Positions 1 through 64,000 of a DNA stretch of 64,000 nt are shown here, piece by piece. Origin of the DNA: Bryobacterales bacterium (GTDB taxonomy: Bacteria; Acidobacteriota; Terriglobia; Bryobacterales; Bryobacteraceae); NCBI GenBank assembly GCA_020846745.1, contig JADLDI010000077.1:61674-125673 (forward strand), given 5' to 3'. Numbering within the stretch: the stretch's first letter is position 1; every line of letters starts with the position of its first letter. The notes beneath the pieces were generated by a model. It had not been told where the DNA came from, did no database searches, and saw only the letters and a list, made by a program, of their open reading frames with translations. Position numbers and translations under genes: made by a program.

Positions 1-644
1 AGGAAATTGGAGATCCGCATTTCGCCGGACGTGCGGATCAACAGGTCGGGTTCGGGCAGGTCGCCGGTGTCGAGCCGCGAGGAGATCATCGCCTCGTCCA
101 CACGCAGATCGGAGAGCGTACCGTTACGGCGGGCCTCGTCGAGGATCCGGTTCATCGCGTCCACCAGTTCCGCGCGGCCGCCATAGTTGATGGCGAGGTT
201 GAGCCGCATTCCCGTGTTGTTGGATGTTTTAGCAATCGTCGCGGCGAGATCGCTTCTGACCGATTCAGCAAGTTCCTCCCACCGGCCGATCGCATTGAGC
301 CGGATGTTGTTTTTCTGCAGGCGCGGCAACTCGCGGTGCAGATAGATCCGCAGCAGGCGCCAGAGCATTTCGACCTCGGGGCGAGGCCGCTTCCAATTCT
401 CGAGTGAAAAGGCGTACAGCGTGAGCGATTGGATACCGATTCGCGCGCAGGTTTCAACCGTGGTGCGGACCGAGTCAATTCCGGCCTGATGACCGGCCAC
501 GCGCGGAAGCCCCCGCTGTTTGGCCCAGCGGCCATTCCCGTCCATAATAATGGCGATATGGGCCGGCAGCCGCTCGGGGCGGATTGCTGACGCCAGATCC
601 CAATCGGGATCTCCGCGCTTCAGGCTGTCGACGAGTGCCTGCAT
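1..644 (-). CDS. uppS: Isoprenyl transferase (undecaprenyl diphosphate synthase), 3' end outside window
   Basis: Cis-prenyltransferase that condenses isopentenyl diphosphate onto farnesyl diphosphate to make the C55 lipid carrier for peptidoglycan and O-antigen; cytoplasmic, membrane-associated. I translated the open minus frame by hand because the ORF track lists only a shadow here. Visible are the catalytic IMDGNGRWA block near residue 37, an AGHQAG motif, LYAFSLENWKRP, the INYGGRAEL block and a C-terminal IRTSGEMRISNFL running off the window edge. About 214 residues are present, against roughly 245 in the family, so only the C-terminal end is missing. The ATG at 644 puts the DGNG motif at the usual distance from the N-terminus. 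It is divergent from the GNAT gene, with 49 bp between them. Confidence 0.95.
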   Translation of the reverse strand, partial: MQALVDSLKRGDPDWDLASAIRPERLPAHIAIIMDGNGRWAKQRGLPRVAGHQAGIDSVRTTVETCARIGIQSLTLYAFSLENWKRPRPEVEMLWRLLRIYLHRELPRLQKNNIRLNAIGRWEELAESVRSDLAATIAKTSNNTGMRLNLAINYGGRAELVDAMNRILDEARRNGTLSDLRVDEAMISSRLDTGDLPEPDLLIRTSGEMRISNF

Positions 645-693
645 CGAACAAGTCTTTCTAGTATATCGGGAAAGGTGAAGGGATTTCGACCAA

Positions 694-1179
694 ATGAACG
701 ACCTCGCGGTGCGCCAGGGACGGGTGGAGGACGCTGAAACGCTGGCGCACTTCAATGAACTGATGGCCTGGGAAACGGAACGCCTGAAGCTCGATCCACA
801 GCGGATCCGGGCAGGCGTCCGGCAGGTTCTGGCACAGCCCGCCAAAGGTTTCTACCTGGTGGCCGAATTGGACGGTACGATCGCTGGACAACTGATGGTG
901 ACCTACGAGTGGAGTGATTGGCGCAACGGGAACTTCTGGTGGATACAGAGCGTGTACGTCGACGCTAAGTTCAGGCGCGCCGGCGTATTTCGAGCGCTTT
1001 ACGCCGAGATCGAACGTTTGGCGAAGCTCGACACGAGCGTTTGCGGCATCCGGCTTTACGTCGAGCAGGACAATGAAAAGGCTCAGCACACGTATCAAGC
1101 CTTGGGGATGGTATCGACGCCTTATCGAATCCTGGAGGTGGATTACGTTATTCGGAGGGCCGGTCCGCACGGGAGTTGA
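694..1179 (+). CDS. GNAT-family N-acetyltransferase
   Basis: 161-residue single-domain Gcn5-related acetyltransferase, expected to move an acetyl group from acetyl-CoA to an unknown amine. The fold is recognisable from an N-terminal VRQGRVEDAETLAHF strand-helix, the central IQSVYVDAKFRRAGVFRALY segment (motif A, acetyl-CoA pyrophosphate loop R-R-A-G-V-F) and the C-terminal LYVEQDNEKAQHTYQALGM segment (motif B, the N..A...Y..LGF signature). Length is normal for the family. It is divergent from uppS. Its last 32 bp overlap the 3' end of the HEAT-repeat gene on the other strand. The substrate cannot be told from sequence. Confidence 0.9.
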   Translation: MNDLAVRQGRVEDAETLAHFNELMAWETERLKLDPQRIRAGVRQVLAQPAKGFYLVAELDGTIAGQLMVTYEWSDWRNGNFWWIQSVYVDAKFRRAGVFRALYAEIERLAKLDTSVCGIRLYVEQDNEKAQHTYQALGMVSTPYRILEVDYVIRRAGPHGS

Positions 1180-2038
1180 TGCGGACCAGAGCCAGCAGGG
1201 CCGCGCGGCGAACCGGCGGCTGGTCGGACAACGCCATCTCGCGGACGAAAGGCAGGAATGCTTGTTCGCGGCATCGTCCGACGACCCAGACGGCAGATGC
1301 GGTGACGCGCGGGTCGCGGCTGGACAGCATTTCGCGCAATACTTCGGCCGCGCCGGGATCGCGGCTGAGGTACAAGCCGACCACTGCGTTCGCCACCACA
1401 CGCGGGTGCGAGTCCATGGCTGCGCGGTGGAAAATCGCCCGTACATCGGGATCGTTAACGCTCCACAGCGCCTCCACCGCATTGGCCCGCACTCGCGCAT
1501 CGGAATCGTTCAGGTATGGTTGAGCAAACCGCGCCTCGCGCTTAACGCGGGCAGCCAACAGGACCGCCTTCGAGCGGACCGGCGGGTCTGTGGAACGGAG
1601 AAAGCGGATCAGCATCGGAAGCATTCGTGCATTGCGGGGTAAGGCTCCGAGCACATCGAGCACACGGCGGATCTTCCTGCGCCCGGCACTCTCCTCCATT
1701 CTGGAATTGAGCGCAAGACGCACCAGGCGGATGTCGAACCCGCGATCGACGGAAGACGCGATTTCCGCAATCTTCACGGCCTCACGGAGTGAGTACACCG
1801 CGCTGTCGAGGATCGTCTCGGCCAGGCCGTGCGCAACCAGCAGGTTGATCAACGTCGGCTTCCAGTCGCCGTCCTGGCCGGACTGGAGCAGGCGAATCGC
1901 GCAACCGATCATTTGCGGTTGCACTTCGTCCAACAGTAATCGAACGCGCGCGATGTGACGAGCAGGATCGCCTGTAAATGCGGTCAGCGCATGCGTACAC
2001 TGCACCATTGCGCTCGTCTCTGTGACGTGAGCGGCCAC
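1148..2038 (-). CDS. HEAT-repeat protein
   Basis: 296-residue all-helical protein. The C-terminal two thirds contain at least four tandem HEAT-like repeats of about 31 residues, with recurring D.D..VRANAVEALW, D.HPRVVANAVVGLY, DPRVTASAVWVVG and DQPPVRRAALLALV signatures. HEAT solenoids serve as protein-binding scaffolds, sometimes phycobilin-lyase-like; no catalytic motif or signal peptide is visible. The listed start is GTG at 2038; an ATG at 2008 (MVQCTHAL) is an alternative, and neither has a clear ribosome binding site. The 3' end overlaps the convergent GNAT gene by 32 bp. No partner gene is obvious, so the role is unknown. Confidence 0.8.
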   Translation of the reverse strand: MAAHVTETSAMVQCTHALTAFTGDPARHIARVRLLLDEVQPQMIGCAIRLLQSGQDGDWKPTLINLLVAHGLAETILDSAVYSLREAVKIAEIASSVDRGFDIRLVRLALNSRMEESAGRRKIRRVLDVLGALPRNARMLPMLIRFLRSTDPPVRSKAVLLAARVKREARFAQPYLNDSDARVRANAVEALWSVNDPDVRAIFHRAAMDSHPRVVANAVVGLYLSRDPGAAEVLREMLSSRDPRVTASAVWVVGRCREQAFLPFVREMALSDQPPVRRAALLALVRINSRADRPSE

Positions 2039-2152
2039 GCAAGATGTATCGGCCGAACGCGCCAGAAATCTTAGGAATACGCTAACGGTGGCCTTATCCG
2101 GCCGCCGGGTGATTCTCCTGGCTGAGGGCCTGTGCAGAAATCCGGAACACCG

Positions 2153-2519
2153 CTCCCTTGCGGGGTTGAGGAAAAATGGGGCCCGCGCCCTTACGGGACT
2201 GAGAAAAAATGCGGCCCGCGCCCTTACGGTTGCGGTTCTGTTTCCGGAGCGGTGCGTGTTTGCAGTGGTTTACCGGACCCGGGGCGCGGTGCTAAATCGC
2301 ATTCAGCGGATTATTTCTCACGCCCTTACGGTTGCGGTGCCGTTTCCGGAGCAGTGCGTGTTTGCAGTGGTTTACCGGACCTGTGGGGCGGCGCTGAATC
2401 GCATTCGGGAGATTATTTCTCACGCCCTTGCGGTCGCGGCTCGGTTAGATGCGGCTTGTTTCCAATGGTTTGCCGGAGCCAGAGGGCGCACTGAATCGCA
2501 TTCGCGGCGTTTTTGAACA
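2153..2519 (+). repeat. Nested tandem-repeat array with cgccctTACGG core (two 33-bp and three 102-bp units)
   Basis: The core cgcccttacgg or a close variant recurs at 2153, 2186, 2219, 2321 and 2423. The first two copies head 33-bp units containing gag(g)aaaaatg.ggcccg. The next three head 102-bp units that share tttccggagc.gtgcgtgttt, gcagtggtttaccgga and aatcgcattc blocks; the third is diverged and slightly shorter. Because 33 and 102 are multiples of three, two overlapping forward ORFs (142 and 120 aa) stay open across the array, but I regard them as by-products. The array fills most of the 493-bp gap between the HEAT gene and the sulfatase; the remainder shows nothing recognisable. The core matches a copy at 63656-63684. 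Confidence 0.9.
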
Positions 2520-2531
2520 CGCCGGCGCGGC

Positions 2532-3923
2532 TCAGGCGGAGCGGCGGCGCCACGCCGCGAGTTCGTTCAGCAGCCGGTCGCGCACGTTCACGTATTGCGG
2601 ATCGTCATAGCGGTTGACCATCTCATGCGTATCGGTGCGCAGGTCGAATAGCTCGTTCGGTCCGCTTCCGCCGTTGCGCACCACGATTTTGTAGTAGCGG
2701 TCGCGCGCCATCTCTGTATTGCGAAAGTACCCGAACACGGTGCCGGGCCAGGTTTCCTTTTTGCCGAGCGGCTTGTTTGTAGCAAGCGGCAAATAGCTCT
2801 TGCCCACGTACCGTTTGCCGGCCGGAAGCGGCACACCGGCAACATCCAACACGCTTGGAAAAAAGTCGTAGAAGCTCACCAGTTCCGGACGCGTGGCCTC
2901 CACCGGTATCTTCCCGGGCCAGTTCCAGATCATCGGCACCTGCATCACTTCTTCATACATGTTGATGGGGTCCGAAGCCAGTCCCTTACTCCACAACCCG
3001 TGGCGCCCGAGCAGGAAGCCGTTGTCACCCGTGAAAATCACGAGCGTGTTCATCAATAGTTTCTTGGCCGTGAGGTGTTTGATGAGCGCAGGAATCTGGT
3101 CGTCCAACGCCGAAACAGAGGCTGCGCACTTGCGCAGGTTGCCCACCGGATCTTTCAGCAATTCCTTTTCGCGCAGCGCGTTGGGCGCCGCCGGTTTCCA
3201 GCCCACCGTGTCGAAGTTGACGTTGGCGTACATGTCGTAATACTTCTGCGGGTGGCCCGAGTAAGGCGTATGCGGATTGAAGTAACTGGCCGTCAGGAAG
3301 AATGGCTTACCCGCTTCCAGCCGATCGAGGTACTGAACGGCGTGCTGCGTCGTCAGCTCGGTGAGGTAGCCCGACTCTTTGACCTGTTTGCCGTTGAGAT
3401 ACATCACCGGGTCCTGATAGGGACTCGAGCCACCGTCGAACGTGTACGTATACCGGTAACCGTGGCCGGGATTGGTGTCGTTGCCCATGTGCCACTTGCC
3501 CACGTATCCGCACTGGTACCCGTTCTGCGACAGGACGTCGGAAATCATTGTCTCCTGGGCGAAACCGGCTGGCGCCTCTTTCTGGCCCTGCGGCGGATTC
3601 TCGATGGGCCGCGGTGTCAGAAAGTCATGAATGCCGTGCTGGTTCGGCAGCCTTCCGGTAAACAAGGTGGCGCGCGAAGCCGAGCAGACCGGGGTCACGA
3701 CATAGTTATTCAGGAACCGGACACCGCCCTGCGCCAACCGGTCGATATTCGGCGTACGGATTTCGCGATTGCCGTAACAGCCAAGCATCCAGGCCGCCAG
3801 GTCGTCCGCCACAATCAGAAGGATATTCGGGCGATCCGCCGCCGGCGCCGGTCCCCGCTTTTGCGCCACCAACGGCGCCGCCCCGGCACCCATCAGCAAT
3901 GACCGTCTACTGAGTGAAGCCAT
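2532..3923 (-). CDS. Exported type I sulfatase
   Basis: 463-residue sulfatase of the alkaline-phosphatase superfamily, hydrolysing sulfate esters in the periplasm. The start is placed at ATG 3923 rather than 3965 because a gaagaggga ribosome binding site lies just upstream and the protein then begins with a Tat-like leader (SRRSLLMG). Motifs: NILLIVADD metal-binding strand, CYG, the formylglycine signature CSASR with Cys near residue 80 (C-x-[PA]-S-R class, needing an FGE elsewhere), GYVGKWHMG, the FTGDNG metal motif and HGLWSKG. The substrate is unknown. It sits 25 bp downstream of the ABC-2 permease stop on the same strand, so co-transcription is possible. Confidence 0.93.
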   Translation of the reverse strand: MASLSRRSLLMGAGAAPLVAQKRGPAPAADRPNILLIVADDLAAWMLGCYGNREIRTPNIDRLAQGGVRFLNNYVVTPVCSASRATLFTGRLPNQHGIHDFLTPRPIENPPQGQKEAPAGFAQETMISDVLSQNGYQCGYVGKWHMGNDTNPGHGYRYTYTFDGGSSPYQDPVMYLNGKQVKESGYLTELTTQHAVQYLDRLEAGKPFFLTASYFNPHTPYSGHPQKYYDMYANVNFDTVGWKPAAPNALREKELLKDPVGNLRKCAASVSALDDQIPALIKHLTAKKLLMNTLVIFTGDNGFLLGRHGLWSKGLASDPINMYEEVMQVPMIWNWPGKIPVEATRPELVSFYDFFPSVLDVAGVPLPAGKRYVGKSYLPLATNKPLGKKETWPGTVFGYFRNTEMARDRYYKIVVRNGGSGPNELFDLRTDTHEMVNRYDDPQYVNVRDRLLNELAAWRRRSA

Positions 3924-3948
3924 CAGATCCCTCTTCCTGGTTTGTTTG

Positions 3949-4758
3949 TTAAAGAACATCGGCAAATCCGCGTCGCAGTTGACGAAACATTAATCCGCCC
4001 ACAATAAAAGCCAGCACGCTATAAAACGCGATCACGCCCAGTTCTTCAAAGTCGAGGGGGCGGGAGGACAAAAGGCGATCGCGGTAAGCACGCACCAGAT
4101 ATGCCAGCGGGTTGTACTCGAGCAGCCAGCGCATGTTCTCGGGATAGTCGCGCTCGAACACAAAGATCGGGGTGAGCCAGAACCATAACGTCATGATGAC
4201 CATCACGATTTGTGCCGTGTCGCGCAGATACACCTGCAGGCTGGCGGCAAACCAGCCAATTCCGACCGCGAGCATTCCCGTCAGCAGCATGTACACCGGT
4301 AACAACACGATTTGCCACGACAAGTGGTGCGTCCACCAAACGACGGCGACGATCACCAGAATCAACGTGAACAGGTGATTGATGAGGGTCGAAAAAAAGA
4401 TCGAGATGGGGATGATCTCCGCCGGAAACACGGTCTTGGTGATCAGATTGGCGTGATCCACCATTGAGTTCGCCGACCGCTGAACCGTCTCTTGAAACAG
4501 AAACCACGGCATCCACCCGGCCAGCAGAAACAGCGTGTAGTGTTGGGTCACTTCCCCGCGCGGCAGCGTCACCTTTAAGCAAAGCTGGAACACAAAGGTC
4601 CACGACAACAGCAGGACAAGAGGGTGAATTACGCCCCACAACCACCCTGCAGCCGACCCGATATAGCGTTGTTCGAAATCGCGCCGGATCAGTTGATACA
4701 CCAACCCCCGGCGCTCCACCAGGTTCTTCAGGAAAAGTGTGCCGGGTACGTGGCTCAA
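3949..4758 (-). CDS. ABC-2 type polysaccharide export permease (Wzm-like)
   Basis: 269-residue inner-membrane permease with about six hydrophobic segments. It resembles the Wzm/TagG permeases that export O-antigen or other glycans with an ATPase partner. Evidence is the cytoplasmic N-terminal amphipathic segment QLIRRDFEQRYIGS, the GWLWGVIHPLVLLL first helix, FLLAGWMPWFLFQET, and a C-terminal NPLAYLVRAYRDRLL typical of this family. No ABC ATPase (Wzt-like) lies on either side, which is unusual because these genes normally come as a pair. It lies 9 bp from the isomerase gene at 4768 on the same strand. The substrate cannot be assigned. Confidence 0.88.
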   Translation of the reverse strand: MSHVPGTLFLKNLVERRGLVYQLIRRDFEQRYIGSAAGWLWGVIHPLVLLLSWTFVFQLCLKVTLPRGEVTQHYTLFLLAGWMPWFLFQETVQRSANSMVDHANLITKTVFPAEIIPISIFFSTLINHLFTLILVIVAVVWWTHHLSWQIVLLPVYMLLTGMLAVGIGWFAASLQVYLRDTAQIVMVIMTLWFWLTPIFVFERDYPENMRWLLEYNPLAYLVRAYRDRLLSSRPLDFEELGVIAFYSVLAFIVGGLMFRQLRRGFADVL

Positions 4759-4767
4759 ACCGTCAGT

Positions 4768-5616
4768 TTACGATGACAGCGCCTGCTTGCAGTATTCGAA
4801 GCACTTGCGCACTTCAGCCACCGTGTCCGCGCCCTTGTATTCGTACTCGATGTTGGCGGGCATCGTCAGCTTTTTCTTCTTCATCAGTTGCAGCACCTGC
4901 TTGATCGGCGTGTCGCCTTCACCGAACGGCAGGTTGGGCCCCTGGTTCTTCTTCCGGTCTTTGATATGCAGCGTGACAATGCGCCCGGCGTTCTTGTCGA
5001 GGTAATCCACCGGATCGAAGTTCGCGGCCGTGAAGTGGCCGATATCCAGGTTTACGCAGATGTATTCCGACATGCCCGCCATCGCGTCGGCGAAGTTCTG
5101 GGGCGTGGCAAACTCGTTCGGCTTGATATTCGAATGGTTGTGCATGCCGACGCGGATCTTGTGCTTCTTCGCAAACGGATCGATCCGCTTGGCAGTCGTG
5201 ACGTTGCTCGACGCAGTAATCACTTTCACGCCCATCGCCTTTGCCATCTGGAAGCCCCGGTCGATCTCTTCATCCGTGAAATCTTCGCGGAAGCTGTAGT
5301 TGTAGGCGTAGAGGTCGATACCTGCTGCGTCGAACTTCTGCCGGACCTTCTTGAACTCGCTGAGATCGACGGAGGTGCGCCACTTGCGCAATTCCTCTCG
5401 CGTTCCTTTCGGTTCGACGTGGCCGCTGTACATCTCGACGCTGCCTAGTCCGATCTCTTTCATGGCCGCGATGGCAGCATCCAACGGGCGATCACGAAAC
5501 GAATACGATTGCACGCCAATTGTTACGCCGTTGATGCGAGAATTGATTCGCGCGGCGCCCAGCAGCGGAACAGCGGCTAAGGTGGAGGCGACGAAGTGTC
5601 TACGAGTAAGATCCAT
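4768..5616 (-). CDS. Exported sugar phosphate isomerase/epimerase (AP-endonuclease-2 TIM barrel)
   Basis: About 282-residue TIM-barrel protein of the xylose-isomerase-like/AP endonuclease 2 family, which isomerises or epimerises sugars using a divalent metal. The start is placed at ATG 5616 ([11 protein letters not shown]) because aggaattcct gives a plausible ribosome binding site and the leader becomes a Tat-type signal. Later motifs fit the fold: [36 protein letters not shown] and [10 protein letters not shown] carry the metal-binding His/Asp/Glu residues. Export is inferred from the leader. It is divergent from the matrixin-like gene, 57 bp apart. The substrate is unknown. Confidence 0.9.
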
Positions 5617-5673
5617 AGGAATTCCTGCGAAGCCGCCATCATAGCAAAGCAAGCTTCAGCCGATCAGATACAT

Positions 5674-7272
5674 ATGCGGTGTGTGCTGTTGGCGATTTGT
5701 GCGGTGCTTAGCTTCCAGTGGCCAGCGATGGCGGGCAGCATGCTTCGCCTCAGCGGGAACCAACTGAAGTGGAACTCACCCCGCCTCACGTTGAAAATCA
5801 GCCGGACCGTTCATCTGCCGGAGGGCGACCTGGGTGTCGACCGGCGCGATTCTCCCGAAGTGGTGTACGCGGCGGTGGCCGAGTCTGTGCGGGAATGGGT
5901 GGAGGCGACGGACCCGGCGCTCGAAGTCGCTATCGAGTTGACCGACAACACAGTTGCGGGCGGAACGGACAATCTGGTGACCTTTACCGATCCGGCGCCG
6001 TATGAAAACGGGTTCTGCAGCAAGGATTTCGTGGCCTGCGCCGTACTGGGCTACGACCCTGCAACCGGGGAAATCGTTACGGCCAGCGTGGCGTTCAATC
6101 CAGCCAAGCGCCACTCGGCTCGCGGCTACGATGGGACCAACGACATTGGCTTGGTGATGCTCCACGAGTTTGGCCACATTATGGGCTTGGACCACAGTCC
6201 GCTCGGGAACGCGGTTATGGCGCCGGCCGCGGAATTGGAGAGCACTGGGTTCACCGGCACCCGTTACGCCCCCCGGCAGCTATCCTGGGACGACACCAGC
6301 ACGCTGCGCGCCGCGTATGGATTTCCGATTGAAGTGGCTTCCATCACAGGCGCTGTCCGCTACAACGGTCAACCCGTGCCGGGCGCTCATGTGGTCGCCA
6401 TGACAGAGAACGGACTGGCGATTACATCCAGCCAGTCGCAAACCGACGGCAGCTATCGGCTGCAGGTTCCTCCGGGCTCTTACTACTTGCTCGCGGAACC
6501 TTTGGATGGGCCTGTCACCACGCCCGGTCCTGTGTTCGCCACCGCGTTCTGGAACAAGACAGGCGGCCACCGCCAGGATGCGGAACTTGTCAACGCGGCC
6601 GCGGGCGAAACGCGCTCGGGGATCGACTTCTTGGTGGCTGCGGGCCCGCTCGCGAATATCGTCAACATCGGAACCCGAGTGAACGGACGCTACGTTGGTT
6701 TTCCACGGACGACGATGGCGAGAGGACGCGAGTATGAATTGGGGATCGGACGGACGCCGGCGGGCACCCCCGGTGCGATGGCCCTGATGCGATACCAGGT
6801 TGAGTTGTTGGGCGACCCTTTTCCATCGCCGAACAGCCCCAGTTTTCTCTATCAGCGGTTGCGAATTCCTGCCGATGCTCCCCTGGGCAACTATTCCGCC
6901 CAGTTTTCGACCGGGGACGCCATTGCCGCCGTCACGGGCGGAGTCGCCATTGTTCCGAACCCTAGCATCACGGCGGTGGAAGGAACACCCGGACCGGGCC
7001 AGGTAGTGACGATCCGCGGCACTGATCTGGCTGGTCGTGAACTGAGCCGGACACCGTGGATGGAAGGGGCGCCGCTACCGACACAACTGGCCGGCACCAC
7101 AGTTCTCGCCAACGGCTTGTACTGCGAGTTGCTGAGTGTAAAGCCTGAAGAGGTGGTGGCGATTCTGCCGCTTTCCGCCGATCCGGCAACGGTCACCCTA
7201 TCGGTCCTGACCGGCCTCGGAGTAGAAAGCAATAGCTGGGATTTGACACCGCCTCCGCCACCGTCCGAGTAG
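5674..7272 (+). CDS. Secreted matrixin-like zinc metalloprotease with carboxypeptidase-regulatory-like and TIG-like domains
   Basis: About 532-residue secreted protein. The ORF is open from 5596, but ATG 5674 gives a clean signal peptide (MRCVLLAICAVLSFQWPAMAG). The metzincin zinc motif HEFGHIMGLDH lies near residues 163-173, so this is probably an active metalloprotease. Next comes a beta-sandwich resembling the carboxypeptidase regulatory-like fold (ITGAVRYNGQPVPGAHVV ... DGSYRLQVPPGSYYL, about residues 220-300). The C-terminal part has an IPT/TIG-like start (GPGQVVTIRGTDLAG). It is likely to degrade extracellular protein. It stands alone between two isomerase genes; the substrate is not predictable. 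Confidence 0.85.
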   Translation: MRCVLLAICAVLSFQWPAMAGSMLRLSGNQLKWNSPRLTLKISRTVHLPEGDLGVDRRDSPEVVYAAVAESVREWVEATDPALEVAIELTDNTVAGGTDNLVTFTDPAPYENGFCSKDFVACAVLGYDPATGEIVTASVAFNPAKRHSARGYDGTNDIGLVMLHEFGHIMGLDHSPLGNAVMAPAAELESTGFTGTRYAPRQLSWDDTSTLRAAYGFPIEVASITGAVRYNGQPVPGAHVVAMTENGLAITSSQSQTDGSYRLQVPPGSYYLLAEPLDGPVTTPGPVFATAFWNKTGGHRQDAELVNAAAGETRSGIDFLVAAGPLANIVNIGTRVNGRYVGFPRTTMARGREYELGIGRTPAGTPGAMALMRYQVELLGDPFPSPNSPSFLYQRLRIPADAPLGNYSAQFSTGDAIAAVTGGVAIVPNPSITAVEGTPGPGQVVTIRGTDLAGRELSRTPWMEGAPLPTQLAGTTVLANGLYCELLSVKPEEVVAILPLSADPATVTLSVLTGLGVESNSWDLTPPPPPSE

Positions 7273-7314
7273 CTTATCGGTTCTCAAACGGGCCGGATCG
7301 TGTATCCTGCCCAG

Positions 7315-8223
7315 ATGACCCGACGCGATCTGCTCGCGGCCGTTCCTGCCGCACACGCGGCCGCAATGGCTCCGCGCCCCACCAAGAATGCGATTTCGCT
7401 GGCCGCCTGGTCCATAAATCAATCGTTCTTCAAACACAATCGTTGGAAGAATATCGACCTGCCTAAGATTTGCCGCGACGAATTCGGTATTATCGGCATC
7501 GAGTTCGTCAACCAGTTCTTTGACTTCCCTACGCTGAACAATCTCTCAAAACTCAAACAAGCGGGCAAAGACTACGGCGTCAACTTCGTCCTCATCATGA
7601 TCGACAACGAAGGCGACATGGCGGCGGTCGACAAGAGCGAGCGCATGATGGCCGCCCGCATGCACCGTAAGTGGGTGGACATCGCGCATTACCTCGGCTG
7701 CCACGCGGTCCGTTGCAACCTCGGCGGACCGCGCGAGAACTGGCAGGCCGACAAAGACATCGTCAGCCGCGCCGCCGAGTCGTTCCGCGACCTGCTCGAC
7801 TACGCCCGGGGCGCCAACCTGAACGTGGTGATCGAAAACCACGGCCGCGCCTCATCGAACCCCGACACCCTGGTTGCGCTCATGAAAACGGTGAACGATC
7901 CGAACTTCGGCACCCTGCCTGATTTCGGCAACGTGAACCCTGGCGATAACCCCGAGGAGGTTACCCGTAAGCTTGTCCCCTATGCCAAAGGGATATCGGT
8001 GAAAGCGGGGTGGCAGGCCGACGGCACACACCCTCGCTATAGCGTTGAGAACTGCCTGAAGATCTGCCTCGAAGCCGGTTACAGCGGCTACTGGGGCATT
8101 GAATCGTCGTTCGCTTATAATCGCGACGCCAAAGTGTCCGCCGACGAACAGTGGGCCAACGAGTCCAAGGGCGTACTCCTCACCAAACAGGTGATCGAAA
8201 AGGTCGTTTTCAAAAAGGGCTGA
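7315..8223 (+). CDS. Exported sugar phosphate isomerase/epimerase (TIM barrel)
   Basis: About 302-residue xylose-isomerase-like TIM-barrel enzyme. ATG 7315 is preferred over 7300 because it starts a Tat-type leader (MTRRDLLAAVPAAHAAA). Fold motifs include the GIEFVNQF strand, GCHAVRCNLGGPRENW, VVIENHGR with a metal-binding Glu, LPDFGN and YWGIESS near the C-terminus. It is a different subfamily from the isomerase at 4768. It is separated from the downstream amidohydrolase by only 3 bp and is followed by a Gfo/Idh oxidoreductase, so the three probably form one sugar- or glycoside-processing operon. The exact substrate is unknown. Confidence 0.9.
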   Translation: MTRRDLLAAVPAAHAAAMAPRPTKNAISLAAWSINQSFFKHNRWKNIDLPKICRDEFGIIGIEFVNQFFDFPTLNNLSKLKQAGKDYGVNFVLIMIDNEGDMAAVDKSERMMAARMHRKWVDIAHYLGCHAVRCNLGGPRENWQADKDIVSRAAESFRDLLDYARGANLNVVIENHGRASSNPDTLVALMKTVNDPNFGTLPDFGNVNPGDNPEEVTRKLVPYAKGISVKAGWQADGTHPRYSVENCLKICLEAGYSGYWGIESSFAYNRDAKVSADEQWANESKGVLLTKQVIEKVVFKKG

Positions 8224-8226
8224 GGC

Positions 8227-9498
8227 ATGAAGTACGGGTTGATTCTCCTTCTTACGGCTGCCGCGACGTTCGGCCAACCGCGCTATGACATCCTGCTCAA
8301 AAACGGGCACCTGCTCGATGCACGCAACGGCATAAACGCACCGAGAGACGTGGCAATCACAGCAGGTAAGATAGCCGCCGTCGCCCCCCATCTCAGTTCG
8401 GACGATGCCATCAAAACTGTCGACCTTACGGGCCTGTACATCACGCCTGGCCTCGTGGACATACACACCCACGTCCTCACGATGAGCGGCCTGCGCGGGT
8501 CACTCGCCGAAGATCAGAACGTTTGGGCCGACAGCCACACCTTCCGCTACGGTGTCACCACCGTCGTCGACGCGGGTTCCTCCGGCTGGCGCACCTTTCC
8601 GGAACAGAAACAGCGCATTCTCGACCATTCCCGTACCCGCGTCCTCGCCTTCCTGAATATCGTCGGCCATGGTCAGTTGCCCCCCTACGAGCAGGACGTC
8701 ACCGACATGGATCCCAAGGCCACCGCGGACATGATCAAGCGGCATCCGGGCATCCTGGTCGGCATCAAGACCGCCCACTATCGCGGACCCGAATGGACCG
8801 CAGTCGAGCGGGCCGTCGAAGCCGGCAACTTGGCCGATGTCCCCGTAATGGTCGACTTCGGCGACTTCCGCCCCGAGCGCCCGTACGAAGAACTCGTCAC
8901 GAGGAAGCTCCGCCCGGGCGACATCTCCACCCACACGTACCTGGCCCGAGCGCCGCTGCTCGACGATCACGGAAAGATCCGCCCGTTCGTGTTTGAAGCG
9001 CGGAAACGCGGCGTGATCTTCGATGCCGGTCACGGCGGCGGCAGCTTCGTCTTTCGGCAGGCCATTCCCGCGATCCGGCAAGGGTTCCTCGTCGATTCAG
9101 TTTCAACGGACCTGCACACAGAAAGCATGAACGCCGGCATGAAGGACATGCTCAATGTCCTTTCGAAGTTCCTCAATATCGGTGTGCCACTGGCCGACGT
9201 GATCGCCCGCGCCGCCTGGCATCCCGCCCGCGAGATCAAGCGGACCGACCTCGGCCACCTCTCCGTCGGCGCCCCGGCCGACGTAGCCGTCCTGCGCGTC
9301 GAGAAAGGCGACTTTGGTTTTGTCGATTCCTTCGGCGCTCGGCTTCGCGGTGACAAGAAGCTTACTTGCGAACTCACCATCCGCGACGGCGTCGTCGTCT
9401 GGGACCTCAACGGCCTCACCCGCTCCGACTGGAACACCCTCGGCAATTACCCCAAGCAGTACGATCAGCGGTGGGACCGGACATACGGGCCCAAGTAA
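8227..9498 (+). CDS. Secreted amidohydrolase/deacetylase-family metallohydrolase
   Basis: 423-residue metal-dependent hydrolase of the amidohydrolase superfamily, dihydroorotase-like branch. A signal peptide (MKYGLILLLTAAATFGQ) is followed by the beta-sandwich segment YDILLKNGHLLDARNG, the HxH metal motif (GLVDIHTHV), a central GIKTAHY segment where a bridging Lys is expected, later STHTYL and DAGHGGGSF with further metal His, and STDLHTE, which carries the catalytic Asp region. The C-terminal ADVAVLRVEKG strand returns to the sandwich. It probably deacetylates or hydrolyses an amide or cyclic amide released from biopolymers. It is tightly coupled to the upstream isomerase by a 3-bp gap. Confidence 0.9.
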   Translation: MKYGLILLLTAAATFGQPRYDILLKNGHLLDARNGINAPRDVAITAGKIAAVAPHLSSDDAIKTVDLTGLYITPGLVDIHTHVLTMSGLRGSLAEDQNVWADSHTFRYGVTTVVDAGSSGWRTFPEQKQRILDHSRTRVLAFLNIVGHGQLPPYEQDVTDMDPKATADMIKRHPGILVGIKTAHYRGPEWTAVERAVEAGNLADVPVMVDFGDFRPERPYEELVTRKLRPGDISTHTYLARAPLLDDHGKIRPFVFEARKRGVIFDAGHGGGSFVFRQAIPAIRQGFLVDSVSTDLHTESMNAGMKDMLNVLSKFLNIGVPLADVIARAAWHPAREIKRTDLGHLSVGAPADVAVLRVEKGDFGFVDSFGARLRGDKKLTCELTIRDGVVVWDLNGLTRSDWNTLGNYPKQYDQRWDRTYGPK

Positions 9499-9528
9499 AA
9501 CGAACCCAATTAGCGCTACCGTATTGGT

Positions 9529-10839
9529 ATGTCGTCCCGCCGAGCGTTTCTTTCCACCACAACCCAGGCTACGGTCTTTTTCCTGGCCGGGCGCAAAACC
9601 CGCCTGAAAGCGGCGACATCCCCGGGGGACCAGGTCAACCTCGGCCTGATCGGGTCGGGCATTCGTGGGACGCAGCTTATCGAGGAATTCAAGCCGGCCG
9701 GGGTTCGCTTCGTGGCTGCCGCCGATCTCTATGACGGGGTGCTCACGCGACTCAAAGAACAGACCACGCCCTCGCTCAAAACCTCAAAGGACTACCGTCA
9801 TGTCCTTGACAACAAAGAAGTCGACGCTGTAGTGATCGCCACGCCGGACCACTGGCACAAGCGCATGGTCCTGGACGCACTCGCCGCCGGTAAACATGTG
9901 TATATCGAAAAGCCGATGACTTGGTCACTCGACGAAGGGGAAGAGATCATCAAAGCCGAAAAGGCTTCCGGCAAGGTTCTGCAGGTCGGCTCGCAGGCGA
10001 AAACATCGGCACTAACGGCCAAAGCGCGTGAACTCATCAAAGCGGGCCAGTTGGGCAAGGTGACCATGGTCCGGATGGCAAACCATCGCAACAACGCGCA
10101 GGGCGCCTGGAAGTACGAGATCCCGCCGGACGCGTCTCCTCAAACGATTGATTGGAAGTCGTTTCTCGGCTCGCGGCCAGACCGCCCCTTCGACCCCAAG
10201 GTGTTCTTCCAGTGGCGCTGCTGGTGGGAGTTTTCAGGCGGTGTCGCGACCGACCTGTTTGTGCACCTGTTGACCTGGCTTCACGAGGTGATGGACGTTA
10301 AGGCGCCGGTCTCGGTGGCCTCGCAAGGAGGGCTGTACTTCTGGAAGGATGGCCGCAACGTTCCCGACGTGATGAATTCGATCTTCGAATACGAAGAAGG
10401 CTTCGTCGCCGATATGTACGTCCATCTGGCCAACTCTTCGCCTACACCGGGCAACATCATCATGGGCGACAAAGGCACGATCCTCGAAGAGCGTGGCAAG
10501 CTGGTCTTCATTCCGGAACCAGTCGATACCAATGTCCAGGGATATGGCACGCTACAGTGGCCCAAGGCGATGCGCGCAGCCTATTTCGAATCGAAGGGCT
10601 ATACGGCGGACGGACGTCCGAAGACGAAGCCGCAGCCCCGTCCGGAACCGGAGGAGATCGCCGTCGAGCGCGGGCCGTCTCACGCCGAGCAGTTCATCCT
10701 GTCGATCCGCAACAACAAACCCTCGCGCGAGAATGCCACGGAAGGACATCTGGCCGCGGGCGCGGGGCATATTGCCAACATCGCCTACCGGGAGCACCGC
10801 AAAGTCCGCTGGAACTGGCGGACGAACACGGTCAGCTAG
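9529..10839 (+). CDS. Exported Gfo/Idh/MocA-family oxidoreductase
   Basis: 436-residue NAD(P)-dependent oxidoreductase with a Tat-type leader (MSSRRAFLSTTTQATVFFLAG). The Rossmann domain shows NLGLIGSGIRGTQLIEEF, AAADLYDG, VDAVVIATPDHWHKRM and the catalytic EKPM motif (KHVYIEKPMTW) typical of the family. The C-terminal dimerisation domain contains WWEFSGGVATDLFVHLLTW. Proteins of this type act on sugars or inositols, and some exported members are glycoside-processing enzymes with a tightly bound cofactor. It starts 30 bp after the amidohydrolase in the same direction, so it probably ends that operon. Substrate unknown. Confidence 0.92.
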   Translation: MSSRRAFLSTTTQATVFFLAGRKTRLKAATSPGDQVNLGLIGSGIRGTQLIEEFKPAGVRFVAAADLYDGVLTRLKEQTTPSLKTSKDYRHVLDNKEVDAVVIATPDHWHKRMVLDALAAGKHVYIEKPMTWSLDEGEEIIKAEKASGKVLQVGSQAKTSALTAKARELIKAGQLGKVTMVRMANHRNNAQGAWKYEIPPDASPQTIDWKSFLGSRPDRPFDPKVFFQWRCWWEFSGGVATDLFVHLLTWLHEVMDVKAPVSVASQGGLYFWKDGRNVPDVMNSIFEYEEGFVADMYVHLANSSPTPGNIIMGDKGTILEERGKLVFIPEPVDTNVQGYGTLQWPKAMRAAYFESKGYTADGRPKTKPQPRPEPEEIAVERGPSHAEQFILSIRNNKPSRENATEGHLAAGAGHIANIAYREHRKVRWNWRTNTVS

Positions 10840-10884
10840 GCAATTCTCCTCCCCCTTTGGCCTAAGTTTTTGTCCGGAACTGCC

Positions 10885-10902
10885 GATCTCTTAAGGGAGA
10901 TC
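10885..10902 (+). promoter_or_regulatory. Inverted repeat enclosing the motA ribosome binding site
   Basis: gatctc-ttaagg-gagatc is a perfect 6-bp inverted repeat with a 6-nt loop. It ends at the base before the ATG chosen for motA. The ribosome binding site aagggaga lies in the loop and the 3' arm, so folding of the mRNA would hide it. A role in translational control is inference; the symmetry itself is seen directly. Confidence 0.45.
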
Positions 10903-11757
10903 ATGCTGGTAATCGTTGGAATTCTGGTAGTCATCGGTGCGGTCATCGGAGGATATCTGCTGGAGCATGGTCAACTGATTCTGCTTTGGCAACCCGCGGA
11001 ATTGGTGATCATCGGCGGCGCGGCTCTCGGTACCCTCCTAATTGCAAACCCCCCGATGGTCGTCAAGAAGATCATTGCGGGTATCATCGGCACCCTGAAA
11101 GGGAGCAAATACACCAAGCAACTCTACTTGGACACGCTTAAGCTGATCTATCAACTGTTCAGTTCGGCGCGGAAGAACGGGGCGACGAAACTGGAAGCCG
11201 ACATCGAAACTCCTTCCTCAAGCGACGTCTTCAGCGCATATCCGAAGATTGTCGCCGACCATCACGCACTCGACTTCATGTGCGACACCCTGCGCATGTA
11301 CGTCTCATCGGGAACGGAACCATTCATGCTCGATCAAATGATGGAACTCGACGTTGAAGTCCATCACAGCGAAGCCCACACGCCCATCTCATCACTGACG
11401 ACGGTGGCAGACTCGCTGCCTGGTCTGGGAATCGTGGCTGCCGTCCTCGGCATCGTTATCACAATGAGTTCGCTGGGCGGTCCGCCGGAAGAACTCGGCC
11501 ATAAAGTGGCCGCCGCCCTTGTTGGAACGTTCCTTGGCATTCTGTTGTGCTACGGCTTCCTGAGTCCCATTGCCGGCAGCATGTCGAAAATGGCGGATTC
11601 CGAATCGCAGTACTTAAACGTGATTCGGGTCGGCGTGATCGCATACGCCAAAGGCAATGCGCCTATTCTGTGCGCGGAGTTTGCCCGGCGCGCCATCCCA
11701 CACTCGGTGAGGCCATCGTTCAAGGAGATGGAAACCGCCTGCCGGGGAGGTAGTTAG
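10903..11757 (+). CDS. motA: MotA/TolQ-type proton channel, flagellar motor stator MotA
   Basis: 284-residue inner-membrane stator subunit that forms a proton channel with MotB. The track starts at TTG 10870; ATG 10903 is preferred because aagggaga lies 2-9 bases upstream and the resulting MLVIVGILVVIGAVIGGYL matches the MotA N-terminus. Other MotA hallmarks: WQPAELVIIGGAALG, a cytoplasmic loop of about 100 residues, and the third/fourth helices with DSLPGLGIVAAVLGIVI and the conserved Pro, then ALVGTFLGILLCYGFLSP. It is followed 3 bp later by motB. No other flagellar or chemotaxis gene is in the window. Confidence 0.95.
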   Translation: MLVIVGILVVIGAVIGGYLLEHGQLILLWQPAELVIIGGAALGTLLIANPPMVVKKIIAGIIGTLKGSKYTKQLYLDTLKLIYQLFSSARKNGATKLEADIETPSSSDVFSAYPKIVADHHALDFMCDTLRMYVSSGTEPFMLDQMMELDVEVHHSEAHTPISSLTTVADSLPGLGIVAAVLGIVITMSSLGGPPEELGHKVAAALVGTFLGILLCYGFLSPIAGSMSKMADSESQYLNVIRVGVIAYAKGNAPILCAEFARRAIPHSVRPSFKEMETACRGGS

Positions 11758-11760
11758 GTC

Positions 11761-12612
11761 ATGGCGGAAGCGGCAGCGCCCATCATCATCGTCAAAAAGA
11801 AAGTCGGCGGCCATGGTCATCACGGCGGCGCGTGGAAAGTTGCTTATGCCGATTTTGTCACGGCGATGATGGCGCTTTTTATGGTGCTCTGGCTGTTGAA
11901 CGCCGGCCCTAAGGTGAAAGAGGCCGTCGGCGCCTACTTCCGCGATCCCACCGGCAAGGGCAAGCAGACGGGGTCGAGCGCGGTAGGACAAGGTGGCGCC
12001 TCGATCGGCGTATCGAAGAACGACATGAACAAGATCAAGGAAGAACTTAAGAACGCCATGAAGCAGATGTCCGAGTTCAAGGTTTTGAAAGATCATGTGT
12101 CGATGACCGTCACCGGAGAAGGACTTCGTATCGAACTGCTCGAAACCGAAAAAGGCCTGTTCTTCGAAAGTGGCCGGGTAGACCCCAGCAGGAACGGCGA
12201 AGAACTGCTCGTGCTCATGGCGCATGAACTATCGAAACTGCCCAACAACATCCTGATCGAAGGTCATACCGATTCAAAGCCGCTTAAGTCAGCCGACGGT
12301 TACAGTAATTGGGAATTGTCGGTGGATCGTGCCAATGAGGCCCGCAAGATCATGGAAGGGTCCGGATTGCGGCAAGGCCAGATTGTCCAGGTCCGTGGAT
12401 TTGCCGACCGGAAACCCCGGGTCATTGAGGATCCAGCGAACGATTCCAATCGCCGGGTTTCGATCATCGTCCAATATCTGGAACCGCAGCACGCCGAAAA
12501 ACCAGCGGCAGAGGCGGCCAAGGCCGAAGGCGGCGGTCACGGCGAACCGGCAAAACCGGAAGGTGAGTCGCACGGCGGCTCCGTTCCCGCCAAAGCCCCG
12601 GCTCACCACTAA
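11761..12612 (+). CDS. motB: Flagellar motor stator protein MotB (OmpA-like C-terminal domain)
   Basis: 283-residue stator partner of MotA, anchoring the channel to peptidoglycan. The N-terminus (PIIIVKKK...HHGGAWKVAYADFVTAMMALFMVLWLL) holds the single transmembrane helix with the proton-carrying Asp at residue 31, then a plug/linker region. An OmpA/MotB domain (about 110-240) shows the peptidoglycan-binding IEGHTDSKPL, LSVDRANEARKIM and SNRRVSIIV motifs. The last 40 residues are a low-complexity Ala/Lys/Gly/His tail (EKPAAEAAKAEGGGHG...), which is extra. It is co-transcribed with motA. Flagellar use is likely, but a gliding or other rotary role cannot be excluded without seeing other motility genes. 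Confidence 0.95.
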   Translation: MAEAAAPIIIVKKKVGGHGHHGGAWKVAYADFVTAMMALFMVLWLLNAGPKVKEAVGAYFRDPTGKGKQTGSSAVGQGGASIGVSKNDMNKIKEELKNAMKQMSEFKVLKDHVSMTVTGEGLRIELLETEKGLFFESGRVDPSRNGEELLVLMAHELSKLPNNILIEGHTDSKPLKSADGYSNWELSVDRANEARKIMEGSGLRQGQIVQVRGFADRKPRVIEDPANDSNRRVSIIVQYLEPQHAEKPAAEAAKAEGGGHGEPAKPEGESHGGSVPAKAPAHH

Positions 12613-12636
12613 TACATAAGCGATACAGTGGGAGGG

Positions 12637-13275
12637 ATGCGCGCTTTCGCCGCCCTCCTGCTTCTGTTTCTGCCCGCCGCCGCCCAGCCCACTATGGAAG
12701 CTCTTGGGCAGAAGTGGACCGTCCCGATTGCGGACGATTGGAAAGTGGAATCCGTCGATGGTATTCCAACGCTTCAGTTGCTGGTGCCGCGACCATCGAC
12801 ACAGCCACGCCGCCCCACTCAGTATGCGCTGGCCCAAACACCCGATTATCAGCAGCTTACGCTGGAACTTGAGATGAAAAAGGAGCCGGCCGCGCTCCGC
12901 AACCGGCGCACTTCATTGATGATCGTTTACGCTTGGCGCGATAAAGATCACTTCAATTACGCGCACCTGTCGGTGGACGCCGCCCGGCAACAGTCTGTGC
13001 ACAACGGCATTTTCCATGTTTATGGCGGCGACCGCGTGCGGATCAGCTCCGAAGAGGGTCCGCCAACGCTCACGGACGAGAGCTGGCACAAGGTGAAGCT
13101 GGTCTACGATGGTTCGAAAGGCCGGGTAGATGTTTACGTTAACGGCGAGAGTTCCCCCTCCATGCGCGCGGTGGATCTGTCCCTTGGTGCTGGAAAATTC
13201 GGCATCGGCAGCTTCTTCGATTTGGGTTCGTTTCGAAAGTTGAAAGTCACCGGCAAGACCGCCTCCGGTTCCTGA
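12637..13275 (+). CDS. Secreted LamG/concanavalin-like beta-sandwich protein (DUF1080-like)
   Basis: About 212-residue exported protein: signal peptide MRAFAALLLLFLPAAAQ, then a single jelly-roll resembling the 3-keto-disaccharide hydrolase/LamG group. Supporting segments are YQQLTLELEMKKEP, the SLMIVYAWRDKDHFNYAHLS strand pair, ESWHKVKLVYDGSKGRVDVYVNG (a very typical LamG strand) and FGIGSFFDLGSFRKLKVTG at the end. ATG 12637 follows gggagg almost directly, so the spacing is poor; GTG 12628 is the alternative and leaves the signal peptide intact. It is likely to bind or act on a carbohydrate; the activity is unproven. It follows motB by 24 bp. Confidence 0.75.
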   Translation: MRAFAALLLLFLPAAAQPTMEALGQKWTVPIADDWKVESVDGIPTLQLLVPRPSTQPRRPTQYALAQTPDYQQLTLELEMKKEPAALRNRRTSLMIVYAWRDKDHFNYAHLSVDAARQQSVHNGIFHVYGGDRVRISSEEGPPTLTDESWHKVKLVYDGSKGRVDVYVNGESSPSMRAVDLSLGAGKFGIGSFFDLGSFRKLKVTGKTASGS

Positions 13276-13394
13276 CCCCTGGAATCGGGGGGTATTAGAA
13301 GCCGAACGGACGGGATGCCGGACTTCGCGATAGAATCAGTCGTTCCAATTTAGTAACATAACGAGCCATCCAGTCGCCATCTAAGAGTCAGCAC

Positions 13395-14702
13395 ATGAAT
13401 AGTCGAGCCAAGCTTACAGGCGTGGTGTTTGCCTGCACCGGCGTGATGCTTTTTACAGCCTCTGTGGCCTGCAACCGGGAAGCGGCCGCGGACACAAAGA
13501 AATCGGGCAAGAAGGGCATGGAAGTAGTGCCGGTAGCCGTGGCGAAAGTCACCGCGCGAGATGTCCCTCTTGACGTGCAAGTTATTGGAAATGTTGAGGC
13601 ATTTTCAACGGTTAGCGTCAAGGCCCGTGTCACTGGACTGATCGAGAAGGTCCACTTCCGTGAAGGCGAATATGTGCAAAAAGGCGCAATGCTGTTCACC
13701 ATCGATCCCGTGCCTTTCGAGAACGCGCTGGCCGAAGCGGACGCCAACCTGGCTCGTAGCCGCGCACAATTGGAACAGGCGAAAGCCAACCTCAGCCGCG
13801 ACATGGCTCAGCAGAAGTTCCTGGCGTCGCAGGCACTTCGTTTCGCAAATTTGCAGAAAGAAGGCGTGATCTCGAAAGACCAAGCCGAGCAATACCAGGC
13901 AAACGCCGACGTCGCGGCACAAGCCGTGGTTGCCGACAAGGCATCGATCGCCAGCGCGGAAGCCACCATCAACAGCCTGCAAGCAACACTGAATACCGCT
14001 CGAATCAACCTCGGTTACACCAGGGTAAAGTCCCCGGTGGATGGACGCACGGGTAACCTCACCGCCAAAGAAGGCAACCTCGCCACCGCTAACGTCACCG
14101 AACTGATTTCGATCAGCCAGGTGCAGCCTATTTATGTCACCTTCTCAGTTCCCGAGACACAGTTGGCGAGCGTGAAGGAAGCGATGAGCGGCGGCAAACT
14201 CCCGGTTTCGGCTACGCCCCCAGACGACCCAGCGACGCCCGAGCGCGGCATGCTGACCTTTGTCGACAGCAGCGTCGACCCCAGCACCGGCACCATTAAG
14301 CTGAAAGGCACGTTCACCAATCCGTCCCGGCGCCTTTGGCCCGGCCAGTTTGTGCGCGTCACCCTGCGGCTAGGGCAGAGAGCCGGGGCGCTGATGGTTC
14401 CCAACCAGGCAGTACAAACCGGGCAGGACGGCTCGTTTGTTTATCGTGTCAAGGCGGACAGTTCCGTAGAACCGGTGAACGTAACCACGGCCGGCCGCGT
14501 CGAACAAGACATCATCATTGCCCGCGGACTCGATGTGGGCGACACCGTTGTAACGGAAGGCCAACTTCGCCTAGCGCCCGGCATGCGTGTCCGGTTGCGT
14601 GGCGAGGGGGGCGAGAAAGGGGGCGGCGGTCGAAAGGGAAAGCGGGCCGGCAGCGGCGGCGCTGAGGGGTCCAAAAGCGGTCCACCGGCAAAGGGCGATT
14701 AA
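13395..14702 (+). CDS. RND efflux periplasmic adaptor subunit (MdtA/AcrA-like)
   Basis: 435-residue membrane fusion protein linking an RND pump to an outer-membrane channel. An N-terminal hydrophobic leader ends at a Cys (about residue 26), so a lipoprotein is possible, though the lipobox is weak. The first barrel-sandwich half (VIGNVEAFSTVSVKARVTGLIEKVHFREGEYVQKG) is followed by a long alpha-hairpin, the returning lipoyl half (INLGYTRVKSPVDGRTG), a beta-barrel and a membrane-proximal domain (MVPNQAVQTGQDGSFVYRV). The C-terminal 40 residues are Gly/Lys-rich. It starts a three-gene operon, 18 bp before the first permease. No TolC homolog is encoded on this strand. Confidence 0.93.
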   Translation: MNSRAKLTGVVFACTGVMLFTASVACNREAAADTKKSGKKGMEVVPVAVAKVTARDVPLDVQVIGNVEAFSTVSVKARVTGLIEKVHFREGEYVQKGAMLFTIDPVPFENALAEADANLARSRAQLEQAKANLSRDMAQQKFLASQALRFANLQKEGVISKDQAEQYQANADVAAQAVVADKASIASAEATINSLQATLNTARINLGYTRVKSPVDGRTGNLTAKEGNLATANVTELISISQVQPIYVTFSVPETQLASVKEAMSGGKLPVSATPPDDPATPERGMLTFVDSSVDPSTGTIKLKGTFTNPSRRLWPGQFVRVTLRLGQRAGALMVPNQAVQTGQDGSFVYRVKADSSVEPVNVTTAGRVEQDIIIARGLDVGDTVVTEGQLRLAPGMRVRLRGEGGEKGGGGRKGKRAGSGGAEGSKSGPPAKGD

Positions 14703-14720
14703 TCGGGCGGAGGCGTAGGG

Positions 14721-17700
14721 ATGAACTTTTCCGCGATCTTTATTAAGCGGCCGGTCGCGACCAGTCTTCTGATGCTGGCGCTCGCCGTGTTCGGAGCCAT
14801 GTCGTATGAACTGCTCCCGGTCGCGGACCTGCCTAACGTCGACTTCCCTACCCTCGTTGTCTCCGCCAGCCTGCCTGGCGCCAACCCCGACACCATGGCG
14901 TCCGCCGTGGCCACTCCGCTGGAACGCCAATTCACCAGCATCGCCGGTCTCGACACCATGACGTCGTCGAACGCCACCGGCAGCACGTCCATCACGCTGA
15001 CCTTCAGTCTGGACCGCGACCTCGATGGAGCCGCCGTCGACGTGCAGACCGCAATTGCGGAAGCGATGCCGCTACTGCCGCCCGGCATGCCGAGTCCGCC
15101 GTCGTTCCGTAAGTACAACCCGTCTGACTCGCCCATCATGTTCCTGGGGTTGACATCCACCACAATGCCGCTTTACTCGCTCCAGGAGTTTGCCGAAACC
15201 GAAATCGCGCAGCGCCTGTCGATGGTGAACGGCGTCGCGCAGGTGAACGTCTTCGGCGCACAGAAGTACGCGGTGCGCGTGCAGGTCGACCCGGAGAAGC
15301 TCGCCTCGCGCAAAATTGGTATCGATGAAGTGGGCAATGCGCTCAGGCGATGGAACGTGAACCTGCCGACAGGCACTCTCTGGGGCGAGCGCCAAGCCCT
15401 CAACATTCGCGCGAACGGCCAGCTTCGCAATGCCGAACAGTTCCGGGAAGTGACGGTCGCCTACCGCAATGGCGCACCGGTCAAGGTAGGCGAGATTGCC
15501 GAAGTAAAGGACAGCGTCGAGGACGACAAAACGGCTTCCTGGCTTTACCAAAACGGCAAAGGCATCAAAGGACTGAACGTCGCCATCATGCGGCAGCCCA
15601 ATTCGAACGTTATCCAGGTGAACGATCAGATCCGGAAGATGATTCCGGAAGTTCGCGAGAAGTTGCCGCCATCGGTCGAACTCTCCATCCGCGGCGACCG
15701 GTCGAAGAACATTCGCGAAGCTTTCGACGACATTCAGTTCACGATGCTCTCCGCCGTCGTGCTCGTCATCCTGGTCATCTTCTTGTTCCTTCGCAACGCC
15801 CGCGCCACTTTCATTCCGGCGATGGCTTTGCCGCTGTCTCTGCTGGGCACACTCGCCGTCATGCTGTTGCTGGGCTTCAGCCTGAACAACCTTTCGATGA
15901 TGGCGTTAATCCTTTCGGTAGGCTTCGTAGTCGATGACGCGATCGTGATGCTCGAAAACATCGTCCGCCACATCGAGCGCGGCGAAAACGTCATCCAAGC
16001 CTCCTATCAGGGCTCGCGAGAGATCAGCTTCACGATCATCTCCATGACCGTCTCGCTCGCGGCCGTATTTATCCCCATTCTCTTCATGAGCGGGTTGCTC
16101 GGCCGGCTCTTCCACGAATTTGCGGTCACCATCGTAATCGCCATTCTGCTGTCCGGCTTCGTTTCCATCTCGCTCACGCCGATGCTTTGCAGCAAATTGC
16201 TCAAATCGGCGCACGACGAAAAGATGAGTTGGGCGTTCCGCGCCACGGAGTGGTTCTACCAGTTGATGCTCGCCTGGTACGACTGGTCGCTGCGGCTCGT
16301 TCTGCGCTTCCGCCCCATCATGCTGGTAGTCTTTTTCGTTACCATCGGGCTGACGGTCCAACTGTTCCGGATCGTGCCCAAAGGGTTTATCCCGGACACC
16401 GACAGCGACACCGCGTACGCCAACACCGAAGCGCTCCAGGGCATCTCCTACTACAAAATGGCGCAGTATCAGCAGCGCATCGGCGAGATACTCAGTACCG
16501 ATCCGAACGTCGAATCGGTGATGATCAGCGCCGGCGGCAGTTTCAACCAAAGCTCCAACACAGCCCGGTCGTTTATCACGCTCAAGCCGCGCAAACAACG
16601 GCCTCTCGGCGTACAGGGATTTATCGATAAGATGCGTCCTCAGATGGGCCGCCTGGTCGGCACCCGCGTCGTGATCACCGCGCCGCCGGCCATCCGCATC
16701 GGCGGCCGCATGTCGCGTGGGCAGTATGAGTTTACGCTGCAAGGGCCCGATTCGGACGAGCTGTACCGGCAGGCCGGCGTGATGCAGCGCGCGATCTCGC
16801 GAATCGATGGCGTGGCCGACGTTACCAGCGACCTGCAGATCAAGAACCCGCGCCTGAACATTCAAGTCGATCGCGACAAAGTGGCCGCGATGAACCTCAA
16901 CATGCGCGACGTCTCAAACGCCATGTACGACGCTTTCGGACCCCGCTGGTCGTCCACCATCTATGGCGCCAACGCGCAATACAAGGTGCTGCTTGAGGTG
17001 AAACCTGCGTATCAGGAACACCCCGACCTGCTGTCGAAGCTCTACTTTAAGAACATGAACGGTGTCCTCATCCCCATGGACGCCTTTGCCAGCACTTACA
17101 CCGATGCCGGACCGCAAACGATTAACCACTCCGGGCAGTTACCCTCCGTAACCGTCTCCTATAACATCCGGCCCGGCACAGCCTTGGGCGACGTTGTCGA
17201 AGCCATCCAAGAGCAGTCCCTACGCCTGCCCGACACCATTCAGACGAGTTTCCAGGGCACGGCCAAAGCGTTCCAGGATTCATTGTCGAACATGACGGTC
17301 CTGCTGATTGTCGCGCTGGCTGTCGTCTATATCTGCCTGGGCGTTTTATATGAAAGTTATGTCCATCCATTAACGATCTTGTCCGGACTGCCATCGGCCG
17401 CCCTTGGCGCGCTGCTCTCGTTGATCGTATTCCGGCAGGAACTGAACATTTACGCCTTTGTCGGTCTCTTCATGTTGATCGGAATCGTGAAGAAAAACGC
17501 CATCATGCAGATCGATTTCGCGCTTGAAGCCGAGCGCAACTACGGCAAGTCTCCGCGCGATGCGATCTACGAAGGCTGTATCATCCGGTTCCGCCCCATT
17601 TTGATGACCACCATGGCCGCCCTGCTGGGCGTACTGCCTATTGCCATCGGTTTCGGCGCCGGCGGCGAAACACGCCGCCCGTTGGGCGTAGCAGTCGCCG

Positions 17701-17843
17701 GCGGCCTTTTAGTATCTCAGTTTGTAACTCTCTACTTAACGCCTGTTGTCTACACTTATCTCGACGCGGTGGTGCATTTCTGGCGCAAACTGCATGGGCG
17801 TGGACGCGCGCCCGCGCCTGCGCCGCAACCCGCTGGGGACTGA
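14721..17843 (+). CDS. RND multidrug efflux permease (MdtB/AcrB-like), first copy
   Basis: 1040-residue inner-membrane proton-driven exporter of the HAE1 family. It opens with the canonical MNFSAIFIKRPVATSLLMLAL and ADLPNVDFPTLVVSASLPGA, then the porter domain (SMVNGVAQVNVFGAQKYAVRV), RND helices with GFVVDDAIVMLENIVRHIE (proton-relay Asp pair) and a second half ending in NAIMQIDFALEAERN and GCIIRFRPILMTTMAALLG. Full length. It lies 8 bp before a second permease of the same type, as in MdtBC, where two different permeases form a heterotrimer. The substrate range (drugs, bile salts, plant compounds) is inferred only. Confidence 0.95.
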   Translation: MNFSAIFIKRPVATSLLMLALAVFGAMSYELLPVADLPNVDFPTLVVSASLPGANPDTMASAVATPLERQFTSIAGLDTMTSSNATGSTSITLTFSLDRDLDGAAVDVQTAIAEAMPLLPPGMPSPPSFRKYNPSDSPIMFLGLTSTTMPLYSLQEFAETEIAQRLSMVNGVAQVNVFGAQKYAVRVQVDPEKLASRKIGIDEVGNALRRWNVNLPTGTLWGERQALNIRANGQLRNAEQFREVTVAYRNGAPVKVGEIAEVKDSVEDDKTASWLYQNGKGIKGLNVAIMRQPNSNVIQVNDQIRKMIPEVREKLPPSVELSIRGDRSKNIREAFDDIQFTMLSAVVLVILVIFLFLRNARATFIPAMALPLSLLGTLAVMLLLGFSLNNLSMMALILSVGFVVDDAIVMLENIVRHIERGENVIQASYQGSREISFTIISMTVSLAAVFIPILFMSGLLGRLFHEFAVTIVIAILLSGFVSISLTPMLCSKLLKSAHDEKMSWAFRATEWFYQLMLAWYDWSLRLVLRFRPIMLVVFFVTIGLTVQLFRIVPKGFIPDTDSDTAYANTEALQGISYYKMAQYQQRIGEILSTDPNVESVMISAGGSFNQSSNTARSFITLKPRKQRPLGVQGFIDKMRPQMGRLVGTRVVITAPPAIRIGGRMSRGQYEFTLQGPDSDELYRQAGVMQRAISRIDGVADVTSDLQIKNPRLNIQVDRDKVAAMNLNMRDVSNAMYDAFGPRWSSTIYGANAQYKVLLEVKPAYQEHPDLLSKLYFKNMNGVLIPMDAFASTYTDAGPQTINHSGQLPSVTVSYNIRPGTALGDVVEAIQEQSLRLPDTIQTSFQGTAKAFQDSLSNMTVLLIVALAVVYICLGVLYESYVHPLTILSGLPSAALGALLSLIVFRQELNIYAFVGLFMLIGIVKKNAIMQIDFALEAERNYGKSPRDAIYEGCIIRFRPILMTTMAALLGVLPIAIGFGAGGETRRPLGVAVAGGLLVSQFVTLYLTPVVYTYLDAVVHFWRKLHGRGRAPAPAPQPAGD

Positions 17844-17851
17844 ATTGACGT

Positions 17852-20800
17852 ATGAACTTTTCCGCGACTTTTATTGAGCGGCCTATCGCAACCAGCCTCC
17901 TGATGGCCGGCATTGCCCTGTTCGGAGCAGTGGCTTACCGGTCGTTACCCGTGAGTGACCTGCCCAACGTCGACTTACCCACACTGTTGGTTACCGCGAG
18001 CCTGCCCGGCGCGAGCCCCGAAACGATGGCGGCCGCCGTAGCCACTCCGCTCGAAAACCAGTTCACGATGATCGCGGGTTTGAGCGGTATGACTTCGGTC
18101 AACTCGCTTGGTTCGACACGCATCACGCTCGAATTCGACCTTTCCCGCAACCTCGATGGCGCCGCCGTAGACGTACAGGCGGCGATCACCCAAGCCTCGC
18201 GCCTACTACCACAAGGCATGCCCACGCCGCCGACTTTCACCAAGGTCAACCCGGCCGACCAGCCAATTCTGTATCTGGTGCTTACATCGGGCACCATGCC
18301 GCTCTGGACCTTGAATGAATATGCGGAAACGCGCGTGGCCCAGCGAATCTCGATGATCAACGGCGTCGCGCAGGTGCAGGTTTTAGGGGCACAACGCTAC
18401 GCCGTGCACGTGCAGATGGACCCGCGCGCACTCGCTTCCCGCCAGGTCGGCATCAACGAGGTTGAAACAGCGCTGCGCAACTGGAATGTCAATCTGCCCA
18501 TCGGCACCATTGTCGGTCCGCAACGCGCATTCACCTTACAAGCCACCGGTCAGTTGATGAACGCCCAGCAGTACCGGCCGGTGATTGTAGCCTACCGTAA
18601 TGGATCGCCAATCCGTCTGGCCGAGTTAGGTCAAGTCGTCGACGGTATTGAAGACGACAAAGCGGCGTCATGGTTCTACCAGGGCGACATGGAACGGCGT
18701 GCCGTGGTGCTCGCCATCCAACGCCAACCCGGCACGAACACGATGGCAGTCACCGATAACATCAAGAAACTGCTGCCGGTGTTTCAGACGGAGTTACCGC
18801 CGTCGGTGAAAATGGACATTCTCTACGACCGTTCGGAGACCATCCGCGAGTCGTTTGAAGACGTCAAGTTCACCATGGTGCTCACGCTCGGGCTGGTGAT
18901 CATGGTGATCTTTCTGTTCCTGCGTAACGTGTCGGCCACCATCATCCCCAGCCTGGCGCTTCCCTTCTCCATTGTCGGTACGTTCGCCGTCATGTACCTG
19001 CTCGATTACTCGCTCGACAACCTGTCGATGATGGCACTTATTCTCTCGGTCGGCTTTGTTGTGGACGACGCGATCGTGATGCTCGAAAACATCGTGCGCC
19101 ATATCGAAATGGGCGCTCGCCCGCTGCAGGCGGCGTTCGCCGGTGCCCAGGAAATCGGCTTCACCATCGTGTCGATGACCTTTTCTCTGGCGGCCGTGTT
19201 CATTCCCGTGCTGTTCATGGGCGGCGTGTTAGGCCGTTTGTTCCGCGAATTCGCCGTCACTATCTGCGTCGCCGTGCTGATCTCCGGCATCGTTTCCGTA
19301 ACCCTGACGCCGATGCTGTGCAGCCGGTTCCTGAAGGGCACGCACGGCGGGCATCATGGCTGGTTCTATCGCACGACAGAGCGCTTTTTCGAGTGGCTAC
19401 TCCGCGTCTATGACCGGTCGCTGGTGAAAGTGCTCAATCACCGCCCGGCCACCGTTGTCGCATTCATCGGCCTGCTCGCCGGTACGGCCTTTATCTTTGT
19501 CAAGATCCCGAAGGGCTTCATTCCCGACCAGGATACCGATCAGATTCTCGGATTCACCGAAGCCGCGCAGGGCAGCTCCTACTACCAGATGGTGGAATAC
19601 CAACGCGAACTCGCCAAAGTAATCGCGAAGAATCCAAACGTCGACGGCCTGGTCTCGAGCGTCGGCGGCACAACCGCTTCCACCCTCGGCGGAGCGAACT
19701 TCGGCCAATTGATCATCCACCTTAAGCCGCGTCACGCGCGCAAGAAGGGCGTGGACGGAGTGATGGAAGAACTCCGGCACGAAGCCGGGGAGATCTCCGG
19801 GGTCCGCACGTTCCTGCAAAACCCTCCCGCTGTACAAATTGGCGGTCAGGTCACCAAAAGTCCCTATCAGTTCTCGCTGCAGTCGCCGGATAAGGAAGAG
19901 TTATTCGCCGCCGCCGATAAATTCACTAAGGAACTGGGAAAGCTGGAGGAACTGGAAGACGTTACCAGTAACCTGCAGATCCACGCACCCCAAGTGAACG
20001 TGAAAATCGACCGCGACAAAGCGGCCGCGCTGCAAGTGAACGCCGAACAAATCGAGAACGCGCTGTACGATGCGTTCGGCCCGCGCTGGGTTTCAACTAT
20101 CTACAGTTCCGTCAATGAATACAAGGTCTTACTGGAGTTACTCCCGGAAGATCAGCGCGACCCGCGCGCACTTTCTCGCCTCTATTTCAAAGGCGCCGGC
20201 AATAAGTTGATCCCGCTCGATTCCGTGGCCGACGTCGAAGAAGAAACCGGACCCCAGACCGTAAACCACTTCGGCCAATTACCGGCGGTAACAGTTTCAT
20301 TCAACACTCCCAAGGGCGTTCCATTGGGCGATGCCGCCAGGCAGGTGGAGGACGTGGCCAAACGCGTGCTGCCCGCCGGTGTGGCAACCGCGTTCCAGGG
20401 CTCGCTCGAAGCGTTCCACGGCTCGCAAGGCAACCTGACGCTGCTGTTGATCGTGGCCATACTGGTGGTCTACATCGTGCTGGGAATCCTATACGAGAGT
20501 TACATTCACCCGCTTACAATCCTCTCCGGCCTGCCGTCGGCTGGCTTCGGCGCACTGCTGACGCTGATTCTGTTCAAGCTCGACCTGAACATTTACGGCT
20601 TCGTCGGCCTGATCATGTTGATCGGCATTGTGATGAAGAACGCGATCATGCAGATCGACTTCGCGCTCGAAGCCGAACGCGTCGAGCACATGTCCTCGCG
20701 CGACGCCATCTATCAGGGCTGTCTAATCCGTTTCCGCCCCATCATGATGACGACTATGGCCGCGCTTTTGGGCGCGGTCCCGATCGCCGTAGGCTACGGC

Positions 20801-20980
20801 GCCGGCGGTGACGCCCGACAGTCACTTGGCTTGGTAGTAGTCGGCGGCCTGATCTTCTCGCAAATGGTCACCTTGTATTTGACGCCGGTAGTTTACACCT
20901 ACATGGCCGCGCTACAGACGTGGACCAGAAAGCGCAAAGAAAAGCCAGTCGCGAAGAAGCCCACTCCGGTGATAGCGTAG
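17852..20980 (+). CDS. RND multidrug efflux permease (MdtC/AcrB-like), second copy
   Basis: 1042-residue HAE1 permease, clearly paralogous to its neighbour: the N-terminus MNFSATFIERPIATSLLMAGI, the VSDLPNVDLPTLLVTASLPGA block and the GFVVDDAIVMLENIVRHIEMG helix repeat almost exactly. The C-terminal half has NAIMQIDFALEAERVEHMS and LIRFRPIMMTTMAALLGAVPIA. Together with the adaptor and the first permease it makes an MdtABC-like operon. Both copies keep the Asp-Asp pair in transmembrane helix 4, so both may be active. The stop lies only 8 bp from the stop of the convergent CzcA-like gene, leaving no room for a separate terminator. Confidence 0.95.
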   Translation: MNFSATFIERPIATSLLMAGIALFGAVAYRSLPVSDLPNVDLPTLLVTASLPGASPETMAAAVATPLENQFTMIAGLSGMTSVNSLGSTRITLEFDLSRNLDGAAVDVQAAITQASRLLPQGMPTPPTFTKVNPADQPILYLVLTSGTMPLWTLNEYAETRVAQRISMINGVAQVQVLGAQRYAVHVQMDPRALASRQVGINEVETALRNWNVNLPIGTIVGPQRAFTLQATGQLMNAQQYRPVIVAYRNGSPIRLAELGQVVDGIEDDKAASWFYQGDMERRAVVLAIQRQPGTNTMAVTDNIKKLLPVFQTELPPSVKMDILYDRSETIRESFEDVKFTMVLTLGLVIMVIFLFLRNVSATIIPSLALPFSIVGTFAVMYLLDYSLDNLSMMALILSVGFVVDDAIVMLENIVRHIEMGARPLQAAFAGAQEIGFTIVSMTFSLAAVFIPVLFMGGVLGRLFREFAVTICVAVLISGIVSVTLTPMLCSRFLKGTHGGHHGWFYRTTERFFEWLLRVYDRSLVKVLNHRPATVVAFIGLLAGTAFIFVKIPKGFIPDQDTDQILGFTEAAQGSSYYQMVEYQRELAKVIAKNPNVDGLVSSVGGTTASTLGGANFGQLIIHLKPRHARKKGVDGVMEELRHEAGEISGVRTFLQNPPAVQIGGQVTKSPYQFSLQSPDKEELFAAADKFTKELGKLEELEDVTSNLQIHAPQVNVKIDRDKAAALQVNAEQIENALYDAFGPRWVSTIYSSVNEYKVLLELLPEDQRDPRALSRLYFKGAGNKLIPLDSVADVEEETGPQTVNHFGQLPAVTVSFNTPKGVPLGDAARQVEDVAKRVLPAGVATAFQGSLEAFHGSQGNLTLLLIVAILVVYIVLGILYESYIHPLTILSGLPSAGFGALLTLILFKLDLNIYGFVGLIMLIGIVMKNAIMQIDFALEAERVEHMSSRDAIYQGCLIRFRPIMMTTMAALLGAVPIAVGYGAGGDARQSLGLVVVGGLIFSQMVTLYLTPVVYTYMAALQTWTRKRKEKPVAKKPTPVIA

Positions 20981-20988
20981 GCCGACGA

Positions 20989-23900
20989 TTACACGGCCGC
21001 GCCAACCGCCGACACCTCGGCCTCCGGACGTTGGTCTCGCGGTTTCTCGCGACCCTCAAACAACCGGTACAGGGCGGGCAGCACCACGAGCGTCAACTGC
21101 GTTGACGTGAACAATCCGCCGATCACCACGATCGCAAGCGGACGCTGCACTTCCGATCCCGGTCCGGTCGCGACCAGGAACGGCACCAACCCAAGCGCGG
21201 CCACCGTAGCCGTCATCATCACCGGGCGAAACCGCAGCAACGCTCCTTGTACAATCGCTTCACGCTGCGCGTAACCCTCTTCCCGCAGTTTCCTGATATA
21301 GGAAACGAGCACCACGCCGTTCAATACCGCAATGCCCCACAATGCGATAAACCCGACCGACGCCGGCACCGACAGATACTCGCCCGTCAGGAACAGCGCC
21401 ACGACGCCGCCGATGGACGCGAAGGGCAACACGAGAATAATCAGCAGCGCAAACCGCAATGAATGGAACAGCAGAAACAGTAAGAAGAAGATAGCTCCGA
21501 TGGTGATCGGCACGATCAGTTTCAGGTGCTTGAGCGCGCGCTCCATATTCTGGAACTGGCCGCCCCATTCGATGAAGTAACCGCTCGGTAACTGCACCTG
21601 CTGCTTCACTTTCTGCTTCAGTTCTTCCACAAAGCCGCCTAAGTCGCGGTCCTGCACGTTCACGCCGACGACGATGCGGCGCTTGGCCGAATCGCGATTA
21701 ATCTGCGCGGGACCTTCGACCACGCGAATATCCGCCACGTGCTCGAGCAGCACCTTGCCGTGGCCGGGCGTGTCGAGCGCGATCTGGCGAATCTCGGTCA
21801 CACTGTCGCGCAACGCCGGTGGATAGCGCACCACAGCCTGAAACCGGCGCTCGCCTTCGTAGATCTCCGTGGCCGGCTTGCCCCCGATAGCCATCTCGAT
21901 CACGTTATGCACATCGGAAGCATTCAAACCATAGCGAGCGATGGCCTGCCGATCGATGTTGATGGTCATGTACTGCTGGCCGCCCACGCGATCCACTCGC
22001 GAATCGCGAATGCCGCGAATCGAACCCGCCACACGCGCTATCTCATTCGCCTTTTCCACCAATACACCTAAGTCGTCCCCGAATAACTTCACAGCGACGT
22101 CGGCCCGAACACCCGTTACCATTTCGTCCACGCGATCCGAAATCGGCTGGGCCATCACCAGGTTCGCCCCGGGAACCTTCTTCAACACCTTGTCGCGGAT
22201 CTCATCCGCAATCTGATCCTGGGTGCGCTCCTTGCGCTGCTCCATTGGCGCCAAAGTCGTGATCACGTCGGCTTCGTTGGGTCCCGCTGGATCTGTGGGT
22301 GACTCGCCGCGTCCCATGCGCGACACCACCTTCACTACGCTCTCCGTGTTAGCTACTTCTTTCAGCGCAGCCATTTCCATCTTGATGGACTCTTCGAGCG
22401 AGATATTCGGCACCCGGTCGACGTTCGGCGAAATCGATCCCTCTTTCATCTCCGGAATGAACGATGTTCCCAGGTAAGGGAACAACAGGGTAGCCCCTAC
22501 GAATAACGCCACGCTCGCTATAACAGTTACTGTCACGTTCCCGACCGATGCGTGCAAAATGCTCCGGTACGGCCGCTTCAGCATCCGTACCAGTAAGGTA
22601 TCGTCTTCGCTGCCGCCCTTCACAAGATACGCCGACAGCACGGGAGACAAAGTAAGTGACAGCACCAGAGAAATCGCCAAAGCAATCGCGATGGTGTACG
22701 CCAGCGGAGCGAACATCTTGCCTTCCATGCCCTCGAGCGTCATCAGCGGCAGGAACACCAGAATAATTACGCTCACCCCGAACACAACCGGCGTGCCCAC
22801 TTCCTTCACCGCTTCCAGCACGATCTGCAATCTGTTCCCGTGCTTCTGATGCGACAGCTTACCAAACACGTTCTCCACCACCACCACACTGCCGTCCACC
22901 ATCAAACCAATGGCGATCGCCAGGCCGCCCAGCGACATCAGGTTAGCCGATAACTGCACCTTGTTCATCACCATGAAGGTGAGCAGCGGAGTCAGGATCA
23001 GCGTGGCGATCACCACAATGCTCGACCGTATGTCGCCAAGAAACAGGAACAAGATAACCACCACCAGGATGATGCCTTCAATCAGCACCTTCACCACCGT
23101 GTGTAGCGCCGCGTCCACCAAATCCGACCGGTCGTAGTAAGGCACGATCTTCAACCCGTCCGGCAGCATGCCCTGGTTATTAATCTCATCCACACGAGCC
23201 TTCACTCGTGAGACAATCTCTTTCGCGTTGCCGCCGGCGATCATCATCACGATGCCGCCCACCGCCTCTGTATATCCGCCCTTGATCACCGCGCCGTAAC
23301 GAACCTCTTCGCCGAACTTCACTTCCGCCACATCGCGTATGTAAACCGGCGTCGCGCCCACTTCCTTCAGCACGATATTTCGGATATCGTCCAACGTTTG
23401 AATAAGTCCCACGCCGCGGATCAGATACTGTTCCGAACCTTGCGGAAGAATGCCGCCACCTGAGTTCGCATTGTTACGCGCCAGGGCGTCGTAGACATCC
23501 TTAATCGTTACCTTGTAATAACGCATCCGCGACGGGTCCACCAGTACCTGATACTGCTTAACGAAACCGCCCACGGAGTTAATCTCAGCCACGCCCGGAA
23601 TCGAGCGCAGCAGGGGACGCACCACCCAGTCCTGCGCCAGGCGGCGCTGCATCAGTTCGTCGTGCGCAAGGGCGCGCTGCTTATCGTCATCGCGATCGAG
23701 CGTGTACTGATACACCTCACCCAGCGCCGAAGATACCGGACCGAGGATCGGAGTAATGTCGGCCGGCAGCCGGTCGCGCACCTCCATCATGCGCTCCATC
23801 ACTAACTGCCGCGCGAAATAGACGTCCGTCTGATCCGTAAAGACGATCGTCACAATCGACAACGCCGGCTTGTTAAGCGACCGCATCTCCACCAGACCCG

Positions 23901-24129
23901 GCAACCCGGTCATCGCGATCTCAAGCGGAACCGTGACAAACCGTTCCACCTCCTCCGGCGACCGCCCCGGGGCCGAGGTCGCAATCTGCACCTGCACCGT
24001 GGTGACGTCGGGAAATGCGTCCACCGACAACTTCTGTGCCGCGCGCAGCCCGAAGAACATCGCCGCCGCGGCGATCACCACGATGATCAGCCGCTGATTC
24101 AACGCACCCCTGACAATCGATTCGAGCAT
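20989..24129 (-). CDS. Heavy-metal efflux RND permease (CzcA/CusA family)
   Basis: About 1046-residue HME-RND transporter exporting divalent or monovalent metal ions from periplasm or cytoplasm. Family markers: MLESIVRGALNQRLIIV start, LSVDAFPDVTTVQVQI, the GRSPEEVERFVTVPLE motif, IGLMVDGSVVVVENVF in helix 4 with the proton-relay Asp, and IWGIAVLNGVVLVSYI-like helix 10 (ALWGIAVLNGVVLVSY). The track begins at TTG 24132; ATG 24129 is better, because it forms a TGATG stop-restart with the adaptor gene. It is the third gene of a czcCBA-type operon. Which metal (Cu/Ag versus Co/Zn/Cd/Ni) cannot be decided from these motifs. Confidence 0.95.
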   Translation of the reverse strand: MLESIVRGALNQRLIIVVIAAAAMFFGLRAAQKLSVDAFPDVTTVQVQIATSAPGRSPEEVERFVTVPLEIAMTGLPGLVEMRSLNKPALSIVTIVFTDQTDVYFARQLVMERMMEVRDRLPADITPILGPVSSALGEVYQYTLDRDDDKQRALAHDELMQRRLAQDWVVRPLLRSIPGVAEINSVGGFVKQYQVLVDPSRMRYYKVTIKDVYDALARNNANSGGGILPQGSEQYLIRGVGLIQTLDDIRNIVLKEVGATPVYIRDVAEVKFGEEVRYGAVIKGGYTEAVGGIVMMIAGGNAKEIVSRVKARVDEINNQGMLPDGLKIVPYYDRSDLVDAALHTVVKVLIEGIILVVVILFLFLGDIRSSIVVIATLILTPLLTFMVMNKVQLSANLMSLGGLAIAIGLMVDGSVVVVENVFGKLSHQKHGNRLQIVLEAVKEVGTPVVFGVSVIILVFLPLMTLEGMEGKMFAPLAYTIAIALAISLVLSLTLSPVLSAYLVKGGSEDDTLLVRMLKRPYRSILHASVGNVTVTVIASVALFVGATLLFPYLGTSFIPEMKEGSISPNVDRVPNISLEESIKMEMAALKEVANTESVVKVVSRMGRGESPTDPAGPNEADVITTLAPMEQRKERTQDQIADEIRDKVLKKVPGANLVMAQPISDRVDEMVTGVRADVAVKLFGDDLGVLVEKANEIARVAGSIRGIRDSRVDRVGGQQYMTINIDRQAIARYGLNASDVHNVIEMAIGGKPATEIYEGERRFQAVVRYPPALRDSVTEIRQIALDTPGHGKVLLEHVADIRVVEGPAQINRDSAKRRIVVGVNVQDRDLGGFVEELKQKVKQQVQLPSGYFIEWGGQFQNMERALKHLKLIVPITIGAIFFLLFLLFHSLRFALLIILVLPFASIGGVVALFLTGEYLSVPASVGFIALWGIAVLNGVVLVSYIRKLREEGYAQREAIVQGALLRFRPVMMTATVAALGLVPFLVATGPGSEVQRPLAIVVIGGLFTSTQLTLVVLPALYRLFEGREKPRDQRPEAEVSAVGAAV

Positions 24130-25292
24130 CAACCGTTCCCCTGCAGTGCGAGCCGCTTGCGTTCGTTATTCAGATGGAACGCGCCGTTGAGAACCACCTT
24201 TTCGCCCGTATGTACGCCATCCAATATCACGCGCTTGCCCTCGTGCTCGATCCCCAGGTTCACCTGCTTCAGGCGGAACGTCTGTCCCGCCGTCTGCACG
24301 AACACATAGTCCTGATTACCTTCGCGCACGATCGCCGTCAGCGGAACAATCCGGTGATTCTCCGCCGCATCGCTCAGCACCATCGTGGCCAGCATCGCCG
24401 GCTTCAGCTTCCGCCGCGGGTTCGGAACATCCAGCCGGATGCGTACCGTTCGCGTCTCGCGATCCACCGTGGCGCTGACAAAGGTAAGTTTGCCGCGCAC
24501 CGTTTGGCCGGGCAGCGAAGGTATCTCCGCCTGCACATACTTGCCAACCTCGATCGCACCCGCCGCCTGTTCCGGCACATCCGCCACCAGCCAGACCCGC
24601 GATAAGTCGGCCAGTACACAAACCACCTCGGCCGACTGCACCACCTGCCCCGTCGTCACCTTGCGTTCTAACACCGTGCCGTCGATCGTCGCCAGCACCT
24701 GCGCCGTTGAATTCACCGTACGCGTAGACTCAACCTTCTCCAAAACCTCCTCAGACATGCCCAGGATCTTCAACTGATCGCGCGTTGAAGATAACTCCGT
24801 GCTGGCCTGCTGTAACTCCGCTTCGCGCCGCTGCAGTTCCGCTTCGCCAATCACACCGGCCTCGAGCAGCCGCCGCGCACGTTCCACCGCGCGCTCCGCC
24901 AACCGCCGCTGCGATACCGCCTTCAGCAGGTTCGATTGCTCGTCGGAAAGCTGCGTGCTATGGACCCGCGCCAGCACCTCGCCGCGCTTCACGTTTTGAC
25001 CTTCCACCACTTCCAAATCGGTAATCCGCCCGGTAACCGGAGCGCTTACGCGAGCCATGCGCGTCTCGTCCGCTTCCACCGTCGCCGCCACGCGTAACGT
25101 GCCGGCCACCTCGCTCCACGACGGTTCGCCCACGGTGATCTGCTTCGCCAAGTCGTCGTTCACCGTGATCTCCATCGGATCGCGCGATGGGCTGGCTTTC
25201 TTCTCTTCTTTCTTTGCCGATACCTGCCGTTCCGTACAGGCCGTTCCCGCCACAAGGGCCGCCGTCAATATCGTTATCCACCAGACTTTCAC
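24129..25292 (-). CDS. Heavy-metal efflux RND periplasmic adaptor (CzcB/CusB-like)
   Basis: 387-residue membrane fusion protein. The N-terminal hydrophobic leader (VWWITILTAALVAGTAC) has a Cys that could be lipidated. It is followed by barrel-sandwich segments (RVSAPVTGRITDLEVVEGQNVKRGEVLARV), a helical hairpin with the RLLEAGVIGEAELQRREAEL pattern, a second lipoyl half (VLATIDGTVLERKVTTGQVV) and beta-barrel (VWLVADVPEQAAGAIEVG). It starts at GTG 25292, overlapping the TolC-family stop by 4 bp (GTGA). It shares one base with the CzcA start, so the three genes are translationally coupled. Confidence 0.93.
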   Translation of the reverse strand: MKVWWITILTAALVAGTACTERQVSAKKEEKKASPSRDPMEITVNDDLAKQITVGEPSWSEVAGTLRVAATVEADETRMARVSAPVTGRITDLEVVEGQNVKRGEVLARVHSTQLSDEQSNLLKAVSQRRLAERAVERARRLLEAGVIGEAELQRREAELQQASTELSSTRDQLKILGMSEEVLEKVESTRTVNSTAQVLATIDGTVLERKVTTGQVVQSAEVVCVLADLSRVWLVADVPEQAAGAIEVGKYVQAEIPSLPGQTVRGKLTFVSATVDRETRTVRIRLDVPNPRRKLKPAMLATMVLSDAAENHRIVPLTAIVREGNQDYVFVQTAGQTFRLKQVNLGIEHEGKRVILDGVHTGEKVVLNGAFHLNNERKRLALQGNG

Positions 25293-26539
25293 GGTCTGCC
25301 TCCGTCGTGTGCACGCAATTGTTCGATGTCGATCAGCGCGGCCTGCAAATCGAACTGAGCGTTCAGGAAATCCAAGCGCACCGTGCGCAATACCCGCTGC
25401 GCGTCCAGCACCTCCATAATTCCCCGCTCGCCATACTTGAACGCCGCTTCCGACGCCTGCAGTGCCGCCTCGGCCTCGCGCAGCACGCCCTGCTCGTACG
25501 AAGCGATCTGCTGCAGCGCCACTTCGTACAGTCCATACGCGCGCTCCAGGTCTGCCGTCAGTTCCAGGCGCCGCATGTCCGCATAGGCCCGCGCCTGTGA
25601 GATCGCCGCCGTCGCCTCCGCAATCGGACCTTCCCGCTTGTTCAACAGCGGCACCGGAATCGACACCCCAAACCGGTAGAACCCGAGGTCCGGCTGCCGT
25701 TCGTATTCCAACCGGAACGATGGCTGCGGCTTCCGCTGCTCGCGTTCGGACGACAGCCGCGCTTCGGCCCGCCGTACCTCCGCCTGCGCCTGCTGCAGCG
25801 CCGGATGCCGCGCCAGCATCTCCGCCCGCAGTTCGTCGAGCGCCGGCAGCCGTCCCGTCAGGTCCGGCTTGCCTTCTAAGTCCACCGTAGTCCCGAGCGG
25901 CGCGCCCACCGCTGTGCGCAACGCCGCCACCGCGTTCACATACCGCAATTGCGCACTGTTATAGAACGTCTGGGCCGTCGCGACTTCGGCTTCCGACCGC
26001 GTCAGTTCCAGCCGCGCCGCCTCACCCACTTCCACCTGAACCCTCACGCGCCGCTCCAGATCCTGCACCAGCCGCAAATTTTCCTGGGCCAGCCCGATCT
26101 CCGACTTTCGCCGCAGCACCTGGAAATAGGCCTGCTTCACGGTCCGCCGCACGCCCAGCCGCGCTTCCGCGAGCGTAAATTGCGTGCTCTCACGGCCCAG
26201 TTGCGCCACCCGCACGCGCGCCCGGCGCACGGCCGGCAGCTCCACTAACTGGTCGACGCTGAAATGTGTCAGTAACCCCGGTTCCGCGCTGAGCATGCGC
26301 CGGTGCTGCGGACCCGCCAACGTGTTGAACGCCGGGTTCGGATACGCCCGCGCCGTAGTGATCGCCGCATTCGCCCCTTGGGCCAATGCGGTCGCCCACT
26401 GCAACTGCGGACTGTGCTGTTCCGCCAACTGCAGGGCGGCATTAAGAGTTAAAACGGGTGGAGCCGCTTGCGATGAGTTCGCAGACAGGCGCCCGAGCAA
26501 GATAAATGTAGCAATCGACAATAAAAACCGTCGGCCCAA
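25289..26539 (-). CDS. Outer-membrane efflux protein, TolC family (CzcC-like)
   Basis: 416-residue outer-membrane factor for the metal efflux pump. Signal peptide (RFLLSIATFILLG ... NSSQA), then two repeated coiled-coil OEP domains: LTLNAALQLAEQHSPQL and later LPALDELRAEMLARHPALQQAQAEVRRAEARL, with the typical LRLVQDLERRVRVQVEVGEAARLELTRSE helix pair. It probably starts at TTG 26539 with ggagg four bases upstream. First gene of a three-gene operon whose promoter must lie in the 207 bp between here and 26747. It could also serve the neighbouring MdtABC-like pump, which has no outer-membrane gene of its own. Confidence 0.92.
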   Translation of the reverse strand: MGRRFLLSIATFILLGRLSANSSQAAPPVLTLNAALQLAEQHSPQLQWATALAQGANAAITTARAYPNPAFNTLAGPQHRRMLSAEPGLLTHFSVDQLVELPAVRRARVRVAQLGRESTQFTLAEARLGVRRTVKQAYFQVLRRKSEIGLAQENLRLVQDLERRVRVQVEVGEAARLELTRSEAEVATAQTFYNSAQLRYVNAVAALRTAVGAPLGTTVDLEGKPDLTGRLPALDELRAEMLARHPALQQAQAEVRRAEARLSSEREQRKPQPSFRLEYERQPDLGFYRFGVSIPVPLLNKREGPIAEATAAISQARAYADMRRLELTADLERAYGLYEVALQQIASYEQGVLREAEAALQASEAAFKYGERGIMEVLDAQRVLRTVRLDFLNAQFDLQAALIDIEQLRAHDGGRP

Positions 26540-26746
26540 AGAACCTCCGGACAGGATTAGAGTGTTTTAACCAGATTACTAAACATTCATCGCCCAACGC
26601 CACCCGGCTCCTCGACAATGAGTGCGATGGAGGTAAACCGTCCCAAGCCCTCGTCGGGCAAGCGAGAGGCAGCGCAGTAGGAGGTAGTGGTGCCGGCACT
26701 GCACTGCACTGCCGCCGCTTGCAACCACGGAACGCGGTGCTCGAAT

Positions 26747-29347
26747 CTATCGCTCCGCCTCTTCGCGCTCGTCGTCCTCAATCTCAACCGTCAGCGGCGC
26801 AAACACGGCGTTCCGGGTTCCCGGGTATGGCGTGTTCCACCCGCGCACCTGATGCCAGAGGATACGGTTGAGCCGCGCCGTCGGCGCCGCATCCGGCACG
26901 TCGAACCGCATCTTCATTGAGTCTTTCGCCGCCTGCCGTTCCCGCCCGCGCAACGCCGAAAGCGGCGGGTTCTGTTCGAACAACGAAATCTGCGGTTCCG
27001 CCGCCCGATACGGCTGCAGGTCCGCCGTGTTGGTGAACGAGTTCCGCATGTCGTGAGCAATCAGGTCGAACAGCGACATGGTTGGCAATCCGAGAATCAG
27101 TTCCATCGTCTTCACCATGCTTTGGGTCGAATAGAACGTCGAATCGACATGCCCGCGGCGCACATAAGGGCTCACCACCAGCCCCACGGTCCGGTGCCCG
27201 TCCACATGGTCCACGCCGTTTTGCGCATCGTCCTCGATCACGAAAATCGCCATTTTGGGCCAGAACTTACTCTGCGACAACCCTTCGATAATCTGCCCCA
27301 TCGCATAGTCGTTATCCGCCACCATCGCGCGCGCGGTCGACACGTTCGGAGCCGCGCCGTTCGTGTGGTCGCTCGGCAACTGGATCAGCGTCAGATTGGG
27401 GAACGTCCCCTGCTGTTCCATCTTCTTCAAATCGGCGAGAAACAAGCGGGCGCGAATCACGTCCGGAATCGCGGTCGAATAACTGGGGAAGTTCGGGACC
27501 AGTAACTGGTTCACCCGTGCGATCGGCGAACTTACCTTCCACTCGTTCTGAAAATCCTCGCCTGCCTTCCAGCGCTCAAACAAACGCTTGCGCTCAGTCA
27601 TCGGCACGGGCAGCCGTCCGATGTATTCGCCATAAATCTTGACGGATTTCTTGCGCGCCAGCGCGTAATCCCACAGGAACCCGCCCGACGCGTACGCCAG
27701 CGGATCGGTCCCGTCGAATGGATAACTGCGCCCCGCATAACCCGGCCATAACGCGTACGCCACCTCATTCGCCTGAGTTACCCACTGATGGCCATCCGCG
27801 CTGTTACCGCCGGTGGCGTACAAGTTATCCAGCAACACAAACTCTTCGGCCAGTTTGTGATGGTTGGGAGTTACCTCGCGCCCGAACATCACGAGCGACG
27901 GGTCGCCATTGCCCTGCGGCATGTCGCCGAACACCTGATCGTACGTGCGGTTCTCTTTGATGATATAGACGACATGCTCGATCGGCGACGGATCGCCCGA
28001 CCGTGCCGGCACCGCCGCGGGCTTCGCCGTCGAAGCCGTCACCGGCGCAGCCACCGCGGCGCCGCCCGGCCCCGCCAGTCGCATATGATTGTTCTCCGCC
28101 ACCGCCGTCGAGTAACTCGCGAGTTGCGCCGCATCCGGCATATCCACCACGGCAACCGCTCCACGATAGGCATGGACAAACTTCTTTCCCGGAGCGTCGC
28201 GCCAACCCGATCCCGCCCCTAACAGCGATCCAACGGCAAGCTTGTTACCGTCCTGCGACAGCGCCAATGCATTCGGATACCAGGCCGTAGGAATTAGTCC
28301 CTGTAACTTGCCCGAACCCGTATCCACCACGGCCACGGCATTGATACCGCCACACGCCACCAGCAATCCGGCCCCATCCGGAGTGATGGCCAACGCCGTG
28401 GGTGCGATACCCGTCACCATCTGCGCAAACGGCTGAATCGCGATCGTCTTAACAATCTTCTGCGACCCCGTATCGATCACCGACACGGAGTCTTTATTCG
28501 AGTTAGCGACATATAGCCGCCGGCGCGCTTCGTCCCACACGATGCCCGTCGGATGCAGTTCCACCGGAATCGTGTGAGTCGCCTGAAAGGTCTTCAAGTC
28601 GACCCGTGTAACTGTACCGGTCGCGGCCACGCCGCGCACATCCACCACAACCTTGTCCGCGTCCTTGGCAAGCCCCGTGGGGGCCACCGGCTCGCCCGGT
28701 TTCGGCAGTCGTCCACCCCAGTTCGACACATAGGCCACGCTCCCGTCCCGCGACACAACCGCGCCAAACGGGGCAATGCCGGTATTCGCGCTACCCACCA
28801 ATTGGCCCGTCTTCACATCCACCACCGCCGCTTTGTTGTTCGCGATCAACGGGACCACGGCGAGGTGCTGCGCCGCCCCGTTATCCTGCCGCGCCAGCCC
28901 GATCGCGCCGGCGATAAACGTCCCCAACCGATCCGCCAGTACCGACTTCCTGCCATCCGCCACGGACGCCAGTTGCACACCCACGGGATCGTTCCGATTC
29001 CCTCCGCGAGCCGCCGTGCCAATCAGCGCGCGGTTCCGGCCGGCATCCCAAACCAGACTCTGCAACCCCGGAGTGCCGCCTAAGTTGACCGTCTCCCACA
29101 CCGCGTTCTTCTGCCAGTCGAGGCGGTACAACTTGGTCGCGTTCAGCACCCACAGGTCGGCATCCGTCGACCCGAAGGCCACCCCATAAACCCGCCCGTC
29201 GAAGACACTCGGCACGCCTGCGGGGGTAATCGTCTGCCGCGTCGTCACCGTACCCGGATCGATAACAGAGCGGACCGGTTTCTCGGGCATCTGGGCGAAC
29301 GCTGCCGAGGCAGCGAGCAGTAGGATAGCGGAACGTGTTGTAACCAC
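26747..29347 (-). CDS. Secreted YncE-like beta-propeller fused to a phosphoesterase (PF04185-type) domain
   Basis: 866-residue exported two-domain protein. After a signal peptide (TTRSAILLLAASAAFAQ), residues about 40-440 form a YncE/YVTN-like propeller with repeats such as RRLYVANSNKDSVSVIDTGSQKIV and DGSVAYVSNWGG. A Pro/Ala/Thr-rich linker leads to a phosphoesterase/acid-phosphatase-like domain starting at EHVVYIIKENRTYDQVFGD, with LLDNLYATGGNSADGHQW, FVIEDDAQNGVDHVDGHR and VVSPYVRRG. It probably hydrolyses phosphomono- or diesters outside the cytoplasm. It uses GTG 29347; a 47-bp gap separates it from the PhoD-like gene upstream on the same strand, so the two may share a transcript. Confidence 0.88.
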   Translation of the reverse strand: MVTTRSAILLLAASAAFAQMPEKPVRSVIDPGTVTTRQTITPAGVPSVFDGRVYGVAFGSTDADLWVLNATKLYRLDWQKNAVWETVNLGGTPGLQSLVWDAGRNRALIGTAARGGNRNDPVGVQLASVADGRKSVLADRLGTFIAGAIGLARQDNGAAQHLAVVPLIANNKAAVVDVKTGQLVGSANTGIAPFGAVVSRDGSVAYVSNWGGRLPKPGEPVAPTGLAKDADKVVVDVRGVAATGTVTRVDLKTFQATHTIPVELHPTGIVWDEARRRLYVANSNKDSVSVIDTGSQKIVKTIAIQPFAQMVTGIAPTALAITPDGAGLLVACGGINAVAVVDTGSGKLQGLIPTAWYPNALALSQDGNKLAVGSLLGAGSGWRDAPGKKFVHAYRGAVAVVDMPDAAQLASYSTAVAENNHMRLAGPGGAAVAAPVTASTAKPAAVPARSGDPSPIEHVVYIIKENRTYDQVFGDMPQGNGDPSLVMFGREVTPNHHKLAEEFVLLDNLYATGGNSADGHQWVTQANEVAYALWPGYAGRSYPFDGTDPLAYASGGFLWDYALARKKSVKIYGEYIGRLPVPMTERKRLFERWKAGEDFQNEWKVSSPIARVNQLLVPNFPSYSTAIPDVIRARLFLADLKKMEQQGTFPNLTLIQLPSDHTNGAAPNVSTARAMVADNDYAMGQIIEGLSQSKFWPKMAIFVIEDDAQNGVDHVDGHRTVGLVVSPYVRRGHVDSTFYSTQSMVKTMELILGLPTMSLFDLIAHDMRNSFTNTADLQPYRAAEPQISLFEQNPPLSALRGRERQAAKDSMKMRFDVPDAAPTARLNRILWHQVRGWNTPYPGTRNAVFAPLTVEIEDDEREEAER

Positions 29348-29394
29348 GGTATCGAGGTCAGGTTACAACAGTTGCGAGTAAGGTTTGATGACGA

Positions 29395-31866
29395 TCACCC
29401 GGCCGCCGGACCCGCCGCCACCCGCGCAACGCGCCGCCCTTCCATAAACACCTCGTAGCGGCCCGCCGCCCACACCGGCAGGTCCCGCCTAGCCTCAGCC
29501 AGCCGCACCGTATAGATCACCTTACGTCCGCTCCTCACCTGCACCAGCCCGCGTACGCCGCGCGGCAAATCCAACCGCCAGCGCGCCGCCGCCAGTCCGT
29601 TCGCCCACATGCTGATCGTGATCGGCCAACCGGGATACGGCTTGCCGTCCCACCGCTGCAGATTTGTGAAGGTGATCGTCCGCTTCGGCTTATCGAACTC
29701 GACAATCCCGTATCCCGGTGCGCGATCGTGCAACGCGCCGTAGCCCACCCCAAATTTCTGCGGATTCGCCACGGCGTGTACCGTCATCCGGTTTCCAAAC
29801 CCGTCGCGATACTCGCCTGTATTCCGTGGCGCGCCTGCCTTGTGGTGCGCTCCCTCCGCCGCCGGGTACCACCGCCGCGGAAAGACGTTCGAAATCGCCG
29901 GCGTGCAAAACGCCATCGGACCATCGTTGAATTCATCGATGCCATACTGCAGCGTCGACGCCAGGTGCTGGTCGCCGGCGATGTGGACCGCCAGACACGA
30001 CCGTGCAGCTCGCAGCGCGCGGTTCCGCGGCGTCTGCGGCCACCCGTTCGAATCGTGGTCCATCGTCAGCTTCTCATTCGCCGCATACCCACCCAGCGGC
30101 TCGATCTTCAGCGACCCCGTCACCGCATCGCTCATCGCCTCGCGCGGCAGCGTGCACAGATTACAGAAGATGGTCTGCGACACCATCGCCTTCATCTCAG
30201 CGCCCTTCCAGTCCTGTGCCCAGCGCTCCAGGAAGCGCTCCTGTCGGTCGCCCAGCAGATGTGCACCGGCCACATCCCCTTGCGTCGCCGCGTTCCAATT
30301 CGGGTTCTGCGGCCCCCCATTCCGGATCTTCGCCTCCGGCATCAGCGCCTTCGGCGCCGACTTGAACTTCCGGTCTTCCAGAATCGCGAAACTCACACCG
30401 CCCCACACCAGGTCCGTAAAGTAGACGCCAATCCCCTGATCCACCGGAACCGCATCGGCCGCATCCGGCAAATGCGATACCTGTGTCCGCTGCACCATAT
30501 TTACCCACCGCGCTTCCATCGTGAACCCGCCCGAGTCCTGCCCATCCTGCTGGTTCACCCCCGGTTCCAGCGGATTCACCCCATCCGGATACTCCGCCTT
30601 CCGCCCCGCCGCGCCCCAAACATTCCCGTGATACACATCATGGTCGTCCGGCATCGAAACGCACGGAATGTCCTTCATCAGCTCCCGCCACGCCCACCCG
30701 AACATGTACCACTTACGCAAATAATCCAGCCGCGCCGCCTCCAGTGGTCCGCGCTGAATCCCATATCCGCCATTTGCCTCATACAATTGATCGCCCGTAA
30801 ACAGCAGCAGGTCGGGCTTCACTCCTGCCAGCGACCGTGCAATCTCGGCATGCGGAAACCCAAACTCACCCTGACAGGTCAGCGCCGCCACCACTAGCCT
30901 CGGCTTATCCACCGGATCGCGCGGGATCGTCCCCCGCAACCGGTCAGCGCCGTACGCCACCTCGTAGGCCGCCTCGCGTGCCGAATCCCAGTTGTCCACC
31001 CGCAGCACTGCCGTCGATGTCAGCGGCTCCACATCCGCTTTCGCCAAGATCTTCCCGTTTACCCGCAACTCCACCAGCGGATACGGTTCGCCCTCGCTCG
31101 GAGCCATTTGAACCGCCATTTTCAAGGTCCCGCGCGACACCGTGAACTGATTGAACAGGATGGGTCCCCACGCGCGTTCGTCCTGCACACGGACCCGTTC
31201 CCCCTCCAGTTTCCAGTCCCGAAACCAGAACCGGCACTCGCCTCCACGCGCCTGCGCCGGCTTCCCCGTATTCGCCTGCAGTGGCTCGGCCGGAAACCGC
31301 GGATCATGCGGCTGATACGCCCCCGCGTGCGATACCAGCGCCACGCCGCCGCTGGTCTTCTCCGCCCCCAACTCCCGCTCCACCACCACGCCCCCGGCCG
31401 AAAGCTTCGCGCGCGTCCCGCTCACTTCGAGCGTCAGCGTCAAATCGGTCAAATCCGCGACCTTCTCTGCCGACCGCTGCCGTCCAACAAACAACGTGCC
31501 ATCCGCCAACACCCCAGCTTCGAAGCCAAGCCCTTTGATCGCCGTATCCCGATAGTCGTTGAAGAATCCGCGCATGCCGAACCGAAACCCGGCCCACCCC
31601 TCCCGCGGCCCAGTTAGCGCCCCCATCCGCACCGACATCCGAAACCCGCCATCGCCTCCATCCACGACCTCGCGCGTCAGCCAAAACACGTTCCGGTCCC
31701 CACCCGAAACATGACACTCCATCCGCCCCTCGCCCATCCGCCAATCCTGCAACGGATTCGCCCAATACTGCTTCCCCAGCCAAACCCGCGTGCCCTCAGC
31801 CCCACGCATCCACTGCGTCCAAGCCGGCAGCGCAGCCACCGTTTTCAGTAACCTTCGCCTGTGCAT
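29395..31866 (-). CDS. Exported PhoD-like alkaline phosphatase/metallophosphoesterase
   Basis: About 823-residue protein. The ORF opens at 32073, but its first 69 codons look non-coding; ATG 31866 gives a Tat-type leader (MHRRRLLKTVAALPAWTQW). The N-terminal part holds a LamG-like sandwich (residues about 30-240). The C-terminal two thirds carry PhoD/calcineurin-like metal motifs: LLLFTGDQLYE, PCVSMPDDHDVYHGN, AMVSQTIFCNLC, HIAGDQHLAS, and a final beta-rich segment. PhoD enzymes release phosphate from diesters and teichoic-acid-like polymers. Its neighbour is another phosphoesterase, which suggests phosphorus scavenging. It is divergent from the alpha/beta hydrolase with 85 bp between them. 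Confidence 0.85.
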   Translation of the reverse strand: MHRRRLLKTVAALPAWTQWMRGAEGTRVWLGKQYWANPLQDWRMGEGRMECHVSGGDRNVFWLTREVVDGGDGGFRMSVRMGALTGPREGWAGFRFGMRGFFNDYRDTAIKGLGFEAGVLADGTLFVGRQRSAEKVADLTDLTLTLEVSGTRAKLSAGGVVVERELGAEKTSGGVALVSHAGAYQPHDPRFPAEPLQANTGKPAQARGGECRFWFRDWKLEGERVRVQDERAWGPILFNQFTVSRGTLKMAVQMAPSEGEPYPLVELRVNGKILAKADVEPLTSTAVLRVDNWDSAREAAYEVAYGADRLRGTIPRDPVDKPRLVVAALTCQGEFGFPHAEIARSLAGVKPDLLLFTGDQLYEANGGYGIQRGPLEAARLDYLRKWYMFGWAWRELMKDIPCVSMPDDHDVYHGNVWGAAGRKAEYPDGVNPLEPGVNQQDGQDSGGFTMEARWVNMVQRTQVSHLPDAADAVPVDQGIGVYFTDLVWGGVSFAILEDRKFKSAPKALMPEAKIRNGGPQNPNWNAATQGDVAGAHLLGDRQERFLERWAQDWKGAEMKAMVSQTIFCNLCTLPREAMSDAVTGSLKIEPLGGYAANEKLTMDHDSNGWPQTPRNRALRAARSCLAVHIAGDQHLASTLQYGIDEFNDGPMAFCTPAISNVFPRRWYPAAEGAHHKAGAPRNTGEYRDGFGNRMTVHAVANPQKFGVGYGALHDRAPGYGIVEFDKPKRTITFTNLQRWDGKPYPGWPITISMWANGLAAARWRLDLPRGVRGLVQVRSGRKVIYTVRLAEARRDLPVWAAGRYEVFMEGRRVARVAAGPAAG

Positions 31867-31951
31867 CGAATTGATGATCGCACCAGCACCACCGCGAGAG
31901 ACGCCAAACACGCGCACAAATCGTAGGGCCGCCTTTGGTAACGTAAGCCAA

Positions 31952-33151
31952 ATGAAGATGCGGTCCCTCATCCTGCTGACGGCCACCCTCACGTGTCTCA
32001 AAGCGGCGGACGCTTTCCCCTGGAACTGGGCCGAATTGCAGCGCCCGCCACGCACCTTCACCCCGCCGCACAACGACGAGCCTGGCGTGAAGGCGCTTTG
32101 GTATGAAGGGACGGCTTACAAAGGCCGCCCCACACGTGTATTCGCCTACTACGGCGCGCCCCAGCGGAATGGCAATGAAAAGTTGCCGGCCATGGTGCTG
32201 ATCCATGGGGGAGGCGGCACCGCCTTCGCCGAATGGGTGCGCCTGTGGAACGCTCGCGGGTACGCCGCTATCGCTATGGATACCACCGGTGCTGTCCCGC
32301 GAAAAGCCGGTGACGAAAAGACGCTCTGGAACCCACAGCGGAGCCGCACCGAACATTCCGGACCCGCCGGTTGGGGGGATTTTGCCAACGTCGATCTTCC
32401 GCCTGAAGATCAATGGACCTACCACGCAGTCGCCGCCGCCATCCGCGCCCACTCCCTGATCCGCTCGTTTCCGGAAGTGGACCCGAAACGGATCGGTGTA
32501 ACCGGCATCTCTTGGGGCGGCTACCTGACCTCGATCGTCGCCGGCGTGGACCCCCGGTTCCGGTTTGCAGCGCCGGTGTACGGCTGCGGCTTTCTCGGCG
32601 AAGATTCGGCCTGGCTGAACGAATTCGCGAAGCTTGGTCCGAAGCGGGCCGGCCGTTGGCTGTCGTTGTGGGACCCTTCACAGTACCTGGGCCGTGCACG
32701 GATGCCGATGCTGTGGGTGAATGGGACAAACGATTTCGCCTACCCGCCTCCTTCGTGGCGGAAGTCTCACCGCCTGCCCAAAGGTCCGCGGACGCTCGCG
32801 TTTCGAGTGCGGATGCCGCACGGACACCCTCCTGGCGCCAAGCCCGAAGAGATCTTCTATTTCGCCGATCATGTCTTGCGCAAGGGACCTCCGCCCGCGC
32901 GAGTACAGGCCCAGGGTTTCGACGGCGGAAAAGCGTGGCTGCGGTTCTCAGCCCGGCAGCCAGTTGTAAAAGCCGAACTCGCCTATACCCGCGATCGCGG
33001 AAAATGGCAGGACCGGAAGTGGGAAACCGCGTCCGCGGAGTTGTCCAAGAATCGCGCCTCCGCCGCTGTGCCGGCCGATGCCACCGCCTACTTCATCAAC
33101 CTGTTCGACACCCACGGCCGTGTGGTTAGCGGCGAACATAGGGACCGATAA
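31952..33151 (+). CDS. Secreted alpha/beta hydrolase (acetylxylan esterase/dienelactone-hydrolase-like)
   Basis: 399-residue esterase or peptidase of the alpha/beta hydrolase fold. The ORF is open from 31790, but ATG 31952 begins a signal peptide (MKMRSLILLTATLTCLKAADA). The oxyanion HGGGG motif (LIHGGGGTAFAEW) and the nucleophile elbow GISWGG with Ser near residue 187 are clear; MLWVNGTNDFAYP and RMPHGHPPG carry the expected Asp and His. A small beta domain follows the catalytic His (about residues 315-399). It is likely to de-esterify extracellular polysaccharides, but a peptidase cannot be excluded. It stands alone, 103 bp before the M16 operon. Confidence 0.87.
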   Translation: MKMRSLILLTATLTCLKAADAFPWNWAELQRPPRTFTPPHNDEPGVKALWYEGTAYKGRPTRVFAYYGAPQRNGNEKLPAMVLIHGGGGTAFAEWVRLWNARGYAAIAMDTTGAVPRKAGDEKTLWNPQRSRTEHSGPAGWGDFANVDLPPEDQWTYHAVAAAIRAHSLIRSFPEVDPKRIGVTGISWGGYLTSIVAGVDPRFRFAAPVYGCGFLGEDSAWLNEFAKLGPKRAGRWLSLWDPSQYLGRARMPMLWVNGTNDFAYPPPSWRKSHRLPKGPRTLAFRVRMPHGHPPGAKPEEIFYFADHVLRKGPPPARVQAQGFDGGKAWLRFSARQPVVKAELAYTRDRGKWQDRKWETASAELSKNRASAAVPADATAYFINLFDTHGRVVSGEHRDR

Positions 33152-33254
33152 GTTGCACACGCCGCCTGGTGAACCGTGAAAGCGGCTTCCTGGCGCGAGG
33201 CCGCAAGCTCGAATCTAATCTGTCCGCCCCGAACGGCCGATACACTAGAAGAAC

Positions 33255-34757
33255 ATGACCTTATTCGGCCGTGCGGTATGGGTGTGGCTACTGGTAGCAG
33301 TCGTGCAAGGGGCGCCACTGGACAAACTAGCCGCGGGCGTGTCGGAGTTCACGCTCGCCAATGGCCTTCGCGTGATCGTGTTGGAACGCCATGCCACGCC
33401 TGTCGTCGCTTTCCATTTACGGTCGCGAATGGGCAGCGCGGACGAGCCACCGGGAAAGAGCGGTGTCAGCCTGATGGTGGAAACCATGTTCTTCCGGGGC
33501 GGCGAGTTGACGGGCAGTACAGACCCGGCGACTGAGTCCAGCACGCTGGCCAAGGCGGAGGAGTGGTTCGACCAGCGGGACGCGGAACTGGCCCGTGGCT
33601 CTGCGGCCAACCTATTGACAGCTCAGGATTACAAGCTGAAGGCCAGAGTGCTGATCGACAGCGTCTCCCGGCTGGGAGTGGAGGCGGCCGTCGCACGCGG
33701 ATTTGCGATCAATCAGTTCGAAAACGTCGGGTTCCACGTACGGGCAGACTCCACCGATCTCGCCGCCACCGGTCCAGCCAATCGTGCCGAACTGTGGTTC
33801 CGCCTTGTAGGCGACTGGCTGCAGCGGCCGTCGCTCAGAGGCTATTACGCGGATCGGGAGAACCTGCAGATGGAACTGGAACAGCGCCAGCGCAATTCGA
33901 TTGTCGCGAAGCTTCACGCCACGCTGCTGCCCGCGGCGTTCGCCACCCAGCCCTACTCAAAGCTCGCCGCCGCTGCCGGCGAGTTGGAGAATGCGCGGGC
34001 GAGAGACGCGGTCGCATTTATTAGAACCGCCTTCAGCGGCAGGAATCTTGTGCTTGCCATTGTCGGCGATATCGGCGTCGACTCTGCCCGCAGCCTGGCT
34101 GAGACCTACTTTGGGAAGCTGCCCGCCGGCACGTCCCCCGATTGGAAGCCCTCTGAGCCGCAGTTGCTGCAGACGGAAAAGAGGCTCCAGTTGACCGACG
34201 ACAACGAATCGATATGGTCCGTTTCGTGGTTGCGGCCAAGCCGTGGCCATGCGGACGATGTCGCGTTTGACGTAATGGCGGCGCTCCTCAATGGCGACGC
34301 CGAGGCGCCGCTGCGCAGGGAACTCATGGGCGATCGTCCGCTGGCAAACCACATCCAGGTAACGCCGGCGTTTCCGTCAGACCGGTTCGGATCGCTATTC
34401 TCGATCGTCGTGGCGCCATCGCTCGGGGCGGATCCGAAAGAGATTGAAGCCGCGGTCCAGCGCGCAATCAAAAGCTTGGCTGAACAACCGGTGGATGCGG
34501 CAGCTTTGGCGAGCGCCAAGACACGCATTGAGGCAAAAGTATTTCAGGATTTCAGCAGCCATGCCGGTTTGGCGCACTTCCTCGCTCGAACGAGTTCCGA
34601 CAACGGAAGTACGGCCCGGTTTGCCGCCACCTATGCCACGATTCAAAGCATCGGTGCTGAGGCGGTTCAGAAGTTGGCGGTTCGGTATTTAAAGGATAGC
34701 CAACGTATCGTGGTGAGCGGCGGGCAAGGCCAAGGCACAACCGGAGACGCCGAATGA
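33255..34757 (+). CDS. Secreted M16-family protein lacking the HxxEH zinc motif
   Basis: 500-residue M16B-like (processing-peptidase-like) protein with a signal peptide (VWVWLLVAVVQGA). The N-terminal strand FTLANGLRVIVLERHATPVVAFHLR is typical M16. Where active members have HxxEH, this protein has G-V-S-L-M-V-E-T-M-F-F-R-G-G: the two zinc His become Leu73 and Thr77, and only Glu76 remains. It should therefore be catalytically dead. The second half (RLQLTDDNESIWSVSWLRPSRGH and later) resembles the M16 C-terminal domain. It overlaps the next gene by ATGA. M16 proteins usually pair as one active and one inactive chain, but the partner here is also degenerate. Confidence 0.88.
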   Translation: MTLFGRAVWVWLLVAVVQGAPLDKLAAGVSEFTLANGLRVIVLERHATPVVAFHLRSRMGSADEPPGKSGVSLMVETMFFRGGELTGSTDPATESSTLAKAEEWFDQRDAELARGSAANLLTAQDYKLKARVLIDSVSRLGVEAAVARGFAINQFENVGFHVRADSTDLAATGPANRAELWFRLVGDWLQRPSLRGYYADRENLQMELEQRQRNSIVAKLHATLLPAAFATQPYSKLAAAAGELENARARDAVAFIRTAFSGRNLVLAIVGDIGVDSARSLAETYFGKLPAGTSPDWKPSEPQLLQTEKRLQLTDDNESIWSVSWLRPSRGHADDVAFDVMAALLNGDAEAPLRRELMGDRPLANHIQVTPAFPSDRFGSLFSIVVAPSLGADPKEIEAAVQRAIKSLAEQPVDAAALASAKTRIEAKVFQDFSSHAGLAHFLARTSSDNGSTARFAATYATIQSIGAEAVQKLAVRYLKDSQRIVVSGGQGQGTTGDAE

Positions 34758-36994
34758 GGTGCTCAGTAGCGTGGCTGGCATGTGCTCTCGCGCTGGCCCA
34801 GGTTCCCGCACAGAAGAAATCGGCAGAGAAGCAGCCCGCAGAGAAGAAGCCGGCTGCCAAGAACGCCAAGGCCGCGAAAGTGGCCGCCACGTCAGAGGCC
34901 TCCAGTTCCGTGGCAAAGAGCGTGGCAACCCGGCCGGCGCCGAAGAAGGAAGCCCGGCCGTTCGACGCGCAGTTTGGGTTGTCCTTACCCGCGCCGCGGC
35001 CCCTGCGCCTGCCCGGCGGCGACCGATGGCAGCTTTCGAACGGCCTACGTGTGGTGGTGTTGCCGGAACCGAAAATCCCAATCGTACAGGCTACGCTCGT
35101 TGTGGCAGCCGGTTCACTGGCCGACCCAGCCGAAAAGGCCGGGTTGGCGGATATAACCGCCAAAGCCCTGCGCGGGGGCGGTTCAGTCAACTTCGCGGGC
35201 GTGAAGTTCGATCGGGAGTTGAACGGCCTTGGGGCCTCGCTCAACGTGAAGGCACAGGAGCGCGTCACCGCCTGTACGCTTACGGCGCCGAGCGATCGTT
35301 TTGGCAAAGCGGCCGTGCTGCTGGCCGACATCGTCCTGAATCCCGGGTTCGATCCCGACGCGTTCGATCTGGTGCGCGGTGAACTGCGGAGCCAGATCGG
35401 TAAGCGGAACGAGCTTGCCGACCAAATTGCCAACCGTGAGTTTTGGCGGATAGTGTATGGCCCCAACAACCCGTCGGCGAGGCGCATGGAATACGAACAC
35501 CTCGACAATATCGGGCCGGAGGACGCTGACCTGTTCTACTCCACCTACTACCGTCCAGGCACAGCGGTTCTGATCATCCACGGGGATATTGAAACAGCAT
35601 CCGCGAAGCAGCTGGTCGATCGCTTGTTCTCATCCTGGAAGCCGGGCAAGGCGGAGATTAAGGCGCCCGCCCCGGGTGCTCAGCCAAAGCCGGGAGTATA
35701 CCTGGCCGACAAGAAAGACGCACCAATGAGCGCGGTGGTAATGGGCTTTGCCGTTCCGCCCGCTACCGCCAGGCAAACCGCTGCCGCCGGCGTCGCCATC
35801 GAGATCGTGGCCGGGGGCCCCGGCAGCCGGTTGGAACCGGTGCTGCGGGATAAGAAGGCTTGGGAGGCCGTTGCGGTCGCGCGCTGGATAGCGAACGATA
35901 ACCAGCCCGGGGCTCTCCAGTTTACCGGGCGGTGCAAGCCGGCCTACACCACCGATATGATCCAGGCTGTTTTGCGGGAGTTCGACGGCGTCAAGAGTGT
36001 GCCGTTCACGGAAACTGAGGTGCGCGACGCCTCCGCAAGGCTACTGGCCCGCGGCGTGATGCAGTGGCAAAACCCGGGGTTGTTATTGGCCGAGAACGAA
36101 GCTCACGCGGTGATTGAAGGGCGAAACTCCTATGTGCCCGACGAGCAGGCTGAAATCGCGGCCGTTACCCGCGAACAGGCGGTCGCCGCATTCAACGAAC
36201 TGTGGAAGCCATCTAACCTTGTCATCACCGTAGTGGGAAGTCCCACATTGTTCGACCATCCTCTAGCCGACCTGAATCGGCCCGTCGAACTCATCGACCT
36301 TACGATTCCGCCTCCCCCTCCCTTGCAGCCCAGAACCGACCCGGACAGCCTTTCCCGCGGCAAACAATGGCTCGAGCGTATTCAAGCGGCCATGGGCGGA
36401 ACCGATCGCTTGAAGGCCGTGAAAGACTTCATGATGGCAAGCGAAGGCAGCTATTGGCGTGGCCGCTCGACTACCTCTATCAAACAAACAGACTGGTGGA
36501 TGGCACCGGGCGTTTTCAGGCAGCACCAGGCGATCCCCATCGGAGAAGTAACCGCTTTTTACGACGGCGCTATCGGTTGGCTCGGGCGCGAACGGTTCAT
36601 TGCAGCCATGCCGCCGAATACGCTGCGGCAGGTCCGGACCGAGATCTTCCAACTGTTGTTCACGCTGGTGCAAAGCAACCATATGCCAGACCGCACCGTC
36701 TGTTCATTAGGGGCGAACATTGTCCAGGTCACTGACGATAAAGGACAGGGTGTACGCCTCTATATCAACGAGAAGACGGCGCTCCCCTCACGCGTTGCCT
36801 ATCTCTCGGTTCAGCCTGGGGGCGAGTCGATCATGGTGGAGCAGACCTACGAGGATTGGCGCGAGTACGATGGCATAAAAATGCCGACCACATACCGCAT
36901 CCGGCACAATGGACATAAGTTTACCGACATGCGAGTGACCGCACTTAAGTTCAATAGCGGCTTGAAAGTTAAGGACTTGGAGCGCAAACCGTGA
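34754..36994 (+). CDS. Secreted M16-family protein, zinc motif lost, fused to a LolA-like C-terminal domain
   Basis: 746 residues: signal peptide, a Lys/Ala-rich low-complexity linker (about residues 20-70), M16-like N and C domains (WQLSNGLRVVVLPEPKIP ... RPGTAVLIIHGDIETASAKQLVDRLFSSW; about 80-510), then about 220 residues opening with AMGGTDRLKAVKDFMM that look like an outer-membrane lipoprotein-sorting (LolA/LolB-like) beta fold. The zinc-motif position reads G-L-A-D-I-T-A-K-A-L-R-G-G-G: Asp133, Ala136 and Lys137 replace His, Glu and His. Catalysis is unlikely. It is translationally coupled to the genes on both sides (ATGA and GTGA overlaps), pointing to one complex in the periplasm. Confidence 0.87.
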   Translation: MRCSVAWLACALALAQVPAQKKSAEKQPAEKKPAAKNAKAAKVAATSEASSSVAKSVATRPAPKKEARPFDAQFGLSLPAPRPLRLPGGDRWQLSNGLRVVVLPEPKIPIVQATLVVAAGSLADPAEKAGLADITAKALRGGGSVNFAGVKFDRELNGLGASLNVKAQERVTACTLTAPSDRFGKAAVLLADIVLNPGFDPDAFDLVRGELRSQIGKRNELADQIANREFWRIVYGPNNPSARRMEYEHLDNIGPEDADLFYSTYYRPGTAVLIIHGDIETASAKQLVDRLFSSWKPGKAEIKAPAPGAQPKPGVYLADKKDAPMSAVVMGFAVPPATARQTAAAGVAIEIVAGGPGSRLEPVLRDKKAWEAVAVARWIANDNQPGALQFTGRCKPAYTTDMIQAVLREFDGVKSVPFTETEVRDASARLLARGVMQWQNPGLLLAENEAHAVIEGRNSYVPDEQAEIAAVTREQAVAAFNELWKPSNLVITVVGSPTLFDHPLADLNRPVELIDLTIPPPPPLQPRTDPDSLSRGKQWLERIQAAMGGTDRLKAVKDFMMASEGSYWRGRSTTSIKQTDWWMAPGVFRQHQAIPIGEVTAFYDGAIGWLGRERFIAAMPPNTLRQVRTEIFQLLFTLVQSNHMPDRTVCSLGANIVQVTDDKGQGVRLYINEKTALPSRVAYLSVQPGGESIMVEQTYEDWREYDGIKMPTTYRIRHNGHKFTDMRVTALKFNSGLKVKDLERKP

Positions 36995-37794
36995 CCCGGC
37001 GTGAAGCCTTTACCGCGCTGATTGGCGCACCGGCAGTATGGGCGCAGCCGTCCCAAAAGGAGCAGAAAGGCCGTGAGTTGTTCGCCGCCACCTTACAGGC
37101 GGTTGGGGGCAATGCCTTTTTGGGAATGCAGGACCGGACAGAAAGCGGGCGCGCCTACTCCTTCTATCGCGACCGCCTGACCGGGTTGGCCCGAGCCACC
37201 ATTTACACTCGCTACGTCACCGCGCCCCCCACGCCGGAACCGAACAAGATCTATCAACGGGAGCGCCAGGCGTTCGGCAAGGACAAGGATTACGCTGTCC
37301 TGTTCGACGAAGACAAGGGTTACTCGATTACATTCCGCGGAGCGGCCCCCCTGCCGGACGCCAATCTGACCCGCTATCGCGAGAGCACCAGGCGTAACTT
37401 CTTCTACATCCTGCGGCAGCGGCGCGACGAACCGGGGTTGATCCTTGAGCATCAGGGATCGAAGATTTTTGAAAACGCGCCGGTCGACGTTCTCGACATT
37501 ACGGACTCTGATAACGTTACCGTCAGCGTCATGATCCATCAGGGTACGAAGTTGCCGGTCCGGCAAGTCTTCTATCGGCGCGACCCCGCCACTCGCGACC
37601 GTCTCGAAGAGGTCACCCTGTTCAACAAGTACCGCGAAGTGTCCGGAATTCAGTGGCCCTGGTCCATCACACGCTTCCGCAACGGCGAGAAGATCTTTGA
37701 GATCTTTTCGGATTCGGTCAGCATCAACTCCGGGCTAAGCGATCAGTTGTTCACCCTGCCGGCGAACATGAAAGTATTGCCGCCACCCAAGTAG
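36991..37794 (+). CDS. Exported LolA-like beta-fold protein, partner of the M16 pair
   Basis: 267 residues starting at GTG 36991, with the start overlapping the previous stop by 4 bp. It begins with a Tat-like leader (TRREAFTALIGAPAVWAQ). The rest is strand-rich: QAVGGNAFLGMQDRTESGRAY, VDVLDITDSDNVTVSVMIHQ, LPVRQVFYRRDPATRDRLEEV and a C-terminal QLFTLPANMKVLPPPK. That order (AVGG near the N-terminus, a D-substrate strand, KLPVR..., FNKYREVSGIQWPWSIT) matches the C-terminal part of the 746-aa neighbour, so the two may be related copies. A LolA-like lipid or lipoprotein handling role is an inference. Confidence 0.75.
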   Translation: MTRREAFTALIGAPAVWAQPSQKEQKGRELFAATLQAVGGNAFLGMQDRTESGRAYSFYRDRLTGLARATIYTRYVTAPPTPEPNKIYQRERQAFGKDKDYAVLFDEDKGYSITFRGAAPLPDANLTRYRESTRRNFFYILRQRRDEPGLILEHQGSKIFENAPVDVLDITDSDNVTVSVMIHQGTKLPVRQVFYRRDPATRDRLEEVTLFNKYREVSGIQWPWSITRFRNGEKIFEIFSDSVSINSGLSDQLFTLPANMKVLPPPK

Positions 37795-37797
37795 CCA

Positions 37798-38328
37798 ATG
37801 GTAATCACGCGCGAAGATCTGGACAGTCCCATTGGGGTCGTTTCGATTCTCAGCTTCGAAGGCGCCGTAATCGCCTTGGATTTCGCTGACTGCGAGGAAC
37901 GCATGCTCCGTCTGCTCGGCCGCGGTTGGGGCGTGTGCGAACTGCGGGTCCAGCTAACGGTTTCTGACCATCGCCGGAGGATCGACGACTATTTCACCGG
38001 CGACTTGGCGGCCCTCGATTCCATCCGCACCGAGACACGCGGCACCGCCTTTCAGCAAGCCGTCTGGGCGGCACTCCGCGAAATCCCGCCCGGAACCGCG
38101 TGGAGCTATCTCGACCTCGCAAGGCGCATTGGCAACGAAAAGGCTGTGCGGGCGGTCGGGGCGGCAAACGGGCAGAATCCAATCGCGATCGTTCACCCCT
38201 GCCACCGTGTGGTAGCAACCAGCCACGCCCTCACCGGCTATGCCGGCGGCCTGCACCGCAAGCAGTGGCTACTCGATCACGAGCGGTCGAATTCTTGCTG
38301 GACACCAAGCGGACCGCTTTTCGCATAA
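37798..38328 (+). CDS. ogt: Methylated-DNA--[protein]-cysteine S-methyltransferase
   Basis: 176-residue suicide DNA-repair protein that takes alkyl groups from O6-alkylguanine onto its own cysteine. The C-terminal domain has the DNA-binding FQQAVWAALREIPPGTAWSYLDLARRIG segment, AVRAVGAANGQNP and the active-site PCHRV motif with Cys135. The N-terminal domain lacks the Ada zinc-cysteine set, so this is a stand-alone Ogt type. It starts 3 bp after the LolA-like gene. Its last 52 bp overlap a small membrane-protein gene on the other strand. Confidence 0.95.
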   Translation: MVITREDLDSPIGVVSILSFEGAVIALDFADCEERMLRLLGRGWGVCELRVQLTVSDHRRRIDDYFTGDLAALDSIRTETRGTAFQQAVWAALREIPPGTAWSYLDLARRIGNEKAVRAVGAANGQNPIAIVHPCHRVVATSHALTGYAGGLHRKQWLLDHERSNSCWTPSGPLFA

Positions 38329-38582
38329 CGGTTCAAACGGTATGCGGCGAATATCAGAATCGCGGTAATGGCAGCCCACACGTGCCAGTGCGAAAAGATT
38401 CCATCTTCGATCGCAAACTGCGAGGCGTACGACATGTCCGCGGCAATCCGCCAGCAGGCCAGGATGAATGCCATCACCGCGGCTGGAATCAGCAGTCCGG
38501 ACACAGCCAGAGCAAGCCGGCGGTTCTTCCCCTGCCGTTGTTCGATGCGGACGCCGCGGCGGAGACGTATCTTGAGGATCAT
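38277..38582 (-). CDS. Small membrane protein of unknown function
   Basis: 101 residues with a basic N-terminus (MILKIRLRRGVRIEQRQGKNRR) and two predicted transmembrane helices (LALAVSGLLIPAAVMAFILACW and HVWAAITAILIFAAYRL). Positive charges flank helix 1 on its N side and helix 2 on its C side, so both ends are probably cytoplasmic. It is not a recognisable family. It overlaps the 3' end of ogt by 52 bp on the opposite strand. The amphipathic/hydrophobic pattern and a gatgaggg-like sequence before the ATG favour a real gene over a shadow. It lies downstream of the ATPase-SUMF1 gene on the same strand, 105 bp away, so it could be a late member of that transcript. Confidence 0.6.
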   Translation of the reverse strand: MILKIRLRRGVRIEQRQGKNRRLALAVSGLLIPAAVMAFILACWRIAADMSYASQFAIEDGIFSHWHVWAAITAILIFAAYRLNRYAKSGPLGVQQEFDRS

Positions 38583-38687
38583 CCCTCATCCCTCGCGCTC
38601 ACAAGTCTAGCAAATAATGTTTTAACGATGAATGCCTTGCATCTACGGTCTTGGTACGCGGTCCACGGCTGCTGGGAACGTGACGGA

Positions 38688-40964
38688 TCACTCCCGTTCA
38701 ATGTGAGGTGAGCGGATCTGGGTTAAGCGAAATCCGAAGTCCGGCGGGCGGTGAAACACCGGCACCTGCGACAGGCGAAGGTAGGTCCGCACCTCGTACC
38801 GGCTGTTCTTGAACGATCCGCCTCGCAGCGAGCAAACATCACGCCCGGCGTTCGGCCGTTCCACAAACTCCCATAAATTCCCGGCCATGTCGTAAACGCC
38901 GAAGGGGCTTGCGCCGCCGGCATACCGGGTAACCTCCGACGTGCCGTTGATAGCCGACTCTGCCGAGTTGCAAAGCGAGGCGTCGAAGGCATCGCCCCAC
39001 GGATAAATCAAGCCCGCATCGCCGCGGGCCGAGTACTCCCAAAGCTCATCGGCAGGCAGCATCCACGTCCAAGGTTCGCAGGGCGAGACAGACTGGCACC
39101 ACCGAACAAAGGCGCGCGCCTCCAAGATACTGATTCCGGTGACCGGATGATCGAGTTTCCCTTCCGGAACCGTTCTGCCGTTTAGCCAGATCGCCGGTCC
39201 GCGAGTCTTGCCATCTTGCGTGAAAAACGATTTCCGCGCCCCGGGCATCTCCCAAAACTGATCGCTTTCGTACCCGCCGTCCGCCACGAACTGTTGAAAC
39301 AGCCGGTTGGTGACAAGACACTGCGCAATCCGGAAGCTGCGCGGCAGGGAAATGTAGTGCGATTCAAGCGACGTCACGTACGGCCCGTGTTGTTCTGAGA
39401 CATCCTGGTAAGTGACCGTTGGGTTCGAGGGGCGGACCTCCAGCATCACCACAGGCGCATCCTGAATTTGTTGGGCGATCTTCTCGGGCTCTGTTTTCCA
39501 GCCGGAGGAAAACGGCGTGGGCGTAGAACCAAGAATCTGGTGAGCCAGTACCCACCGGCCCGGATCGTCTGGAGTGATCGTCTGATTCAGTTGGCCGCGG
39601 ATACAGGCGAGCACCCGTTGCCTGGCAGTGGCGTCGAAGTGGCCGAAAATCGACTCACACAGCCGCAGGGCGTGGTACTGCTCGAATGCCGAGCGCGATT
39701 TCCCCACTCCATCCAGCACCATCTCGACGTGTCCCCGCTGCGGTTCCGTTCTGGCCAGGGCCAAACCGGTAATCCGGGCGCCTTCGGTGCCGCGATCGAA
39801 CAACTGCTGCGCGATCTGCCCCGTTTGTTCGGATGGCGCGAGTAGTTGTGAGCGGGCGACCAGATTCGTCATCAGCACCGTCCGCGATGCGCCGGGCTGC
39901 ATATTTGCCCGAATCTGTTCGTACTCTTCGCCAATCAACTCCATATCCTGCAGACAGGTAGTGGAAGTGCGGCCGTGGAAGGCGAGTTGTCCTCGCCTGC
40001 GCCGTTCCTCATCCATGGGTTCGGCCGGAGGTGCGTTGCCCGTCAGATGCGAGGTGAGTAGTTCTACTCCCGATAGTAGCGAGTGCGTCTCGCGCGGCCT
40101 GTCCCGAAACACGGCCAGGATTTCCTCGTAGGAGTAGTAGGGCTGATAGGGTATTTCAGCACTTCCCCAATATACGTCCGTTGCATCCGGTCCAAGGTGC
40201 GAAAAACAAGAACTGAACCGGGTTCGAGCAAGTGCCCGGGCGCGTTCCAGACGGTCCTTCTCGGCAAACTCGACACGCATCGGCACCGGCCAGACCTTCA
40301 GCGTTTGCTGCCCATCCACTGTCGTGCGCTGCTGAACGGCAGAATAGGCCGCGGCCGCGGCGCCGTATATGCTCTGACGGTTAAGCGTAAAGCAGATCAC
40401 CAACTCGTCCGGCAGTTGGACGGTGCAGACTCCAGAAGTATCGCTAACGCCCGTCCGGCTGTCGATCAGAATGTAATCGTAGTGCTCGCGGGCCAGTTGG
40501 CGCATGCTCTCCAGCATCACGCCACCCCCGAGCTTCTCGTAAAAGCGCTCCCAGTCGAACGAGTTGACTCGCACGGCATACGCACTGTCCTGCCGCCCTG
40601 CCGGCACGAAGTGTAGTGCGCCTTCCCGCGGGAAGTCGTACCGAACAGGCATTGCGTGAATCAGGATATTCGAATAGGGCAGAAACCAGTCCCGCTGCCG
40701 GGTCGCCGCCAAATCGGTCACCGCCGCCGTCGCGAACTCCAAAACAAAATCGACTACGCCCGTCGAGTGCTCCAGAGTCCTGTCATCCAGGAAAGGCTCA
40801 AAGTATCGGTGCAGCCCAGGAGCCTCCAAGTCCCAATCGACGGCAAGAACTCGATTGCCCGCCATCGCCAGAAGCCATGCCACGTTGGCCAATGCCATCG
40901 AGCGGCCGGTACCCCCCTTGTAGGAGTAAAAGGTGACGATTTTCGCTGAACGGCGAGTGCTCAT
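38688..40964 (-). CDS. KGGTGR-variant P-loop ATPase fused to a SUMF1/FGE-sulfatase-like domain
   Basis: 758 residues in three parts. Residues 8-300 are a ParA/MinD-like SIMIBI ATPase with the deviant P-loop YSYKGGTGRSMALAN, where Arg21 takes the place of the usual Lys, plus VDWDLEAPG and the Walker-B-like YILIDSRTG. Residues about 320-480 are helical, with EEYEQIRANMQPG, RTVLMTNLVA and AFEQYHALRL, a pattern seen in bacterial conflict-system proteins. Residues 535-750 are a SUMF1-like C-type-lectin fold (RIAQCLVTNRLFQQFV, LPADELWEYSARG, YPWGD, VYDMAGNLWEFVE, LRGGSF). The FGE cysteines after GGSF are absent (KNSRYEVRTY), so formylglycine formation is unlikely. It starts 3 bp after the TIR/FxsC gene; the two form one operon. 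Confidence 0.85.
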   Translation of the reverse strand: MSTRRSAKIVTFYSYKGGTGRSMALANVAWLLAMAGNRVLAVDWDLEAPGLHRYFEPFLDDRTLEHSTGVVDFVLEFATAAVTDLAATRQRDWFLPYSNILIHAMPVRYDFPREGALHFVPAGRQDSAYAVRVNSFDWERFYEKLGGGVMLESMRQLAREHYDYILIDSRTGVSDTSGVCTVQLPDELVICFTLNRQSIYGAAAAAYSAVQQRTTVDGQQTLKVWPVPMRVEFAEKDRLERARALARTRFSSCFSHLGPDATDVYWGSAEIPYQPYYSYEEILAVFRDRPRETHSLLSGVELLTSHLTGNAPPAEPMDEERRRRGQLAFHGRTSTTCLQDMELIGEEYEQIRANMQPGASRTVLMTNLVARSQLLAPSEQTGQIAQQLFDRGTEGARITGLALARTEPQRGHVEMVLDGVGKSRSAFEQYHALRLCESIFGHFDATARQRVLACIRGQLNQTITPDDPGRWVLAHQILGSTPTPFSSGWKTEPEKIAQQIQDAPVVMLEVRPSNPTVTYQDVSEQHGPYVTSLESHYISLPRSFRIAQCLVTNRLFQQFVADGGYESDQFWEMPGARKSFFTQDGKTRGPAIWLNGRTVPEGKLDHPVTGISILEARAFVRWCQSVSPCEPWTWMLPADELWEYSARGDAGLIYPWGDAFDASLCNSAESAINGTSEVTRYAGGASPFGVYDMAGNLWEFVERPNAGRDVCSLRGGSFKNSRYEVRTYLRLSQVPVFHRPPDFGFRLTQIRSPHIERE

Positions 40965-40967
40965 CTT

Positions 40968-42188
40968 CTATGCCGCCGATGGTGCGTTCAGTTGGGGCAC
41001 CACGTCCAGCCGCACGCCTTTTTGTTCCGCATCCTTCTCCAGAGCGGAATCCTCAGCCTTTGTAACCACGGCAGTATCGCTGCTTAGTACCTTCTTGAGC
41101 AGTTGACCGCGGATTGATTCGATCACCGCCGCCGAGCGGGCTTTCAGATCCTCCGGACTGACCGTAGTAAGCCAATCGTGGTGTGGCGGAGGGACGATTG
41201 CTTTCTGCGGGCAAACCGTACGCTGAATGTGGAGCCATCGCGCGTCGGTAGCCGGCGGCGGAGTTGCCCCTTCCCAAGCGACAATCAGTCCACAATTCAA
41301 AAAGTAGACCTGGTCGTAGCGTTTCAAAGCGGTCTCAAACGGTTGCAACGATGCGCTGGAAGGATCTGCAAAGACAACTGTCGGCACATCGTGTTCGAGC
41401 GTATCGCGAAGGCGGTCTGGCAATTCCGCATCGCACGGCAGTTCTTCATAGCGCAACCCGAGTTGGCCGCTGACTGCTTGCGCCAGCGCTCCTATCGCCG
41501 GCTCGCCCGGGTATGGCTTCCAATCCCAACCGTCACGGGCCGCGAAAACAAAGCACGTCTTCGTGATTCCTCCCTTCTTGTGTGACGTTGGGTCCGATCT
41601 GATCGCAACATCCCAAGCCGACGGCTGTTTCTTAAGATCGAGTTTTTGAAGCGGTGGAAGATTGTCCGACTGGATTGCCGCGGCAATACGGCGTGCAAGC
41701 GCGCTCACGACTTTGAAGAAATCTGAAGGTGCTCCGACGTTCATTACTTGCCTCAGGCCTAGTTGAGGATAAGCCGCCGGAAAATCGTCATCGTGTGTCT
41801 GTATCTTCTCAAGCGGGGCAGGAAGCCCTTTTAACAGGGGCATCCAAATAACCGGAATAATCGCTGCCGGTTTCTGTGGACCAGGGGCCGCCGCCGCACG
41901 GTCCAGGAAGACGCCCACTTCCTTGCCGCACCAACTGCTGTTGAAGTAGTTAGGTGAGTACAGGCAAACCGCCGCCTTTGCGCTGCACAGGCTGTCCGCA
42001 AGTACAGCCGGCCACTCCGCGCCGGCTTCGATGTCCGTGGAATCGAAAAAGCAGGTGTCGCCCCCCGCCGCACCGAGTAATTGATCGACTTCGGCCTCCA
42101 GGGCCTCGCGGAACCTCCGCATCAGCTCGGAATCGGCCGCCCACTTCGTGTTCGCCCTTGCATAGCTGAAGAAGTACCGCTGAGACAT
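40968..42188 (-). CDS. TIR-domain protein with FxsC-like C-terminal domain
   Basis: 406 residues. The N-terminal 165 residues are a TIR-type domain: RYFFSYARANTKW at the start, DTCFFDSTDIEAGAEWPAVLADSL, then CLYSPNYFNSSWCGKEVGVFL, whose Trp86 and Glu90 match the S-x-W-C-x-x-E signature carrying the catalytic Glu of TIR NADases. The C-terminal part (about 205-370) resembles the FxsC domain of the actinobacterial FxSxx-COOH system: TCFVFAARDGWDWKPYPGEP, LGLRYEELPCDAELPDRL, VPTVVFADP and VYFLNCGLIVAWEG. No signal peptide. First gene of a two-gene operon with the ATPase-SUMF1 protein; divergent from the M14 gene with 68 bp between starts. NADase activity is inferred. Confidence 0.82.
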   Translation of the reverse strand: MSQRYFFSYARANTKWAADSELMRRFREALEAEVDQLLGAAGGDTCFFDSTDIEAGAEWPAVLADSLCSAKAAVCLYSPNYFNSSWCGKEVGVFLDRAAAAPGPQKPAAIIPVIWMPLLKGLPAPLEKIQTHDDDFPAAYPQLGLRQVMNVGAPSDFFKVVSALARRIAAAIQSDNLPPLQKLDLKKQPSAWDVAIRSDPTSHKKGGITKTCFVFAARDGWDWKPYPGEPAIGALAQAVSGQLGLRYEELPCDAELPDRLRDTLEHDVPTVVFADPSSASLQPFETALKRYDQVYFLNCGLIVAWEGATPPPATDARWLHIQRTVCPQKAIVPPPHHDWLTTVSPEDLKARSAAVIESIRGQLLKKVLSSDTAVVTKAEDSALEKDAEQKGVRLDVVPQLNAPSAA

Positions 42189-42256
42189 GCCAGCCCTTCA
42201 TTCTAATACCAACTGGCGCGAATGCGGTTCGATGGGCCGCGTTATATTGAGCGTTT

Positions 42257-44707
42257 ATGCTCGCACGCTTCGGCTTGGTCTTGCTGTTCGCCGCCGGCGC
42301 CTTTCCCGCCCCGGTGCCGTCGCCCACTGAGCACTTAGGCTACGCCCCCGGGGTCGATTACAAGTTAGCCAACTACGCGGACGTAAGCGGGTACTTTCAT
42401 CGGCTCGCCGCAGCCTCGCCGCGCATTCGCCTGCAGGAATTCGGCCGCAGTGCGGAAGGGCGCCCCATGCTCGCGGCGTTCATTTCATCCCCCGAAAACC
42501 TCCACCGGCTCTCCCATTACCAGGCAACCGTCCGCCGTCTTGCACTCGGCCAGGCATCGGCCGACGAGGCGCGCAAGTTGGCCGCCGAGGGCCGTGTGTT
42601 CGTCTGGATCGACTCCGGCTTGCACGCTTCGGAAACCGCTCCTGTACAGCACTCCTTCGATCTCGCCTATCGCATGCTCACCGCCGAAGACGAAGAAACC
42701 CGCCGCATTCGCGACAAGGTCATTCTCATCCAGGTCCCCGTCATCAATCCCGACGGACTCGATTGGATCGCCGCCTGGTACCGCCAGAATGTCGGCACTG
42801 CATACGAAACCGCCCCCCTGCCCAGGTTGTATCAGAAGTACGCCGGCCACGATAACAACCGCGACTACTTTATGTTGAACCTCCCCGAAACGCGGCATGT
42901 CACGCGCATGCTGTTCCAGGACTGGTTCCCGCAAATCGTCTACAACCAGCACCAGGCGCCGCCGTTCCCGGCCCGTATCTTCGTGCCGCCCTATGCCGAA
43001 CCGCTCAATCCGAACATCCCGGCGCCCGTCATGGAAGGCATCAACTTCATCGGCGCAGCCGTCAAGGAAAGGTTCGCCCGTGAGAACAAACCCGGCGTGC
43101 TTTCCTATCACGGCTTCGACGGCTGGTGGAACGGCGGCTTACGATCTGTGCCCGCCTTCCACAACATGCACGGCATCCTCACCGAAACGGCCGGTTACTC
43201 GTACGCCACTCCGCACGAATATAAGTCCGCCGACTTTCCCGAACGCTTCGGCAACGGCATTCCTACCAGGATTCCGTCGGTTTTCTATCAACGTCCGTGG
43301 ATGGGCGGGCGATGGACCCTTCGCGACGCAATCGATTACATGCTGACGGTCGATTTCGCCATCCTGAACTTGGCAGCAACTAACTCGTCCAGCCTTCTCC
43401 ACAAAAGCTGGGAACTGGCGCGCACCTCCATCGAAGCCGGCCGGCGCGGCGGACCGTACGCCTACATCGTACCGGTAGATCAGACACAAGCCGACGCGTC
43501 TGCGGCCACAGACATGCTGCGCCGTCTCGAATGGTCCGGCATCCAGGTTCACCGTGCGGCCGCATCTCTCTCCGCCGGCGGCAAGACATATCCGGCCGGA
43601 ACCTACGTGTTACTCGCGTCTCAGTCGTTCCGCCCCTATCTCGTAGACTTGATGGAGCCGCAGAAGTACCCCGAACTGAAGACCGGCCAGAACGGCCCTA
43701 CTAAGCGCCCCTATGACGTTGCCGGATGGACTCTTCCCTATAACATGGGAGTAACTTATACGCGCGTGGACGAACCGTTCCAAGCCACGCTCGAACCGGT
43801 AAAGCGGGTTGAAACGCCTGCCCCCGTCCAGGACCATCGCCAGAATTCCTCCTTCCTTCTTGTAGCGGAATCTCTGGCCGCCAACCAGCCGGTGGGCTGG
43901 TCGCTGCAGGGCGACATCGTATTCAACAGCCGGCAAGGTGTCGCCTGGCAGTTACGCACGCCTCGTGTGGCAATTTACCAGCCTCACGTAGCCAACATGG
44001 ACACCGGCTGGACCCAATATGTCCTCGATAACTACAAGGTTCCCTACACCAACCTTACTAACGACGATCTAACTAAACCCGATCTTTCCACCCGCTTCGA
44101 CTCCATCGTATTCGCCGCCCAGTCTTCTAACTCCATTCTGCATGGCGCACGCCCCGATGAACCGCCGCCCACCACCGAAGGCACGCCCCGTCCCGTACAA
44201 CGCCCCGAATTCACCGGCGGCATCGGTGTGGAAGGCTTGGCCGCCATTGACCGTTTCGTGCGCAACGGCGGCACCCTAATCGCCTTCGATTCAGCCACCG
44301 CCTTACCCGTCCAGTTCTTTCCGCTTCCCGTCCGCAACACAACCACCGACAGCGCCTATTACTGCCCTGGCTCGCTCCTGCGCATTCAGGTCGACACCAC
44401 CAACCCGCTCGCGTTCGGCATGCCGAAAGAGGCGTACGCGTTTTCTTCCGGCGGCTTCGCCTGGGATATTCACTCATCGAAAGACGCCATTCGCTCGGTC
44501 GCACGCTACGCGCCCTCTAACGTGCTTGCCAGCGGTTGGCTGTCGGGTGAACGCGTCGTTGCCGGCAAACATATTCTCCTACAGGCCCGCCATGGCAAAG
44601 GATCGGTTATCCTGTTTGGGTTCCGGCCGCAATTCCGGGCACAGTCCGCCGGTACATTTAAGTTCCTGCTGAACGCCATCTATCTTGCGAGTGCAAAACA
44701 GTTATGA
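42257..44707 (+). CDS. Secreted M14-family zinc carboxypeptidase
   Basis: 816-residue exported metallopeptidase: signal peptide MLARFGLVLLFAAGAFPAP, then the M14 catalytic domain with the zinc motif H-A-S-E (SGLHASETAPVQ, His123 and Glu126), PVINPDGLDW, NNRDYFMLN and the downstream zinc His in YNQHQAPPFPA. The C-terminal half (about 430-816) is an extra region resembling the glutamine-amidotransferase-like domain found beside M14 in this group (GVEGLAAIDRFVRNGGTLIAFDSAT, GKGSVILFGFRPQFRAQ). It removes C-terminal residues from extracellular peptides, or acts as an amidase. It is translationally coupled to a dehydrogenase gene by an ATGA overlap. Confidence 0.9.
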   Translation: MLARFGLVLLFAAGAFPAPVPSPTEHLGYAPGVDYKLANYADVSGYFHRLAAASPRIRLQEFGRSAEGRPMLAAFISSPENLHRLSHYQATVRRLALGQASADEARKLAAEGRVFVWIDSGLHASETAPVQHSFDLAYRMLTAEDEETRRIRDKVILIQVPVINPDGLDWIAAWYRQNVGTAYETAPLPRLYQKYAGHDNNRDYFMLNLPETRHVTRMLFQDWFPQIVYNQHQAPPFPARIFVPPYAEPLNPNIPAPVMEGINFIGAAVKERFARENKPGVLSYHGFDGWWNGGLRSVPAFHNMHGILTETAGYSYATPHEYKSADFPERFGNGIPTRIPSVFYQRPWMGGRWTLRDAIDYMLTVDFAILNLAATNSSSLLHKSWELARTSIEAGRRGGPYAYIVPVDQTQADASAATDMLRRLEWSGIQVHRAAASLSAGGKTYPAGTYVLLASQSFRPYLVDLMEPQKYPELKTGQNGPTKRPYDVAGWTLPYNMGVTYTRVDEPFQATLEPVKRVETPAPVQDHRQNSSFLLVAESLAANQPVGWSLQGDIVFNSRQGVAWQLRTPRVAIYQPHVANMDTGWTQYVLDNYKVPYTNLTNDDLTKPDLSTRFDSIVFAAQSSNSILHGARPDEPPPTTEGTPRPVQRPEFTGGIGVEGLAAIDRFVRNGGTLIAFDSATALPVQFFPLPVRNTTTDSAYYCPGSLLRIQVDTTNPLAFGMPKEAYAFSSGGFAWDIHSSKDAIRSVARYAPSNVLASGWLSGERVVAGKHILLQARHGKGSVILFGFRPQFRAQSAGTFKFLLNAIYLASAKQL

Positions 44708-45744
44708 GTGAACCATTCCGTCTCGGCGTCTCGCCGGACTTTTACACCGAAGCCCGTGAAGCCACCGAGGGCGTCATCGCCGCCCGCCTTACCGGTATCC
44801 CTAACCTGGTGGTCGAGCCCATGCCGCCTGAAATGGGCAAGGACGCAACGCCTGAAGCGCTGGAACGCTACGACGCGATCTTCGCCCTGGCCACCAAGGT
44901 GGACGGTCCATCGCTCACGCGCGCCGCCCGGCTCCTTTGCGTCGCGCGTTGGGGGGTCGGCTACGACCGTATCGATACCGATGCTCTCACCGAAGCGGGC
45001 GTTGTGCTGACCATAACTCCGAACGCCGTGAAACGGCCGGTCGCCGAGGCCATCTTCACCCTTATGTTCGCCCTCTCGAAGAACCTGTTGCTGCAGGACC
45101 GCATCGCTCGCGCCGGTAAGTGGCGCGGCGACTTACCGCGATTAGGAGTTAACCTCGCTGGGTCGACTCTCGGCTCCGTCGGTTGCGGAAACATCGGGCA
45201 GGAGATGTTCCGCGTCGCGCAATCGCTCGGCTTTAAGCGGTTTCTCGCCTGCGACCCCTTCATCAAACAGGAGCAGGTAGCCCATCTCAACGTGGAGTTG
45301 ACCGATATGGATACCGTGTTTCGCGAGTCCGATTGGGTGGCCGTCAATACGTTACTGAACGCCGGCACCGTCGGCTTGGTCAAAGAGCGCCATTTCCGGC
45401 TGATGAAGCCAACAGCCTATTTCGTCAACACCGCCCGCGGTCCGATCGTGGAGCATGACGCCCTTGTAAAGGCCCTCAAGGAAAACTGGATTGCCGGGGC
45501 CGGCATCGATGTGTTCCCGGTAGAACCTCCGCCCGCCGACGATCCGCTGTTCGCACTCGACAATGTGATCGTCGCCCCCCATGCCATGGCGTGGACCAAC
45601 GAACTGATGCGCGACAACGGCTACGAGGCGTGCGACAACGTCCTGGCGATCATGGCCGGCAACTTACCTCCCGGCGCAGTAAATCGCGCCGTTTTCGATA
45701 ATCCCAAATTCCAGGAGAAACTCGCCCGCTGGAAGCGCGGCTAA
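44704..45744 (+). CDS. D-2-hydroxyacid dehydrogenase (phosphoglycerate dehydrogenase-like), copy 1
   Basis: 346-residue NAD-dependent dehydrogenase interconverting 2-keto acids and D-2-hydroxyacids. Rossmann motif SVGCGNIGQEMFRVAQSLGF; ARWGVGYDRIDTDAL and NTARGPIVEHDALVKAL carry substrate-contacting residues; the catalytic His is in APHAMAW. The start overlaps the M14 stop by 4 bp (ATGA), so translation is coupled. A second, different family member follows 10 bp later. There is no ACT regulatory domain, which argues against classical SerA. The physiological substrate is unknown; the tandem pair suggests a pathway on sugar acids or glyoxylate-like compounds. Confidence 0.93.
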   Translation: MSEPFRLGVSPDFYTEAREATEGVIAARLTGIPNLVVEPMPPEMGKDATPEALERYDAIFALATKVDGPSLTRAARLLCVARWGVGYDRIDTDALTEAGVVLTITPNAVKRPVAEAIFTLMFALSKNLLLQDRIARAGKWRGDLPRLGVNLAGSTLGSVGCGNIGQEMFRVAQSLGFKRFLACDPFIKQEQVAHLNVELTDMDTVFRESDWVAVNTLLNAGTVGLVKERHFRLMKPTAYFVNTARGPIVEHDALVKALKENWIAGAGIDVFPVEPPPADDPLFALDNVIVAPHAMAWTNELMRDNGYEACDNVLAIMAGNLPPGAVNRAVFDNPKFQEKLARWKRG

Positions 45745-45754
45745 ATAGGTAAGT

Positions 45755-46702
45755 ATGAAGATCTGCATTCCCGACGACGCGCCGGCCGTATTAGCCCACG
45801 CAAAGGCGTGGCCCATGTTTCGCGACCGCTTTCAAGCGGACTACTACGACACGCTGCCGGGCACGACCGAGCGTTTGCTCGACCGCATTAAAGACGCCGA
45901 AGTAGTGGTCAACATTCGGTCGTCCACATATTTCACTGCCGGCGTGTTCGCTCGATGCCCGTCCCTGCGCATGCTCTCAATTTGGGGCACCGGCACCGAT
46001 AATGTTGACTTAGAAGCTGCCAGACAGCGCGGAGTTACCGTCACCAATACGCCCGCGGTTTCGGCCCCCAGCATCGCCGAGCATACTCTGGCCCTTATGC
46101 TTGCAATAGCAAGGCGCATCCCGCAATTAGACGCCAAAACACGCGCCGGCGAATGGGCCCGCGGCGGTATGGTCCAGTTAGTCGGCAAAACCTGCGGCGT
46201 CGTCGGCACCGGAGCCATCGGCTCTCGCTTCGCTGCCCTCGCGGCTGGAATTGGCATGCGCGTGATCGCCTGGAGCTATCGCCACAAGCCTGAAATGCCC
46301 TATCAGTTCGTCCCACTCGACCAACTGCTCGCCGAAAGCGACGTGGTCAGTCTCCACTTGCGCCTTTCGCCCGACACCAAAGACTTTCTCTCGGCGGACA
46401 AGCTCGCGCTGATGAAACCAACGGCATTTCTCGTCAACACGGCGCGCGGTGCGATCGTAAACGAGGCTGCCCTGGTCGATGCACTCCGTAATCACAAGAT
46501 CGCCGGAGCCGCACTCGATGTATTTGAGACCGAACCCCTACCCGCCGCCAACCCATTTCAGGCGTTAGACAATGTCGTGCTAACCCCGCATTGTGCCGGA
46601 GTAACTCCTGAAGTACTCGAAGCCGGACTGGCCCTGTCCCTGACGAACGTCGAAAAGTGGATGGCCGGCGCCCCGCAGCACGTAGTCGTGCAAGGCAGAT
46701 AA
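45755..46702 (+). CDS. D-2-hydroxyacid dehydrogenase, copy 2
   Basis: 315-residue NAD-dependent D-2-hydroxyacid dehydrogenase. The cofactor motif is CGVVGTGAIGSRFAALAAGIG, followed by SDVVSLHLRLSPDTKDFLS, NTARGAIVNEAALVDALRN and the catalytic His in LTPHCAGVTPEV. It is closer to glycerate/phosphoglycerate dehydrogenase types than its upstream neighbour and is clearly divergent from it, so the pair is not a recent duplication. It is the last gene of the M14-dehydrogenase operon; a 144-bp stretch without a recognisable terminator follows before the next gene. Confidence 0.92.
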   Translation: MKICIPDDAPAVLAHAKAWPMFRDRFQADYYDTLPGTTERLLDRIKDAEVVVNIRSSTYFTAGVFARCPSLRMLSIWGTGTDNVDLEAARQRGVTVTNTPAVSAPSIAEHTLALMLAIARRIPQLDAKTRAGEWARGGMVQLVGKTCGVVGTGAIGSRFAALAAGIGMRVIAWSYRHKPEMPYQFVPLDQLLAESDVVSLHLRLSPDTKDFLSADKLALMKPTAFLVNTARGAIVNEAALVDALRNHKIAGAALDVFETEPLPAANPFQALDNVVLTPHCAGVTPEVLEAGLALSLTNVEKWMAGAPQHVVVQGR

Positions 46703-46846
46703 CTCAGTCGATTCCCCTCGCGGTCGGCGACTCCGGCGCATCGGTCGCCGTCCGCCCGGCTTCGTAACCCCCGGGATTTTCATCGTCGCAGCATCCAGCC
46801 ATTATCGCCAGGATCTGCTTACCCTTTTTTGTGACACCATCTCAGT

Positions 46847-48016
46847 ATGGCCACACAAGCGGTAGCGGCTGCGCGTGTGCATGCGGAAACCGAGATAGTT
46901 CCGTGGTACGTGTGGTGCGCGGTCGCGGCCACCACATCGTCGATGGTGGGCATCCATTGGGACATCTCCTGGCATCGCTCCATCGGCCGCGATACGTTCT
47001 GGACCCCGGCGCACGTAGCCATCTATCTCTGCGGTGTGCTGGCCGGAGCCTCCTGCGGGTACCTGATCCTCACCACCACCTTCGCCAAAGCGGCTGTGAC
47101 GCTGCGCGAAAGTGCCGTCAGCGTGTGGGGCTTCCGCGGACCCCTCGGTGCTTTCGTCGCCGCTTGGGGCGGTATCGCGATGCTTACCTCCGCACCGTTT
47201 GACGACTGGTGGCACAATGCCTATGGGCTCGATGTCAAGGTGATCAGCCCGCCGCACATGGTGCTCGCCGTCGGCATGTTCGCCGTGCAGCTCGGTGCGC
47301 TCTTACTCGTCCTCGGCTACAAAAATCGCGCAACCGGCGACACCCGCGCAACCCTCGAACTTCTGTACCTCTATGTCAGCGGGCTGGTCGTGTTCAACAT
47401 GGGCACGCTCGTCATCGAGTACACGTTCCCGCTATTCGGGCACTTGCCCATGTACTACCGCGCGCTGGCCCTCGCCATTCCGTTCTTTCTCATCGCGCTC
47501 ACCATGGCGGCCGGCGTCCCCTGGGCCGCAACCAAAATCGCCGCCGTGTACATGATCGCCTGGCAGGCGATCAATCTTGTTCTCCCGCTATTTCCCGCGG
47601 AGCCGAAACTCGGGCCCGTACTCTATCAGATAAAGAGCTTTGTTCCGTCGTTCTTCCCCATCTGGCTCATCGTTCCCGCCCTGTTCGTCGACTGGATTCT
47701 GCACCGGTACCCACATTGGGCCGTCTGGAAGAAAGCCATCGTTGCCGGACTGGGTTTTGAGGCCCTGTTGGTTGCCGTACAGTGGCCGTTCACTTCCTTC
47801 CTGCTAAGCCCCGCGGGACGTAACTGGTTCTTCTATCCCGACGCGTTCGACTACCGCACCACCACCACCTCTTACTTCTTTCGCCAGCTCTTTTATCCTT
47901 GGACCAAATCGCCTGAACTATTCGCCGCGGAAATGGGCCTGTCCTTCGTAATCGCAGTCGTCATGATGTGGCTCGGGCAGTACTGGGGCGGTTGGCTCGC
48001 CAGGGTGAAACGGTAA
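46847..48016 (+). CDS. Polytopic membrane protein of unknown function
   Basis: 389 residues with about ten hydrophobic segments (YVWCAVAATTSSMVGI, VAIYLCGVLAGASCGYLIL, MVLAVGMFAVQLGALLLVLGY, LALAIPFFLIALTMAAGVPWAA and others) and no signal peptide. Charged or polar clusters sit between helices: HWDISWHRSIGRDTFW near the N-terminus and SAPFDDWWHNAYG and SPPHM in the middle. These histidine- and tryptophan-rich loops would suit metal or haem binding, but no family is recognised. Its stop is directly followed by the ATG of the histidine-rich gene, so the two are surely co-transcribed. I make no functional claim. Confidence 0.75.
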   Translation: MATQAVAAARVHAETEIVPWYVWCAVAATTSSMVGIHWDISWHRSIGRDTFWTPAHVAIYLCGVLAGASCGYLILTTTFAKAAVTLRESAVSVWGFRGPLGAFVAAWGGIAMLTSAPFDDWWHNAYGLDVKVISPPHMVLAVGMFAVQLGALLLVLGYKNRATGDTRATLELLYLYVSGLVVFNMGTLVIEYTFPLFGHLPMYYRALALAIPFFLIALTMAAGVPWAATKIAAVYMIAWQAINLVLPLFPAEPKLGPVLYQIKSFVPSFFPIWLIVPALFVDWILHRYPHWAVWKKAIVAGLGFEALLVAVQWPFTSFLLSPAGRNWFFYPDAFDYRTTTTSYFFRQLFYPWTKSPELFAAEMGLSFVIAVVMMWLGQYWGGWLARVKR

Positions 48017-49444
48017 ATGCGGACCCTGCTGTTAGCCTCGCTGTTTAGTGGATTGGCGATCGCCCACATCGGCAGTCCCGACGTTTTCTATGAAGGCAAA
48101 GCCGGACCGTATGCCCTATTCGTCACCGTCCGCCCGCCCAACGTCATTCCCGGTGTGGCGGAAGTCGAGGTAAGATCCTCAACCCCAGGCATCCGCGAAG
48201 TAGAAGTTACGCCTCTGCCGCTTACCGGAGAAGCTTCCAAACGGCTCCCGGCGCCCGATATCGCCAAACGCGACGATAAGGACCCGCAATTCTTTCGGGG
48301 CGCCGTTTGGCTGATGGTGACCGGATCGTGGCAGGTACGGCTGGAGGTGGATGGCGCCGAAGGTCAGGGTCGGTTATCGGTCCCGGTTCCTGCGGTGGCG
48401 CTTGGTTCCAAGACGATGGACTTAGGTTTAGGAGTTATGCTGTTCATCCTCATGCTGGTGCTTGCCTTCGGAGTAATCAGCATCGTCGGCGCCGCCGGCC
48501 GTGAAGCGCAGCTCACCATCGGCCGCACGCCGGACCAGCGTCTCGAAAAGCGGGCAACACGCTGGATGGCCGTCGCGACCGTGTTAGTAGCCGGCTTACT
48601 GTACCTCGGCAACGCCTGGTGGAAGTTAGAAGCCGGTAACTACGATCGGTATATCTACAAGCCGCTGCAGATGTCGGCTCAGGTGATCGGCGGAGCCCTT
48701 GAGCTAACTCTTCGCGACCCCGGTTGGCTGCGCAACCGCCGCATCGACGATTTCATCCCGGACCATAACCACCTCATGCACCTGTACGCCATGCGGCTGC
48801 CGCAACTGGACCGCGTGTACCACCTCCACCCCGGCATGCGGCAACCCGGCGAGTTCACGCATAAGTTGCCCACCATGGCGCCAGGCCGGTATGCCCTCTA
48901 CGCCGACGTAGTGCATCAGAACGGCTTCCCGGAAACGATGACGGCCGATGTCGAGATCCCCGCGCTGCCCGGCCGCCCCTTCGAAGGCGACGACTCCGGC
49001 GGACCCGTCGCCCCCATTCAATCCGCAACCACGGCCGACACCCAGCCGCTCGACGACGGCTCGCACATGATCTGGCAAAAAGATCCAGCCGGATACCAGG
49101 CCGGCAAACCCGCGCTATTCCGGTTCCGTGTCGAGAATAACCAGGGCCTCGCCGCCGACGACATGGAACTCTACATGGGCATGCAGGGCCACGCGGCGTT
49201 CATCAAGCACGACCGCACGGTGTTCGCGCACGTCCACCCCAGCGGTTCGGTCCCCATGGCGGCGCTCGGCCTAACCGCGGAGGTCGCAAACGATCCGCAT
49301 GCCGGACACCATCAGGGCCACGCTTTGCCGGCCGTGGTCGCGTTCCCCTACGGGTTCCCAACTCGCGGGCGATACCGCATCCTGGTGCAAGTGAAACGCG
49401 GCGGCAAAGTCCACACCGCCGGCTTCGATACTGAGGTTCGGTAA
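48017..49444 (+). CDS. Exported membrane-anchored histidine-rich protein, possibly metal-handling
   Basis: 475 residues: signal peptide (MRTLLLASLFSGLAIA), a first beta domain (YALFVTVRPPNVIPGVAEVEV), two transmembrane helices around residues 135-205 (GVMLFILMLVLAFGVISIVGA and WMAVATVLVAGLLYLGNAWW) and then two beta-sandwich segments with repeated His motifs: DHNHLMHLYAMR, VYHLHPG, then QGHAAFIKHDRTVFAHVHPSG and DPHAGHHQGHALP. Similar DHxxLMHL/HLHP domains occur in YtkA/CopC-like periplasmic proteins, which suggests copper or other metal binding. This is a cautious inference. It is joined without gap to the polytopic membrane gene before it and ends 10 bp before selD. Confidence 0.7.
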   Translation: MRTLLLASLFSGLAIAHIGSPDVFYEGKAGPYALFVTVRPPNVIPGVAEVEVRSSTPGIREVEVTPLPLTGEASKRLPAPDIAKRDDKDPQFFRGAVWLMVTGSWQVRLEVDGAEGQGRLSVPVPAVALGSKTMDLGLGVMLFILMLVLAFGVISIVGAAGREAQLTIGRTPDQRLEKRATRWMAVATVLVAGLLYLGNAWWKLEAGNYDRYIYKPLQMSAQVIGGALELTLRDPGWLRNRRIDDFIPDHNHLMHLYAMRLPQLDRVYHLHPGMRQPGEFTHKLPTMAPGRYALYADVVHQNGFPETMTADVEIPALPGRPFEGDDSGGPVAPIQSATTADTQPLDDGSHMIWQKDPAGYQAGKPALFRFRVENNQGLAADDMELYMGMQGHAAFIKHDRTVFAHVHPSGSVPMAALGLTAEVANDPHAGHHQGHALPAVVAFPYGFPTRGRYRILVQVKRGGKVHTAGFDTEVR

Positions 49445-49454
49445 CCTAATCCAT

Positions 49455-50477
49455 ATGAGTGTTGCGCGCCTCACAGCGCACGTCAAAGCCGCCGGTTGAG
49501 CGTCCAAATTGAGTCCAAAGGTTTTGGACCAGGTGCTCTGCGGCGTGCCCCGCGTGACAAACCCGAATGTCCTGGTTGGCTATGACACAGCCGACGACGC
49601 GGGCGTGTACCTGATGTCGGAAGACCTCGCGCTTGTGCAAACCGTCGACTTCTTCACGCCCATTGTCGACGACCCGTTCACCTTCGGCGCGATCTCCGCC
49701 GCCAACTCGCTGAGCGACGTTTGGGCGATGGGCGGCACACCGATTTCCGCCCTGTCGATCGTCGCCTACCCCGGCAAGGGCGACCTCATGGTCCTGCAAG
49801 ACATCCTGCGCGGCGGCGCCGCCAAGATGCAGGAAGCTGGTTGCGTGATCCTCGGCGGCCACAGCGTGAATGACGACGAGATCAAGTTCGGCTATTCCGT
49901 CACCGGCGCCGTGCACCCCAAGCGAATCTGGGCGAACGCTGGTGCACAACCCGGAGACGTTCTCGTGTTCACCAAGCAGTTAGGCACCGGGATAATCGGC
50001 ACAGCGCTGAAGCGAGGCATTGCCTCTGACGATCACGTCGCGGCATCGGTAGAGTCGATGCTCACCTTGAACCAAGCCGCCGCCGAAGCACTGCGCGCAC
50101 TCACAGTGCACGGCTGTACCGACGTTACCGGCTTCGGCTTTATCGGCCATGCCCGCGAAATGGCCCTCGGCAGCAACGTTACCCTCGTCATCGACTCCGC
50201 GCAACTGCAATTCCTGCCCGGCGCGCGCGACTATGCCGCCCAAGGCGCCATCCCCGGCGGCCTCAAAAACAATCGCGAATTCGCTGGTGAGTGCGTCAAG
50301 GTGGAAGGTACGCTTGCGCCTGAACTGGAAGCCCTGCTCTACGACCCGCAGACCTCCGGCGGCCTCCTCGTCTCCCTCCCGCCGCAAGATGCCGAGCAAT
50401 TCCTGGCGCGCTTCGATAAAGCCTATCGCGTCGGCCATGTCACCCCACACGCGGAGAAACCAATTCGAATTCTATGA
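49455..50477 (+). CDS. selD: Selenide, water dikinase SelD, probable selenocysteine-containing form (in-frame TGA at codon 15)
   Basis: SelD makes selenophosphate from selenide and ATP for selenocysteine and selenouridine. The ORF track begins at TTG 49509, but ATG 49455 in the same frame gives SVARLTAHVKAAG-TGA-ASKLSPKVLD, which aligns residue for residue with the known SelD N-terminus (RLT ... GAGCGCKISPKVL in E. coli). The TGA at 49497-49499 sits at the catalytic Cys17 position, the second Cys is Ser, and the essential Lys is kept at residue 18. Downstream are TVDFFTPIVDDPFTFG, SAANSLSDVWAMGG, GGHSVNDDE, TDVTGFGFIGHA and DPQTSGGLL. About 340 aa including Sec15. The stop overlaps the pyrF start by 4 bp (ATGA). 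Confidence 0.88.
49497..49529 (+). promoter_or_regulatory. Recoded UGA (Sec15) and bacterial SECIS-like hairpin in selD
   Basis: TGA at 49497-49499 is in frame with the selD ATG. GTCCAAA (49513-49519), loop GGT (49520-49522) and TTTGGAC (49523-49529) form a perfect 7-bp stem-loop whose loop starts 20 nt after the TGA. Bacterial SECIS elements are short hairpins just after UGA with a G and U at the apex, read by SelB; spacing and loop both fit. SelB recognition itself is not tested here. Confidence 0.8.
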
Positions 50478-51151
50478 ACAACCCGATAATCGTTGCGCTC
50501 GATGTGCCGGGTGCGGCCGAAGCTTGGACCCTCGTTGACGAGTTAGGCGACTCCGTCCGGTTCTACAAAGTCGGCATGGAGTTATACGCCGCCGAAGGTC
50601 CGGCAATGGTAAAGGAATTGATCGCGCGCGGTTGCGACGTCTTCCTCGATATGAAGTTCTACGACATTCCCGAAACCGTCAAACGTGCAACCGCGCAAGT
50701 CGCGCAACTAGGCGTCAAGTTGCTCACCGTCCACGGCAGTTCGGCGGTAATGAAGGGTGCCGTCGAAGGCCGCGGAAATTCCAAACTCCAGTTACTGGCA
50801 GTTACCGTACTCACCAGCTTCGACCAAAGCGACCTCGCCGATATGGGCTACCCCTGCAAGGTCGAAGACCTCGTCGCGCTTCGCGTCCGCAACGCGGTCA
50901 AAGCTGGTGTCGATGGGCTCGTCTGCTCGCCGCTCGAAGTTGCGCGTGTCCGCGAAATCGCCTCACCGGAAGCTGTCCTCGTCACCCCCGGTGTACGCTC
51001 CGCCGGTGCCGCCACCGGCGACCAAAAGCGCGTCGCAACTCCCAAACAAGCGCTCGCCAACGGCGCCACGTACCTCGTCATCGGCCGCCAGATCACGCGC
51101 GCCGCCGACCCTCGCACCGAGGCCCTCCGTATCCTGGATGAAATCCGGTGA
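50474..51151 (+). CDS. pyrF: Orotidine 5'-phosphate decarboxylase
   Basis: 225-residue TIM-barrel enzyme that decarboxylates OMP to UMP, the last step of pyrimidine synthesis. Motifs: IIVALDVPG at the N-terminus, FYKVGMELYAAEG, the catalytic DMKFYDIPETV block with the Asp-Lys-Asp set, TVHGSSAV, LAVTVLTSFDQSDL and the phosphate-gripper VTPGVRSAG with VIGRQITRAADP at the C-terminus. Full length. It overlaps selD and the APC permease by 4 bp on each side (ATGA and GTGA). Functionally unrelated to its neighbours, so the operon is a housekeeping grouping. Confidence 0.97.
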   Translation: MNNPIIVALDVPGAAEAWTLVDELGDSVRFYKVGMELYAAEGPAMVKELIARGCDVFLDMKFYDIPETVKRATAQVAQLGVKLLTVHGSSAVMKGAVEGRGNSKLQLLAVTVLTSFDQSDLADMGYPCKVEDLVALRVRNAVKAGVDGLVCSPLEVARVREIASPEAVLVTPGVRSAGAATGDQKRVATPKQALANGATYLVIGRQITRAADPRTEALRILDEIR

Positions 51152-52503
51152 ACGGCGAACACGAGCACATCAAAGAACGTTACGGCTTGGTCCGCAGCTT
51201 CGGGCTGCTTGAAGCCACCGCCCTCAACATGAGCAACATGGTCGGCGTCGGGCCATTCATCACCATCCCGATGATCATCGCCGCCATGGGTGGCCCGCAG
51301 TGCATGCTGGGCTGGGCCCTCGGCGCGATCCTCGCCCTGTGCGACGGTATGGTCTGGGCCGAACTCGCGGCCGCCATGCCCGGCAGCGGCGGCACCTTCG
51401 TGTATTTACGCGAAGCATTCGAACGCACCAGGATCGGCCGCCTGATGCCGTTTCTGTTCATCTGGCAGTTCATCTTTTCCGGGCCGCTCGAAATCGCCTC
51501 CGGCTTCATCGGCTTCACCCAATACGTCAGTTACTTCTGGCGCACCATGGGACCGGTAGAATCGAAGTTAGTAACTGCCGGCATCGGCGTTGCCATCTTG
51601 TTGCTTCTCTATCGCGATATCCGCGAGGTCGGTAAGCTAACCGTCGTCCTTTGGGCAGGCATGCTCATCACGGTAGTCGCCGTGATCGCCAGCGGATTCA
51701 TCCATTTCGATACCCGCAAAGCCTTCGACTACCCACCTAACGCCTTCACCTTTTCGCAAGGCTTCTTCCTCGGTTTGGGCAGCGCCATGCTCATCGCCAT
51801 GTACGACTTCCTTGGCTATTACGACGTCTGTTACGTGGCGGGCGAAGTACGCAATCCGGAACGTGTCCTCCCCCGATCCATCATCGTCTCCGTCATAACC
51901 GTGGCACTCATCTATGCCGCCATCAACCTCTCGATAATGGGCCTCGTCCCCTGGCGCGAGGCCATGCAGTCCAAGTTCATTGCCTCTGAATTCATGGAGC
52001 GCGCCTGGGGCGGCTGGGCCGGCAGTGTCATCACCATCATGATTCTCTGGACCTGCCTCGCCTCTGTGTTCGCCCTCATGCTCGGCTTCTCGCGCATACC
52101 CTATGCGGCCGCGCTCGACGGATTCTTTTTCCACTCGTTCTCGCGGCTGCACCCCACCGGCAAGTTCCCCTACATCTCGCTGCTCACCGTCGGCGGCCTG
52201 TCGATCCTCGGCGGCATGCTCTCGCTCGACTGGGTCGTGTCCGCCCTCATGACCGCGCGCATTGTCGTCCAGTTCATGGGCCAAATCGTCGCCGTGCACA
52301 TGGTCCGAACCCGCCGCCTTGACATCGAACGGCCCTACCGCATGTGGCTGTACCCCCTGCCGAGCCTCATCGCATTCGCCGGTTGGTTGTACGTCTTCGG
52401 CACCTCCGGTTGGACCTTCGTCCTCTACGGCCTGGGCACTCTCGTATTAGGCGTAATTGCGTTCCTCCTATGGGACCGCCGCCATCCCGCCGTGCCAGAA
52501 TAA
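51148..52503 (+). CDS. APC-family amino acid/polyamine permease
   Basis: 451-residue inner-membrane secondary transporter with about 12 hydrophobic helices. APC-superfamily signatures: LLEATALNMSNMVGVGPFITIPMII (helix 1 with the unwound GVGPF segment), PGSGGTFVYLREAF, FLGLGSAMLIAMYDFLGYYDVCYVAGEVRNPERVLPRSI (helix 6 with the conserved E..P...PR) and a GFSRIPYAAALDG helix 8 entry. It starts at GTG 51148, overlapping pyrF by 4 bp. Likely substrate is an amino acid, as in the LAT-like branch; the exact one cannot be told. It is followed 7 bp later by fabD. Confidence 0.92.
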   Translation: MNGEHEHIKERYGLVRSFGLLEATALNMSNMVGVGPFITIPMIIAAMGGPQCMLGWALGAILALCDGMVWAELAAAMPGSGGTFVYLREAFERTRIGRLMPFLFIWQFIFSGPLEIASGFIGFTQYVSYFWRTMGPVESKLVTAGIGVAILLLLYRDIREVGKLTVVLWAGMLITVVAVIASGFIHFDTRKAFDYPPNAFTFSQGFFLGLGSAMLIAMYDFLGYYDVCYVAGEVRNPERVLPRSIIVSVITVALIYAAINLSIMGLVPWREAMQSKFIASEFMERAWGGWAGSVITIMILWTCLASVFALMLGFSRIPYAAALDGFFFHSFSRLHPTGKFPYISLLTVGGLSILGGMLSLDWVVSALMTARIVVQFMGQIVAVHMVRTRRLDIERPYRMWLYPLPSLIAFAGWLYVFGTSGWTFVLYGLGTLVLGVIAFLLWDRRHPAVPE

Positions 52504-52510
52504 GTGTTTC

Positions 52511-53449
52511 ATGTCTAAGATCGCTTACCTGTTCCCCGGCCAGGGGTCTCAATTCGCCGGAATGGGCAAGGCGCTCGCCGCCGAATATCCCGTAGCCAGA
52601 CAAACGTTCGAAGAGGCCGGCCAGGCCCTCGGGTTTGCCCTCTCTACCTTATGTTTCGAAGGTCCTGAAGACCAGTTGCGGCTCACCGAAAACACCCAAC
52701 CCGCGATCCTCGCCACGTCCATCGCCGCCTTCCGCGTGCTGCAGTCGCTCGACTATCAGCCGCCGGACTATGTCGCCGGCCATTCCCTCGGCGAATATTC
52801 CGCCCTTGTCGCGGCCGGTTGCCTCGCGTTCACCGATGCCGTGCGCCTCGTGCGCAATCGCGGCCGCTACATGCAGGAAGCCGTGCCCGCGGGCGTTGGA
52901 GCAATGGCGGCATTGCTCAAAATGCCGCTCGAGAAGTTAGACGCCGTACTCGCCGAAGCCTCACAAGGCGAAGTGGTCAGCGCCGCCAACCTCAACTCAC
53001 CCGATCAAGTCGTCATCGCCGGTCACGCCGGAGCCGTAAATCGCGCCGCTGAACTCGCCAAAGCCGCCGGAGCCAAGCGTGCCATCCTGCTGCCCGTCTC
53101 CGCCCCTTTCCATTGCGCACTGATGAAACCCGCGCAGGACGCCTTGGCCAAAGATCTGTATTCGACATTGTTCGCTGACCTGACCGTGCCCTTGATCAAC
53201 AATTGGCAAGCCCGCGAAACACGCCTCGCTTCCGAAGCCCGCGATGGATTGTTCCAACAGGTACCCAATCCCGTCCGCTGGACCGATACCGTCCGCTATC
53301 TCGCCGCCCAAGGAGTTACTCGCGTCATCGAAGTAGGACCCGGGGCCGTCCTCTGCGGATTAGTGAAGAACATCGACAGCACGATCGCCACCGCTAAGTT
53401 CGGCGAACCGGCCGATATCGCGAAACTAACTCCCCCCGCTACGGCTTAG
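52511..53449 (+). CDS. fabD: Malonyl-CoA:ACP transacylase
   Basis: 312-residue enzyme that loads malonyl groups onto acyl carrier protein for fatty acid synthesis. The ORF is open from 52457, but ATG 52511 gives the canonical MSKIAYLFPGQGSQFAGMG start. The nucleophile elbow GHSLGEYSAL holds Ser92; the SAPFHCALM segment carries the catalytic His; LRLTENTQPAIL and VIEVGPGAVLCGLVK complete the signature. Full length. It is last in the selD-pyrF-APC-fabD run, with an 11-bp 3' overlap with the convergent kinase gene. No other fab genes are nearby. Confidence 0.97.
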   Translation: MSKIAYLFPGQGSQFAGMGKALAAEYPVARQTFEEAGQALGFALSTLCFEGPEDQLRLTENTQPAILATSIAAFRVLQSLDYQPPDYVAGHSLGEYSALVAAGCLAFTDAVRLVRNRGRYMQEAVPAGVGAMAALLKMPLEKLDAVLAEASQGEVVSAANLNSPDQVVIAGHAGAVNRAAELAKAAGAKRAILLPVSAPFHCALMKPAQDALAKDLYSTLFADLTVPLINNWQARETRLASEARDGLFQQVPNPVRWTDTVRYLAAQGVTRVIEVGPGAVLCGLVKNIDSTIATAKFGEPADIAKLTPPATA

Positions 53450-54059
53450 TCCGCCGTTCCGCCACTGCCTTCAACACCGCCGCTACGCTCACATCGTAGC
53501 CGCCCGTTCCCGCCACCACCAGATCGGCCCACCACTTCGACGGCCATACATACTGCGAAGCCATTGGGCGAACCGTGGTTTCATACTGCTTGATCACCGA
53601 CTCAACCGTGCGTCCGCGCTCTCGCGTGTCCCGAAACAGCCGCCGCTCAAAACAAACCTCATCCGGCGCATCTACGTACAAACGCAGATCCATGCGCTTT
53701 CGCACCTCTTCCATGTGCAGCGCCAGAATTCCCTCGACAATCAGCAGCGGCGCCGGCTCGATTGCCCGGCACGATGTCGTCGACCGCGTGTGTTGATCGA
53801 ACAGATACTCCGGCTCGTCGATCGGCTGCCCCGCAATCAGTTCGTCCAGATGATTGATAAACAGCTTCCAGTCGAGCGAATCCGGATGATCGAAATTCAT
53901 CTTCTGCCGCTCGGCCAGTGGTAAGTGGTCTAACACCCGGTAATAACAATCGAGCGACAGGATCGACGCCGGCTCATCGATCGCCGCGTGTACGTGCTTG
54001 GCCAGCTCGCTTTTGCCCGACCCTGAGGCGCCGGCGATGCCAATCAGGAATGGACGCAT
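53439..54059 (-). CDS. udk: Uridine kinase-like P-loop kinase
   Basis: About 206-residue nucleoside kinase of the phosphoribulokinase/uridine kinase family. P-loop IGIAGASGSGKSELAK, then LSLDCYYR, NFDHPDSLDW (the typical uridine-kinase FDHPDA-like motif), LIVEGILAL and RLFRDTRERGRT. ATG 54059 is preferred to the TTG at 54065. It phosphorylates uridine/cytidine in pyrimidine salvage, but the family also includes other substrates, so the gene name is tentative. It lies 7 bp downstream of the ridA stop on the same strand and overlaps fabD by 11 bp at the 3' end. Confidence 0.85.
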   Translation of the reverse strand: MRPFLIGIAGASGSGKSELAKHVHAAIDEPASILSLDCYYRVLDHLPLAERQKMNFDHPDSLDWKLFINHLDELIAGQPIDEPEYLFDQHTRSTTSCRAIEPAPLLIVEGILALHMEEVRKRMDLRLYVDAPDEVCFERRLFRDTRERGRTVESVIKQYETTVRPMASQYVWPSKWWADLVVAGTGGYDVSVAAVLKAVAERRTKP

Positions 54060-54066
54060 CGACAAG

Positions 54067-54540
54067 CTACTTCTCGGGAATCATCGCAATGCACTCGATC
54101 TCCACCAGCATGCCCGACGTCAGTTGCGCCTGCACCAGCGTCGCCGCCGGCGGTGCCTCCATGTTCAGGTACTTCGCCCGTATCTGCCTGATCTCCGCCA
54201 GATATTTCAGATCCGTCACATAGTAATTGATCTTCACGATATCTTCGAAGCTCGCGCCCGCGGCCGCCAGGCACTTACCCAGCGCCTTGAACGTGTTGTC
54301 CGCCTGCGTCGCGAAGTCGCCGGGCATATTTCCCGCCCCATCCGTTCCGCCTTGCCCCGAAACAAACACCATCTTGCCGGGCGCTGATGTCACCACGTGC
54401 GTGTACCCGGGCGGCTTCTTGTCGCCCACGTTCAGAAAGCGCTTGTCCAGTTTCCGGCGCGTGGCCGCCATCGCGGTAATCGCCAACCCGCCCAGTGCCG
54501 CAAATGCGGTAAAGATGGAACGTCGAATCATCTTGTTCAT
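54067..54540 (-). CDS. RidA/YjgF-family protein with N-terminal signal or membrane anchor
   Basis: 157 residues. The N-terminal leader (MIRRSIFTAFAALGGLAITAMA) is hydrophobic and Tat-like, unusual because RidA enamine/imine deaminases are normally cytoplasmic. The RidA fold follows: YTHVVTSAPGKMVFVSGQGG, QADNTFKALGKCLAAAGASFEDIVKINYYV and LVEIECIAMIP, which occupies the place of the usual IEIEAVA motif. The Arg-containing motif (RAKYL) is visible; whether the catalytic Arg of active RidA is present is unclear. It is divergent from the DapA-like gene, with only 17 bp between the starts, and precedes the udk-like kinase. Confidence 0.85.
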   Translation of the reverse strand: MNKMIRRSIFTAFAALGGLAITAMAATRRKLDKRFLNVGDKKPPGYTHVVTSAPGKMVFVSGQGGTDGAGNMPGDFATQADNTFKALGKCLAAAGASFEDIVKINYYVTDLKYLAEIRQIRAKYLNMEAPPAATLVQAQLTSGMLVEIECIAMIPEK

Positions 54541-54557
54541 GATATGATGCCCGCGCT

Positions 54558-55523
54558 ATGACCCTCCAGCTTTCGCGCCGCGGATTCCTTGCCACTCTCC
54601 CCGCCGCGGCAGCCGCCGCCCCGTCCCTGCCATCGCGCCCCTTGCGCGGCATCTTTCCTATCGTCGCCACGCCGTTCACCGAATCGAAAGCGCTCGACTA
54701 CGACGACCTCGCCAAAGAGGTCGCCTTCCTCGAAAAATGCGGCGTCCACGGCATGGTCTGGCCGCAACTCGCCAGCGAGTACATGACACTTTCGAAGGAA
54801 GAGCGCATGCGCGGCATGGAGGTGATCGCCGCCGCCGCCAAAAACCGCAAAGCCAGCCTCGTCTTCGGTGTCCAGGGCGCGAGCCTCACTGCCGCCATGG
54901 AGTACCTCAAGAAAGCCGAGGACTTGAAGCCCGACGCCCTGATCGCCATTCCGCCGTCGGAAGCGAAGACCATCGACGATTACGACCGTTACTATTCCAC
55001 CCTCGCCGAATCCACCCAGCGCCCCATCTTCGTCCAAACCACCGGCGGCGCCAAAGGCATCACCCCTTCGGTCGACTTCCTCATCGCGCTCGCGAAAAAA
55101 CACCCCAACCTCGGCTACATCAAAGAGGAGGCCGAACCGGTCACCACCCGCATGATCGGCCTTGCGGAAGCTCGCCCCACCATCAAAGGCGTCTTCTCCG
55201 GCAACGCCGGCAAAGGCATGCTCTACGAGTGGCGCCTCGGTATGGACGGCACCATGCCCGGTTCGCCTTACTCCGATATCTACGTCCGGATCTGGGACGC
55301 GTGGCAGGCCGGCGATCGCGACCGTGCCCGCCTCGTCTTTTCCCAGTTACTGCTGATGATCAATCTCGATTCCGTCGTCCCCGGCGCGCGCCAGTACGTC
55401 ATGAAACGCCGTGGTGTCTTCAAAACGGCAGTTTCCCGGCGACAGCCCGTAAAACTGTCGCCGAAAGCCGTGGAAGAAATCGAGTTCTGCCTCGCCGCCC
55501 TGAAGCCTTACTTCAAAGCCTGA
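54558..55523 (+). CDS. Exported dihydrodipicolinate synthase/N-acetylneuraminate lyase-family aldolase
   Basis: 321-residue DapA-like TIM-barrel aldolase with a Tat-type leader (QLSRRGFLATLPAAAAAAPSLP). Fold markers: GIFPIVATPFTESKALDYDDL, LEKCGVHGMVWPQLASEYMTLS in the place of the usual G.GTTGE motif (so substrate contacts differ), DALIAIPPSEAK, RPIFVQTTGGAKG and the Schiff-base Lys in LGYIKEE. It probably cleaves or forms a 2-keto-3-deoxy sugar acid or related compound outside the cytoplasm. True lysine-biosynthesis DapA is cytoplasmic, so this is a catabolic paralog. It is divergent from the exported RidA gene and overlaps the PHP gene by 16 bp at the 3' end. Confidence 0.9.
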   Translation: MTLQLSRRGFLATLPAAAAAAPSLPSRPLRGIFPIVATPFTESKALDYDDLAKEVAFLEKCGVHGMVWPQLASEYMTLSKEERMRGMEVIAAAAKNRKASLVFGVQGASLTAAMEYLKKAEDLKPDALIAIPPSEAKTIDDYDRYYSTLAESTQRPIFVQTTGGAKGITPSVDFLIALAKKHPNLGYIKEEAEPVTTRMIGLAEARPTIKGVFSGNAGKGMLYEWRLGMDGTMPGSPYSDIYVRIWDAWQAGDRDRARLVFSQLLLMINLDSVVPGARQYVMKRRGVFKTAVSRRQPVKLSPKAVEEIEFCLAALKPYFKA

Positions 55524-57994
55524 TAGATCCGCGTTGCTTCGTCGAACTGCGCAAACACGTGCTGCTTTTCTTTCTCGCTGCGCCACCACAGCCACTGATC
55601 CGCCATCGACTTTAACTTCGCCACCCACTTCACAAAGTATTCCGCCGATTCCGGATTGCGTATCTTCCCGTCGCCCACATACACCCGAATCGCATTAGTC
55701 AGCGCCTGCGGATACACCGCATCCAGCCACTTATACGGATCGCCCTCCGCATACAGCGCATACCAACCGCTCTCCGTAACTGGAATCGACTCCTCCAGCC
55801 CCGGCTCAGGAACCGTCTTCCACTCCTTGCCGTTCCTTAGAATCACCAGTTTCTTCAGCGGTGCAATCGAATAAGCTCGCGCATTGATCTTAATCGACCC
55901 GCCCGATGCCGGCAGCTTGATATCTTCGCCCGGAATCTTGCCGTCAATCGTAAACCGCAACAGCGGACCCGTCGTAAAGAATGTGTTGCCTTTCTTGATC
56001 CCTTCCAACCACGGCTCCACCTTTAATCCACCGCTATGGATGTAAGTCCGCACGCTGCCCACCAGTTTTGTCCAGTGCAGCGAAGAAATTGAATCCTCGC
56101 CGCCGCAAGGCGCAACACGAAAATCGTTGTTCCAGGCATGCATAATCACACCCAAGCTGGCCTTGCCCGAAGCGGACCACTCCAAACAATCGAACGTCTT
56201 CAGCGCCAGGTCCACCCCGAATCCCTTGCCCACCAGCAGGTTCAACCCAAGCGGATCGCGCTCCCCCGCGAACGCGTGCACATACCCCACCGCCGCGCCC
56301 TGCGCGCGAGCCTTGCGGAACATATCCGTATTCGATGGATATAGCGAATCGACGCCCGTCCCCTCGTAACCTGTCGTGAACGGCGAAATCAAATGGTCTT
56401 TCAAGCCAAGGAAGAACAAATGCCCGTAGAACGGCGGCCGGTACTCCTGCCCAACATGCAACTTAGTCGTCAAATCGCCATAACTTGCCGGATGCTCCCC
56501 ACCGCCCTTCACAAAGTATCCGAAATCGAAAATTCGGTTGTCCTTGTTAGCGGCTTGGTCCATCACCAGGTCCATCCCCTCAGCCTTTGCCATCCGCAAC
56601 AGGTTATCCGGCGTATTCCGTAAGTTACCGGCATAGTTCATATGAACGTGCGTCGACCCCGAATACCAGCCGTCTTTCTCCCAACCCGGCAGCCGCTTCA
56701 CCTGCACTGTCAATTGCGACGTCTTCCCGGCTGTGATCGTCGTCTCGCCTTGCGCCGGAACAAACTCGAATCCCTTCACCGCCACAATCTGCAGCCGCCC
56801 CGGCGGCACGTTGAACACCTCCGCGCCCTGCGAATGGAACGTGTGCATGCCGCTATGTCCCCGCCGGCAGTAAGCCGTCGATGGCGCATAGAACTTACCA
56901 TCCCCCGTCGACATATGAATGCGCGCGGCTGTCTCCACACCCTTCTCATCCACAATCCGCAACCGCAGTGTCCCTACCGGCTGCTTCCACCGCATCTCTT
57001 TGAACTCCACCCGCTTGCGCTCGCCGCCATAAGTCTCCAGTAACCACAACCACGGCAGCCCGCCTTCGTTCCCGATATACGCGATCCACTCCCCATCCGG
57101 CGAAAACCGCGGATGAAAATGATCGTCGTTCCCGAACGTCAACTTATACGGTTGCCCGCCCTTCACCGGCAGCACATATAAGTTCGTGTACTCATCCGCC
57201 GCTCCGGCCGTCGACGAATAGACAAACCGCTTCCCGTCGATCGACACATGCGGGCGCGTCCGATACAACGTCTGCTCCGAATAGATCTTCACCGCCTCCG
57301 CCTCGCCGTTCGCCCGCGCCGGCATCCGGTACACATCGCCCGACCCCAACGGAACGTCTTTATTCGACATGAACAGCACCTCTTTGCTGTCCGCCGTCCA
57401 CGCCGGCTGCGTATGGTAATCCCACGCGCCGAAGTACAGACGGTCGCGCACATACCGGTTATCCTTCGTCAACTGCATCTCTTCGCCGTCCCACTTCCCA
57501 TCGCGAATGCCCCGCACGTAGATATTGAAGTACCCGTTCGGCCGCGTACACACATACGCGAGCTTCGTCCCATCGGGCGACCACGCCGGGTCCAGGTACA
57601 CATACTCGTCCGCAGTCAGCGCGTGCGTCTCCCCCGTCGCCACGTTCATGATTTCCAGCTGAATCGTCCGCGCGTCGTTATCCGCCGTGTAGATCAGCCA
57701 CTTCCCGTCCGGCGACCATTCCGGTGACGAATGATACTTCGCCCCATACGTCAACTGCGTCGCGATGCTCGTCGCCAGGTCCACCTTCCAAATCGAGCCG
57801 TGCATCGCAAACGCGATCGACCTCCCGTCCGGCGACCAACTGGGCCACCACGGCGTCGACGACGGTGCCGGCGGAAAGTAGTAGTTGTGCATGTACTGCC
57901 CGCCCTGGCGCGAGTTCGGATAAACCGTGCGGTAGCTTCCCATCTGGGCCGGCGCCCCTACCGCAACCAGCAACAAAACTGTAAGAGTGCGCAT
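55508..57994 (-). CDS. Secreted WD40/TolB-like propeller fused to a CehA/McbA-type PHP metallohydrolase
   Basis: 828-residue exported protein. After a signal peptide (MRTLTVLLLVAVGAPAQ), residues about 45-340 are a TolB-like propeller with repeated PSWSPDGRSIAF, PEWSPDGKWLIYT, PAWSPDGTKLAYV and PRFSPDGEWIAYI. A beta-sandwich linker (to about 460) leads into a PHP-domain metallohydrolase of the CehA/McbA type: GWYSGSTHVHMNYAG, LVMDQAANKDN, EYRPPFYGHLFFLGL and a C-terminal ILRNGKEWKTV region. Substrate unknown. It is divergent from the OPT transporter with 45 bp between starts. Confidence 0.87.
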   Translation of the reverse strand: MRTLTVLLLVAVGAPAQMGSYRTVYPNSRQGGQYMHNYYFPPAPSSTPWWPSWSPDGRSIAFAMHGSIWKVDLATSIATQLTYGAKYHSSPEWSPDGKWLIYTADNDARTIQLEIMNVATGETHALTADEYVYLDPAWSPDGTKLAYVCTRPNGYFNIYVRGIRDGKWDGEEMQLTKDNRYVRDRLYFGAWDYHTQPAWTADSKEVLFMSNKDVPLGSGDVYRMPARANGEAEAVKIYSEQTLYRTRPHVSIDGKRFVYSSTAGAADEYTNLYVLPVKGGQPYKLTFGNDDHFHPRFSPDGEWIAYIGNEGGLPWLWLLETYGGERKRVEFKEMRWKQPVGTLRLRIVDEKGVETAARIHMSTGDGKFYAPSTAYCRRGHSGMHTFHSQGAEVFNVPPGRLQIVAVKGFEFVPAQGETTITAGKTSQLTVQVKRLPGWEKDGWYSGSTHVHMNYAGNLRNTPDNLLRMAKAEGMDLVMDQAANKDNRIFDFGYFVKGGGEHPASYGDLTTKLHVGQEYRPPFYGHLFFLGLKDHLISPFTTGYEGTGVDSLYPSNTDMFRKARAQGAAVGYVHAFAGERDPLGLNLLVGKGFGVDLALKTFDCLEWSASGKASLGVIMHAWNNDFRVAPCGGEDSISSLHWTKLVGSVRTYIHSGGLKVEPWLEGIKKGNTFFTTGPLLRFTIDGKIPGEDIKLPASGGSIKINARAYSIAPLKKLVILRNGKEWKTVPEPGLEESIPVTESGWYALYAEGDPYKWLDAVYPQALTNAIRVYVGDGKIRNPESAEYFVKWVAKLKSMADQWLWWRSEKEKQHVFAQFDEATRIYQALK

Positions 57995-58039
57995 TCTGGG
58001 AAATCATACATCGAACCGGGCGTCTGCTAACATCCGCTC

Positions 58040-60001
58040 ATGAATCGTTCTGTTGAACCCGCTGAACTCACCGTCAAAGCGGTGGGACTCGGGCTCTTCC
58101 TGGCCTTCGTCTTCGGCGCGGCCAATGCCTACCTGGGCATGCGTGCGGGCCAAACCGTCAGCGCCACCATCCCCGCCGCTGTTATCGCCATGGCGCTCTT
58201 TCGCCTCCCGAAATTTCGCGGAACGCTCCAGGAACAGAACATCTCCCGCACCGCTGCCAGCGTCGGCGAAGCGCTCGTCGCCGGAGCCATCTTCACCATC
58301 CCGTCGTTCATGCTGGCCGACGTCGATGGCTCGCGTATCTGGACCGATCTCCGCTCCCACTACTGGGAAGCTACCGTCATCCTGCTCGCCGGCGGCCTCA
58401 TCGGAACGTTCTTCATCATCCTGCTCCGCCGCGCGCTCGTCGTGGAAGCCAACCTCCCGTGGCCCGAAGGTGTCGCCTGCTACGAAATCACCCGCGCCGG
58501 TGAAGAAGCCACCGACGCCCCGCGCTACGTCTTCGGCGCCATGGGACTCGGCGGACTCATCCAAATCCTCCGCAGCGACAAAGGCCTCCGCATCTTCCGC
58601 GATTATGTCGAAGGCTTCTGGCAATTCCCACCCTCCGTGCTCCGCCACTTCAACTTCGAACGCGAACCCATCGGCGAAGTCCGCCAACTCGGCGGCGTTC
58701 CGTGGTCCACGCCCGCTCTTTCGCCCGCCCTCATCGGCATCGGCTACATCATCGGTCCGCGACTCGCCTCCATCAACGTCGCCGGCGGCATCGTCGCCTG
58801 GTGGGTACTCATCCCGCTGCTCATGTTCTTCGATCCCGACCTCCCTCGCCGCATCGGCAACGCCACGCCCGACGTTCAGGCCTTCACCCTCTGGTACAAC
58901 GTCGTCCGTCCCATCGCTGTCGGCGCAATGCTGGTTGCCGCCGCCAACACCATGATCGGCATGCGCCACTCCATTCGCGATTCCATCAAAGGCGCCCTCG
59001 AAGCCTCCGGCCGCACCCACCTCGACGCCGCTGCCGCGGACCGTACCGATCGCGACCTGCCCTTGAAATGGATACTCGGCGCAACCCTCGTCCTGCTCAT
59101 CCCCATCGCCATCATCTATCACTACTTCACCGGCTCGTGGTCCGCCGCCATCGTCGCCGCGATCGTCATGTCCGTCACCGGGTTTCTGCTATCCGCGCTC
59201 GGCGGCTACTTAGTGGGCCTCGTCGGCGCATCCAACCAGCCGCTCTCCGGACTTACCCTCGCCGCCCTCGTCATCACAGCCTTATTACTACTTACCGTCG
59301 GAGTTAGCGGCAAAGCCGGAGTTACTGCCGTCTTGGGCGTGGCTGCCGTAGTCGCCTGCGCCACCTCCGTCTCCGGCTCCCTTATCCAGGACCTCAAGGC
59401 CGGCCACCTCCTCGGCGGCACCCCCTGGAAAATGCAGGTGGTCGAAATTGCCGCCGTCGTTCTCCTTTCGTTCTTCCTCATGGCCCCCATCATCGTCTTG
59501 CATGAAGCCAGCGCCGGCGGTATCGGCGGCCGCGAACTCCCCGCCCCGCAAGCCGGACTCATGGCCCAACTTGCCAAAGGCATCGTCGGCGGACAGATGG
59601 CTTGGGGACTCATCGCCATCGGCGCAGCCCTCGGCGTCATGCTCCTCCTCTGCGATGCCAAAGCTCCCATGCTGATCGCCGTCGGCATGTATCTCCCGTT
59701 CGACACCAGTTCCGCCATCTTTCTCGGCGGTGTAATCCGTGCCATAGCCGACCGTTTTGGCGCCGACGAAGAGCGCGGCACCTTACTCGCCAGTGGACTC
59801 GTTGCCGGCGAAGCCATCGTCGGCATCCTGCTCGCCGTCACCTTCGTCGCCGGCATTCCATCCTTCACCCGCGTCCTCACCGGCGCGGACACTCTCGGTT
59901 TCTACGAAGGTTGGGGCTCGTGGCTCTCCCTGATCGGCTTCGCGGCCCTCGCGTTCACCCTCATCCGCATACCGCGCAAACCCGCGCGGCCGGCACACTG
60001 A
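58040..60001 (+). CDS. OPT-family oligopeptide transporter
   Basis: 653-residue inner-membrane transporter with about 14-16 hydrophobic helices. OPT signatures: LTVKAVGLGLFLAFVFGAANAYLGMRAGQTVSATIPAAVIA at the N-terminus, RTAASVGEALVAGAIFTIPSF, LPWPEGVACYEI and SGSLIQDLKAGHLLGGTPWKMQ in the middle, and FDTSSAIFLGGVIRAIADRF near the end. OPT proteins import short peptides or iron chelates; in this protease-rich setting peptide uptake is plausible. It begins a run with the TolB-like and sialidase-like genes (10-bp gap, then ATGA overlap). Confidence 0.93.
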   Translation: MNRSVEPAELTVKAVGLGLFLAFVFGAANAYLGMRAGQTVSATIPAAVIAMALFRLPKFRGTLQEQNISRTAASVGEALVAGAIFTIPSFMLADVDGSRIWTDLRSHYWEATVILLAGGLIGTFFIILLRRALVVEANLPWPEGVACYEITRAGEEATDAPRYVFGAMGLGGLIQILRSDKGLRIFRDYVEGFWQFPPSVLRHFNFEREPIGEVRQLGGVPWSTPALSPALIGIGYIIGPRLASINVAGGIVAWWVLIPLLMFFDPDLPRRIGNATPDVQAFTLWYNVVRPIAVGAMLVAAANTMIGMRHSIRDSIKGALEASGRTHLDAAAADRTDRDLPLKWILGATLVLLIPIAIIYHYFTGSWSAAIVAAIVMSVTGFLLSALGGYLVGLVGASNQPLSGLTLAALVITALLLLTVGVSGKAGVTAVLGVAAVVACATSVSGSLIQDLKAGHLLGGTPWKMQVVEIAAVVLLSFFLMAPIIVLHEASAGGIGGRELPAPQAGLMAQLAKGIVGGQMAWGLIAIGAALGVMLLLCDAKAPMLIAVGMYLPFDTSSAIFLGGVIRAIADRFGADEERGTLLASGLVAGEAIVGILLAVTFVAGIPSFTRVLTGADTLGFYEGWGSWLSLIGFAALAFTLIRIPRKPARPAH

Positions 60002-60011
60002 TAAAATCCCA

Positions 60012-61751
60012 GTGTTGCTGCTCCCAACTTTATTACTCGCCTTTGCCGCCACGGCCCCAACCCAACTCGTCGGTGAACCGGGGCTCCACATGCAGCCCTC
60101 CGTCTCCGCCGACGGTCAGACCATCGTCTATGCATCCGACCGCGGTGACTCGCCCTACCTGCAACTGTGGATTCGAACCCTGCCCGACGGTGAGCCTCGC
60201 CGCCTAACCTCCGGCACAGCCGACTCCTACCAGCCTTCCATCTCGCCTGACGGTCACACCGTTGCCTATCGCTCCGACGCCAAAGGCGGCGGCATCTTCC
60301 TTCAAAAGGTGCAGGGCGGAACCCCGAAACTCGTCGCCCAGGGCGGCCATCATCCGCGCTACTCCCCCGGCGGACAGCGCATCACCTTCCTTAAAGACCC
60401 CGGCCGCCTGTTCGTCATGGACGCCGCCAGTGGCCTCTCACAACCCTTCCGAACCCAGTTCGCCTCGATCTCCGACGCCATCTGGTCCCCCGATAACAAC
60501 ACCCTTCTGATCTCCGGCTGCCTCACCAACGATGCCGCCTCCTGCGACTGGTTCATCACTTCGAGCGAAGCCACTGATCCGCCAATCAACATCCACACAG
60601 CCGACCTCTTCAAGCAGGCTCACGTCGGCGGCCAAGCCACCCCCAACCTCTGGCTGCCCGATTCAAACCGCATCGTCTTCACCGTGGTCTCCCCCGCCAC
60701 CGGCGCCGCACGCCTCTGGACCATCCAAGTCGCCCCCAACCCGTGGCACGTCGACGGCAGGCCCGAGCGCTTCGTCACCGGCGAAACGGACCAGCGCTGG
60801 CCCACCGCCTCCGCCAAAGGTCCGGTCGTCTATACCTCACGCACGGAAAACGTCGACCTTTATGTCAAGCCCATTGATTCCAACCATGCGCGCTCCAAAG
60901 GTGCACTAACCCGCGTTACTAACGACCCTTCAATCGACCAGCGCCCCTCTATCTCAGAGAACGGCAAGCGCATCGCCTGGGAAACCTCCCGTGGCGGCAA
61001 CTTCGAAGTCTGGGTCAAAGACCTCGATAAGAACGAGGAGCACGCCATCACCAGCGGTCCCCTCCGCGAACACATGCCCGCCATCTGTCGCGACGGTTCG
61101 AAGCTGGTCTACGACGCGCACGACGGCGACAAAGTAACCGTGTTTCTGTCTGACTTCGCCGGTGGCTCGCCCACCATGGTCGTCGAAGAAAACGTTGGCC
61201 AGGGCTCGTTCCAGTTCACCCCCAAAGCCGATGCCGTCCTATACTTCCATCGCGCCCCCCCCGGCACCGTCGGCTTGCTAGACTTATCCACAAAACAGCG
61301 CACCCCCCTCCTGCAGCATCCCAAGCTGAACCTCTCTCTCGCCGACGCCCGCCTTTCGCCCGACGCTAAGTGGATCGTCTTCACCGTACCGGTCGGGCCG
61401 CATAAGTCCCGCCTGGCCGTCGCCCCGGTAACAAAAGAAGTCCAATCTGACGACAAACTCTGGACTTACCTCCATCCGCAGACTTACAACGCCTATCAAC
61501 CCGAATGGTCGCCGGATGGCCGCTTCCTTTATTACCTCTCCGACATGAGCGGCAAACTCGCCATCTTCGCCATGCCCATGAACGAGAAGAAGCAACCCGC
61601 GGGATCGCCCCGCCCCATCCACGAGTTCCGCAGCCGGCGCCTTACCATCAACGAAATGCGCCCCCGCGACATCGGCCTCGCCGTCGCCAAAGATAAGTTA
61701 GCGCTCGGCGTCGCTAGTTACTCGGGTACCTTATGGTCCGTCGCGCCATGA
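60012..61751 (+). CDS. Secreted TolB-like beta-propeller protein
   Basis: 579 residues starting at GTG 60012 with signal peptide (LLLPTLLLAFAATAPTQ). At least seven WD40-like/PD40 blades are visible: QPSVSADGQTIVYASDRGDS, QPSISPDGHTVAYRSDAKG, RPSISENGKRIAWETSRGG, ARLSPDAKWIVFTV and QPEWSPDGRFLYYLSDMSG. No DPP-IV-type peptidase domain follows, so it is a stand-alone propeller, probably a periplasmic binding or scaffold protein. It lies 10 bp after the OPT transporter and overlaps the sialidase-like gene by 4 bp, so it belongs to that operon. Specific function unknown. Confidence 0.85.
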   Translation: MLLLPTLLLAFAATAPTQLVGEPGLHMQPSVSADGQTIVYASDRGDSPYLQLWIRTLPDGEPRRLTSGTADSYQPSISPDGHTVAYRSDAKGGGIFLQKVQGGTPKLVAQGGHHPRYSPGGQRITFLKDPGRLFVMDAASGLSQPFRTQFASISDAIWSPDNNTLLISGCLTNDAASCDWFITSSEATDPPINIHTADLFKQAHVGGQATPNLWLPDSNRIVFTVVSPATGAARLWTIQVAPNPWHVDGRPERFVTGETDQRWPTASAKGPVVYTSRTENVDLYVKPIDSNHARSKGALTRVTNDPSIDQRPSISENGKRIAWETSRGGNFEVWVKDLDKNEEHAITSGPLREHMPAICRDGSKLVYDAHDGDKVTVFLSDFAGGSPTMVVEENVGQGSFQFTPKADAVLYFHRAPPGTVGLLDLSTKQRTPLLQHPKLNLSLADARLSPDAKWIVFTVPVGPHKSRLAVAPVTKEVQSDDKLWTYLHPQTYNAYQPEWSPDGRFLYYLSDMSGKLAIFAMPMNEKKQPAGSPRPIHEFRSRRLTINEMRPRDIGLAVAKDKLALGVASYSGTLWSVAP

Positions 61752-62953
61752 AACTCCTGCTCTCCGCCATCGCTGCATCCCTCGCCCTGGCGCAATCGCC
61801 GGATTATACAATCCAGCTCGACCGTGTACGCTCCGGCTACGACGGCACGATGTGTTGGGTGCACGCTCGCGCTGGGGCGATTCCCGGACCAACGCCGTCC
61901 ATCGTCCTGACGATGCAGAAACTGCTCCTCACCGGGTCGGACGTGTTCTACGCGCTTAACGAGATGCGCACCGACGATCTGGGACGCACCTGGCGCGGTC
62001 CCACCGAACATACAGAAACCCTCGGGCGGCGCGATGAATCCGACGGATTCGTGGTCGCCGCCAGCGACTTCTGGCCCAAGTGGCATGCTCAATCGGGTAA
62101 GTTACTCGGCATCGGCCACACGGTTCGGTATAAGAACAATGCCGTCGCCCACGGCGCTCCTCGTCAAACAACCTTCTCGGTTTACGACCCTAAGTCCGCC
62201 ACCTGGACACCTTGGCGCACAATGGCCATGCCGGATGACCCGCGCTTCTACAATGCCGGAGCCGGGTCAGTCCAGCGTGTCGATCTGCCGAACGGCGATA
62301 TCCTGCTGCCCATCTACTACGGCGGCAAAGGTGAAAAGTTTTACAAAGTGTCGGTCGTCCGCTGCGGCTTCGACGGGCGTGATCTCAAGTTCAAAGAGAT
62401 CGGGAACGAACTCGCCGTCAACGACAAGCGCGGACTGGCGGAGCCCTCAATTGCGAAGTTCGGCAATCGATACTTTCTGACCATCCGCCACGATGACCGC
62501 GGCTACGTCGCCACAAGCAACGACGGTCTGCAATTCTCCGAACCGCAACCGTGGCTGTTCGATGACGGCTCCGACCTCGGCAACTACAACACCCAACAGC
62601 ACTGGGTGTCCCACTCGGGCGGGCTCTACCTGGTCTACACCCGCAGGGCTGCCAACAACGCTCACGTCGCCCGTCACCGGGCGCCACTATTCATCGCCCG
62701 CGTCGATCCCAAGACCCTCCGTGTAATCCGAAAAACAGAACAGGTGCTGGTACCCGAGCGTGGCGCCCGCCTCGGCAATTTCGGTGTCACAGAGGTCAAT
62801 GCCAACGAAAGCTGGGTTACCGTTACGGAGTGGATGCAAACCTGGGGTCCCAACTTCGTCATGAAACCCGACAACCCCTACGGCTCGGATAATACTCTTT
62901 ATGCCGCCAGGATCGTTTGGAAACAGCCCAACCGGGAATGGAACCGCCACTGA
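61748..62953 (+). CDS. Secreted sialidase/BNR-fold glycoside hydrolase-like protein
   Basis: About 401 residues; ATG 61748 is preferred to the upstream 61733 because it forms an ATGA overlap with the previous stop and starts a signal peptide (MKLLLSAIAASLALAQ). It has the six-bladed sialidase-type pattern: NEMRTDDLGRTWRGP (Asp-box-like S/T-x-D-x-G-x-T-W), GDILLPIYYGG, GLAEPSIAKFGNRYFLTIRHDDRGYVATSNDGLQFSEP. Arg triads cannot be placed with confidence, so sialidase activity is not claimed. It ends the OPT-propeller-sialidase operon. Confidence 0.8.
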   Translation: MKLLLSAIAASLALAQSPDYTIQLDRVRSGYDGTMCWVHARAGAIPGPTPSIVLTMQKLLLTGSDVFYALNEMRTDDLGRTWRGPTEHTETLGRRDESDGFVVAASDFWPKWHAQSGKLLGIGHTVRYKNNAVAHGAPRQTTFSVYDPKSATWTPWRTMAMPDDPRFYNAGAGSVQRVDLPNGDILLPIYYGGKGEKFYKVSVVRCGFDGRDLKFKEIGNELAVNDKRGLAEPSIAKFGNRYFLTIRHDDRGYVATSNDGLQFSEPQPWLFDDGSDLGNYNTQQHWVSHSGGLYLVYTRRAANNAHVARHRAPLFIARVDPKTLRVIRKTEQVLVPERGARLGNFGVTEVNANESWVTVTEWMQTWGPNFVMKPDNPYGSDNTLYAARIVWKQPNREWNRH

Positions 62954-62969
62954 AACTCAGACCGCCGGT

Positions 62970-63203
62970 TCATTCGCTATCTTCCGTGGCAGTTGTTGGT
63001 TTTCGCTTCCGCGTGTGCTCCCGCGGCGAGTATTGCAACTTCTCCTCCCAATCTCGGACAGTACGTGACTTTACGCCGATTGCTTCCGGCGCGCGTGTCC
63101 GATAGTCCTCCCCGAACTTCTGATATAAACGTTGCAGAGTCCATCGTCGCAAGTCATCGTAACCCGCGTCGGATTGCCGTTCCCTGAATTCGTTTGCTCG
63201 CAC
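62970..63203 (-). CDS. Small hypothetical protein (77 aa) with strong ribosome binding site
   Basis: 77-residue charged protein starting at GTG 63203. The sequence agaggagga lies at the ideal distance (7 bases) upstream, which is rare in this window and the main argument for a real gene. The protein is rich in Arg, Glu, Lys, Tyr and Thr (RRWTLQRLYQKFGEDYRTRAPEAIGVKSRTVRDWEEKLQYS), with an RTVRDWEEK segment like the recognition helix of a small DNA-binding protein, and a basic tail. No signal peptide. The 251 bp upstream hold no clear gene. Function unknown; it could be a small regulator or a remnant of a mobile-element gene. Confidence 0.5.
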   Translation of the reverse strand: MRANEFRERQSDAGYDDLRRWTLQRLYQKFGEDYRTRAPEAIGVKSRTVRDWEEKLQYSPREHTRKRKPTTATEDSE

Positions 63204-63210
63204 GACGAAG

Positions 63211-63219
63211 TCCTCCTCT
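63211..63219 (-). promoter_or_regulatory. Strong ribosome binding site for the 77-aa ORF
   Basis: On the minus strand this reads agaggagga, 7 bases before the GTG at 63203. It is the closest match to the 16S 3' end seen beside any ORF in the window and decides the start of the small ORF. Nothing else is inferred. Confidence 0.6.
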
Positions 63220-63454
63220 AGCTAGCCTGTGACTCTTTCGTCGGAACAACTCCCCGCCCGCGATTCTGCGCCGCCTTCCGACTCCGCCAAACGATTGCAA
63301 ACAAGCACGATCCACGTCAACGAGCCGCGATCCGTTCCCCAAGGTTCGGTACAACCATTGCAACCAGCATCGCTTCCAACCGCTGCCTCCCGAAACGGAG
63401 GGGGAGCGTCAGCAACCCGGCCGGCGCACGCAATCCCCCGAGGCGCAAGCTTGA

Positions 63455-64000
63455 TTAACGTTTAGCCATGTCGCAATTGGGATCGTAATTGGGTTCGTTC
63501 CGCACGGATGCTTCGAGGGCGGTCTGGTAGCCGATTTTGGCGTACTGGCTGATGAGGAAGTTGACGGAGATGTCGAGGTTGGCAGCGTCGTCGCGGATTT
63601 CGGCGGCTACGGATGGGGGGAAGTGGGTGAGGATGTCGTCGGATGACGCGGCGCTCCCTGACGGTCGCGGCTCCGTTTCGGGAGAGGTGCGAGGTGGGGG
63701 AGTTCGTTTCGCAAAGCGTTGAATTTTAAGGGCGTCGGCGAGGGGGAGCGACGGACGGGGGGCTTCCGGGTTAGCTTCTATTAGCTGACAGATGCGGTTC
63801 GTTTGGGAATCTTTGAGTTGTTTGTAGGCGCGGTTTAACGAACCTTCGAAGCGGATGTAGTAGCGGGAGTAGAGTTCGGCTTGTTTGACGGTGGCGGGGT
63901 GGCAGAGGGGGTCTTTGCCTTCGGAAAGGACGTAGAGTTCGTTTTCCAAATCTAACGCGCGCAGCATGCTCCAGCGGGCGGTGACCAGTTTGTCGAAGAA
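63455..64000 (-). CDS. Hypothetical protein of a lineage-restricted family, 5' end outside window, carrying an in-frame repeat copy
   Basis: The minus-strand frame is open from the window edge (reading FFDKLVTARW before the internal Met at 63967) to 63455, giving at least 181 residues. The N-terminal part is helical, with AELYSRYYIRFEGSLNRAYKQLKDSQ, a pattern I associate with hypothetical proteins common in acidobacteria that lie near mobile elements; no catalytic motif is visible. In the middle, TSPETEPRPSGSAASS is the translation of a dispersed repeat (63656-63684). The C-terminal tail (NEPNYDPNCDMAKR) seems unstructured. The true start lies outside the window. Function unknown. Confidence 0.65.
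   Translation of the reverse strand, partial: FFDKLVTARWSMLRALDLENELYVLSEGKDPLCHPATVKQAELYSRYYIRFEGSLNRAYKQLKDSQTNRICQLIEANPEAPRPSLPLADALKIQRFAKRTPPPRTSPETEPRPSGSAASSDDILTHFPPSVAAEIRDDAANLDISVNFLISQYAKIGYQTALEASVRNEPNYDPNCDMAKR
63656..63684 (+). repeat. Single copy of the dispersed ccctkACGGTyGCGG repeat, inside a CDS
   Basis: ccctgacggtcgcggctccgtttcgggag matches the core of the 102-bp units at 2221 and 2323 in 24 of 29 positions each (counted by eye). It contains an imperfect inverted repeat (acgg...ccgt). Its insertion keeps the reading frame of the surrounding gene, adding TSPETEPRPSGS-like residues. Confidence 0.7.

Follow-up and report, generated by a model that had tools for sequence, protein, structure and literature searches.

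Relation to Known M16B Pairs

The known bacterial M16B heterodimers SPH2681/SPH2682, TTHA1264/1265, and PA0371/0372 are encoded by two adjacent genes whose products each adopt the M16 fold, and they keep one chain that carries the HxxEH zinc motif. In M16 enzymes an Arg/Tyr pair contributed by the other half completes the active site (PMC12731061). Losses of catalytic motifs among peptidases are documented. Core I and Core II of the yeast mitochondrial bc1 complex are an M16B pair in which no HxxEH was detected and which is kept for structural purposes (PMC12731061), and FtsHi, the inactive ADAMs, and alpha-MPP have lost metal ligands while retaining fold and function (PMC11266112).

The operon analyzed here lies at 33255-37794 of the window, the whole 64,000-nucleotide stretch of DNA under study. 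It consists of three co-directional genes, A, B, and C, of which A and B encode M16B chains and C encodes a LolA-fold protein. It resembles the bacterial heterodimers in several respects: the genes are adjacent, A is predicted to fold like 3ami_A, and B matches the inactive subunit 3amj_B. In contrast to those heterodimers, however, the operon has neither an HxxEH chain nor the tyrosine of the Arg/Tyr (R/Y) pair, and it has an additional LolA-like domain in B and a third gene, C. The window pair varies on the bacterial M16B theme: two catalytic hallmarks of the family are absent.

Absence of the zinc motif from both chains is shared with the bc1 cores. The cores are eukaryotic and belong to a respiratory complex, whereas the window pair is bacterial, exported, and encoded beside a LolA-like protein, and it represents a separate loss within a family of active bacterial proteases. 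Because A and B have signal-peptide-like N termini and LolA-like partners, they are unlikely to be subunits of a respiratory complex. The reviewed pseudopeptidases (FtsHi, inactive ADAMs, alpha-MPP) are likewise eukaryotic, while here loss recurs within one bacterial family and, unlike in those examples, affects both subunits of a composite site. Searches of a library of open-access papers turned up no report of a bacterial M16B pair without HxxEH in either chain.

Architecture of the Operon

33255..34757 (+), A: exported M16B protein, ortholog of the usually active subunit, zinc motif lost (ORF, PF05193, predicted fold)
34754..36994 (+), B: inactive M16B partner (residues ~90-500) with a LolA-like domain at its C terminus (PF05193, PF00675, 3amj_B match)
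36314..36991 (+), C-terminal domain of B (residues ~521-746): LolA-like, homologous to C (C-family profile)
36991..37794 (+), C: exported LolA-superfamily protein (predicted structure, Foldseek)

The original prediction held that the three genes are joined by 4-bp overlaps, and the ORF junctions bear this out, with ATGA shared by A and B and GTGA by B and C. All three products begin with what appear, by eye, to be signal peptides. Both of the first two chains have the M16 fold. PF05193 matches A at 4e-20 and B at 4e-24 in Pfam; PF00675 falls just under the cut-off in A and over it in B (9e-11). The AlphaFold model of A (pLDDT 89) has the M16B subunit 3ami_A as its top PDB match (E 1e-30, TM 0.88 by target), and the top PDB sequence match of B is 3amj_B, described as 'zinc peptidase inactive subunit'.

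The model of C (pLDDT 92) has a LolA fold, its Foldseek matches being LolA3, a DUF1329 protein, LolA-like proteins, and RseB, with a best E of 5e-10 and TM of 0.5-0.65. C thus shares a predicted fold and a signal-peptide-like N terminus with the LolA superfamily (LolA, LolA3, RseB/MucB, DUF1329), from which it differs in that its sequence finds no match in searches of Pfam or the PDB. By fold it is a putative carrier, although a LolA fold at this level (TM by query 0.5-0.6) does not prove lipoprotein carriage. A profile of the C family matches residues 134-219 of the excised C-terminal domain of B (i-E 3e-13). C is present in 226 of 237 genomes of the family, in many of them without an adjoining A-B pair; A and B are therefore dispensable to C.

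Loss of the Zinc Site

33471..33485 (+), LMVET (A residues 73-77): in place of HxxEH, aligned to the HMFEH-type motifs of 89/110 orthologs inspected
33873..33875 (+), E207 of A: aligned to the third zinc ligand, Glu (alignment column)
35150..35164 (+), DITAK (B residues 133-137): in place of HxxEH, degenerate in every ortholog read

Neither HxxEH nor HExxH occurs anywhere in A, B, or C in a motif scan of the three proteins, which rules out a zinc motif shifted to another position, the finding that the original prediction had named as evidence against itself. Its assertion that no zinc site is left in either chain is confirmed, with LMVET and DITAK at the aligned positions. The third ligand is present in A of the window as E207, but it could not form a zinc site because the two histidines are missing. 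In active A chains this column is always Glu (1.00); in the lost clade described below the fraction is 0.45, and the residue has been lost or changed in several members. The HxxEH position is degenerate in B of every operon read, as expected for an inactive M16B partner. In every ortholog seen, the inactive role ordinarily falls to B, so that only the loss in A is unusual. The A-B pair of the window is very probably inactive as a protease.

Recurrence among Orthologs

Sampling of the family covered 237 genomes, and the motif was read in 110 'type 1' A chains, those with B and C behind them. Such A orthologs are spread across the same bacterial family, and most named relatives of the locus come from acidobacterial MAGs assigned to Bryobacterales/Bryobacteraceae. 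HxxEH is kept in 89 of the 110 chains and missing in 21, which represent certain soil Acidobacteria. The ancestral operon therefore encoded an ordinary M16B protease whose B chain was inactive, and the notion that degenerate motifs are the family norm has to be abandoned. The lost motifs are mostly unlike one another (RLFET, QLFER, QLAIG, AKFRG, RLFPR, RMFPR, GLMDN, SMAPL, SLTTL, NLATF, and others).

In a tree of A built with the motif columns removed, eleven lost genomes, the window's included, form one clade of five genera, g1, g10, g24, g32, and g66 (support 100); an earlier A tree included 8 of the 11. Beyond the window the loss is common to a sister genome and to nine genomes in four other genera, and because these ten share it as one clade, chance or local sequencing error is excluded. 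The best reduced tree of C also keeps the 11-genome group together, at low support and with none of its members on a long branch, and a larger C tree places four active rows among the lost group on weak forks. Further losses occurred in g85, g21, g81, and g86, amounting to at least 3-4 additional events. A single origin of all tested lost operons is rejected by the AU test (p 3e-4 for A, 5e-108 for C). By parsimony the trees require 4-6 changes; the exact number is uncertain because dead A chains sit on long branches and the support of several forks is low.

The original prediction had allowed that orthologs might retain HxxEH and that the operon might then represent only local decay. The first is the case, in 89 of 110 chains; the second is ruled out by the 11-genome clade and by purifying selection (below), and independent losses and the co-loss of the B tyrosine also speak against it.

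In three genomes A is broken at nearly the same place, residues ~185-237 (G212 C44/C61, G213 C64/C90, G035 C99/C79). Gene fission was considered for these and rejected, the breaks being contig ends.

Loss of the R/Y Tyrosine in B

35846..35869 (+), what is left of the R/Y pair in B: R365 retained, Ala instead of Tyr at residue 372 (alignment to VRTxLGYAY of active operons)

B of active operons contains a nearly invariant VRTxLGYAY stretch. We take its R-x6-Y to be the R/Y pair, by analogy with insulin-degrading enzyme and in view of the corresponding segment in 3amj_B. In B of the window the arginine remains and the tyrosine has become Ala. The tyrosine is absent from all 21 lost operons and present in 65 of 68 active ones, an association with HxxEH for which Fisher's test gives p 2e-17 when related genomes are counted separately, with no phylogenetic correction. 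Judged from these alignments, both halves of a composite active site encoded by two genes are lost together in the lineage of the window.

The three active operons without the tyrosine (G248, G249, G251) all belong to g86, whose other genomes have lost HxxEH as well; in this genus the B residue thus seems to have been lost before the HxxEH of A. The g86 loci L123, L149, and L153 are intermediate operons that combine an HMFEH A chain with a B chain devoid of the R/Y tyrosine.

Could A and B still be an enzyme, with a different active or metal site? E207 and R365 do remain in the window copy. There is, however, no alternative zinc signature, almost every member has different residues at the former site, with no new conserved ligand in their place, and the R/Y tyrosine is gone. 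We consider this very improbable.

Selection and Inverted Constraint

Close pairs of dead operons give dN/dS of 0.17-0.21 for A and B, and a more distant dead pair, with dS above 1, gives 0.29-0.34; for C in lost pairs the values are 0.09-0.13. Neutral drift at 0.25 substitutions/site would be expected to leave ~4 stops in A and ~6.5 in B, and none is seen. The low dN/dS and the lack of stops indicate that the A and B genes have been kept.

At the same time the pattern of constraint has inverted. Among active operon pairs the mean distances are.42 for A,.42 for the M16 part of B, and.52 for C, and A exceeds C in 6% of pairs. In the lost clade, by contrast, the M16 parts are far more divergent than C (A.68, B-M16.72, C.40), and A exceeds C in all pairs. 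Given the divergence of C, that of A is in excess by ~6 standard deviations in the main clade and by ~2 in the younger losses; G248, which keeps HxxEH and has lost the tyrosine, also shows an excess of 2. The lost clade retains a fraction of.99 of the columns of C that are conserved in active operons, as against.51 for A and.45 for B. Its fold-critical Gly/Pro columns are invariant, and in the C-terminal domain of B, where few columns are conserved, most of these are kept.

The main rival to a retained function is slow decay, whereby an unneeded M16 pair drifts under weak residual constraint, imposed for example by avoidance of misfolding or by the need to keep C translationally coupled, until it is finally deleted and C is left alone. 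Decay of this kind would account equally well for how far the M16 parts have diverged. The strong relaxation of A and B agrees with decay, as do the many family genomes in which C stands by itself, showing that the pair can be lost, and the stepwise loss in g86, where the tyrosine of B has gone ahead of the HxxEH of A in some genomes. Yet dN/dS is ~0.2, not one stop is found in ~1250 codons across the five-genus clade, the Gly/Pro columns on which the fold depends do not vary, and translational coupling by itself would not require A. Slow decay is a minority possibility, though a serious one, and a selected function after inactivation is probable.

A comparison within a single genome pair serves as an internal control. 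When the window's genome is compared with G032, identity is 28% for the dead A chains, 64% for the active paralogous A chains, and 62% for the C proteins. The paralog belongs to a second, active M16B pair ('type 2'), which in the window's genome (L041 4919-8586; G000:C52) comprises an HMFEH A chain and a B chain with a LolA-like C terminus, and has no separate C.

Type 2 occurs in 21 of 237 family genomes, with an enrichment among those whose type 1 operon is dead or missing. A weaker rival, regulation, would have the dead chains pair or compete with the active type 2 pair and so tune it. In its favor, 11 of the 21 genomes that carry a dead operon have type 2, as against 3 of the 89 whose operon is active. 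However, 10 of those 11 lie in the main clade, so the association is mostly one phylogenetic event and not independent evidence; 10 dead-operon genomes have no type 2; and the dead A and B diverge fast while type 2 is conserved, which argues against a conserved mixed interface. Such regulation is improbable, if less so than persistence of an enzyme.

A Possible Role beside LolA-like Carriers

The best overall explanation, to which we assign a probability of roughly 0.5, is that A and B constitute a non-proteolytic periplasmic M16B clamshell that serves a LolA-like carrier and was selected after loss of the active site. The ancestor would have been an exported M16B protease, with active A and inactive B, built onto a LolA-like module made up of the C-terminal domain of B and of C as a protein of its own. 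The window's lineage has lost the zinc motif of A and the tyrosine of B, and would with them have abandoned proteolysis. A and B may still be made and form the clamshell, acting without cutting as a binding chamber, a scaffold, or a handover site for the LolA-like domains. The conserved activity would lie in those domains, which may carry lipid, lipoprotein, or other hydrophobic cargo. The sequences demonstrate what this reading builds on: the active site was lost repeatedly and from both genes together, the coupled frames are intact and under purifying selection, the M16 parts are relaxed, and C is unchanged. The specific assignment of A and B as accessories of a carrier is slightly less likely than not.

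The original prediction envisaged a conserved complex turned from a protease into a binding, chaperone, or transport assembly. Its conserved operon unit stands, and the unit is most likely a non-protease under selection; the LolA-like partners fit a putative role in binding or transport.

It is possible that cargo is handed over by a permease pair of the MacB/FtsX type. Pairs of MacB_PCD+FtsX permeases immediately precede A-B-C, or C by itself, in loci such as the following.

L066 4398-6883: MacB_PCD+FtsX permease pair
L190 4411-6899: MacB_PCD+FtsX permease pair
L171 8324-10000: MacB_PCD+FtsX permease pair

The two permeases directly precede A in about six genera, in active and dead operons alike, and in two of these genera, where A and B are absent, the pair directly precedes C. 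No ATPase gene adjoining the permease pair was seen in the loci read. Against the preferred explanation, this adjacency is confined to about six genera and does not extend to the window's own genome, where the permease pair is unlinked, on another contig (C87); the occurrence of C without A and B also counts against it. In a fuller proposal, coordinated loss of the two half-sites would repeatedly have converted the M16B clamshell to a non-proteolytic chamber, which would take part in lipid or lipoprotein transfer together with LolA-like carriers and a permease pair of the FtsX/MacB type; as a whole this is rather unlikely.

Implications for Pseudoenzyme Evolution

The states of a single operon within one bacterial family run from active through half-lost (g86) and fully lost to deleted, a natural replicate series for the transition from enzyme to pseudoenzyme in which the halves of a shared active site reside on separate genes. 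The series makes it testable whether the M16 clamshell has a role other than cutting and whether the LolA-like partner is the true core of the system. It also carries a warning, since an M16 annotation in Acidobacteria can name a protein that is not an enzyme.

Neighboring Genes

A gene resembling O6-methylguanine-DNA methyltransferase, 37798-38328 (+), begins 3 bp past C and may be co-transcribed with it; it was not encountered among the conserved neighbors of other loci. Farther along, two adjacent genes occupy 38688-42188 (-). One joins a ParA/MinD-like ATPase (KGGTGR) to an FGE-sulfatase domain and matches the PADLOC candidate PDC-M28B; the other encodes a TIR-domain protein. The fusion and the TIR gene look like a defense or conflict module.
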